Of a DNA stretch of 64,000 bases, positions 1 through 64,000 are shown one piece after another (position 1 is the stretch's first letter; each line of letters starts with the position of its first letter). Origin of the DNA: Eubacteriaceae bacterium. Lineage in GTDB: Bacteria; Bacillota; Clostridia; Peptostreptococcales; Anaerovoracaceae. The position numbers and the translations under genes are program-made. The stretch is from assembly GCA_902362805.1 (NCBI GenBank), contig CABIXY010000001.1, forward strand, positions 702,737 to 766,736. Reading direction: 5' to 3'. The notes beneath the pieces were generated by a model. The model worked only from the letters and a program-made list of their open reading frames with translations. It was not told the DNA's origin and searched no databases.

Positions 1-107
1 TTGTAGGAGCGAAAGCGCCCATCGCATTGACTTCCAGAGGCGCAACAGAAAAAGAAAAACGTCAGTCCCTGCTTTTGGCGGCGGCATGTGCGAAAGGAGC
101 GAGATAA
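1..107 (+). CDS. ptb: phosphate butyryltransferase, C-terminal end (partial)
   Basis: The window opens inside a reading frame that ends with TAA at 105-107. Its last 34 residues (VGAKAPIALTSR then a Lys/Glu-rich stretch and an Ala-rich tail) resemble the conserved C-terminus of phosphate butyryltransferase, where a GAK-P-(I/V)-LTSR segment precedes the final helix. The enzyme converts butyryl-CoA and phosphate to butyryl phosphate in the cytosol. The frame stops one base before the butyrate kinase ATG, so the two are translationally coupled as in a ptb-buk operon. Only the tail is visible, so identity rests on this motif and on the neighbour. Confidence 0.75.
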   Translation, partial: VGAKAPIALTSRGATEKEKRQSLLLAAACAKGAR

Positions 108-108
108 C

Positions 109-1179
109 ATGGCAGAATATATCTTAGTGATCAATCCCGGTTCAACCTCTACAAAGGTTGCAATCTACGATGGAGAGAAAGAAATCAATACGTGCAGCAT
201 CGATCACTCGGCAGAGGAACTGAAAGCCTTTAAAGAAATCAACGATCAGCTGGATTTCCGCAGAGCCGCTGTGCTGGATTACCTGAAGGGGCAGAACTTT
301 GACCTTACTGATCTGTCAGCCATTGCGGCAAGAGGCGGCATTGTCGGACAGCTTGACAGCGGCGCCTATCTGGTAGACGAAGTCTTTGCTCAGGCCTCCC
401 GCCATTCTACAATCCCGCACCCAGCGAATCTTTCGCCGATTATCGCTTACCAATTGGCAGAACAGGCGGCAACAGGCATTCATGGCTATGTCTATGATGC
501 GGTCTGCGGATGCGGTGTGCCAGACCCAATCTTCACTTATACCGGCGTACCGGAAATAGAGAAGCCTTTCCTGACCCACGTACTCAACAGCCGTGCGGTC
601 AGCATCGAACAGGCAAGGCGAGACGGGGTCAAATTAGAGGACACGACTTATATCGTCTGTCATTTGGGCGGCGGCGTCACTTCCAATCTCATCAAAGGCG
701 GCAAGGTCGTGGAATTTGTCGGCGATGACGAAGGTGGATTTTCCCCTGAGCGTTCCGGCGGCGTGCCGTGTAGAGAACTAGTCAAATTTTGTTTTCGAAG
801 CGGCTTGACGGAGAAGGAGGTACAGAAGAAGCTGAAAGGTCAGGGCGGACTGATCGCTTATCTGGGAGTTAATGATCTCAGAGAAGCAGAAAAAATGGCA
901 GAGACTGATCCGCAGGCGAAAATCATCATCGACGCGATGATCATGCAGTTATCGACGGATATCGGCTCGCTGGCTCCAATCGTCTATGGCAAAGTGGATA
1001 AAATCATTCTGACGGGTGGTATGGCATACTCTGATTATCTGACTTCAGAGATGAAGAAACGGGTTGGCTTTATCGCCCCTGTCGAAGTCATTCCAGGTAC
1101 TTTCGAAATGGAGGCGCTGGCAAAGGGCATCCACAGAGTCATCACAGGTCAGGAAGAAGCGCATATATTAGAGAGATAA
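109..1179 (+). CDS. buk: butyrate kinase
   Basis: Makes butyrate and ATP from butyryl phosphate, the last step of butyrate fermentation, in the cytosol. The protein is 356 residues, the usual length. An ASKHA-fold phosphate loop with NPGSTSTK lies near the N-terminus, followed by ARGGIVGQLDSGAYLV, and the mid-protein HLGGGVTSN and DDEGGFSPERSGGVP segments typical of the acetate/butyrate kinase family. The ATG at 109 was chosen because AAAGGAG sits just upstream and the protein then starts MAEYILVINPG; a GTG at 88 in the same frame is buried in ptb. Some homologues prefer branched-chain acyl phosphates, so isobutyrate or isovalerate chemistry is possible. Confidence 0.93.
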   Translation: MAEYILVINPGSTSTKVAIYDGEKEINTCSIDHSAEELKAFKEINDQLDFRRAAVLDYLKGQNFDLTDLSAIAARGGIVGQLDSGAYLVDEVFAQASRHSTIPHPANLSPIIAYQLAEQAATGIHGYVYDAVCGCGVPDPIFTYTGVPEIEKPFLTHVLNSRAVSIEQARRDGVKLEDTTYIVCHLGGGVTSNLIKGGKVVEFVGDDEGGFSPERSGGVPCRELVKFCFRSGLTEKEVQKKLKGQGGLIAYLGVNDLREAEKMAETDPQAKIIIDAMIMQLSTDIGSLAPIVYGKVDKIILTGGMAYSDYLTSEMKKRVGFIAPVEVIPGTFEMEALAKGIHRVITGQEEAHILER

Positions 1180-1203
1180 ATTGTTTTTCATTTATCATAT
1201 TTG

Positions 1204-1241
1204 AACCGGAGCTGACGCTAAAGACGCGGCTCTGGTTTTTT
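1204..1241 (+). terminator. rho-independent terminator after buk
   Basis: AACCGGAGC (1204-1212) pairs with GCTCTGGTT (1229-1237, one G-T pair) and is followed by a run of six T. It closes the ptb-buk operon. Confidence 0.85.
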
Positions 1242-1274
1242 GTTATATGGTCAGGGGAATGCAGGCTCAGATAA

Positions 1275-1318
1275 CGCTTTATGCCATCATGCCCTGCTTT
1301 TTTGAAAAATGAAGGCGT
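1275..1318. repeat. short dispersed repeat containing the ATGAAGGCG motif
   Basis: The stretch CCTGCTTTTTTGAAAAATG followed by AAGGCG closely matches 13414-13457 (CTCTGCTTTTTTCAAGAATG then AAGGCG), including a TGCC-N3-ATG segment before it. It occupies the gap between buk and the LysR gene; nothing else is recognised there. Confidence 0.5.
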
Positions 1319-1418
1319 GCCATTTTACTTCATTCCCTTGCCATGTTCCCGGCAGTGCATATCTTGACGCAGCGCGTGCCAGATGCTATATTGAGAAGAA
1401 GCAGAAGGAGGTGGAAGT

Positions 1419-2336
1419 ATGCAGTTACAGCAGTTGGAATATTTCGTCAAAGTGGCAGAACTGGGCAGCCTGAACAAAGCGGCAGAGGTCTTTTATGTGA
1501 CACAGCCGGCGCTGAGCAAGGCGATTCAGAACCTGGAGCAGGAAATCGGGGCAAAGGTGCTGTGCAGAACCAATAAAGGCGTCTCTATGACAGAAGATGG
1601 AAAAAAACTCTACGAATACGCCAAGGTCATCCTATCACATGTGGATTTAATCAGAGATATCAAGGCCAAAGATGCACTGCAGACTCTGTCAGTGGCTTCT
1701 TATCCGCTGATTTCCATGTCACGCATCATCGCTGACTTCTATAACCGCCAATCGGATAGGAACGTGACGATCAGATTAAAAGAGGACAGGCTGATGCAGG
1801 TTATTGACCACGTGTATGAGGGCAGGGATGAAATCGGTTTTTTGCTGATCAACAATTCCCAACTGCGGGAAGTGAAGAACACGCTGAAATATAAGGGACT
1901 GTCATTAGAGATTCTCGGACACGACACCTGGTATGCAAATGTAGGTGAACACAACCCTTTGTACGATAAAGAGCTCGTTACCATGCAGGAGCTGATTCAG
2001 TACCCCATCGTCAGACTCCATGACGACCACTATTCCAATCTGACTAATTATCTGCGCATTGATGGAATCTTGCTAAGAGACAGCTGGAAGCATATTTATG
2101 TCAGCGATAATGCCGGGTTGGTGAACGTGATGCGCCATACAGACGCCTACCGTTTCGGACCGGGCCTGAGCAACCGAGATTTTGCGGATCTCGGCATCAG
2201 AAGTATTCCGATCAGAAACTGCGATGTGGATGTGGTGGTGGGTTGGATTAAAAAGAAGTCTGCCGCTTTGAGCCCCATTGGGGAAGCCTTTGTACGCCTT
2301 CTGGAGGAATGGACAGAGGCAGAGCTTAGAACATAA
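1419..2336 (+). CDS. LysR family transcriptional regulator
   Basis: A 305-residue LysR-type regulator. The winged HTH occupies about residues 1-60 (LEYFVKVAELGSLNKAAEVFYVTQPALSKAIQNLE is the recognisable part, seen in pieces), followed by a linker helix and a periplasmic-binding-protein-like effector domain to the C-terminus. The ATG is preceded by AGAAGGAGG. It lies upstream of, and in the same direction as, the M20 peptidase/YjiHG-like operon, and a terminator separates them, so it is a candidate but unproven regulator of that operon. The ligand cannot be read from sequence. Confidence 0.88.
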   Translation: MQLQQLEYFVKVAELGSLNKAAEVFYVTQPALSKAIQNLEQEIGAKVLCRTNKGVSMTEDGKKLYEYAKVILSHVDLIRDIKAKDALQTLSVASYPLISMSRIIADFYNRQSDRNVTIRLKEDRLMQVIDHVYEGRDEIGFLLINNSQLREVKNTLKYKGLSLEILGHDTWYANVGEHNPLYDKELVTMQELIQYPIVRLHDDHYSNLTNYLRIDGILLRDSWKHIYVSDNAGLVNVMRHTDAYRFGPGLSNRDFADLGIRSIPIRNCDVDVVVGWIKKKSAALSPIGEAFVRLLEEWTEAELRT

Positions 2337-2372
2337 GAAAAGTCGCAGAGAAAATAAAAAAACGAGATGCTG

Positions 2373-2414
2373 CCGGGTGCAGATGGTGATAAATGCCATT
2401 TGTACCCGGTTTTT
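2373..2414 (+). terminator. terminator after the LysR gene
   Basis: CCGGGTGCAGATGG (2373-2386) pairs with CCATTTGTACCCGG (2396-2409), followed by TTTTT. Confidence 0.85.
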
Positions 2415-2576
2415 GATTTACGATTCGACCCTTATGTCAGAATCCATTTGCTATAAAAATAAGTTATGACTCAGGTCGTAAAAAAGTGAATTATACAAGT
2501 TGAAAGAAAATTGGTAAAATTCAATTAAACAATGACGAGGCGCCCAAAGTCATGCACATGAAAGGATTGATACGAT

Positions 2577-3737
2577 ATGAAAGAAGTTTTTATAAAAATC
2601 AATGAATATGTTGAACGGCACCGACAGGAAATGATTGACCTATGGGAGAAATTAGTGAACATCGACAGCGGCACTGCCAATGGGGATGGTGTCAGGGAAG
2701 TCTGCACAGTTTTGCGAAAAGAGATGAGTGCCATTGATATGCAGACGAAGGTCATCGAAAGCGGACCGACAGGACCGGTCCTGGTCGGTGAATGGAACCG
2801 AGAGGCAAACACTGCACCGATTATTCTCATCGGTCATATGGATACTGTTTTTCCTGATGGCACGGCAAAGGAAAGCCCTTTCCGCATTGACGAGGAGGGG
2901 CGCGCTTATGGACCAGGCGTGCTGGATATGAAGGCCGGTCTGGTCATTGCAATCTATGCAATCAAAGCCCTTCAGACCATCGGTTATGGCAAGCACCCCA
3001 TAAAATGTGTCTTTGCAGGCGATGAAGAAAAAATACACGTAAAATCCAACGCTAAAGCGATTTTGGCGGAAGAGATGAAAGGCGCTGCCGCAGCTTTTAA
3101 CTTTGAGACTGGTTACCTGGATGACGGACTAGTGGTGGGCAGAAAAGGCGGCGGCATGGCGGTTTTGACGGTTCACGGCGTAGCAGTTCACTCGGGTATT
3201 GCGCCAGAGAAGGGGAGGAGTGCCATTCTGGAGATGTCTCACAAAATCGTGGAACTGGAAAGTAAAAATAATTTGCAGCGGGGCAAGCTCATCAATTGCG
3301 GTGAAATCACAGGCGGTACCAACTCCAATACCATCCCGGGAGAATGCCAAGTTGTTATCGCCTTCCGCTTTCCGTCAGCAGACATACGGGATGAAATCGT
3401 GGCGGATATTCAGACTGTGGCAGCCAAGACCCATGTGAAAGGGACGAATGCACAGGTCAATATCAAAGCGATGATGGAATGTATGGAAAGTACCGAGGGT
3501 GTTTTAAGCCTGTTCGAGCATGTGAAAAGAACAGCAGAGGAGTGTGGGTATGGCGATGTCCACGCGTTTACTGTAGGCGGCGTATCTGACTCAGGAATCG
3601 CTGTAACAGAAGGCGTACCGGCGGTCTGCGCTATGGGCGTCAAGGGGTCAGGTAATCACACGGCGGAAGAGTTTGCAGTGGTGGAATCCTTGTTCAGCAG
3701 AACGCTCCTGGCTGCCAGCTCTATTTATACCCTGTAA
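2577..3737 (+). CDS. M20 family metallopeptidase (carboxypeptidase/deacylase type)
   Basis: A 386-residue di-zinc hydrolase of the M20/ArgE/CPG2 group. Visible metal-site motifs are GHMDTV (His87), GVLDMKAG (Asp117, bridging), GDEE (Glu150 catalytic base, Glu151), FNFETG and a C-terminal GNHTAEEF that supplies the last histidine. A lid/dimerisation domain containing GxAVHSG lies about residues 185-300. It most resembles glutamate-carboxypeptidase-like members that cut peptides or N-acyl amino acids. It is the first gene of an operon with two nucleoside-recognition membrane proteins 13 bases downstream, so it probably processes what they carry. Substrate is not determinable here. Confidence 0.85.
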   Translation: MKEVFIKINEYVERHRQEMIDLWEKLVNIDSGTANGDGVREVCTVLRKEMSAIDMQTKVIESGPTGPVLVGEWNREANTAPIILIGHMDTVFPDGTAKESPFRIDEEGRAYGPGVLDMKAGLVIAIYAIKALQTIGYGKHPIKCVFAGDEEKIHVKSNAKAILAEEMKGAAAAFNFETGYLDDGLVVGRKGGGMAVLTVHGVAVHSGIAPEKGRSAILEMSHKIVELESKNNLQRGKLINCGEITGGTNSNTIPGECQVVIAFRFPSADIRDEIVADIQTVAAKTHVKGTNAQVNIKAMMECMESTEGVLSLFEHVKRTAEECGYGDVHAFTVGGVSDSGIAVTEGVPAVCAMGVKGSGNHTAEEFAVVESLFSRTLLAASSIYTL

Positions 3738-3750
3738 GGAGGAAAGAACA

Positions 3751-4389
3751 ATGGAAGAGAAAAAAGAAAAAATGAAAATCGGAATCGGCGCATGGATTGC
3801 CTTGATTTTCTTTATCGTCATATTATCAGGGGTATTCAGAACCAGCGATACGCCGCTGCAGATTCTGGACTTAACCAATTTAACAGGTAACTTTGGACTG
3901 ATTGGAGAGACGGAGAGCAATTTCATCGGAAGCGGAGGAAGCGGCGCAAAGGACGGCTTTATGGCGGGCCTCAACCTGCTGCCGGGCATCATGCTGTTTT
4001 GCGGCCTGCTGGGTGTCTTCGAACAGATGAAAGCCTTTGACGCTTCGGAAATCGTGTTCCGTCCCATCCTAAAGCCCCTGCTCGGCATTCCGGGGAGATG
4101 CGGCGTCGCTTTTGTCAGCAGCTTCAACGGTTCAGACGTGGCAGCCATCATGACTCGCGACCTCTACGAGGCAGGAGATATCACTGACGACCAGAGGACG
4201 ATTTTTGTCTCTTATCAATACGCGGCTTCAGCATGCATCACCAATACCATCAACTGCGGCGCGCCGATTCTGGCTTTTTGCCCCATCGCGCTGGGTGTCA
4301 TCATCGTCATCGAGTTTGTCTGCAAGCTGATTGGAGCTAATCTGGTTCGTCTGATTCTCAGATTGTCCAACAAAAAGAAAGGAGCGTAA
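3751..4389 (+). CDS. nucleoside-recognition domain membrane protein (YjiH/SpmA-like)
   Basis: A 212-residue polytopic membrane protein of the nucleoside recognition (Gate) domain family. It has an N-terminal membrane segment (GIGAWIALIFFIVILSGVF), the family signature around GLLGVFEQMKAF and a second signature block with FNGSDVAAIM, then two further hydrophobic helices. The ATG at 3751 follows GGAGG; the longer frame starting at 3673 lies inside the M20 gene. Three bases separate it from its partner. The pair resembles E. coli yjiH/yjiG, which sit beside the dipeptidase gene iadA, and spore maturation SpmA/SpmB. A transport role for peptides or amino acids fits the linked peptidase but is inferred. 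Confidence 0.8.
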   Translation: MEEKKEKMKIGIGAWIALIFFIVILSGVFRTSDTPLQILDLTNLTGNFGLIGETESNFIGSGGSGAKDGFMAGLNLLPGIMLFCGLLGVFEQMKAFDASEIVFRPILKPLLGIPGRCGVAFVSSFNGSDVAAIMTRDLYEAGDITDDQRTIFVSYQYAASACITNTINCGAPILAFCPIALGVIIVIEFVCKLIGANLVRLILRLSNKKKGA

Positions 4390-4392
4390 GCC

Positions 4393-4884
4393 ATGGGCGA
4401 GAATAAACAATTAACAAAAAAACCGTCGATCATCAGTACGTTCTTAGGGGGCTGCTACAGGGGGTTTGAGGTAGGTATTAAGAACATCGTTCCAGCCATG
4501 ATTCTGGGATATACGTTAGTTTACATCTTACAGGCTACCGGCGTCATGGACTTGCTGGGCAACGTGCTGTCGCCAGTCATGGGTGTCTTTGGACTGCCAG
4601 GGGAAGCTGTCGCCGTGCTGATTTCTGCATTCTTTGCCAAAGCGGCAGGCTGCGGCACGGCAGCGACAATGTATGCCAGCGGCATTCTCACCATGGGTCA
4701 GGCGACCATGCTCTTTCCAGCCTGTATTCTCATGGGAACTCTGATTGGTCACTATGCCAGAATCGTGCTGGTGGCTGATGCCAACAAGAAATGGCACGGG
4801 CTGCTACTGGCCGTACCCCTTTTCGACGCAGTGATTTCGTTATTCATGATGAAAATTATTCTGGCCTTCATGGGTATTGAGTAA
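4393..4884 (+). CDS. nucleoside-recognition domain membrane protein (YjiG/SpmB-like)
   Basis: A 163-residue membrane protein, second half of the Gate-domain pair. The segment GFEVGIKNIVPAMILGYTLVYILQATGVMDLLG is rich in the family's conserved hydrophobic pattern, with FAKAAGCGTAATMYASG and a C-terminal helix near residues 135-160. It starts three bases after the SpmA-like gene and is followed by another small gene with six bases between, so the four genes are one transcript. It probably forms a heteromeric membrane complex with the preceding protein. Confidence 0.8.
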   Translation: MGENKQLTKKPSIISTFLGGCYRGFEVGIKNIVPAMILGYTLVYILQATGVMDLLGNVLSPVMGVFGLPGEAVAVLISAFFAKAAGCGTAATMYASGILTMGQATMLFPACILMGTLIGHYARIVLVADANKKWHGLLLAVPLFDAVISLFMMKIILAFMGIE

Positions 4885-4896
4885 GGAGGTATGGTG

Positions 4897-5100
4897 ATGT
4901 CAAAACAAATCGCCTTGGCCATGCAGCGGGTTGGCATGATTCTGATTGTAACAGTGATGCTGCTGGATCACTTTGTTTTCCAGATTGAGGAAGGTTTTAT
5001 CCTCACTTGCGCGATCATCTCGGCTGTACTTCTGGCCGTATCCATCAGCAGGTTGAAATACATAGAAGTAAAGGAAGACTGTGGTCAAGCTGGAAAGTAG
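4897..5100 (+). CDS. small two-helix membrane protein, unknown function
   Basis: A 67-residue protein with two hydrophobic segments (about residues 9-28 and 33-52) and a charged C-terminal tail. I do not recognise a family. The ATG at 4897 is chosen because AAGGAGGT ends at 4890; the ATG at 4891 in the same frame would be too close. It is the last gene of the M20/YjiHG-like operon, right before the terminator, and may be a small accessory subunit of the membrane pair. Confidence 0.65.
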   Translation: MSKQIALAMQRVGMILIVTVMLLDHFVFQIEEGFILTCAIISAVLLAVSISRLKYIEVKEDCGQAGK

Positions 5101-5150
5101 GACGAAAATACAGAGCATATGGAGGTTATCCTATGCTCTGCTTTTTCGTC
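5101..5150. terminator. strong terminator after the M20 operon
   Basis: A nested stem: GACGAAAA (5101-5108) with TTTTCGTC (5143-5150) outside and CAGAGCATA (5111-5119) with TATGCTCTG (5132-5140) inside. T-runs on both sides allow use in both directions. Confidence 0.85.
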
Positions 5151-5211
5151 CTTGACATACCGCCTATCATTATATAGAATTTTCTCAAAGCTTGATTAGG
5201 AGGTACATCAT

Positions 5212-6108
5212 TTGAAAAAGTATGGACTGTTTTTAGTGCTTTTGGCAGGGGTATCCTGGGGTGCAATCGGAGTATTTGTCAAAGCGCTCAATAGCTGCGG
5301 AATGGATGCCATGCAGATCGTAGAAGCGAAGACCATTACTGCCATTTGCGCTATCGGTTTGATTATATTGATCAGGGATAAACGGATGTTCCAGTTTCAA
5401 TTAAAACATATTTGGACCTTTTGCGGCGCGGGGATAGCGGGAGTCGTTCTGTCTAATCAGCTCTATTATGTCACGATAAGAGAAACTTCTCTTTCTGTTG
5501 CCGCCGTGCTGTTATATACTTCACCGTTCTTCATTATGCTTTTTTCTGCCATACTGTTTCATGAAAAGATCACCAGCATAAAAGTGATTTCTCTGGCTAT
5601 GGCATTGGCCGGATGCATGATGGTTAGCGGTATCTTTGAAGAATCCGCAGTGCTCAGTTTTCAGGGCATGGCAATCGGCCTTTGTTCAGGATTGGGATAC
5701 GGCCTTTTTACCATCTTTTCCAGATATGGTATCAACTATGGCTATCCATCTCTGACAATACAATTTTATAGCTTTGTCATAGCGGCAATTGTCGGCGCTT
5801 TTTTTACAGACTTCAGTCAAATCAGAGAGGCGATGGAAACCGACTGCATCCCGGTTATTCTGGCTACACTGGGTGCTGGCTTGCTGTCGACAACGATTCC
5901 ATGTCTGGCATATACCGCGGGCATGAGACATATGGATAACGGAAAAGCCTCCATCATGGTATCCGTTGACCCTGTAGTCGCCATCTTGATCGGCATTGTC
6001 TTTTATAACGAAAAGCCGTCAGTGATTTCGGCTCTTGGCATGGTCCTTTCCATAGCGGCGATAGTGCTGATAAATACTGATCAGAGAGAGATAACAAAAC
6101 AGCCTTGA
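5212..6108 (+). CDS. DMT superfamily (EamA) transporter
   Basis: A 298-residue protein with ten predicted membrane segments in two EamA repeats, the architecture of drug/metabolite exporters. The start is a TTG at 5212 preceded by TAGGAGG, after which the protein reads MKKYGLFLVLLAGVSWGAIGVF, a typical EamA N-terminus. It is the first of three consecutive, separately initiated DMT genes (also 6367 and 7478); a fourth is at 14015. Members export amino acids, nucleosides or other metabolites, but the cargo cannot be inferred. Confidence 0.87.
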   Translation: MKKYGLFLVLLAGVSWGAIGVFVKALNSCGMDAMQIVEAKTITAICAIGLIILIRDKRMFQFQLKHIWTFCGAGIAGVVLSNQLYYVTIRETSLSVAAVLLYTSPFFIMLFSAILFHEKITSIKVISLAMALAGCMMVSGIFEESAVLSFQGMAIGLCSGLGYGLFTIFSRYGINYGYPSLTIQFYSFVIAAIVGAFFTDFSQIREAMETDCIPVILATLGAGLLSTTIPCLAYTAGMRHMDNGKASIMVSVDPVVAILIGIVFYNEKPSVISALGMVLSIAAIVLINTDQREITKQP

Positions 6109-6195
6109 CGTTCTTCCTGCGCTTGTAAAATTACTAAGATTCATAAAGATATTCTGAGGCTTTCGCCTGATACTGTGATACAATGTCCTTACTCA

Positions 6196-6335
6196 GTGAT
6201 TGCCTTTTTGCCCCAAGCGATGCTTGGCCAGGTAAAAAGGACAGCGAAGTGGGCAAAGCGAACGTAGGCGTGGATGAGAGCGCACGTTGGCAAGCGATAG
6301 CACAGACAGAGCTTCGTGCATATGGCAGAATGTTA
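6196..6335 (+). repeat. structured dispersed repeat, family beta (copy 1)
   Basis: CCTTTTTGCC (6203-6212) pairs with GGTAAAAAGG (6231-6240) around an inner CCAAGC/GCTTGG hairpin, followed by the conserved GGACAGCGAAGTG and AAAGCGAACGTAGG. The same layout is at 57301-57405 (+) and 30605-30712 (-), with different but complementary stem bases. It fills most of the gap between two DMT genes. Confidence 0.7.
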
Positions 6336-6366
6336 ACAAATAAATCAAATGACGGGGAGGAAAACG

Positions 6367-7278
6367 ATGGGCAAAGAAAAAAACAAGTATTTAGGTGCAA
6401 TCTTCATCGCACTCTTCAGTGAGATTCTATTTGGATTGAGTTTTATCTTCATCAAGATGTGCGTATCTTCAATTTCTATTTTTACCTTGCTGTCCTGGCG
6501 CGGGCTGACAGCGTTTGCCGCTATGACGGTCTGCGCGCTTCTGGGGATCATAAAAATCGACTTGAAAGGGAAAAACCTGCGGCCGCTTCTATTGCTCAGC
6601 TTTTTTCAGCCTATCTCCTATTTTGTGATGGAGACCATGGGCATTCGCTTGACCACTGCTTCAGAGAGCGGCACGATATTGGCCTGTGTGCCCATTGTAA
6701 CCATGCTCTTCAGCACCATCTTCCTCAAGGATAAACCGACAAAAAGGCAGGTTTTTTTCATGATGATGTCTGTGACGGGAGCGGTAATCATCGGCCTGTT
6801 AGGCGGTTTTCAGGCGTCCAGCAATGTGTTGGGTTATCTGTTCATTGTCGGTGCCATGTGCAGTGAGAGTGCATACGCCATCACCTCGCAGAAGCTGAAA
6901 GGCTTCAACAGTGCGGAGAAGACTTATGCCATGGTCGCCAGCGGTGCCGTAGTCTTTACCGGCTGTGCTCTGGTGGAGCATGGAATCAAAGGAACTCTTG
7001 TCTACTACCTGACCCTGCCGTTTACCGATTCCAACTTCCTGATCTGTATCCTGTATTTGAGCCTGGGCTGCAGTGTCATCGCCTTTTTCTGTGCAAACTA
7101 TTCCATTTCCATCATCGGTGCGACACGCAGGGCCGCTTTTGCCGGGCTTGCCACTGTAACCGCCATTATCGGCGGCGTATTCTATCTGGGCGAGTCCTTC
7201 ACCATGATGCAGGCTGTCGCGGCAGTTTTGATTATGGCAGGCGCATATGGTGTCAATCGGAGCGGGTCAAGGGAATGA
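6367..7278 (+). CDS. DMT superfamily (EamA) transporter
   Basis: A 303-residue two-repeat EamA exporter with about ten hydrophobic helices and a short cytosolic N-terminus (MGKEKNKYLGAIFIALFSE). The ATG at 6367 follows GGGGAGG at 6354-6360; an upstream ATG at 6349 lies before that Shine-Dalgarno. Conserved repeat features include the LLSWRGLTAF helix after the first loop and TLVYY...GATRRAAFAGLATVTA in the second half. It lies downstream of a structured repeat and has its own terminator. Confidence 0.86.
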   Translation: MGKEKNKYLGAIFIALFSEILFGLSFIFIKMCVSSISIFTLLSWRGLTAFAAMTVCALLGIIKIDLKGKNLRPLLLLSFFQPISYFVMETMGIRLTTASESGTILACVPIVTMLFSTIFLKDKPTKRQVFFMMMSVTGAVIIGLLGGFQASSNVLGYLFIVGAMCSESAYAITSQKLKGFNSAEKTYAMVASGAVVFTGCALVEHGIKGTLVYYLTLPFTDSNFLICILYLSLGCSVIAFFCANYSISIIGATRRAAFAGLATVTAIIGGVFYLGESFTMMQAVAAVLIMAGAYGVNRSGSRE

Positions 7279-7357
7279 CTGAGGTAAAAGGCTTCTCAGC
7301 ACGGTGGTCCAGAAAACCCTGCTGAAAAACGCATTTGACATTTTTGCAGACAGTGAG

Positions 7358-7397
7358 AAACCCGGATGCATCATTTCAGTGAACTTCCGGGTTTTTG
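7358..7397 (+). terminator. terminator between DMT genes
   Basis: AAACCCGGA (7358-7366) pairs with TCCGGGTTT (7386-7394), followed by TTGTTTTTT. Confidence 0.8.
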
Positions 7398-7477
7398 TTT
7401 TTTCTGTCAGTCGATGACTAAAATTTCACAGTATCGCAAATAATAGTAAGAACTTATGAGAAACGAGGAGCTTATTC

Positions 7478-8359
7478 ATGTGGCTTACCATTGCTGTGAT
7501 TTCGACGCTGTTCATCGGCGTCTCTACTATACTATCCAAAATCGGTATCAAAGATGCGGACGCCTATGTAACGGGAGCGGTGACAAATACCGTTTTGCTG
7601 CTGGCTTTCGCCGGAACGGCGTTATTTACAGGAAAATTTGACCAAATACCAGACATGGGCATGTGGACCTGGATTTCCATTGCGGTGTCAGGGGCAGTGC
7701 TGTCAGTTTCCTGGGTCTTTTATTTTCTCGGTCTTAAAGGCGGCAGTGTCAGTGTGTTTCTGGCCATCCAAAGCCTGACCATCGTGGTTTCCATGGTACT
7801 CTGCGCCGTGTTCATCAAAGAGAAGATCACCCTGTTCATGATGATCGGCACTGTGATGATTATCACAGGCACCCTTTTGATGATGGATCGTGAAGAACTG
7901 GCCGCTCTGAAAAACAAGAAAATCTGGCAGAGTGATCAAAGATGGATTCTCTTTGCAGCGATTTCTGCCGTTCTGGCATCGGTTTCCTACGTCATCGTCA
8001 AAGCCGATAAAGCGCCTATCGATACCAATGTCACATCTACTTTCCGTTATATCATCGTCGTGGCATTTCTATGGATCATATTCCTGGCGAAGAAAAAACA
8101 GAGCAGTTTTAAGGAAATCGCACCAAAATGCTGGCTCTTTATCTTGCTGGGCGCTGCAGCCTCAGGTGCCGGTCACGTTTTAGTCTACAAAGCCCTGTTC
8201 CTGGGCAAAGCGGCAGTCATTATGACCATCTACCGTATGGGCATGGTCATTTCCATCATTCTATCGAGAATCTTCTTGCATGAAAAGCTGCAGAAGAAAG
8301 GCTGGTTCGGCTTTGCACTGTTGGTGGCTGGTGTCGTGCTCTTTGCAGTAGGAAGGTAA
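7478..8359 (+). CDS. DMT superfamily (EamA) transporter
   Basis: A 293-residue membrane protein with two EamA repeats. It starts MWLTIAVISTLFIGVSTILSKIGIKD, lacking a cytosolic leader, and keeps the repeat-ending block LAIQSLTIVVSMVLCAVFIKEKIT in the first half and VIMTIYRMGMVISIILSRIFLHEKL in the second. ACGAGGAG precedes the ATG. It ends five bases before the convergent VOC gene, so the two probably share no long 3' untranslated region. Confidence 0.85.
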   Translation: MWLTIAVISTLFIGVSTILSKIGIKDADAYVTGAVTNTVLLLAFAGTALFTGKFDQIPDMGMWTWISIAVSGAVLSVSWVFYFLGLKGGSVSVFLAIQSLTIVVSMVLCAVFIKEKITLFMMIGTVMIITGTLLMMDREELAALKNKKIWQSDQRWILFAAISAVLASVSYVIVKADKAPIDTNVTSTFRYIIVVAFLWIIFLAKKKQSSFKEIAPKCWLFILLGAAASGAGHVLVYKALFLGKAAVIMTIYRMGMVISIILSRIFLHEKLQKKGWFGFALLVAGVVLFAVGR

Positions 8360-8363
8360 GTCT

Positions 8364-8771
8364 TTACACATTGTTGGCGTCGTTCAATTCGAAGAGATTG
8401 CCCTCAGGATCTCTGAAATAGGTGCAGCGCATACCCCAGCTTTCAATATATTGCGGTTCGCCGAGAAATTGCACACCTGCCTCTTTCAGGCGTTGGTAGT
8501 CTCCATCCAAGTCAAGGGTTGGAATCACTGCTGCGACAGTGTCTGGCTGTGCGTCAGCGTTTGGCTGTTCATAGCCGCGAAACATCGGCATGGCATATCC
8601 TGCAAAGATGGCAAAGCAGGGCGGCGCTTCACTGCTGACGGCAAAGGACGTGTAAGGTCCGTTCCGATCTCCCCAGACTGCTGTCAGTCCAATTTTTTCT
8701 GTGTAGAAATCAAAGCATTCTCCATAGTCTTTTCGCACCAAAATGCGGATTGTCGTTTCATCAAATTTCAT
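8364..8771 (-). CDS. VOC (glyoxalase/bleomycin resistance) family protein
   Basis: A 135-residue single-domain vicinal-oxygen-chelate protein with the beta-alpha-beta-beta-beta pattern repeated twice. The recognisable C-terminal signature is WGMRCTYFRDPEGNLFEL, where the Glu is the usual metal ligand. GAAAGGAAT precedes the ATG. Such proteins act as dioxygenases, isomerases or ligand-binding resistance proteins; nothing here decides which. It is encoded downstream of, and in the same direction as, the AraC gene with a 47-base gap, so the two may be co-transcribed. Confidence 0.8.
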   Translation of the reverse strand: MKFDETTIRILVRKDYGECFDFYTEKIGLTAVWGDRNGPYTSFAVSSEAPPCFAIFAGYAMPMFRGYEQPNADAQPDTVAAVIPTLDLDGDYQRLKEAGVQFLGEPQYIESWGMRCTYFRDPEGNLFELNDANNV

Positions 8772-8818
8772 TTCTATTCATTCCTTTCTGCTTCTATGCT
8801 GGGAATTAAATTATAGAC

Positions 8819-9652
8819 TTAAAATTTTGCTATTTCACTGTAAAAATCGGACATATTGCTTCGATATGTCTGTGGTGTCATGCCACAGACGATTTTAAAA
8901 TCTTTTACGAAGTGAGAGACATCATAATATCCTAGCCTTTCACAGACGAAGTCAAGTGTGTTGGTTCGCTCATTTAAAAGCCGAATGGACTTATTGATTC
9001 GCACCAGACGAGAGAAAGATTTGATGCTCATGCCGAGATATAGGTTGAAGAGTCTGTTCAGATGACGAGAGCTATAGAAAATCTGATGGGATAGGTCTTC
9101 TGTGGTCAGTGCGCCTTCCATTTGGATGATGGTTCTGACAGCCAGAGCAAACTCTACGGGGTATTGAAATCGAATTCTGGAGATCAGAAGCGCTTCTGAT
9201 GCCAGCAACAATTCATCTACTGAGGAGGACGCAGCGAAAATGCTTCGTAATGTTTTATCGAGTTGATCGTCTACAAATGAGAAGGGCAGTATTTTATCTG
9301 TCAGTTCCTTCTGACTGATTTCAGTGAATGGAAAAAAGCCTGCAGGCTGGAATTCGATGATGAATATGACACCGCATCGATTGGCAATATCGCCGACTCT
9401 CTGTGGCTTCGTAGTAGGTCCAAATAGAAAGCTGTGCGCACCGGTGTTATCATTAAATAACACAAGAGTGACGCTGCCGTGAGGCATGATGGTATAATCG
9501 TCAGAAATAGCAGACTCGTCTGGGAAGGAAATTGTAAAATTAGAGATGAAATTTGTAAGTGGCGCACAGGGAGATAGATAGGCAAAATCTTCACCCTGAA
9601 TGAGTATCTCCCTGCTTTCAGATATGACTTTTAAACTTTTTTTATCTATCAT
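8819..9652 (-). CDS. AraC family transcriptional regulator
   Basis: A 277-residue regulator. The C-terminal third carries the double HTH of AraC/XylS proteins, seen as LSHQIFYSSRHLNRLFNLYLGMSIKSF and the second-helix signature DFVCERLGYYDVSHFVKDFK leading to MTPQTYR. The N-terminal 170 residues form an effector domain of the type found with cupin-like or DUF-class sensors; its ligand is unknown. GAAGGAAAA precedes the ATG. It shares a direction with the VOC gene and is divergent from tRNA-Val, so it may control the VOC gene. Confidence 0.86.
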   Translation of the reverse strand: MIDKKSLKVISESREILIQGEDFAYLSPCAPLTNFISNFTISFPDESAISDDYTIMPHGSVTLVLFNDNTGAHSFLFGPTTKPQRVGDIANRCGVIFIIEFQPAGFFPFTEISQKELTDKILPFSFVDDQLDKTLRSIFAASSSVDELLLASEALLISRIRFQYPVEFALAVRTIIQMEGALTTEDLSHQIFYSSRHLNRLFNLYLGMSIKSFSRLVRINKSIRLLNERTNTLDFVCERLGYYDVSHFVKDFKIVCGMTPQTYRSNMSDFYSEIAKF

Positions 9653-9693
9653 GTTCTATTTTCCTTCAGTCTATAAAAAAATGATAATTATAC

Positions 9694-9723
9694 TTGTCAT
9701 ATCGGTACTACCTGTGGTAGAAT
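9694..9723 (+). promoter_or_regulatory. sigma-70-type promoter of tRNA-Val
   Basis: TTGTCA (9694-9699) and TAGAAT (9718-9723) are 18 bases apart and end 13 bases before the tRNA. Confidence 0.65.
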
Positions 9724-9736
9724 ATATGAGCAAAAT

Positions 9737-9812
9737 GATTTGTTAGCTCAGCTGGGAGAGCGTCTGGGTGACAACCAGAAGGTCGGCGGTTCGAGCCCGC
9801 CACAGATCACCA
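9737..9812 (+). tRNA. tRNA-Val (anticodon GAC)
   Basis: A complete 76-base cloverleaf. The acceptor GATTTGT pairs with ACAGATC (one G-T pair), the D-arm is GCTC/GAGC, the anticodon stem TCTGG/CCAGA closes the loop GTGACAA with anticodon GAC, the T-arm is GGCGG/CCGCC around TTCGAGC, and CCA is encoded. Position 32 is G where a pyrimidine is normal. It is a single tRNA with its own promoter and terminator, so it should be a stand-alone transcript. Confidence 0.9.
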
Positions 9813-9820
9813 ACTATATC

Positions 9821-9864
9821 GAAAACGCAAGGCTTTGAGGATATCGAGTCTTGCGTTTTCTTTT
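9821..9864 (+). terminator. terminator of tRNA-Val
   Basis: GAAAACGCAAG pairs with CTTGCGTTTTC across a loop and is followed by TTTT. Confidence 0.8.
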
Positions 9865-9884
9865 GCCATGAAGTGAACTTGTCC

Positions 9885-10218
9885 CAGGATGACATCTCGT
9901 TACAATAATTTTATGCTTTTTGGGCATATCTTTGTATTCCTGCGTAACCGGATTGCTGCCGGAAGGCTTTACCAGGGGGGTATATCCGATACTGGTTACT
10001 TTTTGGTACCAATACTCTGTTTCGAAGACTGTCATCAGGCCATAAAAGTAACCACAAGCTGTACTTTTATAGATTTTGTAAGCGATATGAACTATTTTTG
10101 AAGAGAATGACATCTGATGCTGCCGTGGAGTTACGCACAAACTTTAGAAAGGCATCAAAAAACCTAACTCTATTATAAAAAAAGCCTGACTTATACCCCT
10201 ATACCGTATATGCACGAC
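9885..10218 (-). repeat. long diverged dispersed repeat R (copy 1)
   Basis: Read on the minus strand, this matches 26189-26546 over most of its length: a TATACGG-AGGGGTATA start, TTTTTTGATGC, GCGTAAC, GGTTACTTTT, then a well conserved core with AAAGTAACC, ATCGGATATACCCC and AATCCGGTTACGC. GTAACC/GGTTAC arms can fold. A 108-codon minus-strand frame spans it (9814-10140) but changes between copies are not concentrated at third codon positions, so I treat it as non-coding or a decayed gene. It fills the gap between the tRNA and the racemase gene. Confidence 0.6.
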
Positions 10219-10300
10219 AGACCAATGAGTAGAAGCTACACCTCTGTTCCAATGAACTTGACCTAGGCACATATCATTTACGACATTATTTGGAATCTTT

Positions 10301-10984
10301 TCATGCTGTTTCTATCGCCATCCTCGCTGCCGTTTCGCCGTGAATCATGGTCGTATCAAAGAGTGGAATATCCGTATGATTCTGCTGCATCAGCAGGCCG
10401 ATTTCTGTGCAGCCGAGAATGACGCCTTCTGCGCCTTGACGTGTCAGGCTGTCTGCGATTTGGTAGAACCGCTTTGACGATTCCTCACCAACGATGCCAA
10501 AGCCGGTCTCGTTGTAGAGGACATGGTCGATGAACTTCCGATCTTCCAGCGTTGGGATTATCACTTCCAGGCCGCGCTCTGTCAGCCGACCTCTGTAAAA
10601 ATCTTCTTCCATGGTAATCCGCGTGCCGAGTAAGCCGATTTTCTTGATACCTTTCGCTAAAATCGCATCGGCGGTAGCATCTGCAATGTGCAGCAGAGGC
10701 GTTTTGATTTTGGATTCGAGGAATGGCGCATGCTTGTGCATGGTGTTGGAACAGATGATATAGAAGTCACAGCCTGCTGCCTCGATCTGTCTTGCACCCT
10801 CTAAGAGAACCTGCGCCTGCTCCTCTTTTCTGGTCACAAAGACCTCCTGCAAATTGACGTTGGCCAGAACCATCTTGGCACAGTTGTACTCTCCCAGAGC
10901 ATCAGCAATATAATGATTGATGTACTCGTACATCTGAAGAGAAGAGTGCCAGGACAGGCCGCCGATCATACCGATTGTTTTCAT
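10301..10984 (-). CDS. aspartate/glutamate racemase family protein
   Basis: A 227-residue cofactor-independent amino-acid racemase family protein. It opens with MKTIGMIGGLSWHSS, has the first catalytic cysteine in IICSNTMHK and the second in ILGCTEIGLL, as expected for the two-cysteine, two-base mechanism. The ATG at 10984 is chosen because GGAGGTG sits directly upstream; the frame extends further 5' without an RBS. It would interconvert L- and D-aspartate (or glutamate) in the cytosol. No neighbouring gene fixes the substrate. Confidence 0.88.
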   Translation of the reverse strand: MKTIGMIGGLSWHSSLQMYEYINHYIADALGEYNCAKMVLANVNLQEVFVTRKEEQAQVLLEGARQIEAAGCDFYIICSNTMHKHAPFLESKIKTPLLHIADATADAILAKGIKKIGLLGTRITMEEDFYRGRLTERGLEVIIPTLEDRKFIDHVLYNETGFGIVGEESSKRFYQIADSLTRQGAEGVILGCTEIGLLMQQNHTDIPLFDTTMIHGETAARMAIETA

Positions 10985-11218
10985 ATCACACCTCCGATTA
11001 CCTGTTTTGTTCAGTTTACCCCAGGAAGATACGATTGTCAAACGTCTAAGATATTATGGACTTGCATCGCGCAGTTTCTCCCTAAATAATGTGCAAAGCG
11101 TTCAACTGAGGAAAAGTACCTTATGGAAAAACGGGAATCTGGTGTTCCGTGGTAATCAGCTGGACATTCTGTCTCATTGCGGCTAAAATAAGAATTAGAA
11201 AATATGATCCGGAGGTAA

Positions 11219-12445
11219 ATGATGAGAGCATACGAAAGATTTTTAAAATATGTCATGTACGATACCATGTCCCTGGAAGGCAGGGAGTCGGTGCCAAGCA
11301 CACCGGGACAGAAGGCCTTTGCAGAGGTCCTGGCATCTGAACTGCGAGAATTTGGCATTGAAGATGTACGCCTGGACGATAAGGGATACATCTATGGCAG
11401 TATCCCGTCTAACATTGAGAAAGAAGTACCGGTCATCGGATTCATCGCCCACGTCGACACTTCTGATGCTCATCCTTCTCCTGCAAAAGCGCCGCGGATT
11501 ATCGAAAAATATGATGGCCGCATCCTGGAATTGGCACCGGGAGTGGTACTGAATCCAGCTATCGACAGCAATCTGCAGAACGCCATCGGCTGTGATATCA
11601 TCGTTACCGACGGAACCACTCTGCTGGGCGGCGATGACAAGGCCGGTGTAGCCGAAATCATGACCGCGCTGGAATACATTACTTCCCATCCTCAGTTCAG
11701 ACATGGCAAAATTGCATTTTCTTTTACTCCTGATGAGGAAATCGGCACCAGTCAAGACCACTTTGACGTGAAGGCCTTTGGCGCAGACTTCGCCTATACG
11801 GTGGACGGCGCAGACTTTGGCGATATTGAATACGAAAACTTCTACGGTGCATCGGCAAAGGTGACGGTCAGAGGCATTTCCACCCATCCGGGAGAAGCCA
11901 AAGACAAGATGAAGAATGCCTGCCTGATCGCCATGGAGTTTGACGCACTGTTGCCGCCTTGGCAGAGGCCGGAACATACAGAAAACTATGATGGGTTTTA
12001 TCATCTGCTGCGCATTGCCGGTGACTGTGAAAACTGTCAGATGGCATATCTGGTCAGAGAACATGACGATGCTAAGTATGAAGAAAAGAAGGCTTACATG
12101 GAAAAGGCGGCTATGCTGCTCAACGAAAAGCACGGCGCGGGAACAGTGCTCCTTGAGATTGAAGACGGCTATCGAAACATGGCGGAGATGGTGCGTCCCC
12201 ACATGCATCTGATTGAATTTGCCAAGGCTGCCATCGCGGAATGCGGTGTAACGCCACGTGTGCCCGCTATACGCGGCGGTACTGACGGTTCAGAGCTTTC
12301 TTACAAGGGTGTGCCTTGCCCTAACTTGGGAACTGGCTCTTTCAATCATCATTCGCTGACGGAGGTTGCTAACATCGACCACATGGATCAGTGTGCGCAG
12401 GCGCTTTTGAAAATTATGGCAAAATATGCGGAGTTTGAAAAATAA
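11219..12445 (+). CDS. pepT: peptidase T (tripeptide aminopeptidase)
   Basis: A 408-residue di-zinc M20B aminopeptidase that releases the N-terminal residue of tripeptides in the cytosol. Diagnostic motifs are IAHVDTSDA, LLGGDDKAGVAEIM, FTPDEEIG, the PepT-typical FGADFAYTVDG, and a C-terminal RGGTDGSELSYKG with GTGSFNHHS. Length matches the family. CCGGAGG lies just upstream of tandem ATGs at 11219 and 11222. It is monocistronic, with the racemase divergent on the left. It supports a peptide-fermenting lifestyle together with the M20 and aminopeptidase P genes. Confidence 0.94.
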   Translation: MMRAYERFLKYVMYDTMSLEGRESVPSTPGQKAFAEVLASELREFGIEDVRLDDKGYIYGSIPSNIEKEVPVIGFIAHVDTSDAHPSPAKAPRIIEKYDGRILELAPGVVLNPAIDSNLQNAIGCDIIVTDGTTLLGGDDKAGVAEIMTALEYITSHPQFRHGKIAFSFTPDEEIGTSQDHFDVKAFGADFAYTVDGADFGDIEYENFYGASAKVTVRGISTHPGEAKDKMKNACLIAMEFDALLPPWQRPEHTENYDGFYHLLRIAGDCENCQMAYLVREHDDAKYEEKKAYMEKAAMLLNEKHGAGTVLLEIEDGYRNMAEMVRPHMHLIEFAKAAIAECGVTPRVPAIRGGTDGSELSYKGVPCPNLGTGSFNHHSLTEVANIDHMDQCAQALLKIMAKYAEFEK

Positions 12446-12518
12446 GACTGCCCAACTGTTCACGCTGCATTGCTGCGGGTGGGAACTCGGGAACTGGTTT
12501 TTGGGCCGTAATAGCAGC

Positions 12519-12567
12519 AAAAAAGGGCCGCAGCCTAGCGGTTTACACGCTAGTGCTGACAGCCCTT
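12519..12567 (-). terminator. terminator of the XRE gene
   Basis: On the minus strand AGGGCTG...CACTAGCG pairs with CGCTAGG...GCCCT and is followed by TTTTTT. It starts three bases beyond the stop codon. Confidence 0.75.
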
Positions 12568-12569
12568 AT

Positions 12570-12926
12570 CTAAAGTGACTTTGCGTCGCCATTTTTCACG
12601 AACTCCAAAATCTCGATGATTTTCTTTTGCTCTTCTTCGCTGAACTGATGGAAGATTCTTAAAAGCTCTTCTTCACGGGATTTTGATGCGGCATCTGCGT
12701 CCACATCGTCGCGCCCGGCATTTAGAATGGAGTCAACCGAAACATGGAAAAGTTTGGAATAATAGAAGAGAACGCGAAGATTTAGTTTGGTGCGGTTATT
12801 TTCGATGTTGCTGATAAACGCTACGGTGCAGCCCAGATCTGCGGCTACCTGCTCCTGTGTGAAAGCGTGTGCAGTACGCAGACGTTTCATCTCCATGCCA
12901 ACTTTGAGAAAGTCCAGTTCGTCCAT
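12570..12926 (-). CDS. XRE family helix-turn-helix regulator
   Basis: A 118-residue regulator. Residues about 10-65 form a Cro/CI-type HTH (MKRLRTAHAFTQEQVAADLG, then FISNIENNRTKLNL). The C-terminal half is a charged helical tail (SKSREEELLRIFHQFSEEEQKKIIEI) similar to SinR-like dimerisation tails. GGAGGTAACATC precedes the ATG. Its upstream region carries repeated AT-rich TATATA(C/A) motifs that could be its own operators. No target is apparent because the right-hand neighbour region is non-coding. Confidence 0.85.
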   Translation of the reverse strand: MDELDFLKVGMEMKRLRTAHAFTQEQVAADLGCTVAFISNIENNRTKLNLRVLFYYSKLFHVSVDSILNAGRDDVDADAASKSREEELLRIFHQFSEEEQKKIIEILEFVKNGDAKSL

Positions 12927-13077
12927 GATGTTACCTCCTGCCTGGTATATACTTATAGATATATTTTAATATAACAATCAGTAGAAAACAATTGGCGCAG
13001 TTGGTATATAAAATTATACTTATCAATATAATGCTTCTCGAAATAGGAGGCGTGTTTCTTCAGTACCAAACGTTTTG

Positions 13078-13524
13078 TCGTATGACATTCTGCCCAAAGA
13101 GGGGGACACATCCGCCTTCATTTTCGTTTTTTTGCTTGTTACTTGCACCTTTTTTGATTATCGTAAACCAATCCGCCTTCATTTTTGAATTCCAGCTCCC
13201 TACTTGCGCAAAAGAGAAGAATTAAGACGAATCTGGCGAATTTCAAGGTCAGCTCAAGGGCATTTGCCCTTCCGTACGGTTGAACCCAGCCAGATTCATG
13301 ACATATATTTCGTTTAATGGTAATTTATGTATGTAAGCATGAGCTCCTGCAAAGGGAGTGGTGCAAGTAAACTTAAAAAAATTAAAAATGAAGGCGGAAA
13401 TCTATGCCCGGGCAGCATTTTGTGCCGTGATGCTCTGCTTTTTTCAAGAATGAAGGCGCGCAGAGCGCTCAGGAAACGCAGGACGCAGTTTGATTAGAAT
13501 CGCTTTAGGCAGAATGTCATACGA
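13078..13524. mobile_element. MITE-like element bounded by 17-bp terminal inverted repeats
   Basis: TCGTATGACATTCTGCC at 13078-13094 is repeated as its exact reverse complement at 13508-13524. Inside, TTACTTGCACC (left, 13141-) mirrors GGTGCAAGTAA (13362-), and the CCGCCTTCATTTT motif (two copies left) mirrors AAAATGAAGGCGG (right). No transposase frame is inside and no clear target duplication is visible. A near-match of one end is at 28641-28660. It fills the gene-free gap after the XRE gene. Confidence 0.5.
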
Positions 13525-13928
13525 TGCGTTCCATGCCAGCCATAGGCTGGGGAACGCGTCGTATCCTAATTGTGCCATATCTCTATCTCATAGAATGGAC
13601 GGCCAATTTATATATGCCAGAGCCGATTTACTGGGTTCTAAAGCTGGGAGCGCCTCTCAGTTTTATTTGGCTGGCAGGATGCGGCTTGATTGCCCTGATT
13701 CGAAAGCTGCTTTGTGCCAATATCTGGCTGCTTGCAGGTATCAGCATTATGGCTTTTTACGTTTGTGAACGAATGACCAACTCTATGCTGGATAACTTTA
13801 TCGGCAGTGATGATTCGTGGCAATTATCAGAACACTATCCCGTGGTCTATTATGGACCGGCGGCGATGCTGATTTTCATCGGACTGATGGTATCATTGTA
13901 CCGTTACACGAAAAAAACTTCTCGATGA
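13524..13928 (+). CDS. hypothetical membrane protein, possibly 5'-truncated
   Basis: A 134-codon frame with three to four hydrophobic segments (about residues 12-30, 40-62, 67-85 and 108-126). I do not recognise the family. No Shine-Dalgarno precedes the ATG at 13524 or any nearby start, and the frame begins exactly at the end of the inverted-repeat element, so an element insertion may have removed the original 5' end and promoter. The internal residue pattern (aromatic-rich helices with a short acidic loop GSDDSWQ) looks like a real protein rather than chance. Confidence 0.45.
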   Translation: MRSMPAIGWGTRRILIVPYLYLIEWTANLYMPEPIYWVLKLGAPLSFIWLAGCGLIALIRKLLCANIWLLAGISIMAFYVCERMTNSMLDNFIGSDDSWQLSEHYPVVYYGPAAMLIFIGLMVSLYRYTKKTSR

Positions 13929-13954
13929 TGGCGGTAAACACAAAAAAGTCCGCC

Positions 13955-14000
13955 TAAAAAAAAACGGAGCGGAAATATAAAACTTTCATTTCCGTCCGTT
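13955..14000 (-). terminator. terminator of the DMT gene at 14015
   Basis: On the minus strand CGGACGGAAAT pairs with ATTTCCGCTCCG, followed by an unbroken run of T. Confidence 0.8.
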
Positions 14001-14014
14001 TGGTTCCTTTGTTG

Positions 14015-14932
14015 TCATATCAGAGAGTTGGTTTGCTGCTGCAGGCCAGTGCCCGACACTGAAGTTTGATGCTTTCGTTTACCGGCACCTTCAGCAAAGA
14101 CTGCGCCGCCGATGATCAGTGCGCCGCCCACTCCTTGCAGGAAGGTTAGACTCTCACCTAATAGAATTACGGAAAAGATCACCGCGGACAGAGGCTCCAA
14201 ATATCCGCAGACCGAGACCGTTCCAACAGATAGAGATTGAATCGACGAAAAATACAAGTAGCAGCCGACGCCGGTATTGACCAGACCGATGATCAGAATG
14301 GGCAGCAGGTTTTCTGAAATGGATCCAAAATGCAGCCCCTGCTTAGCCAGAGTAAATACTGCCACAGTGAAGAAACTGGCAGCCAGCTGATACATGGAAT
14401 TCGCAAGGCCCGTGATACTGCGGGCTTTTTTGCTGGAAATGACCAGAACAGCATAGAAGACTGCCGATAAAATGGCATAAATCAGCCCCTTGGAGAGACC
14501 GCTCGTAAGAACGGAACCGCCATTGATCAGAAACATGCCCGCAAGGACGACGGCCATACCGAGGACTTTGGCTGCGGATAACTTTTCATGGAAAAGAAGG
14601 GGAGACAAGGCCATGACGATGATGGGTCCACAATAGTAAATCAGCGTTGAAATGCCGACGCCAACTATTCTATAGGCTTCAAACAATACTAGCCAGCAGG
14701 CACCCATGGCGGCGCCAGAAAGCAGCAGATAAGCGAAGTGTTTCTTATTTGCAGGAATCTGCAGGCGGCCTTTGCTGATTATAAAGAGCAGCAGCAAAAA
14801 GGCGCTGCCGATCAAAGTACGAAAAAAGACGATTTCGTGGCTGGGCAGAAGGATGTGGCTGGCAACAATGCCGTTGGAGCCGAACAGCAGCAAGGCAGCG
14901 AGATACTTTAAAAATGCGGTGTTTACTTTCAT
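14015..14932 (-). CDS. DMT superfamily (EamA) transporter
   Basis: A 305-residue ten-helix exporter with two EamA repeats; FGSNGIVASHILLPSHEIVFFRTLIGSAF marks the first helix and loop, and GTVSVCGYLEPLSAVIFSVILLGE the repeat end. AAAGGACC precedes the ATG at 14932 (a TTG is one codon upstream). It is divergent from the LysR gene at 15041, with about 108 bases between, the usual arrangement for a LysR regulator controlling an exporter. Cargo unknown; the neighbouring serine dehydratase suggests amino-acid efflux as one possibility. Confidence 0.85.
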   Translation of the reverse strand: MKVNTAFLKYLAALLLFGSNGIVASHILLPSHEIVFFRTLIGSAFLLLLFIISKGRLQIPANKKHFAYLLLSGAAMGACWLVLFEAYRIVGVGISTLIYYCGPIIVMALSPLLFHEKLSAAKVLGMAVVLAGMFLINGGSVLTSGLSKGLIYAILSAVFYAVLVISSKKARSITGLANSMYQLAASFFTVAVFTLAKQGLHFGSISENLLPILIIGLVNTGVGCYLYFSSIQSLSVGTVSVCGYLEPLSAVIFSVILLGESLTFLQGVGGALIIGGAVFAEGAGKRKHQTSVSGTGLQQQTNSLI

Positions 14933-15040
14933 CAAATCAGGTCCTTTCTATTGATTCTAATATCTTTTTAGTGTATCATTTTCACTAGAATTACAAAAGC
15001 GAATTATTCTCATAGGTTTTATTACGAAAACGGATGGAAA

Positions 15041-15937
15041 ATGGATACAAATTTACAGAAATATATGGCTTTCTTAAAAACAGTGGAATACGGGAGCTTT
15101 ACAAAAGCGGCAGAGGTACTTCATTACTCCCAGTCCGGCATCAGCCGCATGATCGGCGATCTGGAAAGGGAGTGGAATCTGTCTGTCCTGGAGCGGGGAC
15201 GCAGCGGGGTAAGCCTTACTTCTGAGGGCATAAAGGTGCTGCCTTTCGTACAGAACGTGTGTCGGGAGTATCAAAACCTGCAGGAGCAGATAGATCGTCA
15301 GTGCGGCCTGGAATCAGGGCTGATTCGTATCGGCACCATTTCCAGTATTGCCACCCATTGGCTGCCGTCGGTAATCAAGAAATTTCAGAGAGATTTTCCT
15401 AATATCGAGTATGAATTACTGTCGGGCGACTACGGAGAAATTGAAGAGTGGCTTCTGGCGGGCAGGGTGGATTGTGGTTTCTTGCTGCTGCCTGCTTCTG
15501 CTGAACTGGAGATCACCCCTTTAAAACGAGATGAAATGATGGTGATTCTGCCTCAGGATCATCCCCTCGCGGACTGCGAAACTTTTCCTTTGAAGGCGTT
15601 GGAAGAAGAGCCCTTTATGCTCCTAGAGCGGGGAGAAAAATCTCAGGTATCGGAACTGCTGCGGCAGCGGGGTCTGCATCCTAAAGTGCGGTTCATTACT
15701 TTGGACGATTATGCCATCATGTCCATGGTGGAGAGCGGTCTGGGAATCAGCATTCTGCCAGATTTAATTTTGCAGCGGACGCCTTACCGCATCGTAAAAA
15801 AACCGCTGGCGGCGCCTGCATATCGGGAACTGGGTCTGGCCATGCGGGATAGCAAAACCGCTTCTGCGGCCGTGAAGAAATTTTTGACATATGTATTGAA
15901 GGAGACGACAAATGGAATCATTAAAAGAACTATATAG
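15041..15937 (+). CDS. LysR family transcriptional regulator
   Basis: A 298-residue LysR-type regulator with an N-terminal HTH (MAFLKTVEYGSFTKAAEVLHYSQSGISRMI in part) and an effector domain containing the IGTISSIATHWLP start typical of the substrate-binding fold. It overlaps the first 26 bases of the serine dehydratase gene, so the two are coupled, and it is divergent from a DMT exporter. The arrangement suggests it senses serine or a related amino acid and controls both sides, but that is inference. Confidence 0.88.
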   Translation: MDTNLQKYMAFLKTVEYGSFTKAAEVLHYSQSGISRMIGDLEREWNLSVLERGRSGVSLTSEGIKVLPFVQNVCREYQNLQEQIDRQCGLESGLIRIGTISSIATHWLPSVIKKFQRDFPNIEYELLSGDYGEIEEWLLAGRVDCGFLLLPASAELEITPLKRDEMMVILPQDHPLADCETFPLKALEEEPFMLLERGEKSQVSELLRQRGLHPKVRFITLDDYAIMSMVESGLGISILPDLILQRTPYRIVKKPLAAPAYRELGLAMRDSKTASAAVKKFLTYVLKETTNGIIKRTI

Positions 15938-17117
15938 AATTGGGCGGGGCCCGTCCAGTTCACACACCATAGCGCCGACAAGGGCGGCGGAACTTTTTGC
16001 AGCAGAAAATCCCGGAGCGGATCATTTTCGAGCGACCCTCTGCGGCTCTCTATCGAAGACTGGAAGAGGACACATGACTGACACGGCGATTCTCGATGTC
16101 TTGGGACGGACAAAATGCGAGATTATTTTCAGCGACAGACCTGATGAAGAACTGCCTCATCCCAACACGATGATCTTTGAGGCTTTTGCTGCAGATGGCC
16201 ATGGGATGTCTGCCTTGGAGGTTTACAGTGTAGGCGGCGGACGAATCGCCATCAAAGGCCGTCCGGCTGAAAAGGCGCAGGACGTTTATCAGTTGTCTAC
16301 TTTTGAGGAAATCAGAGATTACTGCAATCAGAAAAATATGCGGATCTGCCAGTATGTCTATGAGACAGAAGGAGAAACCATCAAAGAATATCTGTCTGAA
16401 ATCTGGCAGCAGATGAAGCGGACCATTGAGGCAGGTCTGGCAGCGGAGGGAATCTTGCAGGGCGGACTTGCCGTGCAGCGGAAGGCGCGCTATCTATACC
16501 GTCAGAATCATATCGACGAGAGTCCGCAGACCAGGGAGAATCGTCTGGTCTGCGCTTTCGCTTATGCCGTCAGTGAAGAAAACGCTGACGGCGGTACCAT
16601 CGTCACGGCACCAACCTGTGGAGCCAGCGGCGTTTTGCCGGCAACCCTTTACTACATGCAGCAGTATCGCAGGCTGCCTGATGAGAAAATTATCGATGCC
16701 TTGGCGACGGCTGGAATCATCGGCAATTTGATCAAAACCAACGCTTCTATCAGCGGTGCGGAATGTGGCTGCCAGGCCGAAGTGGGCAGCGCCTGTTCAA
16801 TGGCGGCGGCAGGGCTGTCTGAATTGTTCGGCATGGAAATCGATCAAATTGAATATGCGGCTGAAGTGGCCATGGAGCATCATTTGGGACTGACCTGCGA
16901 CCCCATCAGCGGGCTGGTGCAGATTCCCTGCATTGAGAGAAACGCCGTAGCGGCCATGCGAGCCATGAACGCTCTGAGTTTAGCGAACTTCCTGACGCAC
17001 ACCAGGAAAATTTCCTTTGACGTGGTAGTGAAGACCATGTACGAAACGGGCAGGGACTTGTTCAGCAAATACAGAGAGACTAGCGAAGGCGGTCTTGCCA
17101 AGACCTATTTTGAGTAA
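15912..17117 (+). CDS. sdaA: L-serine dehydratase, iron-sulfur-dependent, single chain
   Basis: Deaminates L-serine to pyruvate and ammonia using a [4Fe-4S] cluster. The 401-residue chain fuses the beta-type N-terminal domain (RGPSSSHTIAPTRAAELF) to the catalytic alpha domain. Cluster cysteines are visible in APTCGASGVLPA, GAECGCQAEVGSACSMAAAG and CDPISGLVQIPCIERN. AAGGAG lies before the ATG inside the LysR gene. Clostridia often split this enzyme into two genes; here the beta and alpha parts are in one chain, as in SdaA of enteric bacteria. The enzyme is oxygen-sensitive, in keeping with an anaerobe. Confidence 0.93.
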   Translation: MESLKELYRIGRGPSSSHTIAPTRAAELFAAENPGADHFRATLCGSLSKTGRGHMTDTAILDVLGRTKCEIIFSDRPDEELPHPNTMIFEAFAADGHGMSALEVYSVGGGRIAIKGRPAEKAQDVYQLSTFEEIRDYCNQKNMRICQYVYETEGETIKEYLSEIWQQMKRTIEAGLAAEGILQGGLAVQRKARYLYRQNHIDESPQTRENRLVCAFAYAVSEENADGGTIVTAPTCGASGVLPATLYYMQQYRRLPDEKIIDALATAGIIGNLIKTNASISGAECGCQAEVGSACSMAAAGLSELFGMEIDQIEYAAEVAMEHHLGLTCDPISGLVQIPCIERNAVAAMRAMNALSLANFLTHTRKISFDVVVKTMYETGRDLFSKYRETSEGGLAKTYFE

Positions 17118-17122
17118 ATGAC

Positions 17123-17151
17123 AAAAGCCGCAGGTTGGGCTCCTGCGGCTC
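17123..17151 (+). terminator. hairpin after serine dehydratase (weak terminator)
   Basis: AGCCGCAGG (17126-17134) pairs with CCTGCGGCT (17142-17150); the T-run is poor (CGTTC), so termination is uncertain. Confidence 0.5.
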
Positions 17152-17309
17152 GTTCAATTACCGTAACTGATATTTTGCGGTTAAATTGGCTCTTACCGCC
17201 TCCTTTCCCCTTTTGCTGTGGTGATGTCTTTATCGTGCCATATGCACTCGGCCCAGCCTTCGCTTACGCTCGCCAGCTGCCGGGTATAGACATTGTACCA
17301 CCATCGGCT

Positions 17310-17330
17310 GGTTCTGTCCTAGACAGAACC
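17310..17330. promoter_or_regulatory. perfect palindrome upstream of the EFR1 gene
   Basis: GGTTCTGTC-CTA-GACAGAACC, 9-bp arms, lies 36 bases upstream of the ATG at 17367. It has no T-run and looks like an operator for a dimeric regulator. Confidence 0.45.
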
Positions 17331-17366
17331 TTACAGTAAACTTGCATTTTTGAAAGGTTGGAACAG

Positions 17367-18131
17367 ATGATGATTGGTATTTATTTTAGTGGTACAGGGA
17401 ATTCACGGTACTGTATCGAAAAATTTTTGCTAGAATATGATCGACAGGCGAAAGCCTGCTCCATTGAGGAGGAAACGGCTGCTCAAGAAATTGAATGCCA
17501 TGAGGAAATCATATTTTGCTACCCGGTGCAGTTCAGTAATATGCCTAAAATCGTCAAAGACTTTATCAACCGCCATTATACCCTATGGCAGGGCAAACGA
17601 GTCTTTGTCATTGCTACCATGGGCTTGTTCAGCGGCGATGGAGCTGGCATTTTGGCGAGACTGCTGCAAAAGTACGGGGCCGAGGTGATAGGCGGGCTGC
17701 ATTTAAAGATGCCGGATAGCATCTGCGACGAGAAGGCGCTAAAACGATCGTTAGAGGAAAATCGAAAGCTGATAGCTCGGACGGAAGTTAAAATTAAAGA
17801 AGCTGCCGAAAATCTGCAAGAAAACAGGCCGCAGAGAGAGGGTCTTGGATTCCAGTATCATTTAGCCGGGCTCTTTGGACAACGCCTATACTTCTATCAT
17901 AAGACGAAAGATTATACTGACCGGCTGAAGATTGATGTCAAAAAGTGTATCGGCTGTGGCAAGTGTGTAAAATTGTGTCCTATGAAGAATCTCTTCCTGC
18001 GAGATGGCACAGCAGCGGCAGGCGGGCGCTGCACCATGTGTTATCGCTGCATCTGCCAATGTCCGGCACAGGCGATTACCCTATTAGGGAAACAGGTAGT
18101 GGAACAGTGTTATATAGAAAAGTATCTGTAA
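17367..18131 (+). CDS. EFR1 family ferredoxin (flavodoxin-ferredoxin fusion)
   Basis: A 254-residue electron carrier. The N-terminal 170 residues form a flavodoxin-like domain starting IYFSGTGNSRYC, whose SGTGNS loop binds FMN phosphate. The C-terminus has two [4Fe-4S] motifs, CIGCGKCVKLCP and CTMCYRCICQCP. The upstream TTG at 17358 and tandem ATGs at 17367 and 17370 are alternative starts; AAAGG precedes them. It ends 39 bases before the kbl gene, so both may share a transcript, yet the partner reaction of the carrier is not obvious. Confidence 0.88.
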   Translation: MMIGIYFSGTGNSRYCIEKFLLEYDRQAKACSIEEETAAQEIECHEEIIFCYPVQFSNMPKIVKDFINRHYTLWQGKRVFVIATMGLFSGDGAGILARLLQKYGAEVIGGLHLKMPDSICDEKALKRSLEENRKLIARTEVKIKEAAENLQENRPQREGLGFQYHLAGLFGQRLYFYHKTKDYTDRLKIDVKKCIGCGKCVKLCPMKNLFLRDGTAAAGGRCTMCYRCICQCPAQAITLLGKQVVEQCYIEKYL

Positions 18132-18170
18132 ACGAGGAGAGGAATTATCAAGTTGAAAGAGGGAGAAGAA

Positions 18171-19367
18171 ATGTCACGTAAAGAAAATATACTGGGTTAT
18201 TATTCAAAAGAAATTGCTGAAATCAAGGCAGCCAGCCTTTATAAAGAAGAACTGCCTATCACTTCCATGCAGGGGCGATCGGTGACTTTAGCAGATGGCA
18301 GGCAGCTGCTGAATATGTGTGCCAACAATTATCTCGGTCTGTGTGATCATCCACAGCTGATTCAGGCAGCAAAAGATACTTATGACGCAAAAGGTTACGG
18401 CATGTCTTCTGTGAGATTTATCTGCGGCACTCAGGATATTCACAAGGAACTAGAGCAGGAAATCAGCCGTTTTTTTGGCATGGAGGATACCATTCTCTAC
18501 GCTTCCTGCTTCGATGCCAACGGGGGACTGTTCGAGACGATTTTGACGGAGGAGGACGCTGTCATCAGCGATGAACTGAATCACGCCTCTATCATCGACG
18601 GCGTGCGGCTTTGCAAGGCGAAACGCTATCGTTATAAAAACAATGATATGGCAGATCTGGAAACGCAGCTGCTCGCGGCTGATCAGGCTGGAGCCAGGAT
18701 CAAGTTGATCGCTACAGACGGCGTTTTTTCCATGGATGGTATCATCGCAAATCTGGCTGGAATCTGTAATCTGGCCGACAAGTATGATGCTTTGGTTATG
18801 GTGGACGACAGCCATGCAGCGGGTTTTGTCGGCAAAACCGGCAGAGGAACGCCGGAATACTGCGGCGTCAGGGGACGGATTGATATTCTGACCGGCACAT
18901 TGGGCAAAGCTCTGGGCGGCGCATCGGGCGGTTATACGGTAGCTCGCAGAGAAATCGTAGAACTGCTGCGTCAGAGAAGCAGGCCATACCTCTTTTCTAA
19001 CACCTTGGCACCAGCCATCGCGGGAGCCAGCTTGGAAATGTTCAAAATGCTGGGGGAAAGTACCCAGCTCCGCGACCATCTGGAAGAAATCACCGGCTGC
19101 TATCGGCAGCAATTGATCGGGGCTGGATTTGATATCGTCGAAGGCAGTCATCCCATTGTGCCAGTGATGCTTTACGACGAAGAATTGGCAGTAGAGTACG
19201 CGAGGCGCATGGTGAAGAAGGGCGTTTATGTGGTGGCCTTCTCCTATCCGGTAGTTCCCAAAGGGAAGGCGAGAATCCGTACGCAGGTATGCGCTAGTCA
19301 TACGAAAGACGATATTGATTTTATTGTAAACGCATTGAAAGAGACCCGCGCGGAAATCGGCAGATGA
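18171..19367 (+). CDS. kbl: glycine C-acetyltransferase (2-amino-3-ketobutyrate CoA ligase)
   Basis: A 398-residue PLP enzyme of the alpha-oxoamine synthase family that cleaves 2-amino-3-oxobutyrate with CoA to glycine and acetyl-CoA in threonine breakdown. Visible features are [10 protein letters not shown], the substrate-loop [33 protein letters not shown] and the PLP lysine in [15 protein letters not shown]. The start is the ATG at 18171 with GGGAG upstream; the frame reaches a TTG at 18153. No threonine dehydrogenase gene is adjacent. The paralogous BioF cannot be fully excluded, but no biotin gene is near. Confidence 0.9.
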
Positions 19368-19509
19368 TGAGGAAGTACCCATTTTACTTAAAATGGAATA
19401 GAGGGCTTTGTAAGATCGTCTGCAAAATCGCGACACACCTCTGCGGCAATTATGGTAGTCTAAATGCTTAAGAATGTGGTAAAATAGAGTTATGAAAGAA
19501 GGTGTTTAT

Positions 19510-20058
19510 TTGAAAAATAAGAATACATCCAAGTTCATCAGCTCGCTGATTTATGCGGCACTGGGTTTGGTTTTGATCGTATATCCTACTTTGATTGGGG
19601 AGACCATCTGCTGGATGCTGGCGGGAGCTGCGGCGGCAATGGGTGCCGTTTACCTGATTGGCTATGCCATGAGCAAGGGAAGCGCACAGTCAGATGAAAG
19701 TTCTAACGGGCTGGCGACAGGTATCGTCCTGCTTCTTTTGGCGGTGTTCATCGTCATCAAATCGGAATTCGTCATTTCTATCATCCCCTTTGTTCTCGGA
19801 TTTATGATTACTGTCAAAGGCGGTGTCGGCGTACAGAGTGCCATCAATCTCAAACGTTTCGGATACGGCAGCTTCAAGGGGAGCCTCATTGCAGCTGTCT
19901 TGGTCATGATCTTCGGCATCGTCATGATGATGAATCCATTCTCCACAGTGAAAATCCTCTTCACCATGATCGGCATCGGATTGCTGACCAGCGGCATCGT
20001 CGATATCGCTGCAAATATCATGATGACCAGGGAGATGAAGAAGTTCAAAGACGATTAA
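19510..20058 (+). CDS. DUF308 (HdeD-like) membrane protein
   Basis: A 182-residue membrane protein with six hydrophobic helices arranged as paired segments, the pattern of the DUF308/HdeD family (LIYAALGLVLIVYPTLIGETICWMLAG at the start; FVLGFMITVKGGVGVQSAINLK in the middle). GAAGGTG at 19498-19504 places the start at the TTG 19510; the ATG at 19492 has no Shine-Dalgarno. Function in Gram-positives is unknown; HdeD in E. coli is linked to acid stress. It is monocistronic. Confidence 0.78.
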   Translation: MKNKNTSKFISSLIYAALGLVLIVYPTLIGETICWMLAGAAAAMGAVYLIGYAMSKGSAQSDESSNGLATGIVLLLLAVFIVIKSEFVISIIPFVLGFMITVKGGVGVQSAINLKRFGYGSFKGSLIAAVLVMIFGIVMMMNPFSTVKILFTMIGIGLLTSGIVDIAANIMMTREMKKFKDD

Positions 20059-20274
20059 GAATGTGTGTGACTAAAAAGCTGCCTGCATTCTGCAGTAAGT
20101 GCCCTATCTCATGTCCACGCCGTATCACCACGAAAGTTACGCTTGCTAGGAACTTGAAAATAGCATATATCTGATCAGCTATCCTCCTTTACATATGTTA
20201 TGCTAAAGCAAAGAATGGGTTGCCGGGTAGTCAATCGTCTGCCGGCGGATTGAATCAGAAAAAGAGGTATTATT
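20059..20274. other. intergenic gap without recognised genes
   Basis: I see no gene, structured repeat or clear terminator here. A TATGTTATGCTAAAGC stretch near 20195 could hold a promoter for the next gene. Confidence 0.5.
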
Positions 20275-20628
20275 ATGAAACAGAAAAAAATAGGCTTAGG
20301 TTCAATATCCCTGCTCCTTGTCACCGTGGCTGTTCTATGGAGTTACAATATTTCCGGCTATTGTCTGGGCGATCAAATCCTGCATACACTGAACCTGCCT
20401 GCCTGGTCCAATGAAGCAGCGACACCTGAGCGTACACTTTCCATAGTGCCCTTTGGACATGAGGCACGGGGTGTTCACTACACCGTATTCTATGCATTAA
20501 TTCTGCTTGTACCAGCATTTTTGCTGACCATAAAGAACAAAGAGGATTTGTTTGCCAAAGTTGGAAAATGGTCCTCGCTGGTTCTTACTTTGCTGCTATT
20601 GATCAGTCCGCTGTTTATGATTCTTTAA
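20275..20628 (+). CDS. small membrane protein, unknown function
   Basis: A 117-residue protein with an N-terminal helix (GLGSISLLLVTVAVLWSYNI) and two further helices (YTVFYALILLVPAFLLTI and SSLVLTLLLLISPLFMIL). AAAGAGG precedes the ATG. I do not recognise a family. It is followed after 28 bases by the interrupted DUF3788 gene. Confidence 0.65.
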   Translation: MKQKKIGLGSISLLLVTVAVLWSYNISGYCLGDQILHTLNLPAWSNEAATPERTLSIVPFGHEARGVHYTVFYALILLVPAFLLTIKNKEDLFAKVGKWSSLVLTLLLLISPLFMIL

Positions 20629-20656
20629 TTACTGATCAGGGAGAAAGGAACTCAAT

Positions 20657-21067
20657 ATGTATGAAAGAATGCTTGATAAGCAAAACGAACCGACCATAGC
20701 TGAAATGACGACCTATTGCGGTGAGAATGGAGAACTGTTTACTTTATTGAATGAATGGCTGTCCCAGACATACGGCACTGCGCAGAATGTCACGTTTCCC
20801 TATGGCAATCATTACGGCTGGGGGATAACTCACAGAAAAAAATAAAAACTGATGTGCAATGTATTTGCAGAGAAAAATGCGTTTACAGTGATGATGAGAC
20901 TATCAGAAAAGCAGTTTCAATCGATATATGAGCAGGTACAAGCGTATACGAAAGCGTATATCGATAATCAGTATGCCTGCGGCGATGGGGGCTGGATTCA
21001 ATATCGCGTCACATGCAGAGAGCATTTTGAAGATATTCAGAAATTGTTGGCCGTAAAATGCTCATAA
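20657..21067 (+). pseudogene. DUF3788 family protein interrupted by an in-frame TAA
   Basis: Two pieces in the same frame, 20657-20845 and 20852-21067, together make a protein of about 136 residues resembling DUF3788: an N-terminal helix with a TLLNEWLSQTYG segment, GNHYGWGITHRKK, then KLMCNVFAEKNAFTVMMRLSEKQF and a C-terminal GDGGWIQYRV stretch. A TAA at 20843-20845 sits in an A-rich run (AGAAAAAAATAAAAACTG), where AAA (Lys) would be expected, so a single A-to-T change explains it. GAAAGGA precedes the first ATG. A sequencing error cannot be excluded; an ATG at 20852 could restart the second part. Confidence 0.7.
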
Positions 21068-21113
21068 TACTATGGAGAAAATCAACAGGCCCGAAAGGCA
21101 GGAGGTTTATAAA

Positions 21114-21749
21114 ATGATTCAGATTAGAAACGAAGAGGAACGCGATTTCAAGAGAGTGGAGGAAATCACCAGAGCCGCTTTTTGGAACTTATATGTACCC
21201 GGATGCGATGAACATTATCTGACCCATATCATGCGCTCCCACGAGGATTTTGTCCGAGAACTTGACTTTGTAATTGAAATCGACGGCCAGGTCATCGGCA
21301 GCATCATGTATACGAAGGCAAAACTCGTCGATGAGCTTGGGAAAGAAAAAGACATTCTCACCTTTGGTCCAGTCTGTATTTCACCGGAATACCAGAGAAA
21401 AGGGTATGGCAAAAAATTAATCGAGCATTCCTTTGATAAGGCGGCAGCTCTCGGTTACGATGTGATCGTGATCTTTGGCGACCCTGGTAACTATGTAAGC
21501 TGTGGCTTTCAGAGCTGCAAAAAGCACAACGTCTGTACTGCGGAAGGGACCTATCCGGCGGCGATGCTGGTAAAAGAACTGCAGACTAGGGCTTTGGACG
21601 GACGAAAGTGGATTTATCATCAAAGCTCTGCTTACGAGATAGATCTAGAAGAAGCACAGCGTTTTGACGCAGGGCTAGAGAAATGGGAGAAAAGACATCA
21701 GGCCAGCCAGGAAGCATTTTACATCCACAGCCACGCCATCCTCCAATAA
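21114..21749 (+). CDS. GNAT family N-acetyltransferase
   Basis: A 211-residue acetyltransferase. The acetyl-CoA-binding motif A is visible as LTFGPVCISPEYQRKGYGKKLIEHS (RKGYGKKL), preceded by the beta4 strand VIGSIMYTKAKL. A C-terminal extension of about 60 residues follows the GNAT core. The ATG at 21114 is chosen because CAGGAGG lies just upstream; the frame extends to 21072 without an RBS. The acceptor is unknown. Confidence 0.85.
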   Translation: MIQIRNEEERDFKRVEEITRAAFWNLYVPGCDEHYLTHIMRSHEDFVRELDFVIEIDGQVIGSIMYTKAKLVDELGKEKDILTFGPVCISPEYQRKGYGKKLIEHSFDKAAALGYDVIVIFGDPGNYVSCGFQSCKKHNVCTAEGTYPAAMLVKELQTRALDGRKWIYHQSSAYEIDLEEAQRFDAGLEKWEKRHQASQEAFYIHSHAILQ

Positions 21750-22325
21750 TGTAAAAGCAGAATATCCAATAAGGCTCACTTAAAGCAGTTCGGCAAACTG
21801 GGATTTGTATTTGATGGGAGACATAATCGTTTCCTGCGTAATAAAGATGAATGGCTTTTTAGGGGTTCTTACCGGAAGGGCAATCCGGGATGTCATGATT
21901 CCGACCCCCGGAACAAAAGCACCACGGTCGTTTTGTACTTTTTGTTATGTTTGTGCGCATCCTGCACAAGAGCGTGTCCGGAAAAGGATGTATAAGCGTA
22001 AGATACCCCCGCGGTTACAGGCGTGGCCCTCCGAAAAACGGGCACGGGTTATTTTTTGAAAGTATTCCATCATCAAAAGGCCCTTCTGGCAGTCCCCAAA
22101 ATAACCCGTATAGCTAAATACTCGTGTTTCACAACATCAAAGAGCGGTCCCGGTGAAATATTTTGTGCAGAACGGAGAAGAAATGCTCAAAAAGTACAAA
22201 AGCATCGTGGAAAGCACACCCAGTCCATCCTCTAGGAGGGCTGGCAGTCAGAAAAATCTCGATTTGCCGTTCTACCAGAATTCCAGAGCGTGGAAATAGT
22301 GTGTTTTCCAGTACAATACTTCTTT
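21750..22325. other. gene-free region holding a large imperfect palindrome
   Basis: No plausible gene is seen. CGTTTTGTACTTTTTG (21929-21944) mirrors CAAAAAGTACAAAAG (22188-22202); CCTGCACA (21961-21968) mirrors TGTGCAG (22165-22171); CGGGTTATTTT (22045-22055) mirrors AAAATAACCCG (22098-22108). The nested arms suggest one folded unit of about 285 bases, either a structured RNA or the remnant of a mobile element. Confidence 0.5.
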
Positions 22326-22357
22326 AATAGGGGCCGCCTATGGAGGCGGCCCCTATT
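22326..22357. terminator. strong bidirectional terminator
   Basis: AATAGGGGCCGCC (22326-22338) pairs perfectly with GGCGGCCCCTATT (22345-22357). It lies ten bases after the stop codon of the aminopeptidase gene on the minus strand. Confidence 0.8.
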
Positions 22358-22367
22358 AAATTGCAGT

Positions 22368-24098
22368 TTATTTTGTGATCGGTGCAGTCTGTTCGATCAG
22401 CCACTCTGCGACTTCTTCGTCTACCAGGGGCATCAGCGTCTCCCGGACCTTTTGATGGTAATCGTTGAGGTAATCCAACTCTTCCGCGCTCAGCCGCTCA
22501 GATAAAATCGCTTCTCGGTCAAAGGGGCAGAGGGTGATGGTCTCAAAAGCGTAGGAACTATCTGGCATCTCCACGCAGAGCAGTTCGTTTTCCAGCCTGA
22601 TGCCGTATTCTCCTTCAATATAGACGCCTGGCTCGTCTGACGTAATCATGCCAGGATAGAGAGAACATCTGGTTCCTTTTGGACTGATAATCTGTGGCCC
22701 CTCGTGGCAGCTGAGGATATGACCGACACCGTGGCCGGTGCCGTGACCGTAGTCCAGGCCTATGGCCTTCAGCGGCTTTCTGGCGATTTCGTCAAGCTGG
22801 GCGCCGGTGGTACCGGCTTGAAACCTGGCAGTTGCCAGGTCGATGTTGCAGCGCAGCACAGCGGTGTAATGTTCTTTCATCACGTCGGTGATCGGTCCCA
22901 GGACAATGGTTCTGGTGATGTCAGTGGTGCCATCCTCATATTGCCCGCCGGAGTCCACTAGGAGCAATCCCTCTGGCTGCAGAACTTTATTGGTTTCGGG
23001 CGTTGGGTCGTAGTGAATGATGGCGCCGTTGTCTGCATAACCGGAGATAGTCCCAAAGCTTAGGTCAAACCAGCCTTTCTGCGACCGTCTGCAATTTTCC
23101 AGATAATCGGCAGCGGAGATTTCGGACATGGGGATTTTGCCGATGTTTTTCTTCAGCCAGTAAAGAAAATTGACCATGGCGACGCCGTCTTTGATATGGG
23201 CATTTTTCGTAGCAGCAATCTCCACAGGATTCTTCAGTGCCTTCATCAATTCTGCCGGATCTGAATCGCTGATGATTTCCACAGAAGCGGGAATAGCAGC
23301 GGTCATAGCGTAGCTGGCAATTTCTTCATCCAATAAGATTCTACCGCCCGGCAATTTCCTCAAATCTTCGAAAATCTGCAGATATGGGAAAAATTCTACG
23401 CCGTCAATCGCCAGGTCTGCCGAATCGTCCAGCACATAGAGGCAGGCTCTCTCCTGCTGTATCAAAGCAAAGGAGAAAAACACGGGCGTATTGGCCACGT
23501 CCTTTCCGCGCAAATTGAAGAGCCAGGCGATTTCTTCCATCTTAGTAATCAGATGATAGTCAGCGCCTTTTTCCGCCATGTAGCGGCGGATTCTTGAAAG
23601 CTTTGAAGTGGCTGATTCACCGGTGACCGACTCAGGGATAGAATAAATCTTAGTTCCGTCAAGGGCGGGGCGGTCAGTCCAGATTTCGCCGACGAGGTCC
23701 ATATTCCAGCGCACCTTGAAATTTTCTGCCAGCTGGCGGCCCATATTGCAGTCCACCACTCTGCCGTCAAAGCCCAGGCAGCCCTCACCTGTCAATACCG
23801 TTTTCAGGTATTCAGGGATGGACGGAACGCCAGTCTGGCCCATCTTCATCAGGCCGATGCCCGTATCAGCAAGCTGCGATGCAGCCTGCAGGAAATAGCG
23901 GCCGTCGGTCCAGAGCCAAGCTTCCTCCCTGGTGATGACCAAGGTTCCGGCGGAACCAGAGAAACCGGAAATGTATTTTCGGCACTTGAAATAGTCGTTG
24001 ACGTATTCTGATCCGTGATAGTCCGTAGTTGGAATCAGATAGGCGTCAATCTGGTATTCCTGCATTTTTCTGCGTAGATCGATAAGCTGCTGTCTCAT
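22368..24098 (-). CDS. Xaa-Pro aminopeptidase (M24 family, aminopeptidase P type)
   Basis: A 576-residue cytosolic di-manganese peptidase that removes the N-terminal residue ahead of proline. It has two creatinase-like N-terminal domains (about 1-300), then the pita-bread catalytic domain: LLVDSGGQYEDGTTDITRT (Asp ligands), DYGHGTGHGVGH (His ligand), SDEPGVYIEG and GIRLENE (Glu ligands), and a C-terminal helix region. The long form with two N-terminal domains matches the eukaryote-like aminopeptidase P1 group. It is followed by the strong hairpin at 22326 and sits downstream of, and in line with, the Gx/NusG-II genes. Confidence 0.93.
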   Translation of the reverse strand: MRQQLIDLRRKMQEYQIDAYLIPTTDYHGSEYVNDYFKCRKYISGFSGSAGTLVITREEAWLWTDGRYFLQAASQLADTGIGLMKMGQTGVPSIPEYLKTVLTGEGCLGFDGRVVDCNMGRQLAENFKVRWNMDLVGEIWTDRPALDGTKIYSIPESVTGESATSKLSRIRRYMAEKGADYHLITKMEEIAWLFNLRGKDVANTPVFFSFALIQQERACLYVLDDSADLAIDGVEFFPYLQIFEDLRKLPGGRILLDEEIASYAMTAAIPASVEIISDSDPAELMKALKNPVEIAATKNAHIKDGVAMVNFLYWLKKNIGKIPMSEISAADYLENCRRSQKGWFDLSFGTISGYADNGAIIHYDPTPETNKVLQPEGLLLVDSGGQYEDGTTDITRTIVLGPITDVMKEHYTAVLRCNIDLATARFQAGTTGAQLDEIARKPLKAIGLDYGHGTGHGVGHILSCHEGPQIISPKGTRCSLYPGMITSDEPGVYIEGEYGIRLENELLCVEMPDSSYAFETITLCPFDREAILSERLSAEELDYLNDYHQKVRETLMPLVDEEVAEWLIEQTAPITK

Positions 24099-24114
24099 AA
24101 ATTTTCCTCACTTT

Positions 24115-24642
24115 CTATTTAAACAAACTCTTTGGTACTTTTTTGTCGATCACATAGGCGACGATGCCGATCATGATACCGCTGGCAATCCCCGAAAACA
24201 TCAATATCGGAAAATAGAGAAACATTTTCAGGTTAGAAACGACGAGAGCGGCTACGAGCAACTGCCCCATGTTGTGAGCGACTCCGCCGGCCATGCTGAC
24301 ACCGACCATGCTAAAGAGCTTGCTTTTTTTGAGCAGCCACATGACGGTCAGACTGAGAAGCCCTCCGGCGAGAGAGTAGAGCGCTCCGAAAACGCCGCTG
24401 AAAAGCAGTCCGGCAATCAGGATGCGCAGAGCATTGATGGCAAAAGCATATTTGAAGCTCATCTCATAGAGAGCGATGATGACAACCAGGTTGGCTATGC
24501 CCAGTTTGACACCGGGAATCCCTGCATTGAAAGGGATGATTGCTTCTACATAGGAGAAGATCAGCGCCAGACATGCGAACATGGACGAAATTGCGAGGCG
24601 CTTTGTCCTCAGCGCATTCTTACTAATTTGAGATTGCATCAT
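24115..24642 (-). CDS. Gx transporter family protein
   Basis: A 175-residue membrane protein with about five helices. It was formerly annotated as heptaprenyl diphosphate synthase component I. Visible family features are IPFNAGIPGVKLGIANLVVIIALY and GVSMAGGVAHNMGQLLVAALV. GAGGAGG lies before the ATG at 24642, and the gene overlaps the end of the NusG-II gene by 20 bases. In Firmicutes it commonly neighbours NusG domain II proteins, ApbE or Rnf genes, suggesting a role in flavin or extracellular-electron-transfer modules; the transported molecule is not known. Confidence 0.82.
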   Translation of the reverse strand: MMQSQISKNALRTKRLAISSMFACLALIFSYVEAIIPFNAGIPGVKLGIANLVVIIALYEMSFKYAFAINALRILIAGLLFSGVFGALYSLAGGLLSLTVMWLLKKSKLFSMVGVSMAGGVAHNMGQLLVAALVVSNLKMFLYFPILMFSGIASGIMIGIVAYVIDKKVPKSLFK

Positions 24643-24994
24643 ATTCCTCCTCTCCACCGGTGATTTCCACCATCACTTTGTTTGGCAGACAGACGATGCT
24701 CTGATTGGTCCTGCTGATTTTTCCGTCTTTGACGCAGACCTGGTTGCGACAGTCAGAATAAGACATTTGCACTGTTTCGTCTTTTATGGTAATCTTATTG
24801 AGGTGGTTATTTTGTTGAATTTCTACGGTCTGATTTTCGACCAGGCTATAGGTGCCGTAGAGTTGGCCATCAACAGTGACAACGACTTTCTGTCCCTGGG
24901 TTCCAGATGCGGCGGACCACCAGGACAGGCCCAGGCCGATTAAAATCAAAACCACAAACAAAGCGATATCCGCTTTTTTGATTATTTTAAACAT
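24623..24994 (-). CDS. NusG domain II-containing protein
   Basis: A 123-residue protein with one N-terminal membrane anchor (DIALFVVLILIGLGLSWW) and an extracellular NusG domain II containing VVVTVDGQLYGTYSL and the Cys pair region SYSDCRNQVCVKDGKI followed by QSIVCLPNKVMVEI. These conserved cysteines are typical. It overlaps the Gx transporter gene and is divergent from apbE with 33 bases between the two starts. The group is thought to accompany secreted flavin-transfer systems; the molecular role is not established. Confidence 0.85.
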   Translation of the reverse strand: MFKIIKKADIALFVVLILIGLGLSWWSAASGTQGQKVVVTVDGQLYGTYSLVENQTVEIQQNNHLNKITIKDETVQMSYSDCRNQVCVKDGKISRTNQSIVCLPNKVMVEITGGEEEYDAISN

Positions 24995-25027
24995 TTAACA
25001 CTCCTAACATTTTGCTGTGAGGTGCAC

Positions 25028-26047
25028 ATGAAAAAATTTCTTACACGATTATTGACCATTTCTATGGTAACAACGCTTATTATAACACAGACCGCCTGTG
25101 CGGGAAAGACAGAGAAGGTTGAAAAAGACAGCTATTATATGGACACCATGTGTCGAATCAGTATTTATGATATGGAGGATATGAGCGAGGAAAAGGCAGA
25201 ATCCGCTATCAATGCCGCCTTTGCCTTGTGCGCAGAGTACGAGTCTCTGATCAGTGTCACTCGCGAGGGCTCGGATATCTATAAAATCAACCACGCCAAA
25301 GGAGCAGCTGTGACCTGCGATCCGCGCACGATAGAGGTTATCAAAAAAGGCATCGAATATGGTGAGCTGTCTGACGGCAAGTTCGATATCACCATCGGAC
25401 AGGTGACAGATCTTTGGGACTTCCATGCGGAAGAGCCGCAGCTGCCGTCTGCATCGAAGATTAAAACTGCGCTGGAGGCAGTAGACTATCATCAGATTAA
25501 AATCGACGGGAATACGGTGACCATGGCAAATGTTGCAGGTGAAATCAATTTAGGGGGCGTAGGCAAAGGCTACGTAGGAGATAAAGTTGCAGAACTGCTG
25601 CAGGAGAAAGGTGTTACCAGTGCAGTCATCAATTTGGGCGGCAATATTATCGCCATCGGAGATCACAATGGCGACGATTTTAAGATCGGTATCACCAAGC
25701 CATTTTCAGAACGAGACGAACTGATCGGGGCGATGACAGTTAAAAACGCCACTGTGGTCACTTCGGGAACTTACGAACGATCCTTCGAGATAGACGGCAA
25801 GACTTATCACCACATTTTGGATGTGAATACCGGCTATCCCGTGGACACCGATGTGGTCAGCGTATCTTTGGTTTCTGACCTGGGTCGCTCCGGCGACTGC
25901 GATGCCATGTCCACCATCTGCTTGATCCTGGGCGTCAAAGAGGGCGTCAAGTTCATCGAAAAGGTAGACGGCGTGGAAGCCGTGTTCGTGGACCAGGACG
26001 GCAAGATTACGAAGACCAGTGGAATGGATTCCTTTAGGGAAGAATAA
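25028..26047 (+). CDS. apbE: FAD:protein FMN transferase (ApbE), lipoprotein
   Basis: Attaches FMN covalently to Ser/Thr residues of target flavoproteins such as RnfD/RnfG, on the outer face of the membrane. The 339-residue protein begins with a signal peptide ending in TQTAC, a slightly atypical lipobox. Catalytic and FAD-binding features are seen in GEINLGGVGKGYVGDKV, NLGGNIIAIG, the HHILDVNTGYPV segment and DCDAMST. GAGGTG precedes the ATG at 25028 (a GTG is two codons upstream). Its divergent pairing with NusG-II/Gx suggests a maturation module, although no rnf genes are in the window. Confidence 0.93.
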   Translation: MKKFLTRLLTISMVTTLIITQTACAGKTEKVEKDSYYMDTMCRISIYDMEDMSEEKAESAINAAFALCAEYESLISVTREGSDIYKINHAKGAAVTCDPRTIEVIKKGIEYGELSDGKFDITIGQVTDLWDFHAEEPQLPSASKIKTALEAVDYHQIKIDGNTVTMANVAGEINLGGVGKGYVGDKVAELLQEKGVTSAVINLGGNIIAIGDHNGDDFKIGITKPFSERDELIGAMTVKNATVVTSGTYERSFEIDGKTYHHILDVNTGYPVDTDVVSVSLVSDLGRSGDCDAMSTICLILGVKEGVKFIEKVDGVEAVFVDQDGKITKTSGMDSFREE

Positions 26048-26076
26048 AGTTTTGAATATCATAAATCAGTCTGATT

Positions 26077-26106
26077 GCAGCACCGGCTTTGGCCGGTGCT
26101 TTTTGC
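26077..26106 (+). terminator. terminator of apbE
   Basis: GCACCGGC pairs with GCCGGTGC around TTTG and is followed by TTTTT. Confidence 0.85.
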
Positions 26107-26188
26107 ATGCAGCCATGAGCGCATTTTAGATCAGTGATGCACTTTTGAAAATGTCCATAATCTCCCACCTAGGGTGGAATTGCTTGGC

Positions 26189-26546
26189 GTGATATATACG
26201 GGCAGGGGGTATACACCGAGCGTTCTTTACCATAAGGTTAGGCTTTTTGATGCTGCCCAAGAGGTTTCGCGTAACGCTGCGGCGGTGTCAGAGACCATAT
26301 GCCGCCATACGCCTTGCATTTAGACATGATTCCCTGCAGAATTCATGAATATGCTGCTTCTGGTTACTTTTGTGGATTGTGAACAGCCATTGCGGAGGAG
26401 AAATTGATAGAAAAAGTAACCGGAATCGGATATACCCCTCTGTTAAAGCCTTCTGACAGTAATCCGGTTACGCGAGATTGTGCAGATATGATCAAAAAGC
26501 ATAACCTTATCGTAACAGGAGGTTCTCCTGGGGCATTTTCCCTTCG
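26189..26546 (+). repeat. long diverged dispersed repeat R (copy 2)
   Basis: This matches the minus strand of 9885-10218. Shared blocks are ATATACGG with AGGGGGTATA, TTTTTGATGC, GCGTAACG, GGTTACTTTTGTGG, AAAGTAACC, ATCGGATATACCCCTCTG, TAAAGCCTTCTG and AATCCGGTTACGC. GTAACCGGA and TCCGGTTAC are 9-bp inverted arms. A 67-codon frame (26404-26607) translates to the same residues as copy 1 over about 45 positions, yet stops and frameshifts break it upstream. It fills the gap before the YtrA-type regulator. Confidence 0.6.
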
Positions 26547-26603
26547 CTTACTTAAGACCTTATCATTTATGAAGCAGAGGATTTTGCTTTTTTCACAAAT
26601 CCC

Positions 26604-26632
26604 TTGACAACAGTTTTATAATGCGCTATATT
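26604..26632 (+). promoter_or_regulatory. promoter of the GntR/ABC operon
   Basis: TTGACA (26604-26609) and TATATT (26627-26632) have a 17-base spacer, about 55 bases before the start. Repeated GTTA/TAAC motifs between promoter and start may be the regulator's own operator. Confidence 0.7.
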
Positions 26633-26687
26633 TAAGAAGTAGTTTGGTTTGTTACTTGACTAACTAACTGGCAAAGAGGTGATAGCA

Positions 26688-27065
26688 TTGAACATCAATC
26701 CAAATATAGACAAACCGATCTTCATACAGATTGCGGAACAGTTAGAGGATTCCATATTTACCGGCGTATTTCCGGAAGAGGGCAAAATTCCTTCCACCAA
26801 CGAAATATCAGCGCTGTTGAATATCAATCCCCATACGGTGCTCAAGGGAATGAACATGCTTGTTGACGAAGAAATGATTTATAAGAAAAGAGGACTGGGG
26901 ATGTATGTAAAGATCGGCGCAGTAGAGAAAATACGGCAGAAGAGGCAGGGACAATTTTACAACCAATACATTGCGGCGCTGATTGAAGAGGCGCGCAAGC
27001 TACAGATGTCAAAAGAGGATATCATCACGTTGATAGAAAGGGGTTATGAACATGAACGCGATTGA
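26688..27065 (+). CDS. GntR family regulator (YtrA/YhcF type)
   Basis: A 125-residue short GntR regulator: a winged HTH (PIFIQIAEQLEDSIFTGVFPEEGKIPSTNEISALL, then INPHTVLKGMNMLVDEEMIYKKRGLGMYV) and a short helical dimerisation tail. The TTG at 26688 is used because AAAGAGG lies 5' of it; the GTG at 26679 is inside that site. It overlaps the ABC ATPase gene by 14 bases. Members of this subgroup repress their own ABC transporter operons, often in response to cell-envelope antibiotics. Confidence 0.88.
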   Translation: MNINPNIDKPIFIQIAEQLEDSIFTGVFPEEGKIPSTNEISALLNINPHTVLKGMNMLVDEEMIYKKRGLGMYVKIGAVEKIRQKRQGQFYNQYIAALIEEARKLQMSKEDIITLIERGYEHERD

Positions 27066-27918
27066 AATTAAAAATGTGAGCAAAGAATACAAGGACGTCG
27101 CAGCCCTGACGGACGTTTCGCTCTCCTTTGAACACGGTAAGATTTACGGATTTCTGGGAAGGAACGGAGCAGGCAAATCTACCCTGATCAATATCATGGC
27201 AAATCGGATTTTTGCCGACCAGGGAGAAATTTTCATCGACGGTCTTGCGGCCTATGAGAATATGGAGGTCCACGAGAAGCTTTACTGCATGAGCGAGGCG
27301 GATCTCTACGATGGCGCCCTCAAAGTCAAGGACCTCTTCAAATGGACGGCGCGCTTTTACGACTGTTTTGATTTAGAGAGGGCATATGGGATTGCAGAAA
27401 AATTCGACTTGAATACAAACAAGAAATTCAAAGCGTTATCCAAGGGCTATCAGTCCATCTTCAAGTTGGCCATCGCCCTCTCCCTGAACGTTCCTTATGT
27501 GGTCTTTGATGAGCCTGTGCTGGGCCTGGATGCCAACCACAGGGAGCTGTTCTACGACTTGCTGCTACAGGATTACCAGAGCAATCAGAGGACGATCATC
27601 ATTGCGACCCACCTCATCGAAGAAGTGGCGAACCTTATCGAGGAAGTGGTGCTCATAGATAGCGGAAAGATTTTGCTGCAGGAGACGGTGGAAGCTTTGA
27701 TGGAAAAGGGATACTGCGTTTCCGGCATTGCGGAGCAGGTGGACAGGTACTGCGAAGGGAAAAACGTCATCGGCTGCGACGAGCTGGGGAGCCTGAAGCT
27801 GGCCTATGTGCTGGGAGAAAGAGAAGACCTGCCGCAGGGCGGCAATCTGCAGATTTCCAATATGAATCTGCAGAAGCTATTTGTTAAATTGACAGAGAAA
27901 GGCGGGAATGAGCAATGA
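27052..27918 (+). CDS. ABC transporter ATP-binding protein
   Basis: A 288-residue ATPase with Walker A GRNGAGKST, a signature-like LSKGYQSIFKLAIAL in place of LSGGQ, Walker B VVFDEPVLGLD and the H-loop IIATHL. The non-canonical signature is common in YtrB-like exporters. Of the two ATGs, 27052 lies at a proper distance from AAGGGG; 27046 is too close. It overlaps the permease gene by four bases. It should energise the downstream permease, probably for export of, or resistance to, a small molecule. Confidence 0.92.
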   Translation: MNAIEIKNVSKEYKDVAALTDVSLSFEHGKIYGFLGRNGAGKSTLINIMANRIFADQGEIFIDGLAAYENMEVHEKLYCMSEADLYDGALKVKDLFKWTARFYDCFDLERAYGIAEKFDLNTNKKFKALSKGYQSIFKLAIALSLNVPYVVFDEPVLGLDANHRELFYDLLLQDYQSNQRTIIIATHLIEEVANLIEEVVLIDSGKILLQETVEALMEKGYCVSGIAEQVDRYCEGKNVIGCDELGSLKLAYVLGEREDLPQGGNLQISNMNLQKLFVKLTEKGGNEQ

Positions 27919-28646
27919 AGAAATTAGGCACGGTGATACGGTATGAATGCACGACGTCCTTCAAATATATCTGGGTCTTTTATGCCTGCGTATTTGCGGC
28001 AATTTCGGTGATTTCTGTCATCGTCTTCATCAGCACTGGCGACCGGGATAAAATCGGCACCAACGGATTGGAAATCAATTCGATGATTTATGTGGGCATT
28101 CTAGGCGTCTTTGGCTTCAAAGAGGACTTTAAAATGCTGATTCAAAATGGCTTCACTCGCAAATATATTTATCTGGCAGCACTTTCACTGTTCGCTTTTA
28201 CCTCGGCCATTATGGCCGCTGTCGATACCATCGTAGGGAACGGGCTTCACGCCGTGGCCAAGGGGTACTTTTCCATCTTTGGCGGCTTATACGGATATGA
28301 ACACTCCGTTTTCATCAACTGGCTCTGGCTCTTCCTCGCCTATATGCTGGTCTGCTGCCTGCTGTATCTGGCGATTTTGCTCATCAATAGAATTGGAAAA
28401 GCAGCGTCCATTTATCTGGGGATCGGCCTTGGGCTGACTTTCGTTCTGATCATACCTGTCGTGTTCAAGTTTGTTCTGCCAAAAGCTTTTACAGAGGCAG
28501 TCGTTGAGTTTGCCATCAAAGCAATCGGTTTTGCGGGTGGGAACACGATTAACTTCCTGTACCCTATCATGTTCCTGCTTCTCGTCGCTGGCATTTTCAG
28601 CCTCGGGTCCTATTTGATCATACGCAGGACGGAATTAAAAGTATGA
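27915..28646 (+). CDS. ABC-2 type permease
   Basis: A 243-residue membrane protein with six helices: KYIWVFYACVFAAISVISVIVFIS, then YLAALSLFAFTSAIMAAVDTIV, WLWLFLAYMLVCCLLYLAILLI, LGIGLGLTFVLIIPVVF and a last helix near residues 210-235. It overlaps the ATPase gene (ATGA) and carries no other domain. It is the membrane half of the YtrA-controlled transporter. Family assignment is by topology and context more than by sequence motifs. Confidence 0.8.
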   Translation: MKKLGTVIRYECTTSFKYIWVFYACVFAAISVISVIVFISTGDRDKIGTNGLEINSMIYVGILGVFGFKEDFKMLIQNGFTRKYIYLAALSLFAFTSAIMAAVDTIVGNGLHAVAKGYFSIFGGLYGYEHSVFINWLWLFLAYMLVCCLLYLAILLINRIGKAASIYLGIGLGLTFVLIIPVVFKFVLPKAFTEAVVEFAIKAIGFAGGNTINFLYPIMFLLLVAGIFSLGSYLIIRRTELKV

Positions 28647-28660
28647 CATTCTGACCAAAG
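28641..28660 (+). repeat. solo end of the MITE-like element
   Basis: GTATGACATTCTGACCAAAG matches 13080-13099 at all but one base. No second end is seen nearby. Confidence 0.45.
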
Positions 28661-28670
28661 AACAAGGGGC

Positions 28671-28701
28671 TTGACCTTCCCCTAAGGGCAAGGTGTATTC
28701 T
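28671..28701 (+). promoter_or_regulatory. MerR-type promoter with 19-bp spacer and operator
   Basis: TTGACC (28671-28676) and TATTCT (28696-28701) are separated by 19 bases. The spacer contains the dyad ACCTTCCCCTAAGGGCAAGGT, very like operators of MerR-family drug regulators. It is expected to be activated by the MerR protein encoded right downstream. Confidence 0.8.
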
Positions 28702-28727
28702 GTAGAGGAGAAGGAAAGGAGATGGTC

Positions 28728-29606
28728 ATGCTATCTATCGGTGAGTTTTCAAAGATTTGTCAGGTGTCCAGCAAGACGCTGCGCTATTATGACGAGATAG
28801 GGCTGCTGCAGCCAGAAGAAATCAATCAGGAAAATGGCTATCGCTATTACGCAATCGACCAATTGGAGCAGATGCTGTTTATCAACCGATTGAAGACATA
28901 TCACTTCTCTTTGGAGGAAATCAAGGGGATATTGGAATCAGATGAGGCGGAGGCGGAAAACCTCTGCCGGCTTCTCAGCAAAAAGAAAAGTGAGATGGAA
29001 AAACAAATGCAGCAATACCAAAACACTTTGGATCAACTGAGGGATGATATCAGCAAATTGCAAGAAGGCAGGTCTGTGATGACCTATATGGAAGACATCG
29101 ACGTGACACTGGCTGATATGCCGATGATGAATCTGCTGTCTATGCGAAGAATGATTAGCGAACATGAATTTACGGATTCCTACAGCCATTGTTTTGGCAG
29201 GCTGTTTCGAAAAATTGCTGATGACCAATTGACAGTAACGGCACCACCCATGGTATTGTTTCACAGCAGTGAGTTTACGCCAGAGGGTATGGACACGGAA
29301 TTTGCAGTACCCGTAGAAGAATATGTAAAAGGGACGAGGGATTTCCGGCCGGGATTGTGTTTGAAAACCGTTTTGTATGGTTCCTATGGCAAGCTGCCTT
29401 CTGTATACGCAAGACAACGTCAGTGGGCGGAAAATCAGGGATATGAAGGCAGTGACGCCCTCTACGAAGTCTATGTGACGGATCCTTCTCAGGTATTAGA
29501 AGATAGTGAACTGATTACGGAAATCTATTTTCCGATCAGAAAGAGAAAGGGAGGATCTTATGAAGCGAGAAAAACAGAGAGAACTGGAACAGATGATAGA
29601 GAGTGA
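28728..29606 (+). CDS. MerR family regulator with GyrI-like effector domain
   Basis: A 292-residue regulator. Residues 1-75 are the MerR winged HTH (SIGEFSKICQVSSKTLRYYDEIGLL, then NGYRYY), followed by a coiled-coil helix (about 80-118) and a GyrI-like ligand-binding domain (about 125-285) of the BmrR/AraC-associated type that binds drugs or lipophilic cations. GGAAAGGAG places the start at ATG 28728 rather than 28722. A textbook 19-bp-spacer promoter lies upstream, so it should be autoregulated. It overlaps the serine hydrolase gene by 47 bases in another frame, implying co-expression. Confidence 0.9.
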   Translation: MLSIGEFSKICQVSSKTLRYYDEIGLLQPEEINQENGYRYYAIDQLEQMLFINRLKTYHFSLEEIKGILESDEAEAENLCRLLSKKKSEMEKQMQQYQNTLDQLRDDISKLQEGRSVMTYMEDIDVTLADMPMMNLLSMRRMISEHEFTDSYSHCFGRLFRKIADDQLTVTAPPMVLFHSSEFTPEGMDTEFAVPVEEYVKGTRDFRPGLCLKTVLYGSYGKLPSVYARQRQWAENQGYEGSDALYEVYVTDPSQVLEDSELITEIYFPIRKRKGGSYEARKTERTGTDDRE

Positions 29607-30525
29607 GTATAGCAATATCGCGGGCCTGACTGTGCAGAAGGGTGGCAGCCTGCTATATGAACAATACTTCAATGGCTGCACAGCGGACAGTCGCATTCAC
29701 GTCTATTCCGTGACCAAAAGCATCGTATCTATACTGCTGGGCATCGCTGTAGATAAGGGATATATCAAAAGCGTTCATCAGCGGGTGTTGGAGTTTTTTC
29801 CAGATTACACGGTGAAAAATGGGGAGAATACAATTGAGAATGTGACCTTGGAACATCTGCTGACGATGACCGCGCCATATAAATATCAGGAGGCGCCATA
29901 TATCGAATACTTTACCAGCAGCGATTACGTGGAATTCGCCCTGGACTTATTGGGCGGCAGTGACAAAATCGGTGATTTCCGGTATGCCGGCCTCATCGGA
30001 CCAGATATTTTATCGGGGATTCTAGTCAGAAGAACGGGTCAGTCTGTCCTTGATTTTGCGAAGGAAAATCTGTTTTCACCACTTGGAATGACGGTGGATG
30101 ATCCTATCACTTTCAGCAGCGAAGAAGAGCAGATGGCTTTCAATACGCGGTCAGACATCAGCGGATGGGTCTGTGATGAAGCAGGAAACAATACGGCCGG
30201 CTGGGGTCTGACCCTCTCTGCCAGGGATATGGCAAAGATCGGTCAATTGTACCTTGACGGCGGCCTCTGGGAAGGAAAGCAAATTGTCTCGAAAGAGTGG
30301 ATAGACCAGAGCACCCGAGAGCACAGCCGCTGGCAGGAGTTCGATCTGCCTTATGGTTATCTGTGGTGGCTGGAGGATCAGGGTTACTCGGCCATGGGTG
30401 ACGGCGGCAACGTGATTTATGTCAACAAATCCGAGAAGCTGGTGGTTTCTATCGCCGCATTTTTTCACCCGCAGGCAAAAGACAGCATTGCGTTGATTCA
30501 AAAATATATTGAGCCTGCACTATAA
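29560..30525 (+). CDS. serine hydrolase, beta-lactamase/penicillin-binding fold
   Basis: A 321-residue class C beta-lactamase-like protein. The nucleophile motif is SVTK (Ser50-x-x-Lys53), with a possible second-motif tyrosine in FRYAG and a late GDGGNVIYV strand in the place of the K/H-T/S-G triad. There is no signal peptide, so it should be a cytosolic esterase or peptidase rather than a secreted lactamase. GGGAGG precedes the ATG. It lies within the MerR gene's 3' end and is controlled with it; the regulator's ligand may be the hydrolase's substrate. Confidence 0.85.
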   Translation: MKREKQRELEQMIESEYSNIAGLTVQKGGSLLYEQYFNGCTADSRIHVYSVTKSIVSILLGIAVDKGYIKSVHQRVLEFFPDYTVKNGENTIENVTLEHLLTMTAPYKYQEAPYIEYFTSSDYVEFALDLLGGSDKIGDFRYAGLIGPDILSGILVRRTGQSVLDFAKENLFSPLGMTVDDPITFSSEEEQMAFNTRSDISGWVCDEAGNNTAGWGLTLSARDMAKIGQLYLDGGLWEGKQIVSKEWIDQSTREHSRWQEFDLPYGYLWWLEDQGYSAMGDGGNVIYVNKSEKLVVSIAAFFHPQAKDSIALIQKYIEPAL

Positions 30526-30534
30526 AATTGATTT

Positions 30535-30568
30535 AGAAAAGGACCGAAATCTGCTCGGTCCTTTTCTA
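30535..30568 (+). terminator. terminator of the MerR/serine hydrolase operon
   Basis: AGAAAAGGACCGA (30535-30547) pairs with TCGGTCCTTTTCT (30555-30567). Confidence 0.85.
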
Positions 30569-30572
30569 ACAT

Positions 30573-30778
30573 AGGAAATATCGTCCGAAGGACGTATTTC
30601 CGTATGTTTCATCGTTCGCTTTGCTCACTCCTCCAGTTGCAAACGCTCCTTTCGCTGTCCGTTTCGCCTAGCCAGCTAAAGCTGGGGCGAAAAGGCAAAG
30701 AACGTACCTTACGAAGCGTCGCCCCTTACGGGCGACATGAGTGCATAGGAGCGACGCTCCGTTATGCACTCGTTTTTT
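30573..30778. repeat. composite structured repeat: delta hairpin, beta element (minus), gamma terminator module
   Basis: Three modules follow one another. GGAAATA (30574-30580) pairs with TATTTCC (30595-30601) around TCGTCC-GAA-GGACG. The beta element reads on the minus strand, with TTTCGCC/GGCGAAA (30662-30668, 30686-30692) and CCAGCT/AGCTGG. The gamma module has GTCGCCC/GGGCGAC (30718-30724, 30730-30736), then GAGTGCATA/TATGCACTC enclosing GGAGC/GCTCC and a T6 run. Related modules are at 57041-57167 and 57297-57405. The end touches the stop codon of the MocR gene. Confidence 0.7.
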
Positions 30779-32159
30779 ATGCCGACCATAAATGGATCAT
30801 TTCCCTGATGGAACTTTCCAGCTCGTCCAGAGGAATCTGATTATAGTAAAAAATCAAAGCGGCAGTATCCTGGTCGGTCAGGCTGGCTGCCGGCAGAACA
30901 TTGAGCCCGATGGTTTTTGCCATCTGCGATAACTTGTCGGGATTTTTTTTTGTACGCACCTTCAACATGATATTGATGCCGGAGTTGGTGTTGGTAGGTG
31001 TCGTAAAACCATTTCCGAACTTCGAAAAAGCGGCCAGGGCTGTCTGCAGCTTCTGTGAATAGAGATTGCGCAGTTTCTTGATGTTGGTATAATACAGCCC
31101 CTCTTCCATGAAAAGTGCCAGGGTCAGCTGCTCTGTCTTCGAACAGGTCTGCGTATAGTCGCTTTTGATGGCGTCAAAGATATCCACCATTTCCTTGGGC
31201 AAAACCATGTAGCTGATTTTGATGGCAGGAAAGAGGGTGGAAGAGAAAGAACCCAGATAGACGACACGAGCGTTCTTGTCCAGTCCCTGCAGGGCGGGAA
31301 CTGGTTTGCCGAAGTAACGCAGTTCACTGTCGTAGTCGTCTTCCAGGATGAAACTGTCGTTTTCGCTTGCCCACTCCAGGAGACGGTATCGCTTGCCGAT
31401 GGGCATGACAGAGCCTGTGGGAAATTGGTTGGACGGACTGACGTAGACCGCGGCTGGAATGTTGGTGGGCAGTTTTTCAATCATGATTCCGTCGGTGCCG
31501 ACAGGAATCTTCGTAATACTCATGCCGTGGTCGCGGAAGATATTCTGCACTGGCAGATAGCCGGGATCCTCCGTAGCGACGTGACCGATGTCCATCTTGC
31601 GCATAATACGGCACAGATGAGTGGTCAGCTGCTGGGTGCCGGCACCGATGACGATTTGGTCTGGATTGCAGGTGACGCCGCGGGAGGTGTAGACATATTT
31701 GGAAATTTCAAAGCGCAGTGCTGCTTCTCCTTTGGGGTCGCTTTCAAAGAGCAGCAGATGGGAGTATTCGTTTAGCACTCTCGCCATACATTTCTTCCAC
31801 TTGTTAAAATCAAAACAGGACAGGTCGTACTTATAGGCGGAATCCTCAAAGGTGTAAGTGGTAAAGTCATGGCTGATATTGGCATGCTCCTGGTCCTTGG
31901 CAAAATGCCCTGCGATACTTGCCACATAATATCCTGATTGAGGCTTGCTGATCACGTATCCCTCCACCAGCAACTGATTGTAGGCCAATTCCGTCGTAGT
32001 AACGCTGATGGACAGGTCCTTAGACAGGCGGCGCAGGGAGGGCAGCTTTTCTCCCGCATTCATATTGCCGCAGGTGATTTCTCCTTTCAGATAACGATAT
32101 AACTGTATATAGAGTGGCGCCGAAGTATTGTCGTTAAACTGTAGTGTAATTGGCTTCAT
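30777..32159 (-). CDS. MocR/PdxR-type GntR regulator with aminotransferase-like domain
   Basis: A 460-residue regulator with an N-terminal winged HTH (PLYIQLYRYLKGEI, KLPSLRRLSKDLSISVTTTELAYNQLL) and a fold-type I aminotransferase-like domain (about 110-460) with IVIGAGTQQ, YVSPSNQFPTGSVMP and the FILEDDYDSELRY segment. The site that normally reads SFSK and holds PLP reads SFSS here (Ser307), so an internal aldimine cannot form. GGAGGT precedes ATG 32159. It is divergent from an ECF S component, with an 11-bp-arm palindrome between, the arrangement of PdxR regulators controlling vitamin B6 uptake. Confidence 0.87.
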   Translation of the reverse strand: MKPITLQFNDNTSAPLYIQLYRYLKGEITCGNMNAGEKLPSLRRLSKDLSISVTTTELAYNQLLVEGYVISKPQSGYYVASIAGHFAKDQEHANISHDFTTYTFEDSAYKYDLSCFDFNKWKKCMARVLNEYSHLLLFESDPKGEAALRFEISKYVYTSRGVTCNPDQIVIGAGTQQLTTHLCRIMRKMDIGHVATEDPGYLPVQNIFRDHGMSITKIPVGTDGIMIEKLPTNIPAAVYVSPSNQFPTGSVMPIGKRYRLLEWASENDSFILEDDYDSELRYFGKPVPALQGLDKNARVVYLGSFSSTLFPAIKISYMVLPKEMVDIFDAIKSDYTQTCSKTEQLTLALFMEEGLYYTNIKKLRNLYSQKLQTALAAFSKFGNGFTTPTNTNSGINIMLKVRTKKNPDKLSQMAKTIGLNVLPAASLTDQDTAALIFYYNQIPLDELESSIREMIHLWSA

Positions 32160-32191
32160 TCTGTTAAAAACCTCCAAACTGTTCATAAGAA

Positions 32192-32219
32192 AATAATTAA
32201 ATTTGCATATTTAATTATT
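32192..32219. promoter_or_regulatory. palindromic operator between MocR and ECF genes
   Basis: AATAATTAAAT (32192-32202) and ATTTAATTATT (32209-32219) are perfect 11-bp arms around six bases. A TATAAT for the ECF gene is at 32236-32241. It is a likely binding site for the divergent MocR-type regulator. Confidence 0.6.
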
Positions 32220-32289
32220 TACACTTTAATGCTATTATAATACTGCGATAGAAAATGTCAACAGATTGAATAGGAAACGGGTGAGAATA

Positions 32290-32847
32290 ATGATCAGAAA
32301 TGAAAACGATAATAAAATAACAGCCATCGTGATGACTGGACTGATGATGTGTTTGGTCATGGTAGCGACCATGTTCATCAAACTGCCCATTCCTTTTACG
32401 CAAGGTTATGTACATTTGGGAGACTCTATGATCTTCCTCTCCATCCTGGTGCTGGGGAAGAAGAACGGCAGCATTGCAGCGGGAGTCGGTTCTGCCATGG
32501 GAGACATCATCGGCGGTTATGCCTTCTGGGCACCATGGACATTGGTTATCAAATTCCTCATGGCGTTCATTATGGGAGCCTTTGTGGAACACATGGAGAA
32601 GAAGGGCAGGAACAATACAGGCAGCTTTGGTATTTCTGCTATGGAAATCGTCGGTATGGTTCTGGCTGGCCTCGAAATGGTAGTCGGTTATTATATCGCT
32701 TCTGCAGTCATGTACGGCAACCTGCTGGTACCGATTCCAAGCATTCCGTGGAACATCGGACAGTTCGCAGTCGGTATGGTGATTGCAAGTGTCATCGCAT
32801 CGGCATTGTGCAAGACGCCGGCCAAGAAATTCTTCGCCATAAAATAA
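32290..32847 (+). CDS. ECF transporter S component (vitamin-binding)
   Basis: A 185-residue membrane protein with six helices, the S-component fold. Typical features are ITAIVMTGLMMCLVMVATMFIKLP, GYVHLGDSMIFLSILVLGKKNGSIAAGVGSAMGD and IPWNIGQFAVGMVIA. It should bind a vitamin and couple to a shared EcfA/A'/T energising module encoded elsewhere. The divergent PdxR-like gene suggests a vitamin B6 compound (PdxU-like), which is inference from context. The start is the ATG at 32290; a TTG further upstream is possible. Confidence 0.83.
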   Translation: MIRNENDNKITAIVMTGLMMCLVMVATMFIKLPIPFTQGYVHLGDSMIFLSILVLGKKNGSIAAGVGSAMGDIIGGYAFWAPWTLVIKFLMAFIMGAFVEHMEKKGRNNTGSFGISAMEIVGMVLAGLEMVVGYYIASAVMYGNLLVPIPSIPWNIGQFAVGMVIASVIASALCKTPAKKFFAIK

Positions 32848-32859
32848 CTGGAATGTTTA

Positions 32860-32888
32860 CGAGAGAATGAGAATTCTCTCGTTTTTTT
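32860..32888 (+). terminator. terminator of the ECF S component gene
   Basis: CGAGAGAAT pairs with ATTCTCTCG and is followed by seven T. Confidence 0.85.
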
Positions 32889-32939
32889 ATGTGTTTCATG
32901 GTATCATATAGGAATAGAATTGCAGGAGAGTGGGTTAAA

Positions 32940-35648
32940 ATGAAGAGGAATAGAGTTTTTGCAGTATTCTTAGCCGTTGCCATCTTACTAAGTCTCACCG
33001 TGCCCGTCTTTGGCGGCAACAGTGTTCAAGCCCATAAAAAAGTGAAAGTTGCCTTTGTAGAGCAAGAAGGGTTGATGGAAAAAGACGAAGACGGCAATTT
33101 GAGCGGATATTCATATGATTACATCATGAAGATGGCGCAGTATGCCAACTGGGACGTGGAATTCGTATTCTCCGAAACAGACGATCTAGACGGTGCTATT
33201 GTAGACATGATGGAGAAAGTAGAAAAAGGCCAAGTGGATATCATCAGCGGCATGGTCTACAACGAGGGTCTGGCGGAGACATATGCCTATCCGGAGAAAG
33301 GTTATGGATATGCTTTTACGACCTTACTCGCCAGTAAGACCAATACCTCGATAAACGAAGATAATCTAGCTTTGCGCAAAAATCTGCGGGTCGCCGTGAT
33401 CGACATGGCCGATATGAGAAATGATGAGTTGAAGGCATTCTGCAAATCCAACAATATCGAGTATACAGAGGTCAAATGTCAGACAGATAAAAAACAGCAG
33501 GAGGCCATTAAAAGCGGCAAGGCAGATGTCATGGTATCCCTGAGCCTGTTACCTCTGGCGGGAACCAAAGTTGTAGCCAGCTTTGCAGACAGGCCCTTTT
33601 ATTTTGCCTGCTCAAAAGCGAATGCTCAGCTTTGTGATGAGATAGATAAGGCCATCGAATCCATCGAGTATGTTGAGCCGGATTATCGAAAAGATCTGCA
33701 TGACAAATATTTTTCTGATAAAGAGGGAGAATGCGCGTTTAGCACCGCCTCCCAGGCTTACATTGAGAAAAAAAAGAAGCTGAAGGTTCTAGTGCCAGAT
33801 GAGATTAAACCACTGCAGTCACAGGAAAGCAGTGGCGTCTATAAAGGTATTTTTGTTTCCTTTATGAAGCGTTTGACGGAGGCGACGGGACTGAAGGTCG
33901 AATTGTGCAATCTGCCTCAGGGAATGTCCCTCAAGGAAGCCATGGCTTCTGGACGGTACGATATGACTCTGGCTGTGCCAGAAGACTATGTGTGGGCAGA
34001 TGAGAACGGACTGATTTTCTCGGTGCCGCTTCTGACCAGCGATAAGGTACTGTATTATAACAAGTCGGCAGATATCTCCGACCTTTGTGCACTCAAGCAG
34101 AGCAGGGAGGGCAGTCTGCAAGAGCAGATGAAACGAGTGGAAAAAGGAGAAGCCGATTACGGCTACGGTTCATCTCTGGTAGTCAATTACAATATCTCAA
34201 ACAACGCATACCAGGAAATTGCCACCCTTCCGGTTTCTGAAGAGAAGAGCAACTATGTCTGTTCTTTCAGTAAGGATGCCTCTCGCGAACTGATAGCAGT
34301 CGTAAACGAGGTTATCGAAAACGTGGATTCGGCCACGATGAATTCTTATCTGCTGGAATCATCGCAAATTGACAACCAGGACCTTCTCTCTTCCTGGATT
34401 CGTAAAAATCCAGTCAGAGCAGTCGGTATCATCTCAGCCTTTGTAGTGCTTGTCATCTGCCTTGTAGCAACGGTTGTCCTCAATCGACGCAAAAAAGAGG
34501 AAAATTTGGAACTGCTGAAGGCCAACAATGCGAAGAGTGAGTTTTTATCAAAGATGAGTCACGAGATGAGGACGCCGCTCAATGCGATCATCGGTGTGAC
34601 TGCGCTGGCAGGAGACGAGGTGGACGATCCGCAGGAAATGAAAGAGTACCTGAAAGCGATCAACGACTCCAGCGATTACCTTCTCAGATTGATTAACGAC
34701 GTGTTGGACATGGCGAAGATCGAAAGCGGAGAATTCACGCTCAACCCGTCTAAGTATAGATATCAGGACTTTGAACGGACGGTCAGGGTCATGGTGGAAC
34801 CGCTCTGTACGCAGAAAAATATCGATTTTGTCTGTCGTTACGAAATCGGCGGAGAGGATATTCTGGTCGACAAGATCAGATTTGATCAGGTCTTTATCAA
34901 TTTGCTGACCAATGCGGTCAAGTTTACGCCAGCCGGCGGTCGGGTAGAGTTTTCTATTCAGGCGGCTGACAATGGAAGCGGATTTTTAGATTCGACTTTC
35001 GTCATCAAAGATTCCGGGATCGGCATGAGCGAAGAATTCTTGCAGAATGTCTTTGAACCGTTTGCCCAGGAACGCAACGACGGATCAGGCGGCGGAACCG
35101 GACTGGGTCTGGCCATTGCGAAAAGTATTGTAGACATGATGGGCGGTACTTTTGATATCGTAAGCAAGAAGGATGTCGGTACGACGATTACCATTGGACT
35201 GATGCTGGAGGTAGCACCAAAGGATCATGCTGCGGAACAGACGGTGATAGAGAATACGCAGAAAACGCTGAAGGGAAAAAGGGTTCTTTTAGTTGAGGAC
35301 AACGATATGAACCGGGAAATCGCCAAGAAACTGCTTCTGAAGAAAGAACTTCAGGTCTTCTGTGCTTTGAACGGAAGGGAAGCAGTGGAGCAATTTGCAG
35401 ACAGCCAGGAGGGCTTCTTTGACGGCATTTTGATGGATATTCGTATGCCGGAGATGGACGGCTTGACCGCGACCAGTAAAATTCGCGCCATGGACCGAAC
35501 AGATGCAACTGCAATTCCAATTATTGCCATGACTGCCGATGCCTTTGAGGAAGATATAGAGAAGGCAAAGGCTGCGGGGATTACCAGCTATCTTGCGAAA
35601 CCGGTGGACGTCAATCTGCTCTATGAAACTTTAGAAAATTTGCTGTAA
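32940..35648 (+). CDS. hybrid sensor histidine kinase with two solute-binding-like sensor domains
   Basis: A 902-residue membrane sensor. A signal peptide (about 1-30) leads to two tandem periplasmic-binding-protein (SBP_bac_3-like) domains (about 35-265 and 275-470), a membrane helix (AVGIISAFVVLVICLVATVVL), a HisKA domain with the phospho-acceptor in FLSKMSHEMRTPLN, an HATPase domain (NLLTNAVKFTPAGG, GTGLGLAIAKSI) and a C-terminal receiver with GILMDIRMPEMDG (Asp) and YLAKPVD (Lys). No HTH output is present and no separate response regulator is adjacent. The binding domains suggest it senses amino acids or similar solutes outside the cell. Confidence 0.92.
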   Translation: MKRNRVFAVFLAVAILLSLTVPVFGGNSVQAHKKVKVAFVEQEGLMEKDEDGNLSGYSYDYIMKMAQYANWDVEFVFSETDDLDGAIVDMMEKVEKGQVDIISGMVYNEGLAETYAYPEKGYGYAFTTLLASKTNTSINEDNLALRKNLRVAVIDMADMRNDELKAFCKSNNIEYTEVKCQTDKKQQEAIKSGKADVMVSLSLLPLAGTKVVASFADRPFYFACSKANAQLCDEIDKAIESIEYVEPDYRKDLHDKYFSDKEGECAFSTASQAYIEKKKKLKVLVPDEIKPLQSQESSGVYKGIFVSFMKRLTEATGLKVELCNLPQGMSLKEAMASGRYDMTLAVPEDYVWADENGLIFSVPLLTSDKVLYYNKSADISDLCALKQSREGSLQEQMKRVEKGEADYGYGSSLVVNYNISNNAYQEIATLPVSEEKSNYVCSFSKDASRELIAVVNEVIENVDSATMNSYLLESSQIDNQDLLSSWIRKNPVRAVGIISAFVVLVICLVATVVLNRRKKEENLELLKANNAKSEFLSKMSHEMRTPLNAIIGVTALAGDEVDDPQEMKEYLKAINDSSDYLLRLINDVLDMAKIESGEFTLNPSKYRYQDFERTVRVMVEPLCTQKNIDFVCRYEIGGEDILVDKIRFDQVFINLLTNAVKFTPAGGRVEFSIQAADNGSGFLDSTFVIKDSGIGMSEEFLQNVFEPFAQERNDGSGGGTGLGLAIAKSIVDMMGGTFDIVSKKDVGTTITIGLMLEVAPKDHAAEQTVIENTQKTLKGKRVLLVEDNDMNREIAKKLLLKKELQVFCALNGREAVEQFADSQEGFFDGILMDIRMPEMDGLTATSKIRAMDRTDATAIPIIAMTADAFEEDIEKAKAAGITSYLAKPVDVNLLYETLENLL

Positions 35649-35718
35649 CCCATTGCCGTATACTACATATAGTGATATAATTGTCCAAGTGACAATATAT
35701 AATGTGTAGGAGGAAAAA

Positions 35719-38028
35719 ATGGCAATTGAAGAAATAAGCAAAAATGCCCTTACGGTATTGGAAAAAAGATACCTGGGTAAGGACGAAAATGGCAATGTTC
35801 TCGAGACTGTTGAGGACATGTTTCGCAGAGTTTCAGATACAATCGCGGCAGTAGACGCCAATTACGATACGAGTACAAATACGAGGGCGCTGAGTGACGA
35901 TTTTTACGAGCTGATGACCGATCTCAAATTCCTGCCCAATTCACCGACGTTGATGAATGCAGGCAGGACTTTGGGACAACTGTCAGCTTGTTTTGTGCTG
36001 CCTGTAGAAGACAGCATGGAAGGCATCTTCGATTCTGTCAAGAACGCGGCGCTGATTCACAAATCAGGCGGCGGTACAGGATTCTCTTTTTCGAGGCTTC
36101 GCCAGAGCGGATCTGCGGTGAGATCCACAGGTGGTGTTGCCAGCGGCCCTGTCAGCTTTATGAAGGTATTTAACGCCGCTACAGAAGCAGTCAAGCAGGG
36201 CGGCACTCGCAGAGGAGCCAACATGGGCGTACTGCGCATCGATCATCCTGATATTCTGGATTTTATCAACTGTAAAGCTGATAACAGCGAGATCACCAAC
36301 TTTAATATCAGCGTCGGCATTACAGAGGCTTTTATGGAAGCTGTGGAAAATCAGAGTGACTATGACCTGATTGATCCGAAAACCAAACAGGCGGTAGGAC
36401 ACCTCAGCGCGGAGAAGGTCTTTGACATGATTGTCGACCACGCCTGGAGAAATGGAGAGCCAGGCATCATCTTCCTAGACAGGCTCAACCGCGATAACGT
36501 AACGCCAAGCCAGGGGGAAATTGAGAGCACCAATCCGTGTGGGGAGCAGCCATTGCTGCCTTACGAGAGCTGCAACCTGGGTTCTATCAATTTGGTCAAA
36601 ATGCTTCGCAAGACTTTGACCGGCTGCGAACTGGATTTCCGTCTGCTGGGCGAGACGGTAGAAAAGGCTGTGCATTTCCTCGATAATGTCATAGATGCCA
36701 ATAACTATCCTTTAGAGAAGATTTCTGAAACCACCAGGGCTTCGAGAAAAATAGGACTGGGCGTCATGGGATGGGCGGATGCCCTGCTGATGCTGGGCAT
36801 TCCGTATAATTCTGATGAGGCAGTGGAATTGGCGGAGAGAGTGATGCGCTATATCAATAATACCGGTCATGCAGCGAGTGCAAGATTGGCGGAAAAGAGG
36901 GGAAACTTTCCATTGTTTTCAGTCAGCACCCTGAAAGAGGGACCGGCTATGAGAAATGCCACGGTAACGACCATTGCGCCGACAGGGACCCTCTCTATTA
37001 TCGGTGGGTGTTCTTCCGGTGTAGAACCGGTATTCGCCTATGCTTTCATTCGCAATATCATGGACGGCACGGAGATGATTGAAGTGAACCCGGTGCTGAC
37101 AGCAAAACTGAAAGAACTGGGACTTTACAATAATGAGCTGCTGAAGAAGATCGCTTCGGAAGGAACCATTGCTCACTGCAGCGAGATTCCAGAAGAGGTG
37201 CGCCGCGTCTTCGTCTGCTCTCACGATATCAAACCGATTGATCATATCAAGATGCAGTCTGCATTCCAAAAATATACAGATAACGCCGTATCAAAGACTG
37301 TCAACTTCCCGAAAGAGGCTACGAGAAATGAAGTCAGAGATGTCTATCTGCTGGCGTATAAAGAAGGCTGCAAGGGCGTGACCATCTACCGTGACGGCAG
37401 CCGTGAAGAACAGGTGCTCAACATCGGCAAGGTCAACCGGGAAAGTGCACAGATGCAGAGCGTACATCAGAGTCCGTCAAATTGTCCTGCCTGTGACGAA
37501 ATTGACTTTGGTCACATCGAACCGCGCCCTCGTCCTGACATCACCCGCGGATTTACGGAGAAGATGAAAATCGGCTGCGGAAGTCTTTATGTTACGACCA
37601 ACTACGACGAAAACGGTATCTGTGAAGTCTTCACCAGCACTGGCAAAGCCGGCGGTTGCCCTAGCCAGAGCGAGGCAACAGCCAGATTGGTGTCAGTCGC
37701 TCTGCGCAGCGGAATTTCCATCAACGAAGTCTACGACCAGCTGAAGGGAATCAGGTGTCCGTCTACAATCAGGCAGCAGGGCATGAGTTGTACTTCCTGC
37801 CCGGATGCGATTGCAAAAGTTGTAATGAAGGTCTCTAAGCTGATTGAAGAACAGCCGAAGGAAAAAGCCAGCTACGAGATGCCGACAGACAATCCTGTCC
37901 CACAGAAACATCCAATCATACCGGCCACGGCAAATGAAATTCATGCCTGCCCGGAATGCGGAAGTGTGGTAGAGCATGAAGGCGGCTGTGTCATCTGCCG
38001 CAATTGTGGATTTTCTAAGTGTGGCTAA
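35719..38028 (+). CDS. nrdJ: adenosylcobalamin-dependent (class II) ribonucleoside reductase
   Basis: Reduces ribonucleotides to deoxyribonucleotides with coenzyme B12 as radical source. The 769-residue chain has the catalytic barrel with NSPTLMNAGRTLGQLSACF, FSRLRQSGSAVRSTGG, NPCGEQPLLPYESCNLGSINL and TTIAPTGTLSIIGGCSSGVEP. The C-terminal region has a TSCPDAIAK segment and ends in a zinc-ribbon-like CPECG-N9-CVICRNCGFSKCG that carries redox cysteines. AGGAGG precedes the ATG. It is oxygen-independent, fitting an anaerobe, and adds to the B12 demand seen elsewhere in the window. Confidence 0.95.
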   Translation: MAIEEISKNALTVLEKRYLGKDENGNVLETVEDMFRRVSDTIAAVDANYDTSTNTRALSDDFYELMTDLKFLPNSPTLMNAGRTLGQLSACFVLPVEDSMEGIFDSVKNAALIHKSGGGTGFSFSRLRQSGSAVRSTGGVASGPVSFMKVFNAATEAVKQGGTRRGANMGVLRIDHPDILDFINCKADNSEITNFNISVGITEAFMEAVENQSDYDLIDPKTKQAVGHLSAEKVFDMIVDHAWRNGEPGIIFLDRLNRDNVTPSQGEIESTNPCGEQPLLPYESCNLGSINLVKMLRKTLTGCELDFRLLGETVEKAVHFLDNVIDANNYPLEKISETTRASRKIGLGVMGWADALLMLGIPYNSDEAVELAERVMRYINNTGHAASARLAEKRGNFPLFSVSTLKEGPAMRNATVTTIAPTGTLSIIGGCSSGVEPVFAYAFIRNIMDGTEMIEVNPVLTAKLKELGLYNNELLKKIASEGTIAHCSEIPEEVRRVFVCSHDIKPIDHIKMQSAFQKYTDNAVSKTVNFPKEATRNEVRDVYLLAYKEGCKGVTIYRDGSREEQVLNIGKVNRESAQMQSVHQSPSNCPACDEIDFGHIEPRPRPDITRGFTEKMKIGCGSLYVTTNYDENGICEVFTSTGKAGGCPSQSEATARLVSVALRSGISINEVYDQLKGIRCPSTIRQQGMSCTSCPDAIAKVVMKVSKLIEEQPKEKASYEMPTDNPVPQKHPIIPATANEIHACPECGSVVEHEGGCVICRNCGFSKCG

Positions 38029-38043
38029 ACGAAATAGAATAGG

Positions 38044-38076
38044 ACTTGCACCGGCAGAAGCCGGTGCATTTTTGTA
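38044..38076 (+). terminator. terminator of nrdJ
   Basis: TGCACCGGC pairs with GCCGGTGCA around AGAA and is followed by TTTTT. Confidence 0.85.
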
Positions 38077-38260
38077 TAACCAAAGCGCGCCAGCCGTGCA
38101 GTTAAGCAGAATCGGCTGAATTCAGCAAATCGGTTACGCAGGCGAGCCGATCCGAACGGCATTTGCGTAACAGAGTGCCCTTTCAGAATGACAAAAGGCA
38201 ACGAATTTGTTTGACCTTGTGAAAATCGAAAGCTATAATAGGCAGTAGATAGGAGTTGCT

Positions 38261-39640
38261 ATGCTGAGAAGATATGTAGAACAGATTTTAAATTTATATA
38301 ATTATATCGATGGAATTTTGGTGGTAGATGCAAAGGGAATCATAGAATACTTTGTCACCTACAGACCGGACGTCAATAATCTGAAGGAGAAGGATTTGAT
38401 CGGCAGACATGTGCTGGAAATCTATCCTAACCTTACAGAAGAGAGCAGCAGCCTGCTCCGCGTGCTGAAAACGGGCAAACCTATTTCCAACGAGTATCAG
38501 GCTCTTTCCGCTTACAACGGCCAGAGCATTAACGCTATCAACACCACTATGCCCATCAAGGATGGCGATCGAATCATCGGTGCAGTGGACGTTTCCCGTT
38601 ATATGGATTCCGCCTACGAACGGCAGGATATTACGTTGGAGCTGAAGGACAAGTTTGAAGAGAAGGCTCTTTACACAGTAGATGACATCATCACTTCATC
38701 CCAGCAGATGGAGCTGATCAAAGAGCGCATAACCATGATTGCCGATACCGATTCCTCTGTCCTGATCGTAGGCGCTACGGGAACGGGCAAAGAACTAGTC
38801 GCCCAGTCCATACATACTGGAAGCTGTCGGAGGAAGAAACGTTTTGTTTCTCAGAACTGTGCCGCCATCCCCGCCAACCTGTTGGAAAGCATCCTCTTCG
38901 GCACGGTCAAAGGCAGCTATACCGGAGCAGAGAACAGGCCTGGGATCTTTGAAATCGCCAACGGCGGTACGATTTTCCTGGACGAAATCAATTCCATGGA
39001 AATCAGCGTGCAGGCAAAGATTCTCAAAGCGATTGAGGAAAAAAAGATTACCCGAATTGGCGGCGTAGAACCTATTCCCATCGACGTAAAAATTGTTTCT
39101 GCCATTAACGAAAATCCCATCGACTGCATGGAGGCTGGCAAGCTGAGAGAAGACTTATTCTACCGCCTCAGTGTGGTGCAGCTGACCCTGCCATTGCTGA
39201 AAGAGCGTATCAACGATCTGTTTTTCTTAGTCAATCACTTTATCGCAGAATATAACGAGAAAATGCACCGCAATATCATCGGTATCGATGAGAACGTAGA
39301 AGAAATTTTTCGCGGCTACGACTGGCCGGGAAATGTCCGGGAATTGAAGAATGTCATAGAGGGAGCCTTTAACGTGACCTCTTCTGGATTTATTCAGAAA
39401 AAGGATTTGCCGGAATATCTGCTCAACGCCATTGAGCGGAGCCAATGCAGTACGGTGACTGGAAACCGCATTGACCTGGACCATCCGGCCTTTTCACTGA
39501 ACAAAACCATGGAAGCTTTTGAAAAAGATTTGATTGGTCGTGCCCTGAGTGAGAGCAGGAATTTGTCGGCCGCCGCCAGGAAGCTGAAAATTTCAAAGCA
39601 GACCTTGAGCTACAAGATGAATAAATACAATTTAGATTAG
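38261..39640 (+). CDS. sigma-54-dependent transcriptional activator (PAS-AAA-HTH, RocR-like)
   Basis: A 459-residue enhancer-binding protein. A PAS sensor occupies about 1-115 (DGILVVDAKGIIEYF), the AAA+ domain about 140-375 with Walker A GATGTGKE, Walker B TIFLDEIN and the arginine-finger region, and a Fis-type HTH closes the C-terminus (NLSAAARKLKISKQTLSYKM). The sigma-54 contact loop reads GSYTGA rather than GAFTGA. TAGGAG precedes the ATG. A TGTCA-N8-TGACA dyad and a near-perfect sigma-54 promoter lie right downstream, so it should activate the amidinohydrolase operon. Architecture resembles RocR, the arginine catabolism activator. Confidence 0.92.
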   Translation: MLRRYVEQILNLYNYIDGILVVDAKGIIEYFVTYRPDVNNLKEKDLIGRHVLEIYPNLTEESSSLLRVLKTGKPISNEYQALSAYNGQSINAINTTMPIKDGDRIIGAVDVSRYMDSAYERQDITLELKDKFEEKALYTVDDIITSSQQMELIKERITMIADTDSSVLIVGATGTGKELVAQSIHTGSCRRKKRFVSQNCAAIPANLLESILFGTVKGSYTGAENRPGIFEIANGGTIFLDEINSMEISVQAKILKAIEEKKITRIGGVEPIPIDVKIVSAINENPIDCMEAGKLREDLFYRLSVVQLTLPLLKERINDLFFLVNHFIAEYNEKMHRNIIGIDENVEEIFRGYDWPGNVRELKNVIEGAFNVTSSGFIQKKDLPEYLLNAIERSQCSTVTGNRIDLDHPAFSLNKTMEAFEKDLIGRALSESRNLSAAARKLKISKQTLSYKMNKYNLD

Positions 39641-39643
39641 AAA

Positions 39644-39661
39644 TGTCAAAATTTTATGACA
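39644..39661. promoter_or_regulatory. candidate enhancer (upstream activating sequence)
   Basis: TGTCA-N8-TGACA dyad about 70 bases upstream of the sigma-54 promoter, directly after the activator gene; another TTGACAT half-site follows at 39678. Confidence 0.55.
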
Positions 39662-39731
39662 AAGTGATATGATTTTTTTGACATATTTCATAGAGAAAGT
39701 CCAAAACCGCTGAAAAAGCGGTTTTTCTTTT

Positions 39732-39747
39732 TGGCACGGCTTTTGCT
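39732..39747 (+). promoter_or_regulatory. sigma-54 (-24/-12) promoter
   Basis: TGGCAC-N5-TTGCT, an exact match to the -24/-12 consensus, about 40 bases upstream of the first amidinohydrolase ATG. Confidence 0.88.
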
Positions 39748-39785
39748 CTTTATAATAGCAGAGAAAAAGTTTGGAGGCGATAAAT

Positions 39786-40739
39786 ATGAATGAAGAAAAA
39801 AAGAAGCTGGATATTGACGCGATTCCGGGAGAACGATGGTTTCCCAAGGAAACCACTTTTGAAGAGGACATGAATCAATATTGGGGAGACTGGGGTGTTT
39901 CCTCTGAGGTGGATACGCTGAAAGCGGTTTTGTTGAGACGGCCCGGCAAGGAAGTAGAACACTTTGACGCTGCGGAATACCGTTTTGCCGACGTACCTGT
40001 AGATGTGGAACTGATGCGAGAGCAGCACGACGCAGTGGCACAGATCTACAGGGAGCACGGGGTAAAGGTATACTACGTGGAGGAACAGCGGGAGGACAGG
40101 CCCAACGCCGTATTCTGTCGAGATTTGATGTTTATGACACCGGAAGGCGCCATCATCACCAGGCCGGGCATGGCTGCAAGGAGAGGCGAGGAACGGTATA
40201 TCGCCAAGGCGCTGGCTGACCTGGGGGTACCCATCGTGAGAACGATTAATGGGGATGGTATGTTTGAAGGTGCCAACGCCATGTGGGTAGACCGCAAAAC
40301 GGTGGTGCTCTCAACGGGAAGCCGCTGTAATCGCAGCGGTTACGAACAGGTGGAGACCGAGCTGCGCCGCATGGGCGTTACAGAAGTGATTCACATGCAG
40401 CAGCCATACAGCAACATCCACATCGACGGTCTGATGAATGCGGCCAGCAATGATGTGGTCATGGTTCACGCATCCCAGGTGCCTTACGACGTGTTAGATG
40501 TGCTGAAGCGGAAAGGCTATAAGGTTCTTGAAGCGCCATCTACGACGGAGGTGAGAGAGACCTTTGGCTGCAATTTTGTGGCTTTGGAATCAGGACTTGT
40601 TTTAATGCCGGAGGGAAATCCGCGCTGCCAGGCTCTTCTCGAAGAAAATGGCATCAAAGTGCTGACGGTAGATGTTTCGGAAATCATGAAAGGCAGAGGG
40701 GCGCTGCACTGCATCACTGCATTTTTGAAGAGAGGTTAA
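39786..40739 (+). CDS. amidinohydrolase/arginine deiminase-family protein (paralogue A)
   Basis: A 317-residue pentein-fold (amidinotransferase/arginine deiminase superfamily) enzyme. The likely nucleophile is Cys309 in GALHCITAFLKRG; a histidine is in NIHIDG, and acidic residues in FCRD and FEGAN would complete the triad and guanidine pocket. The length is closer to dimethylarginine hydrolases and glycine amidinotransferases than to classic arginine deiminase (about 410). The ATG at 39786 follows TTGGAGG. It heads a sigma-54 operon with a close paralogue and a transporter. It probably hydrolyses a guanidino or ureido compound; the exact substrate is unknown. Confidence 0.82.
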   Translation: MNEEKKKLDIDAIPGERWFPKETTFEEDMNQYWGDWGVSSEVDTLKAVLLRRPGKEVEHFDAAEYRFADVPVDVELMREQHDAVAQIYREHGVKVYYVEEQREDRPNAVFCRDLMFMTPEGAIITRPGMAARRGEERYIAKALADLGVPIVRTINGDGMFEGANAMWVDRKTVVLSTGSRCNRSGYEQVETELRRMGVTEVIHMQQPYSNIHIDGLMNAASNDVVMVHASQVPYDVLDVLKRKGYKVLEAPSTTEVRETFGCNFVALESGLVLMPEGNPRCQALLEENGIKVLTVDVSEIMKGRGALHCITAFLKRG

Positions 40740-40743
40740 AAGG

Positions 40744-41685
40744 ATGGAAAAAAGAAGAGATATTGACGCAATTCCAGGTGAAAAATGGTTCCCTAAGGAA
40801 TCATCCATCATCGACGATATGAAGGATCTGTGGGGAGACTTTGGCGTATGCTCCGAAGTGGACCCGCTGAAGGCGGTATTGATGCGCAGGCCGGGAAAAG
40901 AAATTGAGAATTTTGACTGGCAGGCAGCCAGGTTCAAGGCGGACATCGATCCTGCGCGCTTTCGGGCACAGCACGATGCTCTGGCGGATATTTATCGAGC
41001 CCACGGTGTCAGGGTTCACTACATCGAGGAACAGCGGGAGGACAAGCCCAACGCCCTGTTCTGCAGAGACTTAGTTTTGATGACGCCAGAGGGAGCCATT
41101 GTGACCAGACCGGCCATGGAGGCGCGCCGCGGAGAGGAGCGCTATGCGGCAAAGGCTCTGGCAGACTTGGGTGTTCCCATCATCCGCACCATCTGCGGCG
41201 ATGCAACTTTTGAGGGTGCCATGGTCATGTGGGTCGACCGCAGAACTGCAATTCTGGCCTCCGGGGTCAGAACTAACCGCAGTGGATACGAGATGGTCGA
41301 GTACGAGCTTCGCCGCATGGGGGTGACCGAGATTCTGCACATGCAGGTACCTTACGGCCACGCCCATATCGACGGCAACCTCAACTTTGCCAGCCACGAT
41401 GTAGCGATGATACACGCATCTCAGGTACCTTACGACGTGTGTGATGCCTTGAAGAAAAAGGGGATCAAGCTGCTGGAATGCCCATCGCAGACGGAGGCGA
41501 AGCAGTCCTTTGCTATCAACTTCGTAGCTCTCGCGCCGGGTCAGATCGTCATGCCGGCTGGCAATCCGCGTAGTCAGGCGCTGCTGGAACAAAATGGAGT
41601 CGAGGTTATACCAGTAGAATTCGATGAAGTGATGAAAGGATTCGGTGCTATTCACTGCTGCACCGCATTCCTGAAGAGAGGATAA
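40744..41685 (+). CDS. amidinohydrolase/arginine deiminase-family protein (paralogue B)
   Basis: A 313-residue paralogue of the preceding protein, alignable almost without gaps and identical at well over half of positions by eye (shared DIDAIPGE, WFPKE, EEQREDKPN, FCRD, RRGEERY, ALADLGVPI). The C-terminal site reads AIHCCTAFLKRG with a doubled cysteine (305/306), and FEGAM replaces FEGAN. The gap to paralogue A is four bases. Retention of both copies with complete catalytic motifs suggests a hetero-oligomer or two consecutive reactions rather than redundancy. Confidence 0.82.
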   Translation: MEKRRDIDAIPGEKWFPKESSIIDDMKDLWGDFGVCSEVDPLKAVLMRRPGKEIENFDWQAARFKADIDPARFRAQHDALADIYRAHGVRVHYIEEQREDKPNALFCRDLVLMTPEGAIVTRPAMEARRGEERYAAKALADLGVPIIRTICGDATFEGAMVMWVDRRTAILASGVRTNRSGYEMVEYELRRMGVTEILHMQVPYGHAHIDGNLNFASHDVAMIHASQVPYDVCDALKKKGIKLLECPSQTEAKQSFAINFVALAPGQIVMPAGNPRSQALLEQNGVEVIPVEFDEVMKGFGAIHCCTAFLKRG

Positions 41686-41695
41686 GGTGGAAACT

Positions 41696-43222
41696 ATGGA
41701 TTTTGGTATATTATCAATACTGCCGCCATTGCTTGCAATCTTACTTGCATTTATAACAAAGAACGTTTTATTATCGCTGATAGCGGCGGTATTTGTTGGC
41801 GCGACCATGATTGCAGGTAATCCCATTGTTGGATTTGTAGATATCTTCGGCAATTATATGATACCGAAAATTGCAGACCCGTGGAATGCAGGCGTCATCG
41901 CTATGACTTTGTTTGTCGGCTGCTTTTCAGTCATGTTGGAACGAGGCGGCGGAGCCTGGGCTTTTGGACAGGCGGTCAAAGATAAGATTACGACGAGAAA
42001 ACAGGGGCAGATCGCAGGCTGGATTGGAGGATTGATGATTTTCTTCAGCGACTCATCCAACTCCGTTATCGTAGGACCGATTTTGCGGGCCGTTACGGAT
42101 AGGCTGAAGATTTCCAGAGAGAAGCTGGCCTATATCTGTGACTCGACGGCATCTTCGGTGCCTTTGCTTCTGCCGATCACTGGCTGGGGCGCATTGGTTA
42201 TGGGGATTTATAAAGAAAGCCTGCCTGCGGGTACGAACCTGGTGGATGTGTTTGTTAAATCCGTTCCTTTTAATCTGTATACCATAACCATTATTTTGAT
42301 GGTTCTCGTCATTGCAGTGACGGGTTGGGATTTTGGACCGATGAGAAAGGCAGAAATCAGAGCGCGGAAGCTGGGGAAACTAGTTGCAGATGACGCTCAC
42401 ATTAAGAAATCAGAAACATTTCAGTTGAAAGAAGGGGCGCATCCTACAGCCTGGGGCTTGATTGCCCCTCTGATCGTCCTGATTGGAAGCCTCTTCGCCA
42501 CCATGTACTACACTGGACCGAAAGGCGAGGGCTTCATGAACACGATCACTAACAGCGATACCATGCTCAGTTTGACAGTAGCCTTTTTTTCTGCAGCATT
42601 GGTTGGCGTATTGATTGCCATGAAAAACAAAGTCCTCACCTTCAAAGAGAGTTATCAAGTCTTTATTGATGGGTTCCAACAAATGATCGAAGCAATCTTG
42701 ATTTTGATCTTTGCATGGTGCATCGGGGGTGTGACTTCTGACGTTGGAGCAGCAGATTACATAGTAGAGGCAACGCGAGGGTTTATGACACCAGGCATCA
42801 TGTTTATCTCCTTGTTTGTGACGGCATGTATCACTTCTTTTGCAACAGGTTCCAGCTGGGGTTCTTTCGCCATCTTCCTGCCGATTGCTATTCCGTTGGC
42901 ACTGGCGAATGATGTTTCCATCTATCCGGCAATTGGAGCAAGTCTTGCAGGAAGTCTGTTCGGCGACCATTGCTCACCTATCAGCGATTCGACGATTCTG
43001 GCATCCCTGGGAGCATCCTGTGATCACCTCGCCCATGTGAAAACGCAACTGCCTTATGCGGTGTTAGCAGCTTTAGCTTCCATCGCCGGTTTTGTCACAG
43101 CAGCAATCACCATGAACGGCTTTATATCCCTGGCGGTAAGCATTGTCTGCATGGTCGCTTTCCTGTATGTCATGAACAAAGTGGATCGGAAGAGATATCC
43201 GGAAAACGAGATGGCAGAATAA
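41696..43222 (+). CDS. NhaC family Na+/H+ antiporter-like transporter
   Basis: A 508-residue membrane protein with about twelve helices and family motifs such as FFSDSSNSVIVGPILRAVTDR, CDSTASSVPLLLPITGWGA, ITSFATGSSWGSFAIFLPIAIPLA and GDHCSPISDSTILASLGA. AAGGTGG places the start at ATG 41696. It is the third gene of the sigma-54 operon. NhaC-family members linked to amino-acid genes can be amino-acid/product exchangers (for example arginine, lysine or malate/lactate), so here it may import the guanidino substrate or export a product. Confidence 0.88.
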   Translation: MDFGILSILPPLLAILLAFITKNVLLSLIAAVFVGATMIAGNPIVGFVDIFGNYMIPKIADPWNAGVIAMTLFVGCFSVMLERGGGAWAFGQAVKDKITTRKQGQIAGWIGGLMIFFSDSSNSVIVGPILRAVTDRLKISREKLAYICDSTASSVPLLLPITGWGALVMGIYKESLPAGTNLVDVFVKSVPFNLYTITIILMVLVIAVTGWDFGPMRKAEIRARKLGKLVADDAHIKKSETFQLKEGAHPTAWGLIAPLIVLIGSLFATMYYTGPKGEGFMNTITNSDTMLSLTVAFFSAALVGVLIAMKNKVLTFKESYQVFIDGFQQMIEAILILIFAWCIGGVTSDVGAADYIVEATRGFMTPGIMFISLFVTACITSFATGSSWGSFAIFLPIAIPLALANDVSIYPAIGASLAGSLFGDHCSPISDSTILASLGASCDHLAHVKTQLPYAVLAALASIAGFVTAAITMNGFISLAVSIVCMVAFLYVMNKVDRKRYPENEMAE

Positions 43223-43270
43223 TCCTCGAATCGCACTATAGAAGTGTTATCATCTTTATATAATTAAAAA

Positions 43271-43353
43271 AGGGAGCTCATAGCAATGGGCTGAGAGGGG
43301 GTTGATACTGCCCCGACCTAAGCTTGATTTGGATAATGCCAACGTAGGGAAAT
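43271..43353 (+). ncRNA. TPP riboswitch (THI element), orphan
   Basis: The conserved CTGAGAGG is at 43291-43298, ACC and TTGATTTGG follow, and GGATAATGCCAACGTAGGGAA closes the element (split here as GGATAATGCC at 43331-43340 and AACGTAGGGA after it). These are the pyrimidine- and pyrophosphate-sensing parts of the thiamine pyrophosphate aptamer. No thiamine gene follows: a degraded nuclease gene fragment begins within about 20 bases. The original target has been lost or replaced. Confidence 0.88.
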
Positions 43354-43370
43354 ATTTGCAGATCCATTGA

Positions 43371-43734
43371 TCCCAGGTATCATACCCACGAAACAGATTA
43401 TGGTGAACTGGTACACTCTAAATCCGAACATATACTGTCCAGTTCACTTTATGCATACGGTGCCCCTTTTCATTATGAAGAGGAATTCTTATATGTCACC
43501 CGGAGATGGAGGCCATATCTATCCCGATTTCACTATTTTTCTTCCTGATGGGAGAATGATTTTTTAGGAACATTTCGGGATTCTCTCCGATAACGACTAT
43601 TGTTTGCGGAGTGCAAAAAAGCTGAATATTTTCCGACTGAATGAGTTGGTGTTGGGAGTGACGCTGATTCTGACAATGGATGATAATAAAGGGACTTCAG
43701 CAGCGGTATCATCAACAAGATTATCAAAGAATAA
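43371..43734 (+). pseudogene. remnant of a PD-(D/E)XK-like nuclease/helicase C-terminal domain
   Basis: Joining frames gives recognisable pieces: TDYGELVHSKSEHILSSSLY then AYGAPFHYEEEFLYV in one frame, GGHIYPDFTIFLPDGRMIF in the next, then a TAG (43565-43567) where Trp is expected, EHFGILSDNDYCLRSAKKLN, LTMDDNKG, and after another shift DFSSGIINKIIKE with its stop. The S-K-S-E / YPDFT / EHFG pattern is that of a nuclease domain often found at the end of large clostridial helicase-like proteins. The 5' part is absent. At least two frameshifts and one nonsense codon show it is dead. Confidence 0.75.
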
Positions 43735-43808
43735 ATTCTGCCGCATTATGAAGGAATTGATCTAGAACAAGAGAACATCGTTGCAGGCATGGGGCAGCGG
43801 CAATAATC

Positions 43809-43849
43809 ATTATGCTCGGAATAATGCTTGGTTTTATTCCGAGCATAAT
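43809..43849. promoter_or_regulatory. 16-bp-arm palindrome upstream of the AAA-ATPase gene
   Basis: ATTATGCTCGGAATAA (43809-43824) and TTATTCCGAGCATAAT (43834-43849) are perfect inverted arms. A smaller TTTATTCCGAATAAA dyad at 43857-43871 lies in the promoter spacer. Together they look like cooperative operators. Confidence 0.65.
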
Positions 43850-43850
43850 A

Positions 43851-43879
43851 TTGCATTTATTCCGAATAAAGGGTATACT
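43851..43879 (+). promoter_or_regulatory. promoter of the AAA-ATPase gene
   Basis: TTGCAT (43851-43856), 17-base spacer containing a palindrome, TATACT (43874-43879). Confidence 0.65.
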
Positions 43880-43900
43880 AAAGAAAAAAGGAGGCGGATC

Positions 43901-45781
43901 ATGAAGAAGATGATGAGCTGCCAAGAGGCAGCATGGCGCTGGGGGATTTCTGACCGCAGGGTATCCAAGCTTTGCGCAGAGGGACGTATTCCAGACGCAT
44001 ATAAAGAAGGCAGAAGATGGCTGCTGCCGGAGAACACCCCAAAGCCATCGGATCAGCGCATCAAGAATGCCCTCTATGTGAAGGAACCTACACTGGCTTA
44101 CAGGGCCAAACGGCCGCTGCCTATCGGCGTGTCCAGTTACCGCGAGGCCACGATGAATTACTATTACATCGATAAGACCTTGATGATTAAAGATCTGCTC
44201 GACGAGATTCCAAAGATATCCCTGTTTACTCGGCCGCGCCGCTTTGGCAAGACATTGAACATGGATATGCTGCGCGTGTTTTTTGAAGATACAGGGGAAG
44301 ACACTTCTTTCTATTTCAGGGACAAGACAATCTGGCAGTGTGGAGAGAAATATCGACGCCATCAGGGCAAATATCCGGTGATTTTTTTCACATTCAAGGA
44401 CATCAAGTTTGCCACCTGGGAGGAATCCCTTGAGATTATCGGACTGCTTTTTCAAGAGGAGTTTGGCAGGCATATGGAGCTTCTCGAGAGCAGCCGCTGC
44501 AGCGACTTTGAAAAAGCGTATTTTCAGAGGGTTTTGTCTCTCAAAGCAAGTAGTGCAGAACTAACCAAGGCGCTGTCCAAGCTGTCCAAGATGCTGGATG
44601 CCCATTACGGTGTCGCGCCGATCCTGATTATAGACGAATACGATACGCCGATACAGCAGGGTCATGTGAGGGGATATTACGATCAGGTGGTGACCTTTAT
44701 GCGAAACTTCTTCTCAGATGGCCTCAAGGATAATACGCATATTTCCTACGCCTTCCTGACCGGTATATTGCGCGTGGCAAAGGAGAGTATTTTCAGCGGT
44801 CTTAATAATCTTAACGTGAACTCCATCCTAGAGGAACGATATGGAGCATACTTCGGTTTTACGCCGGAAGAAGTCAGGGAAATGTGCAGATATTACGGCG
44901 TGCCGGAGAAATACGAGGAAGTCTGTGACTGGTACGATGGCTATCGCTTTGGAAACAGCGACATCTTTAACCCATGGTCCGTGATTAACTACTTCAATCG
45001 AAAATGTGAGCCGCAGGCATTCTGGCTTTCCACCAGCAGCAACGACATCATTGGAGAAGTGCTGCAGGCTGCTACGCCGGAGATTCGCGCCAAGCTGGCT
45101 GATTTGATGCTGGACAGAACGATTTTGACCCCTGTGGACATCGGCATCATCTATCCGCAAATCAAGAAGAATCCGGCTTCTGTCTATAGCTTTTTATTGA
45201 TGACCGGATATCTGAAAATCGTAACAAAAGAGCAGCAGTACAATGGTTCCTATCTGTACCATGTTGCCCTTCCTAACAAAGAGATCAAGCTCGCATACAG
45301 CAAAGAAATTCTCGCGGAAATGGAGGAGATTGTGTCATACGGTACAGTCTCTGCCATACAGGAAGCGCTTTATATGGGAGACGGCAGCCGACTGCAGGAA
45401 GAACTGTCACAGTTTTTGATGCGGACTGTGAGCTTTTACGATACGGCAACCGAGAGTTTCTATCACGGTCTCCTCTTGGGTCTGTTTGCAGTGCTGGCAG
45501 GATATTATGCGATCAGTTCTAACCGGGAATCAGGGACAGGCCGCTATGATATCCAGTTGATGCCGCGGAAAGAAGGGATGCCGGGAATCCTCATAGAACT
45601 AAAAACGGCACCTAAGGGAAGCAGTGAAGCACAGCTCCAAAGGCTGGCAGCAGAGGCCATCGGCCAAATTAAAAGCTGCAGTTATGAGACAGAACTGCAG
45701 CGGCAGGGAGTAGATCAAATTATCAGGTACGGCGCAGCCTTTTGCGGCAAGCAGGTACAGATTGCCGCCGAACTGTCCTGA
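43901..45781 (+). CDS. AAA-ATPase-like/PD-(D/E)XK nuclease superfamily protein with N-terminal HTH
   Basis: A 626-residue protein. Residues 1-55 form a small helix-turn-helix (SCQEAAWRWGISDRRVSKLC, then GRIPDAYKEGRRWLLP). Next comes the AAA-ATPase-like domain (about 70-330) with YYIDKTLMIKDLL, TRPRRFGKTLNMDML as Walker A and ILIIDEYDTPIQ as Walker B, and a C-terminal DUF1703-type nuclease domain with YDIQLMP...GILIELKTA. AAGGAGG places the start at 43901. This family is common in gut anaerobes, sometimes in many copies; function is unknown, with defence or mobile-element roles suspected. The fused HTH may bind the upstream palindromes. Confidence 0.85.
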   Translation: MKKMMSCQEAAWRWGISDRRVSKLCAEGRIPDAYKEGRRWLLPENTPKPSDQRIKNALYVKEPTLAYRAKRPLPIGVSSYREATMNYYYIDKTLMIKDLLDEIPKISLFTRPRRFGKTLNMDMLRVFFEDTGEDTSFYFRDKTIWQCGEKYRRHQGKYPVIFFTFKDIKFATWEESLEIIGLLFQEEFGRHMELLESSRCSDFEKAYFQRVLSLKASSAELTKALSKLSKMLDAHYGVAPILIIDEYDTPIQQGHVRGYYDQVVTFMRNFFSDGLKDNTHISYAFLTGILRVAKESIFSGLNNLNVNSILEERYGAYFGFTPEEVREMCRYYGVPEKYEEVCDWYDGYRFGNSDIFNPWSVINYFNRKCEPQAFWLSTSSNDIIGEVLQAATPEIRAKLADLMLDRTILTPVDIGIIYPQIKKNPASVYSFLLMTGYLKIVTKEQQYNGSYLYHVALPNKEIKLAYSKEILAEMEEIVSYGTVSAIQEALYMGDGSRLQEELSQFLMRTVSFYDTATESFYHGLLLGLFAVLAGYYAISSNRESGTGRYDIQLMPRKEGMPGILIELKTAPKGSSEAQLQRLAAEAIGQIKSCSYETELQRQGVDQIIRYGAAFCGKQVQIAAELS

Positions 45782-45787
45782 AACGGT

Positions 45788-46921
45788 TTACACCAGCCCG
45801 TTATTTACCAAAAACCTGGCAGCGTTAACCTCGTCTTTTAGGATACGGCGCGCATATTTTGATAAAAAGATGCTGTCACTGCTTTTGGCGCGCAGACTAT
45901 CTGCAATGAACAGGGTTACCGTTTTGCGATTGGCAATTTTGAGGATTTCCTTGATTTTACCTAAGGAGGCAAGAGATTTTAAAGAGGCCAGGGACAAGTC
46001 GATATCTAGATCCATATCATCATTGGCCTCATTGACTGCCTGGTTCAGCGCCTCGAGGAAGCGATCCTTACGATATAAAATCAATGGATCTAATTCAAAA
46101 ATCTTTGCCGCTTCATCAGCCTGTTTTAAGGTGCGCTTATCGAATTCGTTCTTTGCGAAAGTGTAATAGCCGCCATCAAAGACATCAAAAGTTTTCATGG
46201 TATCCAGATAGCCGATGCGAAGAATTCTCTTTGTGTTTGCGTGATCAAAGACGAGAAAGTCTCCCAGATCCCACTTGCTTTTGATGAAGGTCAGGTTTGG
46301 AACTTCTTCCAGTTCCTCTGGCTTGAAACGTCCGATGGCATCTAAGTAGACAGCGATGACTTCTGTAGCGCCTTTTTCTAAAGCCATGGGAACAGGCAGA
46401 TTATCCTCATAACCACCGTCGATAAAATCTTTTCCATCGATTTGGTGGGTGTGGACTGCTGGAAAGGCGGATGCGCTGGCGGTAATATAGTCGTAGAGCT
46501 TACCCTTTGGAATATCCTCCTTCCAGACATAGTAAGGCTTCATGGCAGGAAATTCGACTGTCAGAAGTCCGTATTCAATTGGAGATTTGCGAATCACTTC
46601 TTCGTCAATATACTCTCTCATCATCTTCTGCATGCCCGTCGAACCAGCGCCGCGGTTGACAACAAATTCTTTGGCAAAGTCCTGGATTTGAGCGTCAGCA
46701 TCTACATCAAAGATCATGTCTGTTGCCATTTCCCGCCAAAGATTTGCTGTTTTCACCACATCGCCCTGGACGACCATGGCGCCATTGATGGCGCCGACTG
46801 AAACGCCGACTACAATATCTATCCTTATGCCCAGTTCTTCCAAGGCCTGCCATACTCCACACTGGTATGCCCCGCGAGAACCTCCCCCGCTTAAAACTAA
46901 TGCAACTTTTCTTTTATTCAT
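45788..46921 (-). CDS. patatin-like phospholipase family protein
   Basis: A 377-residue lipid acyl hydrolase. The oxyanion loop GGGSRGAYQCG, the nucleophile GVSVG and the catalytic DGGYEDN dyad motif are all present in the correct order within the first 220 residues; a C-terminal helical extension of about 130 residues follows, as in bacterial YqhO-like members. GGGGGA lies eight bases before ATG 46921. It converges with the AAA-ATPase gene with six bases between. It probably cleaves membrane phospholipids in the cytosol. Confidence 0.9.
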   Translation of the reverse strand: MNKRKVALVLSGGGSRGAYQCGVWQALEELGIRIDIVVGVSVGAINGAMVVQGDVVKTANLWREMATDMIFDVDADAQIQDFAKEFVVNRGAGSTGMQKMMREYIDEEVIRKSPIEYGLLTVEFPAMKPYYVWKEDIPKGKLYDYITASASAFPAVHTHQIDGKDFIDGGYEDNLPVPMALEKGATEVIAVYLDAIGRFKPEELEEVPNLTFIKSKWDLGDFLVFDHANTKRILRIGYLDTMKTFDVFDGGYYTFAKNEFDKRTLKQADEAAKIFELDPLILYRKDRFLEALNQAVNEANDDMDLDIDLSLASLKSLASLGKIKEILKIANRKTVTLFIADSLRAKSSDSIFLSKYARRILKDEVNAARFLVNNGLV

Positions 46922-46944
46922 ATACACAATCCCCCTTAATTTAT

Positions 46945-47147
46945 GGTATACTATGATATTATACCATGTGCATTCCTTTAAAAATTCAATTGAAGCACAT
47001 GATTCAATGAACGCTACCTAGCGACAACGTCGTTAGATTGATGCGTTCATTATACTACGACAATTCCATTGAACATAAAATCGAATGTCGTAATTCAATG
47101 GTTTCTACCTTGCGATAAAGTCGAAAGATTTTGAAACCATTATACCC
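46945..47147 (-). repeat. tandem structured repeat, family alpha (about 90-bp units)
   Basis: On the minus strand, TATAAT boxes at 47144-47139, 47054-47049 and 46963-46958 are 90 and 91 bases apart. After each of the first two comes a type A hairpin (GGTTTC/GAAACC; GAACGC/GCGTTC) whose loop ends in CGC(A/T)AGGTA, then ATTGAAT, then a type B hairpin (TACGACA/TGTCGTA; CATGTGC/GCACATG) with loop TTC...GGAAT. Loops and boxes are conserved while stems differ with full pairing. Matches 57178-57425. It sits between the divergent patatin and sirtuin genes. Confidence 0.75.
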
Positions 47148-47169
47148 TGAAAGGGAGGTAAATGACAAG

Positions 47170-47895
47170 ATGGATGAAAGATTAAAAAAAGTAATTGATG
47201 AAAGCGAAAACATCGTTTTCTTTGGCGGCGCAGGTGTATCTACAGAAAGCAATATACCCGATTTTCGCTCTGAAAGCGGGTTATACCACGCACAGCAGAA
47301 ATATGGACACTCACCAGAAACGATGCTGTCACACACATTTTATAAGAATAACACGGAGCTGTTTTTCAAATATTATAAAGAGAATCTCATTTATCCAGAG
47401 GCAGAGCCAAATGACGCACATAAAGCCCTGGCCAAGCTGGAGGAAATGGGAAAGCTGAAGGCAGTTATCACACAGAATATCGATGGTCTACATCAAAAAG
47501 CTGGCAGCAAAAAGGTGTACGAGCTGCACGGCAGTGTACTTCGCAACTACTGTGAGAGATGCGGCAAGTATTACGAAGCAGAGTACATCATGGACGAATC
47601 CCATTGCAAAGATGGCATTCCCCACTGCGAATGCGGCGGTATCATTAAGCCGGATGTCGTCCTCTATGAAGAAATGCTTAACGAGGATTGCATTCAAGGA
47701 GCGGTAGATGCCATATCAAAAGCGGACACTATGATTATCGGCGGGACTTCCCTGGTAGTGTATCCCGCGGCAGGTCTGATTAATTACTTCCAGGGCAAAA
47801 ATTTGGTACTCATCAATAAGACACAGACGCCTTATGATAGCAGAGCCAGCTTGGTCATCTATGATTCCATCGGAAAGGTTATGAGATTAGAATGA
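47170..47895 (+). CDS. cobB: NAD-dependent protein deacylase (sirtuin)
   Basis: A 241-residue sirtuin that removes acyl groups from lysines using NAD+. Motifs are FFGGAGVSTESNIPDFRS, ITQNIDGLHQKAG, the catalytic His in ELHGS, zinc cysteines in CERCG and HCECGG, and GGTSLVVYPAA. GGGAGGT places the start at ATG 47170. GAGVSTES-type sirtuins of this length are usually deacetylases. It overlaps surE by four bases, forming an operon with surE and a DUF2156 gene. Confidence 0.93.
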   Translation: MDERLKKVIDESENIVFFGGAGVSTESNIPDFRSESGLYHAQQKYGHSPETMLSHTFYKNNTELFFKYYKENLIYPEAEPNDAHKALAKLEEMGKLKAVITQNIDGLHQKAGSKKVYELHGSVLRNYCERCGKYYEAEYIMDESHCKDGIPHCECGGIIKPDVVLYEEMLNEDCIQGAVDAISKADTMIIGGTSLVVYPAAGLINYFQGKNLVLINKTQTPYDSRASLVIYDSIGKVMRLE

Positions 47896-48644
47896 ATATT
47901 TTAGTAGTAAATGATGATGGCATTAAAGCGCCGGGAATTCAGGCGCTGGTCCGTGCTTTGTCAAAGGCGGCGGATGTTTATGTCTGTGCACCTGACGGGC
48001 AGCGGAGCGCCAAAAGTCACTCCGTCACACTGGAGCAGCCGGTGACAATAGAGGCAGTGGATTTTCCCTATGCAAAAGAGGCCTATCAGACTAGTGGATC
48101 TCCCGCAGACTGCACCAAAATAGGACTGCAGTTTTTCGAAGAAGCTGGTATCAAAATCGATATGGTTTATTCGGGAATTAATATGGGAAGCAACTTGGGA
48201 CGGGATACGTTGTATTCCGGAACGGTGGGAGCAGCTGCAGAAGCGGCCCTCAGCGGATATCACGCAGTAGCGGTTTCTGCGGATGACCATCAGGCGACCC
48301 ACTTTGATGTAGCGGGTCAACTGGCAGTAGACGTCATAGAGAAGGTCTATGGAAAAGTCGATCCTCATACTGTGATCAGTATCAATGTGCCAAATCTTCC
48401 GCGAGAAGAAATCAAAGGCGTCAAATTTGTACGTTTGGGACAGCGATATTACGATGATAAATTTCACCTGGTTGAAGATAATAAATATAAATTATCTGGG
48501 CAGCCTGCTGACTTCAAAGATGAGGCGGAGGAGTTTGACGTCACGGCAGTGGCTAACGACTATGCGACGATTACGCCGCTGCAATTTGATTTCACGGATT
48601 ATGAAAATTTAGAAACAGTAAAGAAATGGGGCTTTAATATATGA
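47892..48644 (+). CDS. surE: 5'/3'-nucleotidase SurE
   Basis: A 250-residue metal-dependent phosphatase acting on nucleoside monophosphates and short polyphosphate. MNILVVNDDGIKAPG holds the metal-binding Asp pair, and TSGSPADC plus YSGINMGSNLGRDTLYSGTVGAA complete the active site. It overlaps both neighbours (ATGA junctions). SurE usually accompanies pcm in proteobacteria; here its partners are a sirtuin and DUF2156. Confidence 0.94.
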   Translation: MNILVVNDDGIKAPGIQALVRALSKAADVYVCAPDGQRSAKSHSVTLEQPVTIEAVDFPYAKEAYQTSGSPADCTKIGLQFFEEAGIKIDMVYSGINMGSNLGRDTLYSGTVGAAAEAALSGYHAVAVSADDHQATHFDVAGQLAVDVIEKVYGKVDPHTVISINVPNLPREEIKGVKFVRLGQRYYDDKFHLVEDNKYKLSGQPADFKDEAEEFDVTAVANDYATITPLQFDFTDYENLETVKKWGFNI

Positions 48645-49576
48645 ATATTTTCAAACATTGTTTTGAAGAGTTGACAGAAAAAGACGCAGAAGTGCTGAAA
48701 GAATATTTTCACGGCTTTGATTATCGCGGAGCGGGTTATACCTTCCTGGCCAATTATATTTGGCGGAATACCCACTGCTTGTGCTGGGAAATCATCGGCG
48801 ACTATCTTTGTATGGCGGGAGCAGATTGCATGATTGGCGATCCCAATGCCATCATCTCTATGCCGCTGACGAAAAATGGCGTTTATGAGCCAGAAAAACT
48901 GCGGGAAACCATTTTGGAAGCAAAACGCAGATTTGATGACAGAAAAATCAAATTTCTTATTGAATTAATACCAGGACATATGGTACAATTCTTGGAAAGC
49001 GCTTTTCCCGGCGAGATGAAATTCGAACATGATCGGGATTCTGACGAGTACGTTTATCTCAAGGATAAGATGATTACCCTTGGCGGCAGAGCGTTGCATA
49101 AGAAGAAAAACCATTTGAACTATTTCTTGAAAACCTACCAGTACGAGACGAAACCACTTACCCGAGAGATGACGGAAGAAGTCATAGACTTTGTCGTGCA
49201 GATGCGAGACGGCAGGGATTATGATGAGGACGAGATGGAGAGTCTTCGCATGGAAGAGGAAGCTATTCGTGAAATCATGAAATTCGTGGACAGAAGCGAT
49301 GTATATTCGACTGCGATTTTGATTGATGGGAAACTACAGGCCTTTGGCATCGGAGAAAGATTGAGCCAGGATACGGCGGTAGAACACTTTGAAAAGGCAA
49401 ATGATGATTTTAGAGGACTATATCAGGCTATTTGCAGCGAATTCTGCAAAAATCTGCCAGAAGAAATCGTCTATTTGAACCGAGAAGAGGACATGGGACT
49501 GGAAAATTTGAGGCATGCCAAAGAAGCGCTCAAGCCAGATCACATGGAAGAAAAATATTCGGGTTGCTTTTTGTAA
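48641..49576 (+). CDS. DUF2156 family protein (LPG synthase C-terminal-like)
   Basis: A 311-residue protein of the DUF2156 family, built from two GNAT-like halves as in the aminoacyl-transferring domain of lysylphosphatidylglycerol synthase. Typical pieces are FANYIWRNTHCLCWEI-like early segments, HKKKNHLNYFLKTYQYE in the middle and VEHFEKANDDFRGLYQAICSEFCK near the end. No membrane helices are present, so it should be cytosolic. Its substrate is not known; transfer of an aminoacyl or acyl group is the family expectation. Confidence 0.85.
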   Translation: MNIFKHCFEELTEKDAEVLKEYFHGFDYRGAGYTFLANYIWRNTHCLCWEIIGDYLCMAGADCMIGDPNAIISMPLTKNGVYEPEKLRETILEAKRRFDDRKIKFLIELIPGHMVQFLESAFPGEMKFEHDRDSDEYVYLKDKMITLGGRALHKKKNHLNYFLKTYQYETKPLTREMTEEVIDFVVQMRDGRDYDEDEMESLRMEEEAIREIMKFVDRSDVYSTAILIDGKLQAFGIGERLSQDTAVEHFEKANDDFRGLYQAICSEFCKNLPEEIVYLNREEDMGLENLRHAKEALKPDHMEEKYSGCFL

Positions 49577-49673
49577 GGGGATATAGTAGAATAAGTATGT
49601 GAAGAATTTAACAAATATATCAATATTATCAATTAGCCAAAAATGGCTTGTTTAATAAAGGAGGTACATATAA

Positions 49674-50858
49674 ATGAAAGAGGTAGTAATCGTAGGCGCA
49701 GCCAGAACACCAATCGGAAGCTTTGGTGGATCACTGAAAAACGTTCCAGCAAGAACTTTAGGAGCAGTCGCTATTAAAGCTGCAGTAGAAAGAGCTGGAA
49801 TCAAACCAGAGATGGTTGACGAAGTAATCATGGGCTGCGTCCTGCAGGGTGGATTAGGCCAGAACGTTTCAAGACAGATGTCTCTTGATGCTGGTATTCC
49901 TATCGAAGTTCCAACAATGACAATCAATAAGGTTTGTGGTTCCGGTCTGAGAGCCGTTGAACTGGCTGCACAGATCATCAAAGCTGGCGATGCAGATGTT
50001 GTCGTTGCTGGTGGTGCAGAGAACATGTCGATGGCTGGATATGCTGTTCCTTCCGCTAGATGGGGTGCAAGAATGAACAACACGCAGATGGTTGACATGA
50101 TGGTTAACGATGGACTTTGGGAAGCATTCAACAACTACCACATGGGTATGACTGCTGAAAACATCGTTGAACAGTGGGGACTGACCAGAGAAGAATTAGA
50201 CGAGTTTGCTCTTGCTTCACAGCAGAAGGCTGAAGCGGCAATCAAAGCTGGCAAATTCAAAGATGAAATCGTTCCAGTTGAAATTCCACAGAGAAAAGGC
50301 GATCCAATCGTATTTGATACAGACGAACACCCTAAGTTTGGTTCAACAATCGAAAAGCTTGCGAAACTGAAACCTGCTTTCAAGAGAGACGGCGGAATTG
50401 TTACTGCTGCTAACGCTTCTGGTATCAACGATTCCGGTGCGGCTCTTGTCGTAATGTCCAAAGAAAAGGCTGACGAATTAGGATTGAAGCCTCTTTGCTC
50501 AATCAAGGGATATGCATCAGCAGGTGTTGACCCTAAGATCATGGGTATCGGACCAGTACCTTCTTCAAAGAAAGCATTAGAAAAAGCAGGACTGAAGATT
50601 GAAGATATGGACTTAATCGAAGCGAATGAAGCTTTCGCAGCACAGTCTGTAGCAGTAGGTAAGGATCTTGGCATCGATCCAGAAAAGCTCAACGTAAACG
50701 GCGGAGCAATCGCTCTTGGACACCCTATCGGAGCTTCCGGAGCTAGAATTCTCATCACTCTGATTTATGAGATGCAGAAGAGAGCAGATGCAAAATACGG
50801 CCTGGCTACATTATGTATCGGTGGCGGTATGGGAACTGCTATGGTTGTTGAAAAATAA
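49674..50858 (+). CDS. thlA: acetyl-CoA C-acetyltransferase (thiolase)
   Basis: Condenses two acetyl-CoA to acetoacetyl-CoA at the entry of butyrate synthesis. The 394-residue protein has the nucleophile in [12 protein letters not shown], the GGAENMS segment, [24 protein letters not shown] (catalytic His) and the second Cys in [16 protein letters not shown] precedes the ATG. Compared with its neighbours its codons are more restricted (many GCT/GGA/AGA/CTT), as in very highly expressed genes. It is monocistronic between two terminators, and should supply the ptb-buk pathway. Confidence 0.95.
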
Positions 50859-50871
50859 GACCAATTTTAAA

Positions 50872-50914
50872 ACGAGTGCATAGGAGCGATCGTCTCCTGC
50901 ACTCGTTTTTTAAA
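50872..50914 (+). terminator. terminator of thiolase gene, gamma-type hairpin
   Basis: CGAGTGCA and TGCACTCG enclose GGAGCGATCGTCTCC, followed by TTTTTT. The hairpin matches the second half of the gamma modules at 30739-30778 and 57124-57167. Confidence 0.85.
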
Positions 50915-51262
50915 TTCATAGGAAATTGCTCGACAGAAATTATTTTCTTTTTTTCTTATCCATACGTCGATGCATCAACGTTGTCGCCGCTCAAGACGAT
51001 TTTAGAAGAGACGGCAAAGTTCTTGAACTGGGGATATTACTTTTCCTTTTTCAGTAAAGGGCCGGAAAGTGAAGCGCTTCTTGCAGAATTAAGCGAGAAA
51101 GCAGTCGACTATCTGATCAAAGGAGAGGCAGATTCCTTTGCGGACATCTTGTCCCATAGCTATTGTCATATATTGGATTTAGTAAGAGACTTTTTAGCAG
51201 AATGCGGCCTGCCAGAAGCTGGCAAAATTTTAACGCCGCAGATTCAGTTCTACAAAATTTAA
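50876..51262 (+). CDS. hypothetical reading frame, possibly a gene fragment
   Basis: The frame is open from inside the thiolase terminator to a TAA at 51260. The last 95 residues look protein-like (LSPLKTILEETAKFLNWGYYF, then an amphipathic helix and SYCHILDLVRDFLAECGLPEAGK), but no start codon has a Shine-Dalgarno and the first third is low-complexity Phe-rich. I do not recognise a family. It may be the 3' end of a deleted gene or a leaderless small protein. Confidence 0.35.
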   Translation: MHRSDRLLHSFFKFIGNCSTEIIFFFSYPYVDASTLSPLKTILEETAKFLNWGYYFSFFSKGPESEALLAELSEKAVDYLIKGEADSFADILSHSYCHILDLVRDFLAECGLPEAGKILTPQIQFYKI

Positions 51263-51276
51263 TAAATAAATTAGTG

Positions 51277-51318
51277 AAAGCCTTGTAGCTGTTATAGCAA
51301 ATGCTACAGGGCTTTTTT
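51277..51318 (+). terminator. terminator before the glmL operon
   Basis: AAGCCTTGTAGC pairs with GCTACAGGGCTT (one mismatch) and is followed by TTTTT. Confidence 0.8.
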
Positions 51319-51343
51319 AGTTATCAGAGAATTAAAAATTATG

Positions 51344-51354
51344 TTGTCGTACAA
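51344..51354. promoter_or_regulatory. FadR/GntR-type operator candidate
   Basis: TTGTCGTACAA fits the FadR-family consensus TNGTNNNACNA and sits 10 bases upstream of the -35 box of the glmL promoter. The FadR-type regulator at 57443 is the obvious candidate binder. Confidence 0.5.
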
Positions 51355-51364
51355 CAAATATGAC

Positions 51365-51393
51365 TTGACAACAAGAACAAACGGTGGCATAAT
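51365..51393 (+). promoter_or_regulatory. promoter of the glmL/mutase operon
   Basis: TTGACA (51365-51370), 17-base spacer, CATAAT (51388-51393). Confidence 0.7.
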
Positions 51394-51459
51394 GATAAAA
51401 AAATAACTATTGAATTGAACGAAAACAGAGAGCAGAGATATCAGACAAGAGGTAAGCAG

Positions 51460-52842
51460 ATGAAACATGCGATTACGGTAGATTTTGGCAGCACCTTTAC
51501 TAAAATTGTTGTGATAGATTTAGAAGAGAGAGAAATATTACTGAGCGACAAGGTTCCTTCCAGTGTAGGAACGGATGCGGCGATTGGCTTAAATCGTTGT
51601 TTCCAGTTGGCAGAGTCCGTAATCGGTCATGAAGCATTTGAAAAAGCAGTAAAATTAGCTTCGTCCAGTGCAGCTGGCGGTCTGCGGATGTCTGTGATCG
51701 GTCTGACTGATTCGCTGAGTACCCTGGCCGGAAAATCAGCAGCCCTTGGCGCTGGTGGAAAAATCATTGCGAATTACAGCGGCCTTATGACGGAAGAGAA
51801 GGTGAAAGACCTCGAAGCGAGTAAAACAGAGATTGTCCTCCTATGCGGTGGTTATGAACGAGGCAACACCTCAATGGTATGGAAAAATACACAGATGCTG
51901 GCACATTCAAGAATACAGGTGCCGATCATCTATTCTGGCAATTCTGCTCTCTGCAAAGATGTCCGAAAGACTTTGACAGCACATGGAAAACAATGTTTCA
52001 CTGTAGAAAATATCATTCCTGGGGTTGGGATGCTCAACGTAGAACCGACCCAGGATGTCATCAGAAATTTGTTCTTAGAACGCATCACTGACATGAAAGG
52101 ATTTCGGGACGTAAAAAGAGAGTTTGACAATCAATTTATTCCCACGCCTGTGGCGGTTTTGACGGCAGGAGAATTGTTAAACAAAGGGACGGACAGCTGC
52201 CAGGGTTTGGGACCGTTGATGATTGTAGATGTAGGCGGTGCGACTACAGATGTTTATTCTTTCAACGAAAACAAAAGTCACGAAGGCGCAAAGCTGGCAG
52301 GTCTTGAAGAACCTTTTGGAAAACGGACGGTGGAGGGTGATTTGGGCATGAGGGAAACTTGTTGCGGCGTGATGAAAGAGAATGATATAGATGCTGTAAT
52401 CAGTGCGCTGGCAATTACAGAAGATCAGCTTTGGGAATCCGTTAACAATCGAACGCTGAATATAGAGTATCTGCCGGACAATGAGTTAGAAAAACGCATA
52501 GACGATATGATTGCAAAAGCAGCGATATATGCAGCAAGCAGGCGGCATACAGGAAAAGTGATGCCTTCCTACAACAAGTCGTGTCAGAATATTCAGGTAG
52601 GAAAGAATCTCACAGAGGTATCAAAGGTCATCGGTACAGGTGGAATTTTGGTACATCATCATAATCCTTCAGAATTGCTGAAGGCAGTAGAGAGAGATTG
52701 TGCAGACAGGGGCGTTTTGCTGCCTGAGACGATTGAACCATATTTGGACACAGAATATGTTCTATTTGCAGCAGGTCTGCTGAAAGAAATAGATGAAAAT
52801 GCAGCAATTGAAATAATGATGAAAAGCATAAGACGATGTTAG
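51460..52842 (+). CDS. GlmL/MutL family protein, B12-mutase-associated ASKHA ATPase
   Basis: A 460-residue protein of the GlmL (MutL) family, an actin-like ATPase fold that accompanies glutamate mutase and similar B12 enzymes and is thought to act as a reactivase or chaperone. ATPase phosphate loops are seen in TVDFGSTFTKIVVID and LMIVDVGGATTDVYS; GTGGILVHH is the adenosine loop. The ATG at 51460 is chosen over the longer frame (51415), though its RBS (AGAGG) is modest. It is directly followed, 18 bases on, by the cobalamin mutase gene, consistent with the reactivase role. No glmS/glmE pair is present. Confidence 0.85.
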   Translation: MKHAITVDFGSTFTKIVVIDLEEREILLSDKVPSSVGTDAAIGLNRCFQLAESVIGHEAFEKAVKLASSSAAGGLRMSVIGLTDSLSTLAGKSAALGAGGKIIANYSGLMTEEKVKDLEASKTEIVLLCGGYERGNTSMVWKNTQMLAHSRIQVPIIYSGNSALCKDVRKTLTAHGKQCFTVENIIPGVGMLNVEPTQDVIRNLFLERITDMKGFRDVKREFDNQFIPTPVAVLTAGELLNKGTDSCQGLGPLMIVDVGGATTDVYSFNENKSHEGAKLAGLEEPFGKRTVEGDLGMRETCCGVMKENDIDAVISALAITEDQLWESVNNRTLNIEYLPDNELEKRIDDMIAKAAIYAASRRHTGKVMPSYNKSCQNIQVGKNLTEVSKVIGTGGILVHHHNPSELLKAVERDCADRGVLLPETIEPYLDTEYVLFAAGLLKEIDENAAIEIMMKSIRRC

Positions 52843-52860
52843 TCAATGCAGGAGGTTAAC

Positions 52861-54615
52861 ATGGAATTGAAGTTTAAGTGGAAGTTTAATATTAAAGACT
52901 TGCCTGACATGGGTACGTTAAATCATGAGATCGATGGGATTGCAAAGAATGTGACTATCGGCAGGACTCTGTTCATGGAAAAGTTCGGTGTCTCTTCCGA
53001 ACGGGAATACAAAGAAAGAATGATGAAAGAGAAGAAGGTCATGAAGCACTCGGCCGTCGGCCTGAATTCGTGGCAGGCGCAGGAAGAAGGGCTGAAAAAA
53101 ATTTATGACGAACTGACGGAATCAGGTTCTTATATCGATCGTTATGGTGCCTGCCTGGACTGGGTCATGGGCGTGCCTGAAGAACACCGCAGCAAGATAC
53201 AGCCGGGATCAGGACTGATTCTGAAAAACGAAGATGAATGGGCTCGTCTCGGTCAGGTGGTACCTGTTCAGCCTCATTTGGGCGACCACATCATCGGCTC
53301 ACTGAACTCACTGCAAAATACGATGCTGGGGCTGAGGGCCGGGGTTACGACCATTGGAAATATTTCACATTACTATACATACGAGTATCCCGGTTTAGAT
53401 ATGGAGGAGTATCGAACCATAGATATGGTGAAGGCAATCGGTCTGATGGCAAGATTAAGCGGACAGGGAACAATCATTCACTCCAACCTTGATGACGGTT
53501 TTGGCGCACAGTTTCACGACTTGGCCAATCTGGTGGGATATGCAAAGTTGGAAAGATACATCTGTGAAGATCTCTTAGGCGCAAGGGTCGGACATTGCTT
53601 CGGCAATCTGTTTAACGACCCCATGATCAGAATCATCTTTAACAGTGCGATGGGCAAGATCAATACTTACCATACTCCTGGTTCGATGATCTATGGGAAT
53701 ACCATCGATTTCTCTTACAATATGCCGAAGAATTATGGTGCGGTAACTTCCTACGCTATGGCGGATGCAATCGGCCAGATGATCTGTCCAAGCGGCCATG
53801 CCATTACGCCGATTCCTGTGACAGAAGCCATCAGAGTGCCAGCGATAGACGAAATTATCGACGCCCACAATACTGCAGATATGGCCATTGAATCAGCAAA
53901 ATACTATAAGGATTACGTCGACGTGCAGAAAGTGGAAGCGGAGGCAGATATTCTTGTCGCTTGCGGCAACATCTTCTTTGAGAGAGTCCTCAATGGATTG
54001 GACGAGCAGAACGTCGATATTACCCATCCGGGTGAGGTGCTGGCAGCCCTCAAGGCCATCGGCGTTACACAGCTGGAAACCTGCTTTGGCGTAGGCAGGA
54101 AAGATGCAGAAGCTATGAGAGGCAGAATTCCTGTCAGACCGACATCTATTGTAAAGGAAATTGACCGGCAGCAGACCAGTATCATTAACGGAATCGATGG
54201 TTTGGATAAACAGCTGTTAAAAGGCATCAATGTTATCGTCGCAGCGACAGATGTTCACGAATTTGGCAAAGAAATCAGTAAGACCGTATTGCAGAAAGCC
54301 GGCGCAGAGGTCTTTGATCTCGGCACTAACGTGGCAATTGCAGAACTGGGCGACACGGTCATTGAGACAGAAAGCCGCGCAGTATTGATTAGCACGTATA
54401 ACGGAATTGCCTATAGCTTTGGGGAAGAACTGGTCAAGAAGTTCAAGGAGCTCGGCATCGACATACCTATCGTCATGGGCGGCAGATTAAATGAACCGAT
54501 GGAAGGCAGTGATCTTCCTGTTGATGTTACAGACCGATTGGCAGCTATGGGAATTAATGTCGATAACGACATCGATAAAATTGTTGATTATTTAGTTAGA
54601 GTTTTAGGTCTTTAA
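52861..54615 (+). CDS. single-chain cobalamin-dependent mutase (2-methyleneglutarate mutase-like)
   Basis: A 584-residue protein. The C-terminal 130 residues are a B12-binding domain with the base-off motif DVHEFG (DxHxxG, about residue 464), STYNG and VMGGRLNE. The N-terminal 450 residues form a TIM-barrel-like catalytic region unlike methylmalonyl-CoA mutase; there is no CoA-mutase signature and no PLP lysine domain of aminomutases. A one-chain carbon-skeleton mutase of this size recalls 2-methyleneglutarate mutase (about 610 residues) of nicotinate fermenters, a remembered match not verified. AGGAGG precedes ATG 52861. Its GlmL-like neighbour supports adenosylcobalamin radical chemistry. 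Confidence 0.72.
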   Translation: MELKFKWKFNIKDLPDMGTLNHEIDGIAKNVTIGRTLFMEKFGVSSEREYKERMMKEKKVMKHSAVGLNSWQAQEEGLKKIYDELTESGSYIDRYGACLDWVMGVPEEHRSKIQPGSGLILKNEDEWARLGQVVPVQPHLGDHIIGSLNSLQNTMLGLRAGVTTIGNISHYYTYEYPGLDMEEYRTIDMVKAIGLMARLSGQGTIIHSNLDDGFGAQFHDLANLVGYAKLERYICEDLLGARVGHCFGNLFNDPMIRIIFNSAMGKINTYHTPGSMIYGNTIDFSYNMPKNYGAVTSYAMADAIGQMICPSGHAITPIPVTEAIRVPAIDEIIDAHNTADMAIESAKYYKDYVDVQKVEAEADILVACGNIFFERVLNGLDEQNVDITHPGEVLAALKAIGVTQLETCFGVGRKDAEAMRGRIPVRPTSIVKEIDRQQTSIINGIDGLDKQLLKGINVIVAATDVHEFGKEISKTVLQKAGAEVFDLGTNVAIAELGDTVIETESRAVLISTYNGIAYSFGEELVKKFKELGIDIPIVMGGRLNEPMEGSDLPVDVTDRLAAMGINVDNDIDKIVDYLVRVLGL

Positions 54616-54699
54616 CTGATTAATTATAATAGGGGACGGGTTTAGACGTATCAACTATATTTTAATGCCTCGATGGTAAGAGGCAGAGAGGAGTGAATT

Positions 54700-56133
54700 A
54701 TGTCAGGAATTACAATCGCACTGCTGCTGATTTATGCGGTAGTGTTTGGCGGGGGAAGTGTTCTTCTTATTCTACAGTCAATGAGAAAGAAGAAGACACC
54801 CTCCAACGGTAAGAAGGTGAATCAGGCAAAGAATCAGGATGGGTTTGGATCCAGACTGGGCTTTATTCTTTCGACTGTCGGTTTAGCTGTCGGTGTTGGA
54901 GCGATGTGGAGATTCCCGATGATGTGTGCGCAGTGGGGAGGAGGCGCTTTTGTACTGGCCTTCGTGGTAATCTGTGTTGTCATCGTAATCCCCGCCGGAT
55001 GGGCTGAAATCTCTTTCGGCAGAAAGTTTAAGAAGGGACCGGTCGGCGCGCTCAACGCAGTCGCTGGCAAAACTGGTAAAGGCCTTGGCTACATCATGGG
55101 CGGCACCTCATTAGGTTTATTTGCATATTATCCCGCAATAATGGCAATTATTCTATGTTATATTTTTAAATCCTTTGGCGGAATCGACTATGCACAGAAT
55201 GCACAGGCAGTCTATGACGCCACTAACGACAATCGGCCGATTATCTATATCCTGGTTGTGGCAGTGATTCTTCTGGTGGCATTCGTCAGTTTACGAGGTA
55301 TTCAGAAGGGAATTGAGAAGATCTGTAAGATTCTCCTTCCTCTGCTGTTCCTCATTTTGATTGCGATTACGATTCGTATCTGTCTGATTCCGGGGATTGC
55401 AGAAGGCATTGAATTCTACATCAAACCTGACTGGGCGCAATTGGCGAACCCGCAGATGTGGGCGGCAGCTGCCGGAATGGCTCTCTTTGCAGTAGGGCTT
55501 GGCCCTGCATGCCTGTTGGCATATGGCAGATATGTTGATGATGATATGGATATTGCTACGGATTTCATAACGGTAAATGTCGTTCAGCTGACCATCTGTC
55601 TGATTTCTGGTTTTGTCGTCATACCTGCAGTAGTAGCTTTTGGGCTAGATCCATTTATCGGAAAAGGATTGCTGTTTGTTTCGTTACCGACCGTATTTGC
55701 AACAATTCCAGGCGGCAGCATCTTCTTGATCCTGTTCTTTGTCGCTTTGATGTTTGCCGGAATTTCATCATCGCTGAATCAAGTAGAGATTCCTGTTCAG
55801 GCGCTGATGGACGAGGAAGGCTTTGGCATGAGCAGAAAGAAAGCGGTATTGACCTGCGTTATCATCGCGGTACTGATTGCAATTCCATGTGTTTGGAATG
55901 ACGCTTTCTTCGCCGTATTCGATAATGTCATCGGTAATATCATGTATACCTTTGACGCAGCAGCATTGGCCATCGTATTAGCTTGGAAGGTCGGGGCGAA
56001 AACCGTCAGGGAAGAATGGTATCTTCCGACATCGGCTGTCAAATGGGGCAGACCAATCGACTACATGTATAAATACGTCGCGGTTATCTGCCTAGTATAC
56101 TTCACTATTACAGCGGTAATATCATTGTTCTAA
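54700..56133 (+). CDS. sodium-dependent transporter, NSS (SNF) family
   Basis: A 477-residue Na+ symporter of the neurotransmitter:sodium family (LeuT fold). The first-helix motif is visible as SRLGFILSTVGLAVGVGAMWRFPMM, with IVIPAGWAEISFGRKF after it, and about twelve helices follow. A preceding N-terminal helix and a basic linker (residues 1-45) are extra relative to LeuT. GAGGAG precedes the ATG. It lies 84 bases after the mutase gene and probably imports the amino acid or other acid that the pathway uses. Confidence 0.9.
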   Translation: MSGITIALLLIYAVVFGGGSVLLILQSMRKKKTPSNGKKVNQAKNQDGFGSRLGFILSTVGLAVGVGAMWRFPMMCAQWGGGAFVLAFVVICVVIVIPAGWAEISFGRKFKKGPVGALNAVAGKTGKGLGYIMGGTSLGLFAYYPAIMAIILCYIFKSFGGIDYAQNAQAVYDATNDNRPIIYILVVAVILLVAFVSLRGIQKGIEKICKILLPLLFLILIAITIRICLIPGIAEGIEFYIKPDWAQLANPQMWAAAAGMALFAVGLGPACLLAYGRYVDDDMDIATDFITVNVVQLTICLISGFVVIPAVVAFGLDPFIGKGLLFVSLPTVFATIPGGSIFLILFFVALMFAGISSSLNQVEIPVQALMDEEGFGMSRKKAVLTCVIIAVLIAIPCVWNDAFFAVFDNVIGNIMYTFDAAALAIVLAWKVGAKTVREEWYLPTSAVKWGRPIDYMYKYVAVICLVYFTITAVISLF

Positions 56134-56143
56134 AAAGCTTACT

Positions 56144-56179
56144 GGAGTTGATATACGAGGATTGCTGTATATCAGCTCC
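56144..56179 (+). terminator. intercistronic hairpin after the NSS gene
   Basis: GGAGTTGATATAC (56144-56156) pairs with GTATATCAGCTCC (56167-56179). Only TTCT follows, so it may be a partial terminator or a processing/stability hairpin between the transporter and SDR genes. Confidence 0.55.
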
Positions 56180-56206
56180 TTCTGATTAAAGAGAGAGGAG
56201 AATGTT

Positions 56207-56965
56207 ATGAGATTTGCAGAAAAAGTTGTCATTATTACAGGCTCGGGTGCTGGTATTGGCCAGGCGGCGGCAGTCGCCTTTGCTAGGGAAGGTGCCAAAG
56301 TCGTGGTGAATTCTGTCAAGGAACAAAGTGGAGAAGAAACCCTGGCTCTCATTGAAAAACTGGGAGGAGAAGGCATTTACGTGCAGGGAGACGTTTCGAA
56401 ACCGGAAGATGTGAAGAAAATTGTCGCAGCCACCATTGACCGCTTTGGCACAGTTGATGTTTTGGTAAATGTTGCAGGGATCGTCATTGCAGGACGCGCG
56501 GACAACACCAGAGAAGAGGACTGGGATAAAATGATGAACGTCAATGCGAAAGGCACATTTATGATGATTCGCGATGTTTTGCCATGTATGCTGGAAAAAC
56601 ATCATGGTTCCATCGTCAATATCGCATCAATTGCGGCGCAAAAAGGACTGAAGGACCGTTTTGCTTACTCCGCATCGAAAGGCGCAGTTCTTTCTATGAG
56701 CCATTCCCTTGCGGCGGAATATGTGGATCAAGGGATTCGATGCAATGTGGTATGTCCAGGAACTATTTTAACACCGTCCCTGCAGTATCGCATCGATCAC
56801 GCGGAAAATCCTGAAGCTATGAAAGCTAACTTCTTTGCCCGCCAGCCGATTGGACGTTTAGGCAAGCCAGAAGAAGTAGCAGAGGCAATTCTCTTTGCCG
56901 CTGACGATGCAGCGGGTTTTATGACTTCTGCTGTGGTCTCCATCAACGGAGGCATGATTATTTAG
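56207..56965 (+). CDS. short-chain dehydrogenase/reductase (SDR)
   Basis: A 252-residue classical SDR with the nucleotide loop TGSGAGIG, NVAG in place of NNAG, the catalytic Ser in VNIASIAAQ, YSASK, and the C-terminal GRLGKPEEVAEAILFAADDAAGFMTSAVVSINGG. No acidic residue is evident after beta-2 in the usual NAD spot (NSVKEQ), which would favour NADP. AGAGAGGAG precedes the ATG. It closes the mutase/transporter cluster and would reduce an oxo-acid or oxidise a hydroxy-acid intermediate. Confidence 0.9.
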   Translation: MRFAEKVVIITGSGAGIGQAAAVAFAREGAKVVVNSVKEQSGEETLALIEKLGGEGIYVQGDVSKPEDVKKIVAATIDRFGTVDVLVNVAGIVIAGRADNTREEDWDKMMNVNAKGTFMMIRDVLPCMLEKHHGSIVNIASIAAQKGLKDRFAYSASKGAVLSMSHSLAAEYVDQGIRCNVVCPGTILTPSLQYRIDHAENPEAMKANFFARQPIGRLGKPEEVAEAILFAADDAAGFMTSAVVSINGGMII

Positions 56966-57040
56966 AGGCGCGGGTTACAGGGAAACGCAACAGCTTCCAT
57001 GCGTTTGCCGTGGGACAATGCGTGGTTCCACTTTATTTAT

Positions 57041-57167
57041 TATGCAGGAAATATCGATGAAATCGATATTGACGGAATATCAAAGAAAGTACCCTGCAAA
57101 GAGTCGCCCCTTGCGGGCGACATGTGGAAATAGGAATCGCAGGTTCCGTCATTTCCACTTTTTTTAT
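57041..57167 (+). repeat. composite structured repeat: delta-like hairpin and gamma terminator module
   Basis: AGGAAATATCGATGAAATCG with CGATATT forms the first hairpin. The gamma module follows: GTCGCCC (57103-57109) with GGGCGAC (57115-57121), then GTGGAAAT (57124-57131) with ATTTCCAC (57151-57158) around GGAA/TTCC, and seven T. The first hairpin and connecting ACATG are identical in kind to 30718-30738, but the second stem is entirely different in sequence while still paired. Confidence 0.7.
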
Positions 57168-57177
57168 AACTTGCTGT

Positions 57178-57425
57178 ATGGTATAATGAACGTACAATCC
57201 TCTCAACTTCGTTGCAAGGAAACGTTCATTGAATCATGACGTTCGATTCTATATTCAGAGGAATCGTCATGGTATAATAGTTCCAGAATCAAAGGGCGTT
57301 GCCTTTCTGCCCCAAGCTTGCTTGGCTAGGCAGAACGGACAGCGGAGTGAGTTATGCGAGCGTAGGAATATTGCGAAGCAATATGTTGCCGAGAGGCAGG
57401 AACTATTGAATCATAGAATTTTATT
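57178..57425 (+). repeat. tandem structured repeat, family alpha, with a beta element nested in one hairpin
   Basis: TATAAT at 57182-57187 and 57273-57278 are 91 bases apart. GAACGT/ACGTTC forms a type A hairpin, ATTGAATCATGACG/CGTCATG a type B hairpin with loop TTCGATTCTATATTCAGAGG. The next type A stem, AGTTCC (57279-57284) / GGAACT, encloses a full beta element (TTCTGCC/GGCAGAA at 57305-57311/57329-57335; CCAAGC/GCTTGG; then AATATTGC/GCAATATG). It ends with ATTGAATCATAG 26 bases before the FadR-type gene, so it must be in its 5' leader. Confidence 0.75.
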
Positions 57426-57442
57426 GAAAGATGGAGAAGCAC

Positions 57443-58168
57443 ATGGAGAACGACAAGCTATTAGATAAACTGGTAATCAATGAGATTAAAACACAATCTG
57501 ACTACCTGGCTGATAAAATAAAGAATATGATTGTATCACGGGAGTTTCATGACGGGTTTGTTTTTCCCAATGAAAATGAATTCTGTAAAAAACTGAATGT
57601 AAGCCGCAGTACGCTGCGAGAGGCGTATAAGATTCTGGATACCCAAGGCTTTATACACAGGACAAAGCACGGTACTTATGTAAAGTGCAGGGATGACATT
57701 GCCAAGCAGGGAGACTTTGTAGCCAGTTTGGAATTGGCAGACAACCATGAAATGGTGGAGTTCGTCTGTGCTTTGGAACCCGAAGCAGTCTTTCTCGCTG
57801 CCCAGAAGGTGGACGAAGAGGGTCTGGCAAAATTGGAAGAGGTCATGATTGCCTGTGAAAAGGCAATGGATAACTCAAAGGATCTGGTGGAGATGAATTA
57901 TCAGTTCCACGCCTGCATCAGAGAATTGGCAAAGAACAACCTGATTACCAGTGCTCTGACCGCATACTATGATATTTTCAATCATCAGATCATTGAGGAT
58001 ATCTATGCTGTCAGTACAGATACGGTGGACTTTAAGAGAAATTCTCTGGTACAGCATAGAGAACTGTTCGATGCGCTGAAGAATCACGAAGCCGAAAAAG
58101 CAAAGAGCCTGGCATACAATCATCTGCTGGACTCCATGAAATTCCAATTGAAAATGAGTGGAAAATAG
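57443..58168 (+). CDS. FadR-subfamily GntR transcriptional regulator
   Basis: A 241-residue regulator: winged HTH (SREFHDGFVFPNENEFCKKLNVSRSTLREAYKILDTQGFI, visible in parts) and an all-helical FCD effector domain (about 95-230) with the metal/ligand histidine region MNYQFHACIRELAKN and the QHRELFDAL helix. GGAGAA places the start at ATG 57443 (57431 is the alternative). It lies between the mutase cluster and the convergent glycyl radical operon. FCD regulators usually sense carboxylic acids. A matching operator precedes glmL at 51344. Confidence 0.88.
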   Translation: MENDKLLDKLVINEIKTQSDYLADKIKNMIVSREFHDGFVFPNENEFCKKLNVSRSTLREAYKILDTQGFIHRTKHGTYVKCRDDIAKQGDFVASLELADNHEMVEFVCALEPEAVFLAAQKVDEEGLAKLEEVMIACEKAMDNSKDLVEMNYQFHACIRELAKNNLITSALTAYYDIFNHQIIEDIYAVSTDTVDFKRNSLVQHRELFDALKNHEAEKAKSLAYNHLLDSMKFQLKMSGK

Positions 58169-58226
58169 AAGTTTACAGACTATGCAAAAAACGTCTACTT
58201 CTGCAGACAAAGTCAAATAAACAAAT

Positions 58227-58273
58227 GAAAAACCGCGCCTGGGGACTGGCTGAAGTCTCAGGGGCGGTTTTTC
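58227..58273. terminator. bidirectional terminator between convergent genes
   Basis: AAAACCGC...CCT pairs with AGG...GCGGTTTT; A-run on one side and T-run on the other serve both the FadR-type gene and the glycyl radical operon. Confidence 0.8.
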
Positions 58274-58296
58274 GCATCTTTAACTAAAAACTGATC

Positions 58297-60654
58297 TTAT
58301 ACGCTTTTCTGAATGGTTCTTTCAATAATATTGTCCTGTATTTCTGTGCTGAGATCAACGAAGTATGCAGAATATCCCGCTACACGAACCAGGATGTGTC
58401 TGTAGTTATCCGGATCCTTTTGTGCTGCGCGCAAGGTCTCATCATCGACGACATTAATCTGGATGTGATAACCGTTCTGCGCAAAGTGAGCGCGGAATAC
58501 GGTTTCGATGATGTCGATGCCCTTTTCACCGGCGACGATAGCAGGGTCGAAACGCTGATTCAATAACAGTCCGCTTTGCGGCACCAGTTCGTCGCAGGCG
58601 CCTAAGGAGTTGACCACGGCTGTTGGACCGTTAATATCACAACCCAGGGAAGGTGACGCATTGTCTGCCAGAGCTGTGCCTGCCAATCTTCCATCAGGAG
58701 TGGCCCCAATCAGCTTGCCCAGTTCGATGTTGTATGCCTGGGTAGCGACCAGGGTAGTATATGGACCGCCGTGGGCATCGTGATACTGTTGGAATGACTC
58801 GTCAATGAATCCGATCAGCCATCCCGCATATTTGTCAACTTCCTCGATGTCATTGCCGAACTTCGGCGCTTTGTTGATCAAAAGCTGACGCAGATCTTCT
58901 CGGCCTGCAAAGTTTGTATCCAGCAAGTCGATGAGTTCGCCCATGGTCAAGTAATGTTTTTTAAATACGCATTCGTCTATGGCGGCTAAGGAGTCGACAA
59001 TATTAGCAATACCGGAGATGGCGATAGCTGAATAATGATGATTGGATCCCTTTTGCTGTAACAGCTTGCCTTTCTCAATGCAGCCCACCGAGAAACAGGA
59101 ACCGATTAAAGTCGGCAGTGCGTAGGCGTGTGCAGCCAGAGTCCGGTTGCACAAGGTGACAAATTCCTTTAGGAAGTAGTTATGCTGCCCTGCATAGGCG
59201 TTCATGACATCTTCTATGCAAGTAAAATCTCTCGGATCACCAGTTACAGGCCCCAGTTGTGTCTTAGTCACAGGGTCATAGCCATTGTGCAGTGCGATTT
59301 CAAATATCTTGATCGGGTTAAAATATCCCGGATTGCTCTGGAAGTCCGTCTTTCCTAAAACGTGAGGTTCGATACAGCCGCAGATTCCCCAGTTTCGCGC
59401 TTCCTTTAATGTGAATCCCAGACCGAGAAGGTAGGTGATTGCTGTGGTGTCGTTATAGAACGCCGGGTGGCTGCCACCTTCTCTCGCCACGTCGATGGCC
59501 AGGCGGAAGGTCTCCTCATCAATATTCGGGTGCCAGCGGAAAGAAATGCAGGGCTCATCGGTCTGCAAGTCTTTCATGCTGCGCAGGAATACGCGCGTCA
59601 GTTCATTGCAGCCGTCTTTGCCATTTGGCAGTACGCCGCCCAACATGATATGCATCCACAGCGGGCAGCCAGGATCGGCAATAGATTCCTTCTCCGTTCT
59701 GATGTTCCAAAGCTCACAGATCTTGAGTTTGAATTCGAGAATGATATCTTTGAAGTATTCTTCACTGGCGCCATCGGCGGATTCCTTTTCAAAGAAAGAA
59801 TACATATACTGGTCGTATCGCCCCAGAGTGTGGTCGCCGCCAGCTACTTCCAGAACCTGGGATAAGTGGTTGAACCATACCAGCTGATTTGCCTGTAGGA
59901 AAGTCTTTGGCGCGAATTCCGGAACGACTCTGCAGTTTTCCGCCATGGTCAGCAGTTCCGTTTTTCTAGTCTCATCAGTGCACTGTGCCGCCATTTTCTC
60001 TGCCATATCTGCGTAGCGATGGGCAAAGCTGATGATAGCTTCCATAGTGATAATCATAGCCTGCCATGCGATTCTCTGTTCCATATCGTAGACATCGTCT
60101 ACACTGTGTGCCGCCAGCTTTTCCTTGCACTGGTCGATGTAGTAGCGATAACCGTGCTTCACCAGATCCTCGTAATTCGGTGAATGGTTCATAGTGGACT
60201 GATTGGAAATGCCGTGGGTGCAGATTCCGACGTCGATCATTTTTCTCGTCAGATCTTCTGTCTGTGCCCTGGCGAAATCCCCAAAAGCATGACCTTTCCA
60301 GATTTTAGCGATTTCCCGCAGTTCATCTTTTTCGCCGGGAAGGAAATCCAGGCGGTCTGAAGGACGAGTATCCAGGGTTTCCAAGTCGTCATATAACCAG
60401 GCAGTCACATCGGGGTAGAGAGGGACGGCCTGCCAACGGGAACCTAGATGGCCTGCCAGCTGCTCACCATCGGGATCGATGAAGATCTCTTTCTTCTCCA
60501 GAAAATACTCAAACGCCTGCGCTCTGCGCAGGATATAGTTTTCCATCGAGGGCTGGCTGTAAAATTCGGTCATCAGCCTGGCGCGGTCCAGGCAGATGGT
60601 CGGCTGGGTGTTGCGCACTCTGCCGCTCATTTCCGCGATTCTCTCTGACATCAT
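58297..60654 (-). CDS. glycyl radical enzyme, GCxE eliminase/dehydratase type
   Basis: A 785-residue radical enzyme. The glycyl loop is RVAGYSAYFVDL (Gly760) and the thiyl site is GICGCIEPHV (Cys427 with Glu429). Cys-x-Glu is the signature of eliminating members such as glycerol, propanediol and hydroxyproline dehydratases, choline lyase and sulfonate lyases, not of pyruvate formate-lyase (Cys-Cys). I could not match it to one of these; sequence around the site (VLGKTDFQSNPGYFNPIKIFE) is unfamiliar. AAGGAG precedes the ATG, which overlaps the activase stop. A sigma-54 promoter lies upstream of the activase, so both genes form one operon. Confidence 0.9.
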   Translation of the reverse strand: MMSERIAEMSGRVRNTQPTICLDRARLMTEFYSQPSMENYILRRAQAFEYFLEKKEIFIDPDGEQLAGHLGSRWQAVPLYPDVTAWLYDDLETLDTRPSDRLDFLPGEKDELREIAKIWKGHAFGDFARAQTEDLTRKMIDVGICTHGISNQSTMNHSPNYEDLVKHGYRYYIDQCKEKLAAHSVDDVYDMEQRIAWQAMIITMEAIISFAHRYADMAEKMAAQCTDETRKTELLTMAENCRVVPEFAPKTFLQANQLVWFNHLSQVLEVAGGDHTLGRYDQYMYSFFEKESADGASEEYFKDIILEFKLKICELWNIRTEKESIADPGCPLWMHIMLGGVLPNGKDGCNELTRVFLRSMKDLQTDEPCISFRWHPNIDEETFRLAIDVAREGGSHPAFYNDTTAITYLLGLGFTLKEARNWGICGCIEPHVLGKTDFQSNPGYFNPIKIFEIALHNGYDPVTKTQLGPVTGDPRDFTCIEDVMNAYAGQHNYFLKEFVTLCNRTLAAHAYALPTLIGSCFSVGCIEKGKLLQQKGSNHHYSAIAISGIANIVDSLAAIDECVFKKHYLTMGELIDLLDTNFAGREDLRQLLINKAPKFGNDIEEVDKYAGWLIGFIDESFQQYHDAHGGPYTTLVATQAYNIELGKLIGATPDGRLAGTALADNASPSLGCDINGPTAVVNSLGACDELVPQSGLLLNQRFDPAIVAGEKGIDIIETVFRAHFAQNGYHIQINVVDDETLRAAQKDPDNYRHILVRVAGYSAYFVDLSTEIQDNIIERTIQKSV

Positions 60655-61580
60655 ATCAAAATCTCCTTTTTATTTTTTTTAGTATAAAAACACTGCTTGC
60701 CAAATGGTTGTAGAATTCGGCCTGACAGCTTCACCAACTGAACGATCTGTTCCTCGGCAGGGGGCGTTACGTCATTCAACACATAAGGTCTGCCCAAAGA
60801 CGCATACTTTCCGCTGCCCAGATTGTGATAGGGAAGCAGCTCGTACTCTTTGACGGCGGCAAAGTCCTTGATCAGAGAAGCGATGCCTGCGATATTCTCC
60901 ACAGCGTCATTGTATCCCGGTACGATCGGTGTTCGCACAGTAATGGGGATTCCATGCTCTGAAATCGCCTCCAGGTTGCTGATGATGATCTCGTTTCCGA
61001 AACCAGTTAGCTGCTGATGAACTGCCGAATCAATGTGTTTAAGATCAAAGAATATGTGATCTATATAAGGAAGAGCCGTTTTGAAGGCCTCATAATCGCC
61101 AAAGCCACAGGTCTCTATCGCAGTGTTGATCCTGAACCGTCTGCATTTCTCTGCAATCGCGGTCAGAAATTCCGGTTGGGTCAGAGGTTCGCCGCCGGAA
61201 AAGGTCACGCCGCCGCCATATAATTCGTAGTAAAGGCGATCCTTGTAGATCTCTTCGAAAACGGCATCCACATCCATCTCCCTGCCCACTAGCTCTTTGG
61301 ATTCGGCATAGCAGACATCCACACATCTGAGACAGTTTTTGCATTGCCTGCGGTCGATGACAAAATCACCGTCAACCAGAGAAATCGCTGCCTCTGGGCA
61401 GACTCTTTGGCATGCGCCGCAGTGGATGCACTTTCTGGGGATTTCCATGATCTCTTCCTCATAAGACTGGGATTCCGGATTGGCGCACCAGAGGCAGTGC
61501 AGGGGGCAGCCCTTGACAAAGACCAGCGTGCGCAGCCCGTCGCCGTCATGGATGGAACATTTCTGTATGTTGAATATCAA
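60651..61580 (-). CDS. glycyl radical enzyme activase (radical SAM)
   Basis: A 309-residue radical SAM enzyme that abstracts hydrogen from the partner's glycine. CPLHCLWC is the CxxxCxxC cluster site, preceded by SIHDGDGLRTLVFVKG. Two further [4Fe-4S] motifs, CIHCGACQRVCP and CKNCLRCVDVC, form the ferredoxin-like insert typical of activases of GCxE-type enzymes. VTFSGGEPLTQPEFL is the SAM-binding GGE. The TTG at 61580 is used because AAAGGAG lies seven bases upstream and the protein then starts IFNIQKCSIHDG. It overlaps the glycyl radical gene by four bases and is transcribed first. Confidence 0.92.
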   Translation of the reverse strand: MIFNIQKCSIHDGDGLRTLVFVKGCPLHCLWCANPESQSYEEEIMEIPRKCIHCGACQRVCPEAAISLVDGDFVIDRRQCKNCLRCVDVCYAESKELVGREMDVDAVFEEIYKDRLYYELYGGGVTFSGGEPLTQPEFLTAIAEKCRRFRINTAIETCGFGDYEAFKTALPYIDHIFFDLKHIDSAVHQQLTGFGNEIIISNLEAISEHGIPITVRTPIVPGYNDAVENIAGIASLIKDFAAVKEYELLPYHNLGSGKYASLGRPYVLNDVTPPAEEQIVQLVKLSGRILQPFGKQCFYTKKNKKEILI

Positions 61581-61627
61581 AATCGTTCTCCTTTCGTTCC
61601 TCATCATTTGGGTCACAGATAAATACA

Positions 61628-61643
61628 GCAAGAACCATGCCAT
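61628..61643 (-). promoter_or_regulatory. sigma-54 promoter of the glycyl radical operon
   Basis: On the minus strand TGGCAT-N5-TTGCT, matching the -24/-12 consensus; the start codon of the activase is about 48 bases downstream. Confidence 0.75.
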
Positions 61644-61722
61644 GGTGAGAATGCCTGATTTTACTCAATCTTTTCGAAGAATTGACAGAATGTGTATTAG
61701 AAACGAAACAATTGCTGAATAA

Positions 61723-61744
61723 AGTGTCTCAGATAAAAGACACT
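61723..61744. promoter_or_regulatory. candidate enhancer dyad
   Basis: AGTGTCT-N8-AGACACT. It lies about 80 bases upstream of the glycyl radical operon's sigma-54 promoter. Its TCTCAGAT part resembles the half-sites at 61847 and 61872. Confidence 0.45.
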
Positions 61745-61846
61745 GACTGAACTTGCAAAGCAAAAAAAGACATGATGTAGAATAATATAAGGAAATTATA
61801 TGTAAGAAGATTACTTTGAAGAGAGGATTCGGTATGCATGTCTAAA

Positions 61847-61879
61847 ATATGAGACGGATTTACGAATGAAATCTCAAAT
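61847..61879. promoter_or_regulatory. candidate enhancer with inverted TCTCANAT half-sites
   Basis: ATATGAGA (61847-61854) and TCTCAAAT (61872-61879) are inverted half-sites about 80 bases upstream of the TRAP sigma-54 promoter. The rest of the 61.6-62.2 kb gap shows no gene. Confidence 0.4.
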
Positions 61880-61959
61880 ATGATACACAAAAGCACTTGA
61901 TTCTTAATAAGGCTTCACGTTGTGTCGCATTTTTCAGTCAATTCCACATGGTGTAAGCA

Positions 61960-61974
61960 TGGCATGATATTTGC
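61960..61974 (+). promoter_or_regulatory. sigma-54 promoter of the TRAP operon
   Basis: TGGCAT-N5-TTGC fits -24/-12. The start codon of dctP is about 200 bases downstream, implying a long leader. Confidence 0.65.
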
Positions 61975-62177
61975 GTTAGTAATAAATAACCACATTTCCT
62001 TATGTATATTGTGGCATTGGAAGAAGAAAAGAGGTGGTGATAATAATATAAATCGGAGCATGGGGTTAGTGAAAAATGGACGTGTACCAAAGTTCAGATT
62101 GGAAAATATTGGACTGTGGTAATAAGTGGAATCTATGATATTATTATGTTAGGAACTAGAAAAAGGAGGAACTATTA

Positions 62178-63203
62178 ATGAAGAAATCGTTTTTGATAAT
62201 CATGCTTGCCTTTTGTTTGATTTTCGTGATGACTGCTTGTGGCAAGGATGGCGGTGAGGGAAGTTCTGATTCGGATTTGCCTAGCTATACAATACGTATT
62301 GCGGACGTATGTGCTCCTGGCAGCGCATACGATTATGGCACTGCGCAATTTAAAGAAACAGTTGAAAAGGCGACAGACGGAAGAGTTAAAGTGAACTGCT
62401 ACCATGGCGATATGACGACTGATGAAATTGAAGGAATTGAAATGGTGCAGACGGGGAATTTGGAGATGATGTGGACATCCCTGGGAAGCTTGAATGGTTT
62501 TACTCCGATTACAGACATCATGCAGCTGCCGTTCCTCTTTGACGACCCAGAGCATTTGGAAAAGTGCTTGGATAGCGAATTTGGTGAGAAGATTCTTTCT
62601 GAAATTTCTGCAGTGGACAATTTGGAAGCAATTGCTTTCCATGAAGATGGATGGAGATATGTCTTTACAACAGACAGGAAAGTAAGCAAACTGGCCGATA
62701 TGAAAGGGCTGAAAATGAGAAGCATGATGAGCGAAATGCTTGTCGATATGTATAAAGACTTAGGCGCAGTACCTGTATCAATCAGTTACAGTGAATTGTA
62801 CACAAGTCTTCAAACAGGCATGGTAGAGGCACAGGATAACGGTTTTGTCCCTACTGAATCAGACGGATTTACCGAAGTATTGAAAAACGTATGCGTGTCA
62901 AATCATTTTTACGCTGGTGGTGTCGTCGTCGTTGCAGATGACTGGCTCAAAGGTTTGCCTGAAGAAGATCAGAAACTGATTAAAGACGCTGCGAAAGAAG
63001 CAGGAAAAGTGCAGAGGGCTTATTTGCTTGAAGAAAATCAGAAGCTGGTTGACAAATACAGTAAAAAAGACGGATGGACGGTGACTCAGATCGAAGACAA
63101 GGATGCATGGGTAAAAGCTGTACAGCCTGTATATAAAAAATATCTGAAAACAAATCCAGAGTGGCAGGAACTGCTTGATATCGTGGATGGCTTAAGAAAA
63201 TAA
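62178..63203 (+). CDS. dctP: TRAP transporter substrate-binding protein (DctP family), lipoprotein
   Basis: A 341-residue solute receptor. The signal peptide ends in the lipobox MTAC (Cys21), so the protein is tethered outside the membrane. DctP features include IRIADVCAPGSAYDYGTAQFKE near the start, LKMRSMMSEMLVDMYKDLGAVPVSISYSELYTSLQTGMVEAQDNG (the Arg is the usual carboxylate clamp) and LLEENQKLV near the end. AAAGGAGG precedes the ATG. It should bind an organic acid or similar anion. Divergent sigma-54 promoters link it with the glycyl radical operon. Confidence 0.92.
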   Translation: MKKSFLIIMLAFCLIFVMTACGKDGGEGSSDSDLPSYTIRIADVCAPGSAYDYGTAQFKETVEKATDGRVKVNCYHGDMTTDEIEGIEMVQTGNLEMMWTSLGSLNGFTPITDIMQLPFLFDDPEHLEKCLDSEFGEKILSEISAVDNLEAIAFHEDGWRYVFTTDRKVSKLADMKGLKMRSMMSEMLVDMYKDLGAVPVSISYSELYTSLQTGMVEAQDNGFVPTESDGFTEVLKNVCVSNHFYAGGVVVVADDWLKGLPEEDQKLIKDAAKEAGKVQRAYLLEENQKLVDKYSKKDGWTVTQIEDKDAWVKAVQPVYKKYLKTNPEWQELLDIVDGLRK

Positions 63204-63224
63204 CGGATACCAAATAACTGAAAT

Positions 63225-63259
63225 CTGTCGCCGCCAGGCGCTTTGCTTGACGGCGACAG
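63225..63259 (+). other. intercistronic hairpin between dctP and dctQ
   Basis: CTGTCGCCG (63225-63233) pairs with CGGCGACAG (63251-63259) with no T-run after it. Such hairpins often protect the abundant binding-protein mRNA and lower expression of the permease genes. Confidence 0.65.
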
Positions 63260-63286
63260 TGAATAACAGAGTTTAGGAGGATGACT

Positions 63287-63832
63287 ATGAAGGCACTGAT
63301 AGAAAGACTTGTCCTTGTAGGAGCGTGGATAGATAAAGGCTGCCAACTAATATTAGGGATTCAGGCGGTGATGTTACTTGCGTTAGTAACCGTGCAGATT
63401 TTCCTAAGACAGATCGATGTGTCAATAAGCTGGGCTACGGAATTGAGCTGCTTGCTTTTCATTTGGATGACATTATTAGGGTCTGGAATTTCGAGCAGGT
63501 ATTTGCTGCATATCGGCGTGGACGTATTAAAGGACCGTTTGAAAGGAAAGGTTAAAAAAACCGTTTTATTTATTTCTCATTTCATTTTACTAATTGGATT
63601 AATTATTTTTATATTTTCAAGTTTTGAATACACGTTATCAAATGTCAATCATATGGCTACCACGATGCCGGCAATATCCCTATCCTGGTTCTATTGTTCC
63701 TTGCCTATTTGTGGCGCAATCATGTTCTACTATACGGTCATTCAGCTGCTTGAACTTGCAGTTTTAGGAGATATGGTGAAACTGGAACTATCTCCTGACA
63801 CAGAGGTAATCGGAGAGGAGGTTGTTCTATGA
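63287..63832 (+). CDS. dctQ: TRAP transporter small permease (DctQ)
   Basis: A 181-residue protein with four membrane helices and the family pattern VTVQIFLRQIDVSISWATELSCLLFIWMTLLGSG, seen as R-Q-x-x-x-x-S-x-x-W-x-x-E-L. TAGGAGG places the start at ATG 63287; 63281 is too near the site. It overlaps dctM by four bases. It forms the membrane complex with DctM and stabilises docking of the binding protein. Confidence 0.9.
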   Translation: MKALIERLVLVGAWIDKGCQLILGIQAVMLLALVTVQIFLRQIDVSISWATELSCLLFIWMTLLGSGISSRYLLHIGVDVLKDRLKGKVKKTVLFISHFILLIGLIIFIFSSFEYTLSNVNHMATTMPAISLSWFYCSLPICGAIMFYYTVIQLLELAVLGDMVKLELSPDTEVIGEEVVL

Positions 63833-64000
63833 CGACGTGGATTTTGTTCGTGATATTTTTCTTACTGTTAGCTTTAGGCATTCCTATTGCTTTCGTACTG
63901 GTCATTTCTACAGTAGGATATGCTTTCATCATTGGGGATATATCCTGGGCGCTTATTTCACAGAGAATGATATATGGAATCAACATTTTTGTAATGATTT
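63829..64000 (+). CDS. dctM: TRAP transporter large permease (DctM), partial
   Basis: The first 57 codons of the large permease are present before the window ends. The N-terminus MTTWILFVIFFLLLALGIPIAFVLVIS is the usual DctM first helix with its GIPIAF motif. It overlaps dctQ by four bases. It will run past position 64000. Confidence 0.85.
   Translation, partial: MTTWILFVIFFLLLALGIPIAFVLVISTVGYAFIIGDISWALISQRMIYGINIFVMI

Follow-up and report, generated by a model that had tools for sequence, protein, structure and literature searches.

Two arrays of boxes and hairpins in the window

The window, that is the whole stretch of 64,000 nucleotides analysed here, carries two loci at which TATAAT boxes alternate with two types of hairpin. 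Locus 1 (minus strand) lies in front of a patatin-like gene (45788-46927), while locus 2 (plus strand) ends at a GntR-family gene (ORF 57431-58168). The features are as follows.

47139..47144, minus strand, first TATAAT box of locus 1, with TTGTCA 18 bp upstream
47100..47138, minus strand, hairpin A, stem GGTTTC/GAAACC
47093..47099, minus strand, ATTGAAT box between A and B
47056..47092, minus strand, hairpin B, stem TACGACA/TGTCGTA
47049..47054, minus strand, internal TATAAT box
47009..47048, minus strand, second hairpin A, stem GAACGC/GCGTTC
47002..47008, minus strand, second ATTGAAT box
46965..47001, minus strand, second hairpin B, stem CATGTGC/GCACATG
46958..46963, minus strand, last TATAAT box of locus 1, with TGG before it and the patatin-like gene behind it
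57182..57187, plus strand, first TATAAT box of locus 2, preceded by TGG
57188..57227, plus strand, hairpin A, stem GAACGT/ACGTTC
57228..57234, plus strand, ATTGAAT box
57235..57271, plus strand, hairpin B, stem CATGACG/CGTCATG
57273..57278, plus strand, second TATAAT box, preceded by TGG
57279..57404, plus strand, enlarged hairpin A, stem AGTTCC/GGAACT
57303-57384, plus strand, nested stretch of 82 nt within the enlarged hairpin A, between two GTTGC copies
57405..57411, plus strand, second ATTGAAT box
57412..57447, plus strand, degenerate hairpin B (read from the sequence), overrunning the start of the GntR-family gene

The repeat unit thus consists of TATAAT, hairpin A, ATTGAAT, hairpin B and TGnTATAAT, and measures about 91 bp. 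The alternating order described for the two loci in the initial annotation is present with all the features it named, the three A and three B stems are those it listed, and in each of the three complete B units TTGAAT is spaced 38 from the TATAAT that follows it (minus strand, starts at 47098/47054 and 47007/46963; plus strand, starts at 57229/57273). Its count of five units was too high: three A+B units in the window are complete, and a fourth A and a degenerate B come in addition. A gapped pattern of the layout matches the window exactly three times, compared to a mean of 0.01 in 100 shuffles. The three units fold stably both as DNA (z -3.9 to -5.1, on both strands) and as RNA (z -4.4 to -6.4). 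A default model search of the window returned two of them together with a weak match on the opposite strand; the third, missed because adjacent units overlap by their shared box, was recovered once the search filters were off.

The nested stretch of locus 2 represents a second structured element of 82-85 nt, situated inside the loop of hairpin A and bounded by copies of GTTGC (or GTTGC/GTTGT). A strict pattern finds nine distinct copies, one of them in another genome (G008); the sites are 57298-57389 in the window and L045, L062, L063, L066, L106, L145, L191 and L194. Other repeats were also seen in the window: an intergenic repeat at 30562-30779 is 92-96% identical to stretches beside other arrays of Emergencia timonensis SN18 (L087, L091), an interspersed repeat at 13113-13459 resembles parts of L001 and L063 at about 71%, and 9870-10078 and 26337-26545 are mutually inverted copies (72%).

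Copy number and distribution of the units

The repeat family is real and larger than first reported. A search with a model (R1, built from 24 units) identified at least 146 units in the genome of E. timonensis SN18, in which the stem pairs are largely maintained. This species is a close relative, the flanks of at least 500 bp in the window aligning to SN18 at 82-92% identity. For SN18 the counts are minimum values, since 150 out of 1981 candidates were scored, and 140 of the matches, listed with coordinates, were used for the array counts. These 140 units form 70 arrays of one to six units (31 single, 19 with two, 12 with three, six with four, one with five and one with six), the longest being 547 bp, and the flanks of the arrays are unrelated to one another. 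Separate models for A and B gave at least 138 and at least 139 matches in SN18, mostly at the same arrays when compared by eye among the matches listed; isolated copies of A or of B also exist, and in one case A and B are fused at an AAGGAA word common to both.

A pattern scan of species genomes gave 13 stretches, nine in SN18, one in an Emergencia MAG and one in an uncultured Eubacterium MAG; the remaining two (L010, Methanobrevibacter; L012, Labilibaculum) had no hairpin context around them and were dropped as chance. The R1 model found five units in each of the two MAGs. Matches to R1 were obtained in seven of 61 relatives, in 24 genomes of a sample of 297 from the order and in three of a sample of 391 from the class, SN18 included; since these order and class samples were searched with stringent filters, a small number of scored candidates for each genome and a model trained on Emergencia, absence is weak evidence. 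The unit-rich genomes are G157, G232, G245, G247, G269, G291 and G324. In 20 stretches from across the order the boxes and hairpin A are kept, while unit lengths and B sequences differ. Exact pattern scans of viral contigs gave no matches, plasmid scans found no unit pattern, and phage scans gave a single 24-base match (E 0.7), taken as chance.

The contigs of one draft genome (G008) stop inside arrays (L138, L140, L142, L143), and unit counts in draft assemblies are therefore probably too low.

Covariation of the stems

In the 24 units of the model 97.8% of the stem cells pair, and 107 cells are changed on both sides compared to 33.3 in shuffles and 1-7 when the partners are slid. Further pair types show no excess (28 against 30.3 in shuffles). 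The pattern extends to other genera: among 44 A hairpins (41 distinct) from nine other genomes 98.8% of the cells are paired, with 91 changed on both sides (31.5 in shuffles, 0-13 with slid partners). A strict parser, which resolved 117 units from 56 of the 68 SN18 loci fetched, found fully Watson-Crick A stems in 84 and B stems in 74 of them. When the arms are shuffled the shares are 9% for A and 11.5% for B. The parsed units comprise 38 different arm pairs of A and 46 of B. The covariation is thus strong against both controls; as the units share descent, the shuffles overstate its significance and the slid partners are the fairer control. The A stems GAACGC, GATTCC and GGTTCC recur in several genera, so that independent changes are fewer than the cell counts imply, and some units are mosaic, combining arms of two types.

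The conserved loops and compensatory changes had at first been read as selection on folding. The covarying, structured nature of the family stands, while folding as RNA is weakened by the data below. Moreover, covariation need not mean selection, as template switching between the two arms of a hairpin would give the same kind of pattern.

The boxes resemble extended -10 elements

In their sequence the TATAAT boxes resemble the extended -10 boxes of promoters, the start sites discussed here being predicted. In SN18 the first box is exactly TATAAT in 65 of the 70 arrays, and in these 65 the T, T and G of a -35 element at 17-bp spacing occur 47, 39 and 27 times and the TG at -3/-2 before the box 55 and 51 times. 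A -35 score of at least 4 upstream of the first box is reached in 34 cases, with 16.4 expected from shuffles. The first boxes accordingly have the parts of a sigma-70 promoter, a -35 element and an extended -10 at proper spacing, while conservation at the internal boxes (58 of 59 exact) is limited to the extended -10. TTGAAT was considered as the -35 box of the next TATAAT and rejected, the two lying 38 bp apart. Among these 65 first boxes, at least three (L044, L059, L092) follow a B remnant and not a native promoter.

The last box is exact in 41 of all 70 arrays, differs by one change in 22 and by more in seven, and the 22 single changes all fall at positions 3-6, none at T1 or A2 (the strict parser, which requires T at position 1 and A at position 2, gives 40 exact of 58). 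In 20 of 58 arrays a copy of the array's own A 5' arm follows (4.1 expected), and the far edge is hence often no clean unit end. Of 36 units from nine other genomes, 35 have TGn before the end box. Around the predicted start, SN18 units have a pyrimidine at -1 in 116 of 117 and a purine at +1 in 112 of 117. In the 36 units of the other genomes +1 is A in 22 and T in 14, of which 13 come from one genome, and the start-site mark thus appears weaker in other genera.

Genes behind the arrays

According to gene calls made with a simple ORF script, the next gene is codirectional in 62 of the 70 SN18 arrays (p 2e-11), at a median of 66 nt from the last box. This placement in promoters and orientation towards genes had been missed by the initial annotation, correct as it was on the layout. 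Ten downstream proteins were put to NCBIfam and nine were named: UMP kinase, Lgt, RuvC, MurC, serine hydroxymethyltransferase, MurA, pyruvate kinase, LigA and glutamate racemase. The tenth we take to be Asp23-like.

Upstream of pyrH, promoters with and without units were found. From 31 genomes 30 loci were obtained, 16 with a readable start. TGnTATAAT is present in 15 of these 16 and absent in G017; it is directly followed by one or two units in five genomes (G001, G002, G003, G008, G012), stands without units in nine, and in G005 is accompanied by another hairpin. The distance from the last box to the ATG is 30-67 nt in the five occupied and 24-127 nt in the nine unoccupied promoters, an overlap which does not prove that the spacing would be exactly restored. 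As the occupied and unoccupied promoters belong to different genera, loss is as possible as gain. At locus 1 the same two unit types occur in the window and in SN18 in reversed order, and at locus 2 one complete unit in the window corresponds to three in SN18, the flanks being conserved in both cases.

Among 25 arrays of relatives 22 have a called downstream gene, and eight of these lie at genes also bearing a copy in SN18, where about 0.4 would be expected if some 4,500 genes (an assumed number) were equally targeted. These are pyrH four times (not independent cases), lgt, murC, glyA and the Asp23-like gene; the SN18 copy at glyA carries the nested insert and that at the Asp23-like gene is an A-only remnant. 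Arrays at ruvC are found in both G157 (by eye) and G002. This sharing is moderate evidence: strong promoters may be favoured targets, and the pattern would fit retention for function as well as repeated targeting.

Variants of the unit were also observed. In L148, L149, L150 and L153 another hairpin (AACCTC...GAGAGAAC) replaces A between TATAAT and ATTGAA, the genomes concerned being G002, G003 and G012. Upstream of lgt in SN18 (L092, L199) alternating dimers occur, with a strongly altered A loop and AAAAGC and GGAAGC stems, and the array shows two-unit steps.

Structure at the level of RNA or DNA

One explanation for the arrays is a cis-regulatory RNA leader, in which a transcript reading through from upstream folds into a chain of hairpins that controls the gene behind it and is tuned by the number of units. 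The strong covariation, the stable RNA folds, the codirectional genes, the genes shared between relatives and SN18, and the location of hairpin B entirely within the predicted transcript all agree with such a function. The predicted start, however, lies 7 nt after the box, so that the 5' arm of hairpin A is upstream of it and a transcript from that box would lack this arm. Pairing in RNA would then predict a decay of the A stems in first units, and none is seen: of 58 first units 43 have a perfect A stem, as do 41 of the 59 units further along, and in single-unit arrays the stem is perfect in 17 of 23. Nor is G-U pairing enriched on the sense strand (24 G-U against 50 A-C mismatches, or 20 against 28 per distinct arm pair), which further weakens the RNA reading, and DNA folds about equally well on both strands. 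Read-through from farther upstream, or a recent insertion, could also explain the paired stems of first units. Nevertheless, a structure at the DNA level is at least as likely, judged from these sequence patterns, as folding in RNA, and with the diversity of the genes served and the differing unit number at locus 2 also speaking against it, a regulatory leader is considered rather unlikely. The family may serve as a warning that covariation by itself is no proof of RNA function.

A putative element specialised for promoters

The reading preferred here, with a probability of about 0.52, takes the repeats for promoter-specialised short interspersed elements that rebuild a -10 box at their far end. 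The unit looks like a small element able to multiply inside promoters without cutting off the downstream gene. A unit A-ATTGAAT-B-TGnTATAAT would follow immediately on an extended -10 box and, as it ends in an extended -10 box of its own, the gene would keep a nearby promoter. Units would then be gained or lost in tandem by recombination between the identical boxes. The paired stems would be mainly a property of the DNA, where every internal -10 box could be flanked by a hairpin on either side, and the hairpins are probably needed for copying or recombination. Insertion as the direction of change, an active promoter at the last box, as predicted, and a service of the hairpins in the spread are thus the suppositions of this model.

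Several observations favour it: the high copy number in arrays with unrelated flanks, promoter-like first boxes and codirectional genes; the sparing of T1 and A2 in the variants of the last box, the pyrH promoters with and without units, and the differences between the window and SN18 at both loci; and the paired A stems of first units, the lack of G-U enrichment and the retention of boxes and hairpin A in other genera. Weighing against it are the absence of any mobile parent or enzyme among the Y1 transposases searched, the ambiguity of gain and loss at pyrH, the shared genes, which fit functional retention equally well, the B remnants before some first boxes, the weaker +1 mark elsewhere and the unclean far edges. 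As to how such an element would enter, a tentative and rather doubtful proposal, which would make it a genetic element of a new class, is that it does so as a DNA hairpin at the open transcription bubble of an extended -10 promoter, leaves a working -10 box at its far end and is recognised by hairpin shape and not by sequence, the stems being free to drift as long as they remain paired.

An alternative, somewhat less probable still than a regulatory leader, is that nothing mobile in the usual sense is involved, and that a tandem promoter architecture spreads by microhomology recombination at the shared TGnTATAAT words, with stems kept complementary by template switching and not by selection. 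It would account for the identical boxes at the unit edges, the orthologous loci with units swapped in order or number, the mosaic stems and the fusion of A and B at the AAGGAA word, and agrees with the failure to identify a transposase (Y1 having been searched), yet leaves unexplained that the A loops and box spacing are conserved across genera.

Hairpins beside a fixed short word are typical of REP-like and IS200/IS605-derived elements, and Y1 genes are present in eight of 11 other carrier genomes. Movement of the repeat by a Y1 (HUH) transposase is nevertheless very improbable, since G001 (SN18), G232, G254 and G269, three of them rich carriers, have no Y1 match; Y1/REP as the present mover was rejected on this ground, past action aside. 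No mobile parent or enzyme for the unit was found in the transposase family searched (Y1), and the 10 Y1 loci had no nearby match to the Emergencia-trained A and B models.

Small repeats usually damage the promoters they enter. If the preferred reading of a promoter element is true, a family that starts exactly at the -10 box of housekeeping genes and supplies a new one would illustrate how a repeat can become numerous while doing little harm, and a spreading part would underlie many of the promoters in this group of gut bacteria. SN18 is cultured and public RNA-seq exists (GSE165976, given in PMC8364193), and the main claims are therefore testable soon.

Comparison with known repeat systems

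That no named family is known to have this layout, as stated at the outset, agrees with Rfam, which gave a single tRNA for the whole window and, in a permissive search of window positions 46900-47200 and the L093 array, weak matches far below the gathering threshold. A published description of the family was not recognised in the open PMC literature. A coding repeat was rejected, as 90- and 91-bp units are mixed and no frame is kept, and so was a terminator, no T run being seen by eye behind either hairpin. Integron attC sites are hairpins recognised by shape and, as here, variable in stem sequence, but no cassettes were seen between the units.

At least seven arrays appear in Table 6 of the SN18 taxonogenomics paper (PMC10213047) as CRISPRs with a single spacer, namely C8 300401, 522369 and 1944682 and C9 530585, 853819, 1910685 and 1927335. 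A CRISPR was rejected here, as unique spacers are lacking and whole units repeat. REP families are likewise short palindromic intergenic repeats, described with a GTAG or CGTC tag (PMC3733652), which is missing at the corresponding place in the unit, and as regards REP/RAYT, a Y1 transposase had no match in four of 12 carrier genomes, SN18 (G001) included.

Closest in style are BOX and Correia elements, as far as the descriptions drawn on extend. Correia elements and other promoter-carrying MITEs are, like the unit, small repeats upstream of genes with sigma-70-like promoters (PMC10969869). MITEs are, in that account, bounded by terminal inverted repeats and target duplications, whereas the unit has only a shared TATAAT box and starts at the promoter's own -10; its edges are direct TATAAT boxes, and its inverted repeats are the two internal hairpins. 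With TATAAT as the first box in 65 and as the last in 41 of 70 arrays, a fixed word is here indistinguishable from a target duplication. As to an autonomous relative, for which the Y1 family was searched, the largest array (547 bp) is too short for a transposase gene. BOX of Streptococcus pneumoniae shares with the unit a modular build, tandem module copies, stem-loops and many copies per chromosome (PMC3049150). In BOX, fixed ends (boxA and boxC) surround the boxB copies, whereas in the present arrays it is the complete A+B unit that is repeated, with TATAAT boxes on either side, and the parts of the BOX description used here place no BOX at a -10 box (PMC3049150). The unit, with its layout (A-B)n between TATAAT boxes, is set apart from BOX on the basis of that description. 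Membership in these known kinds thus fails on the features tested, and a promoter-carrying interspersed repeat is the best fit.
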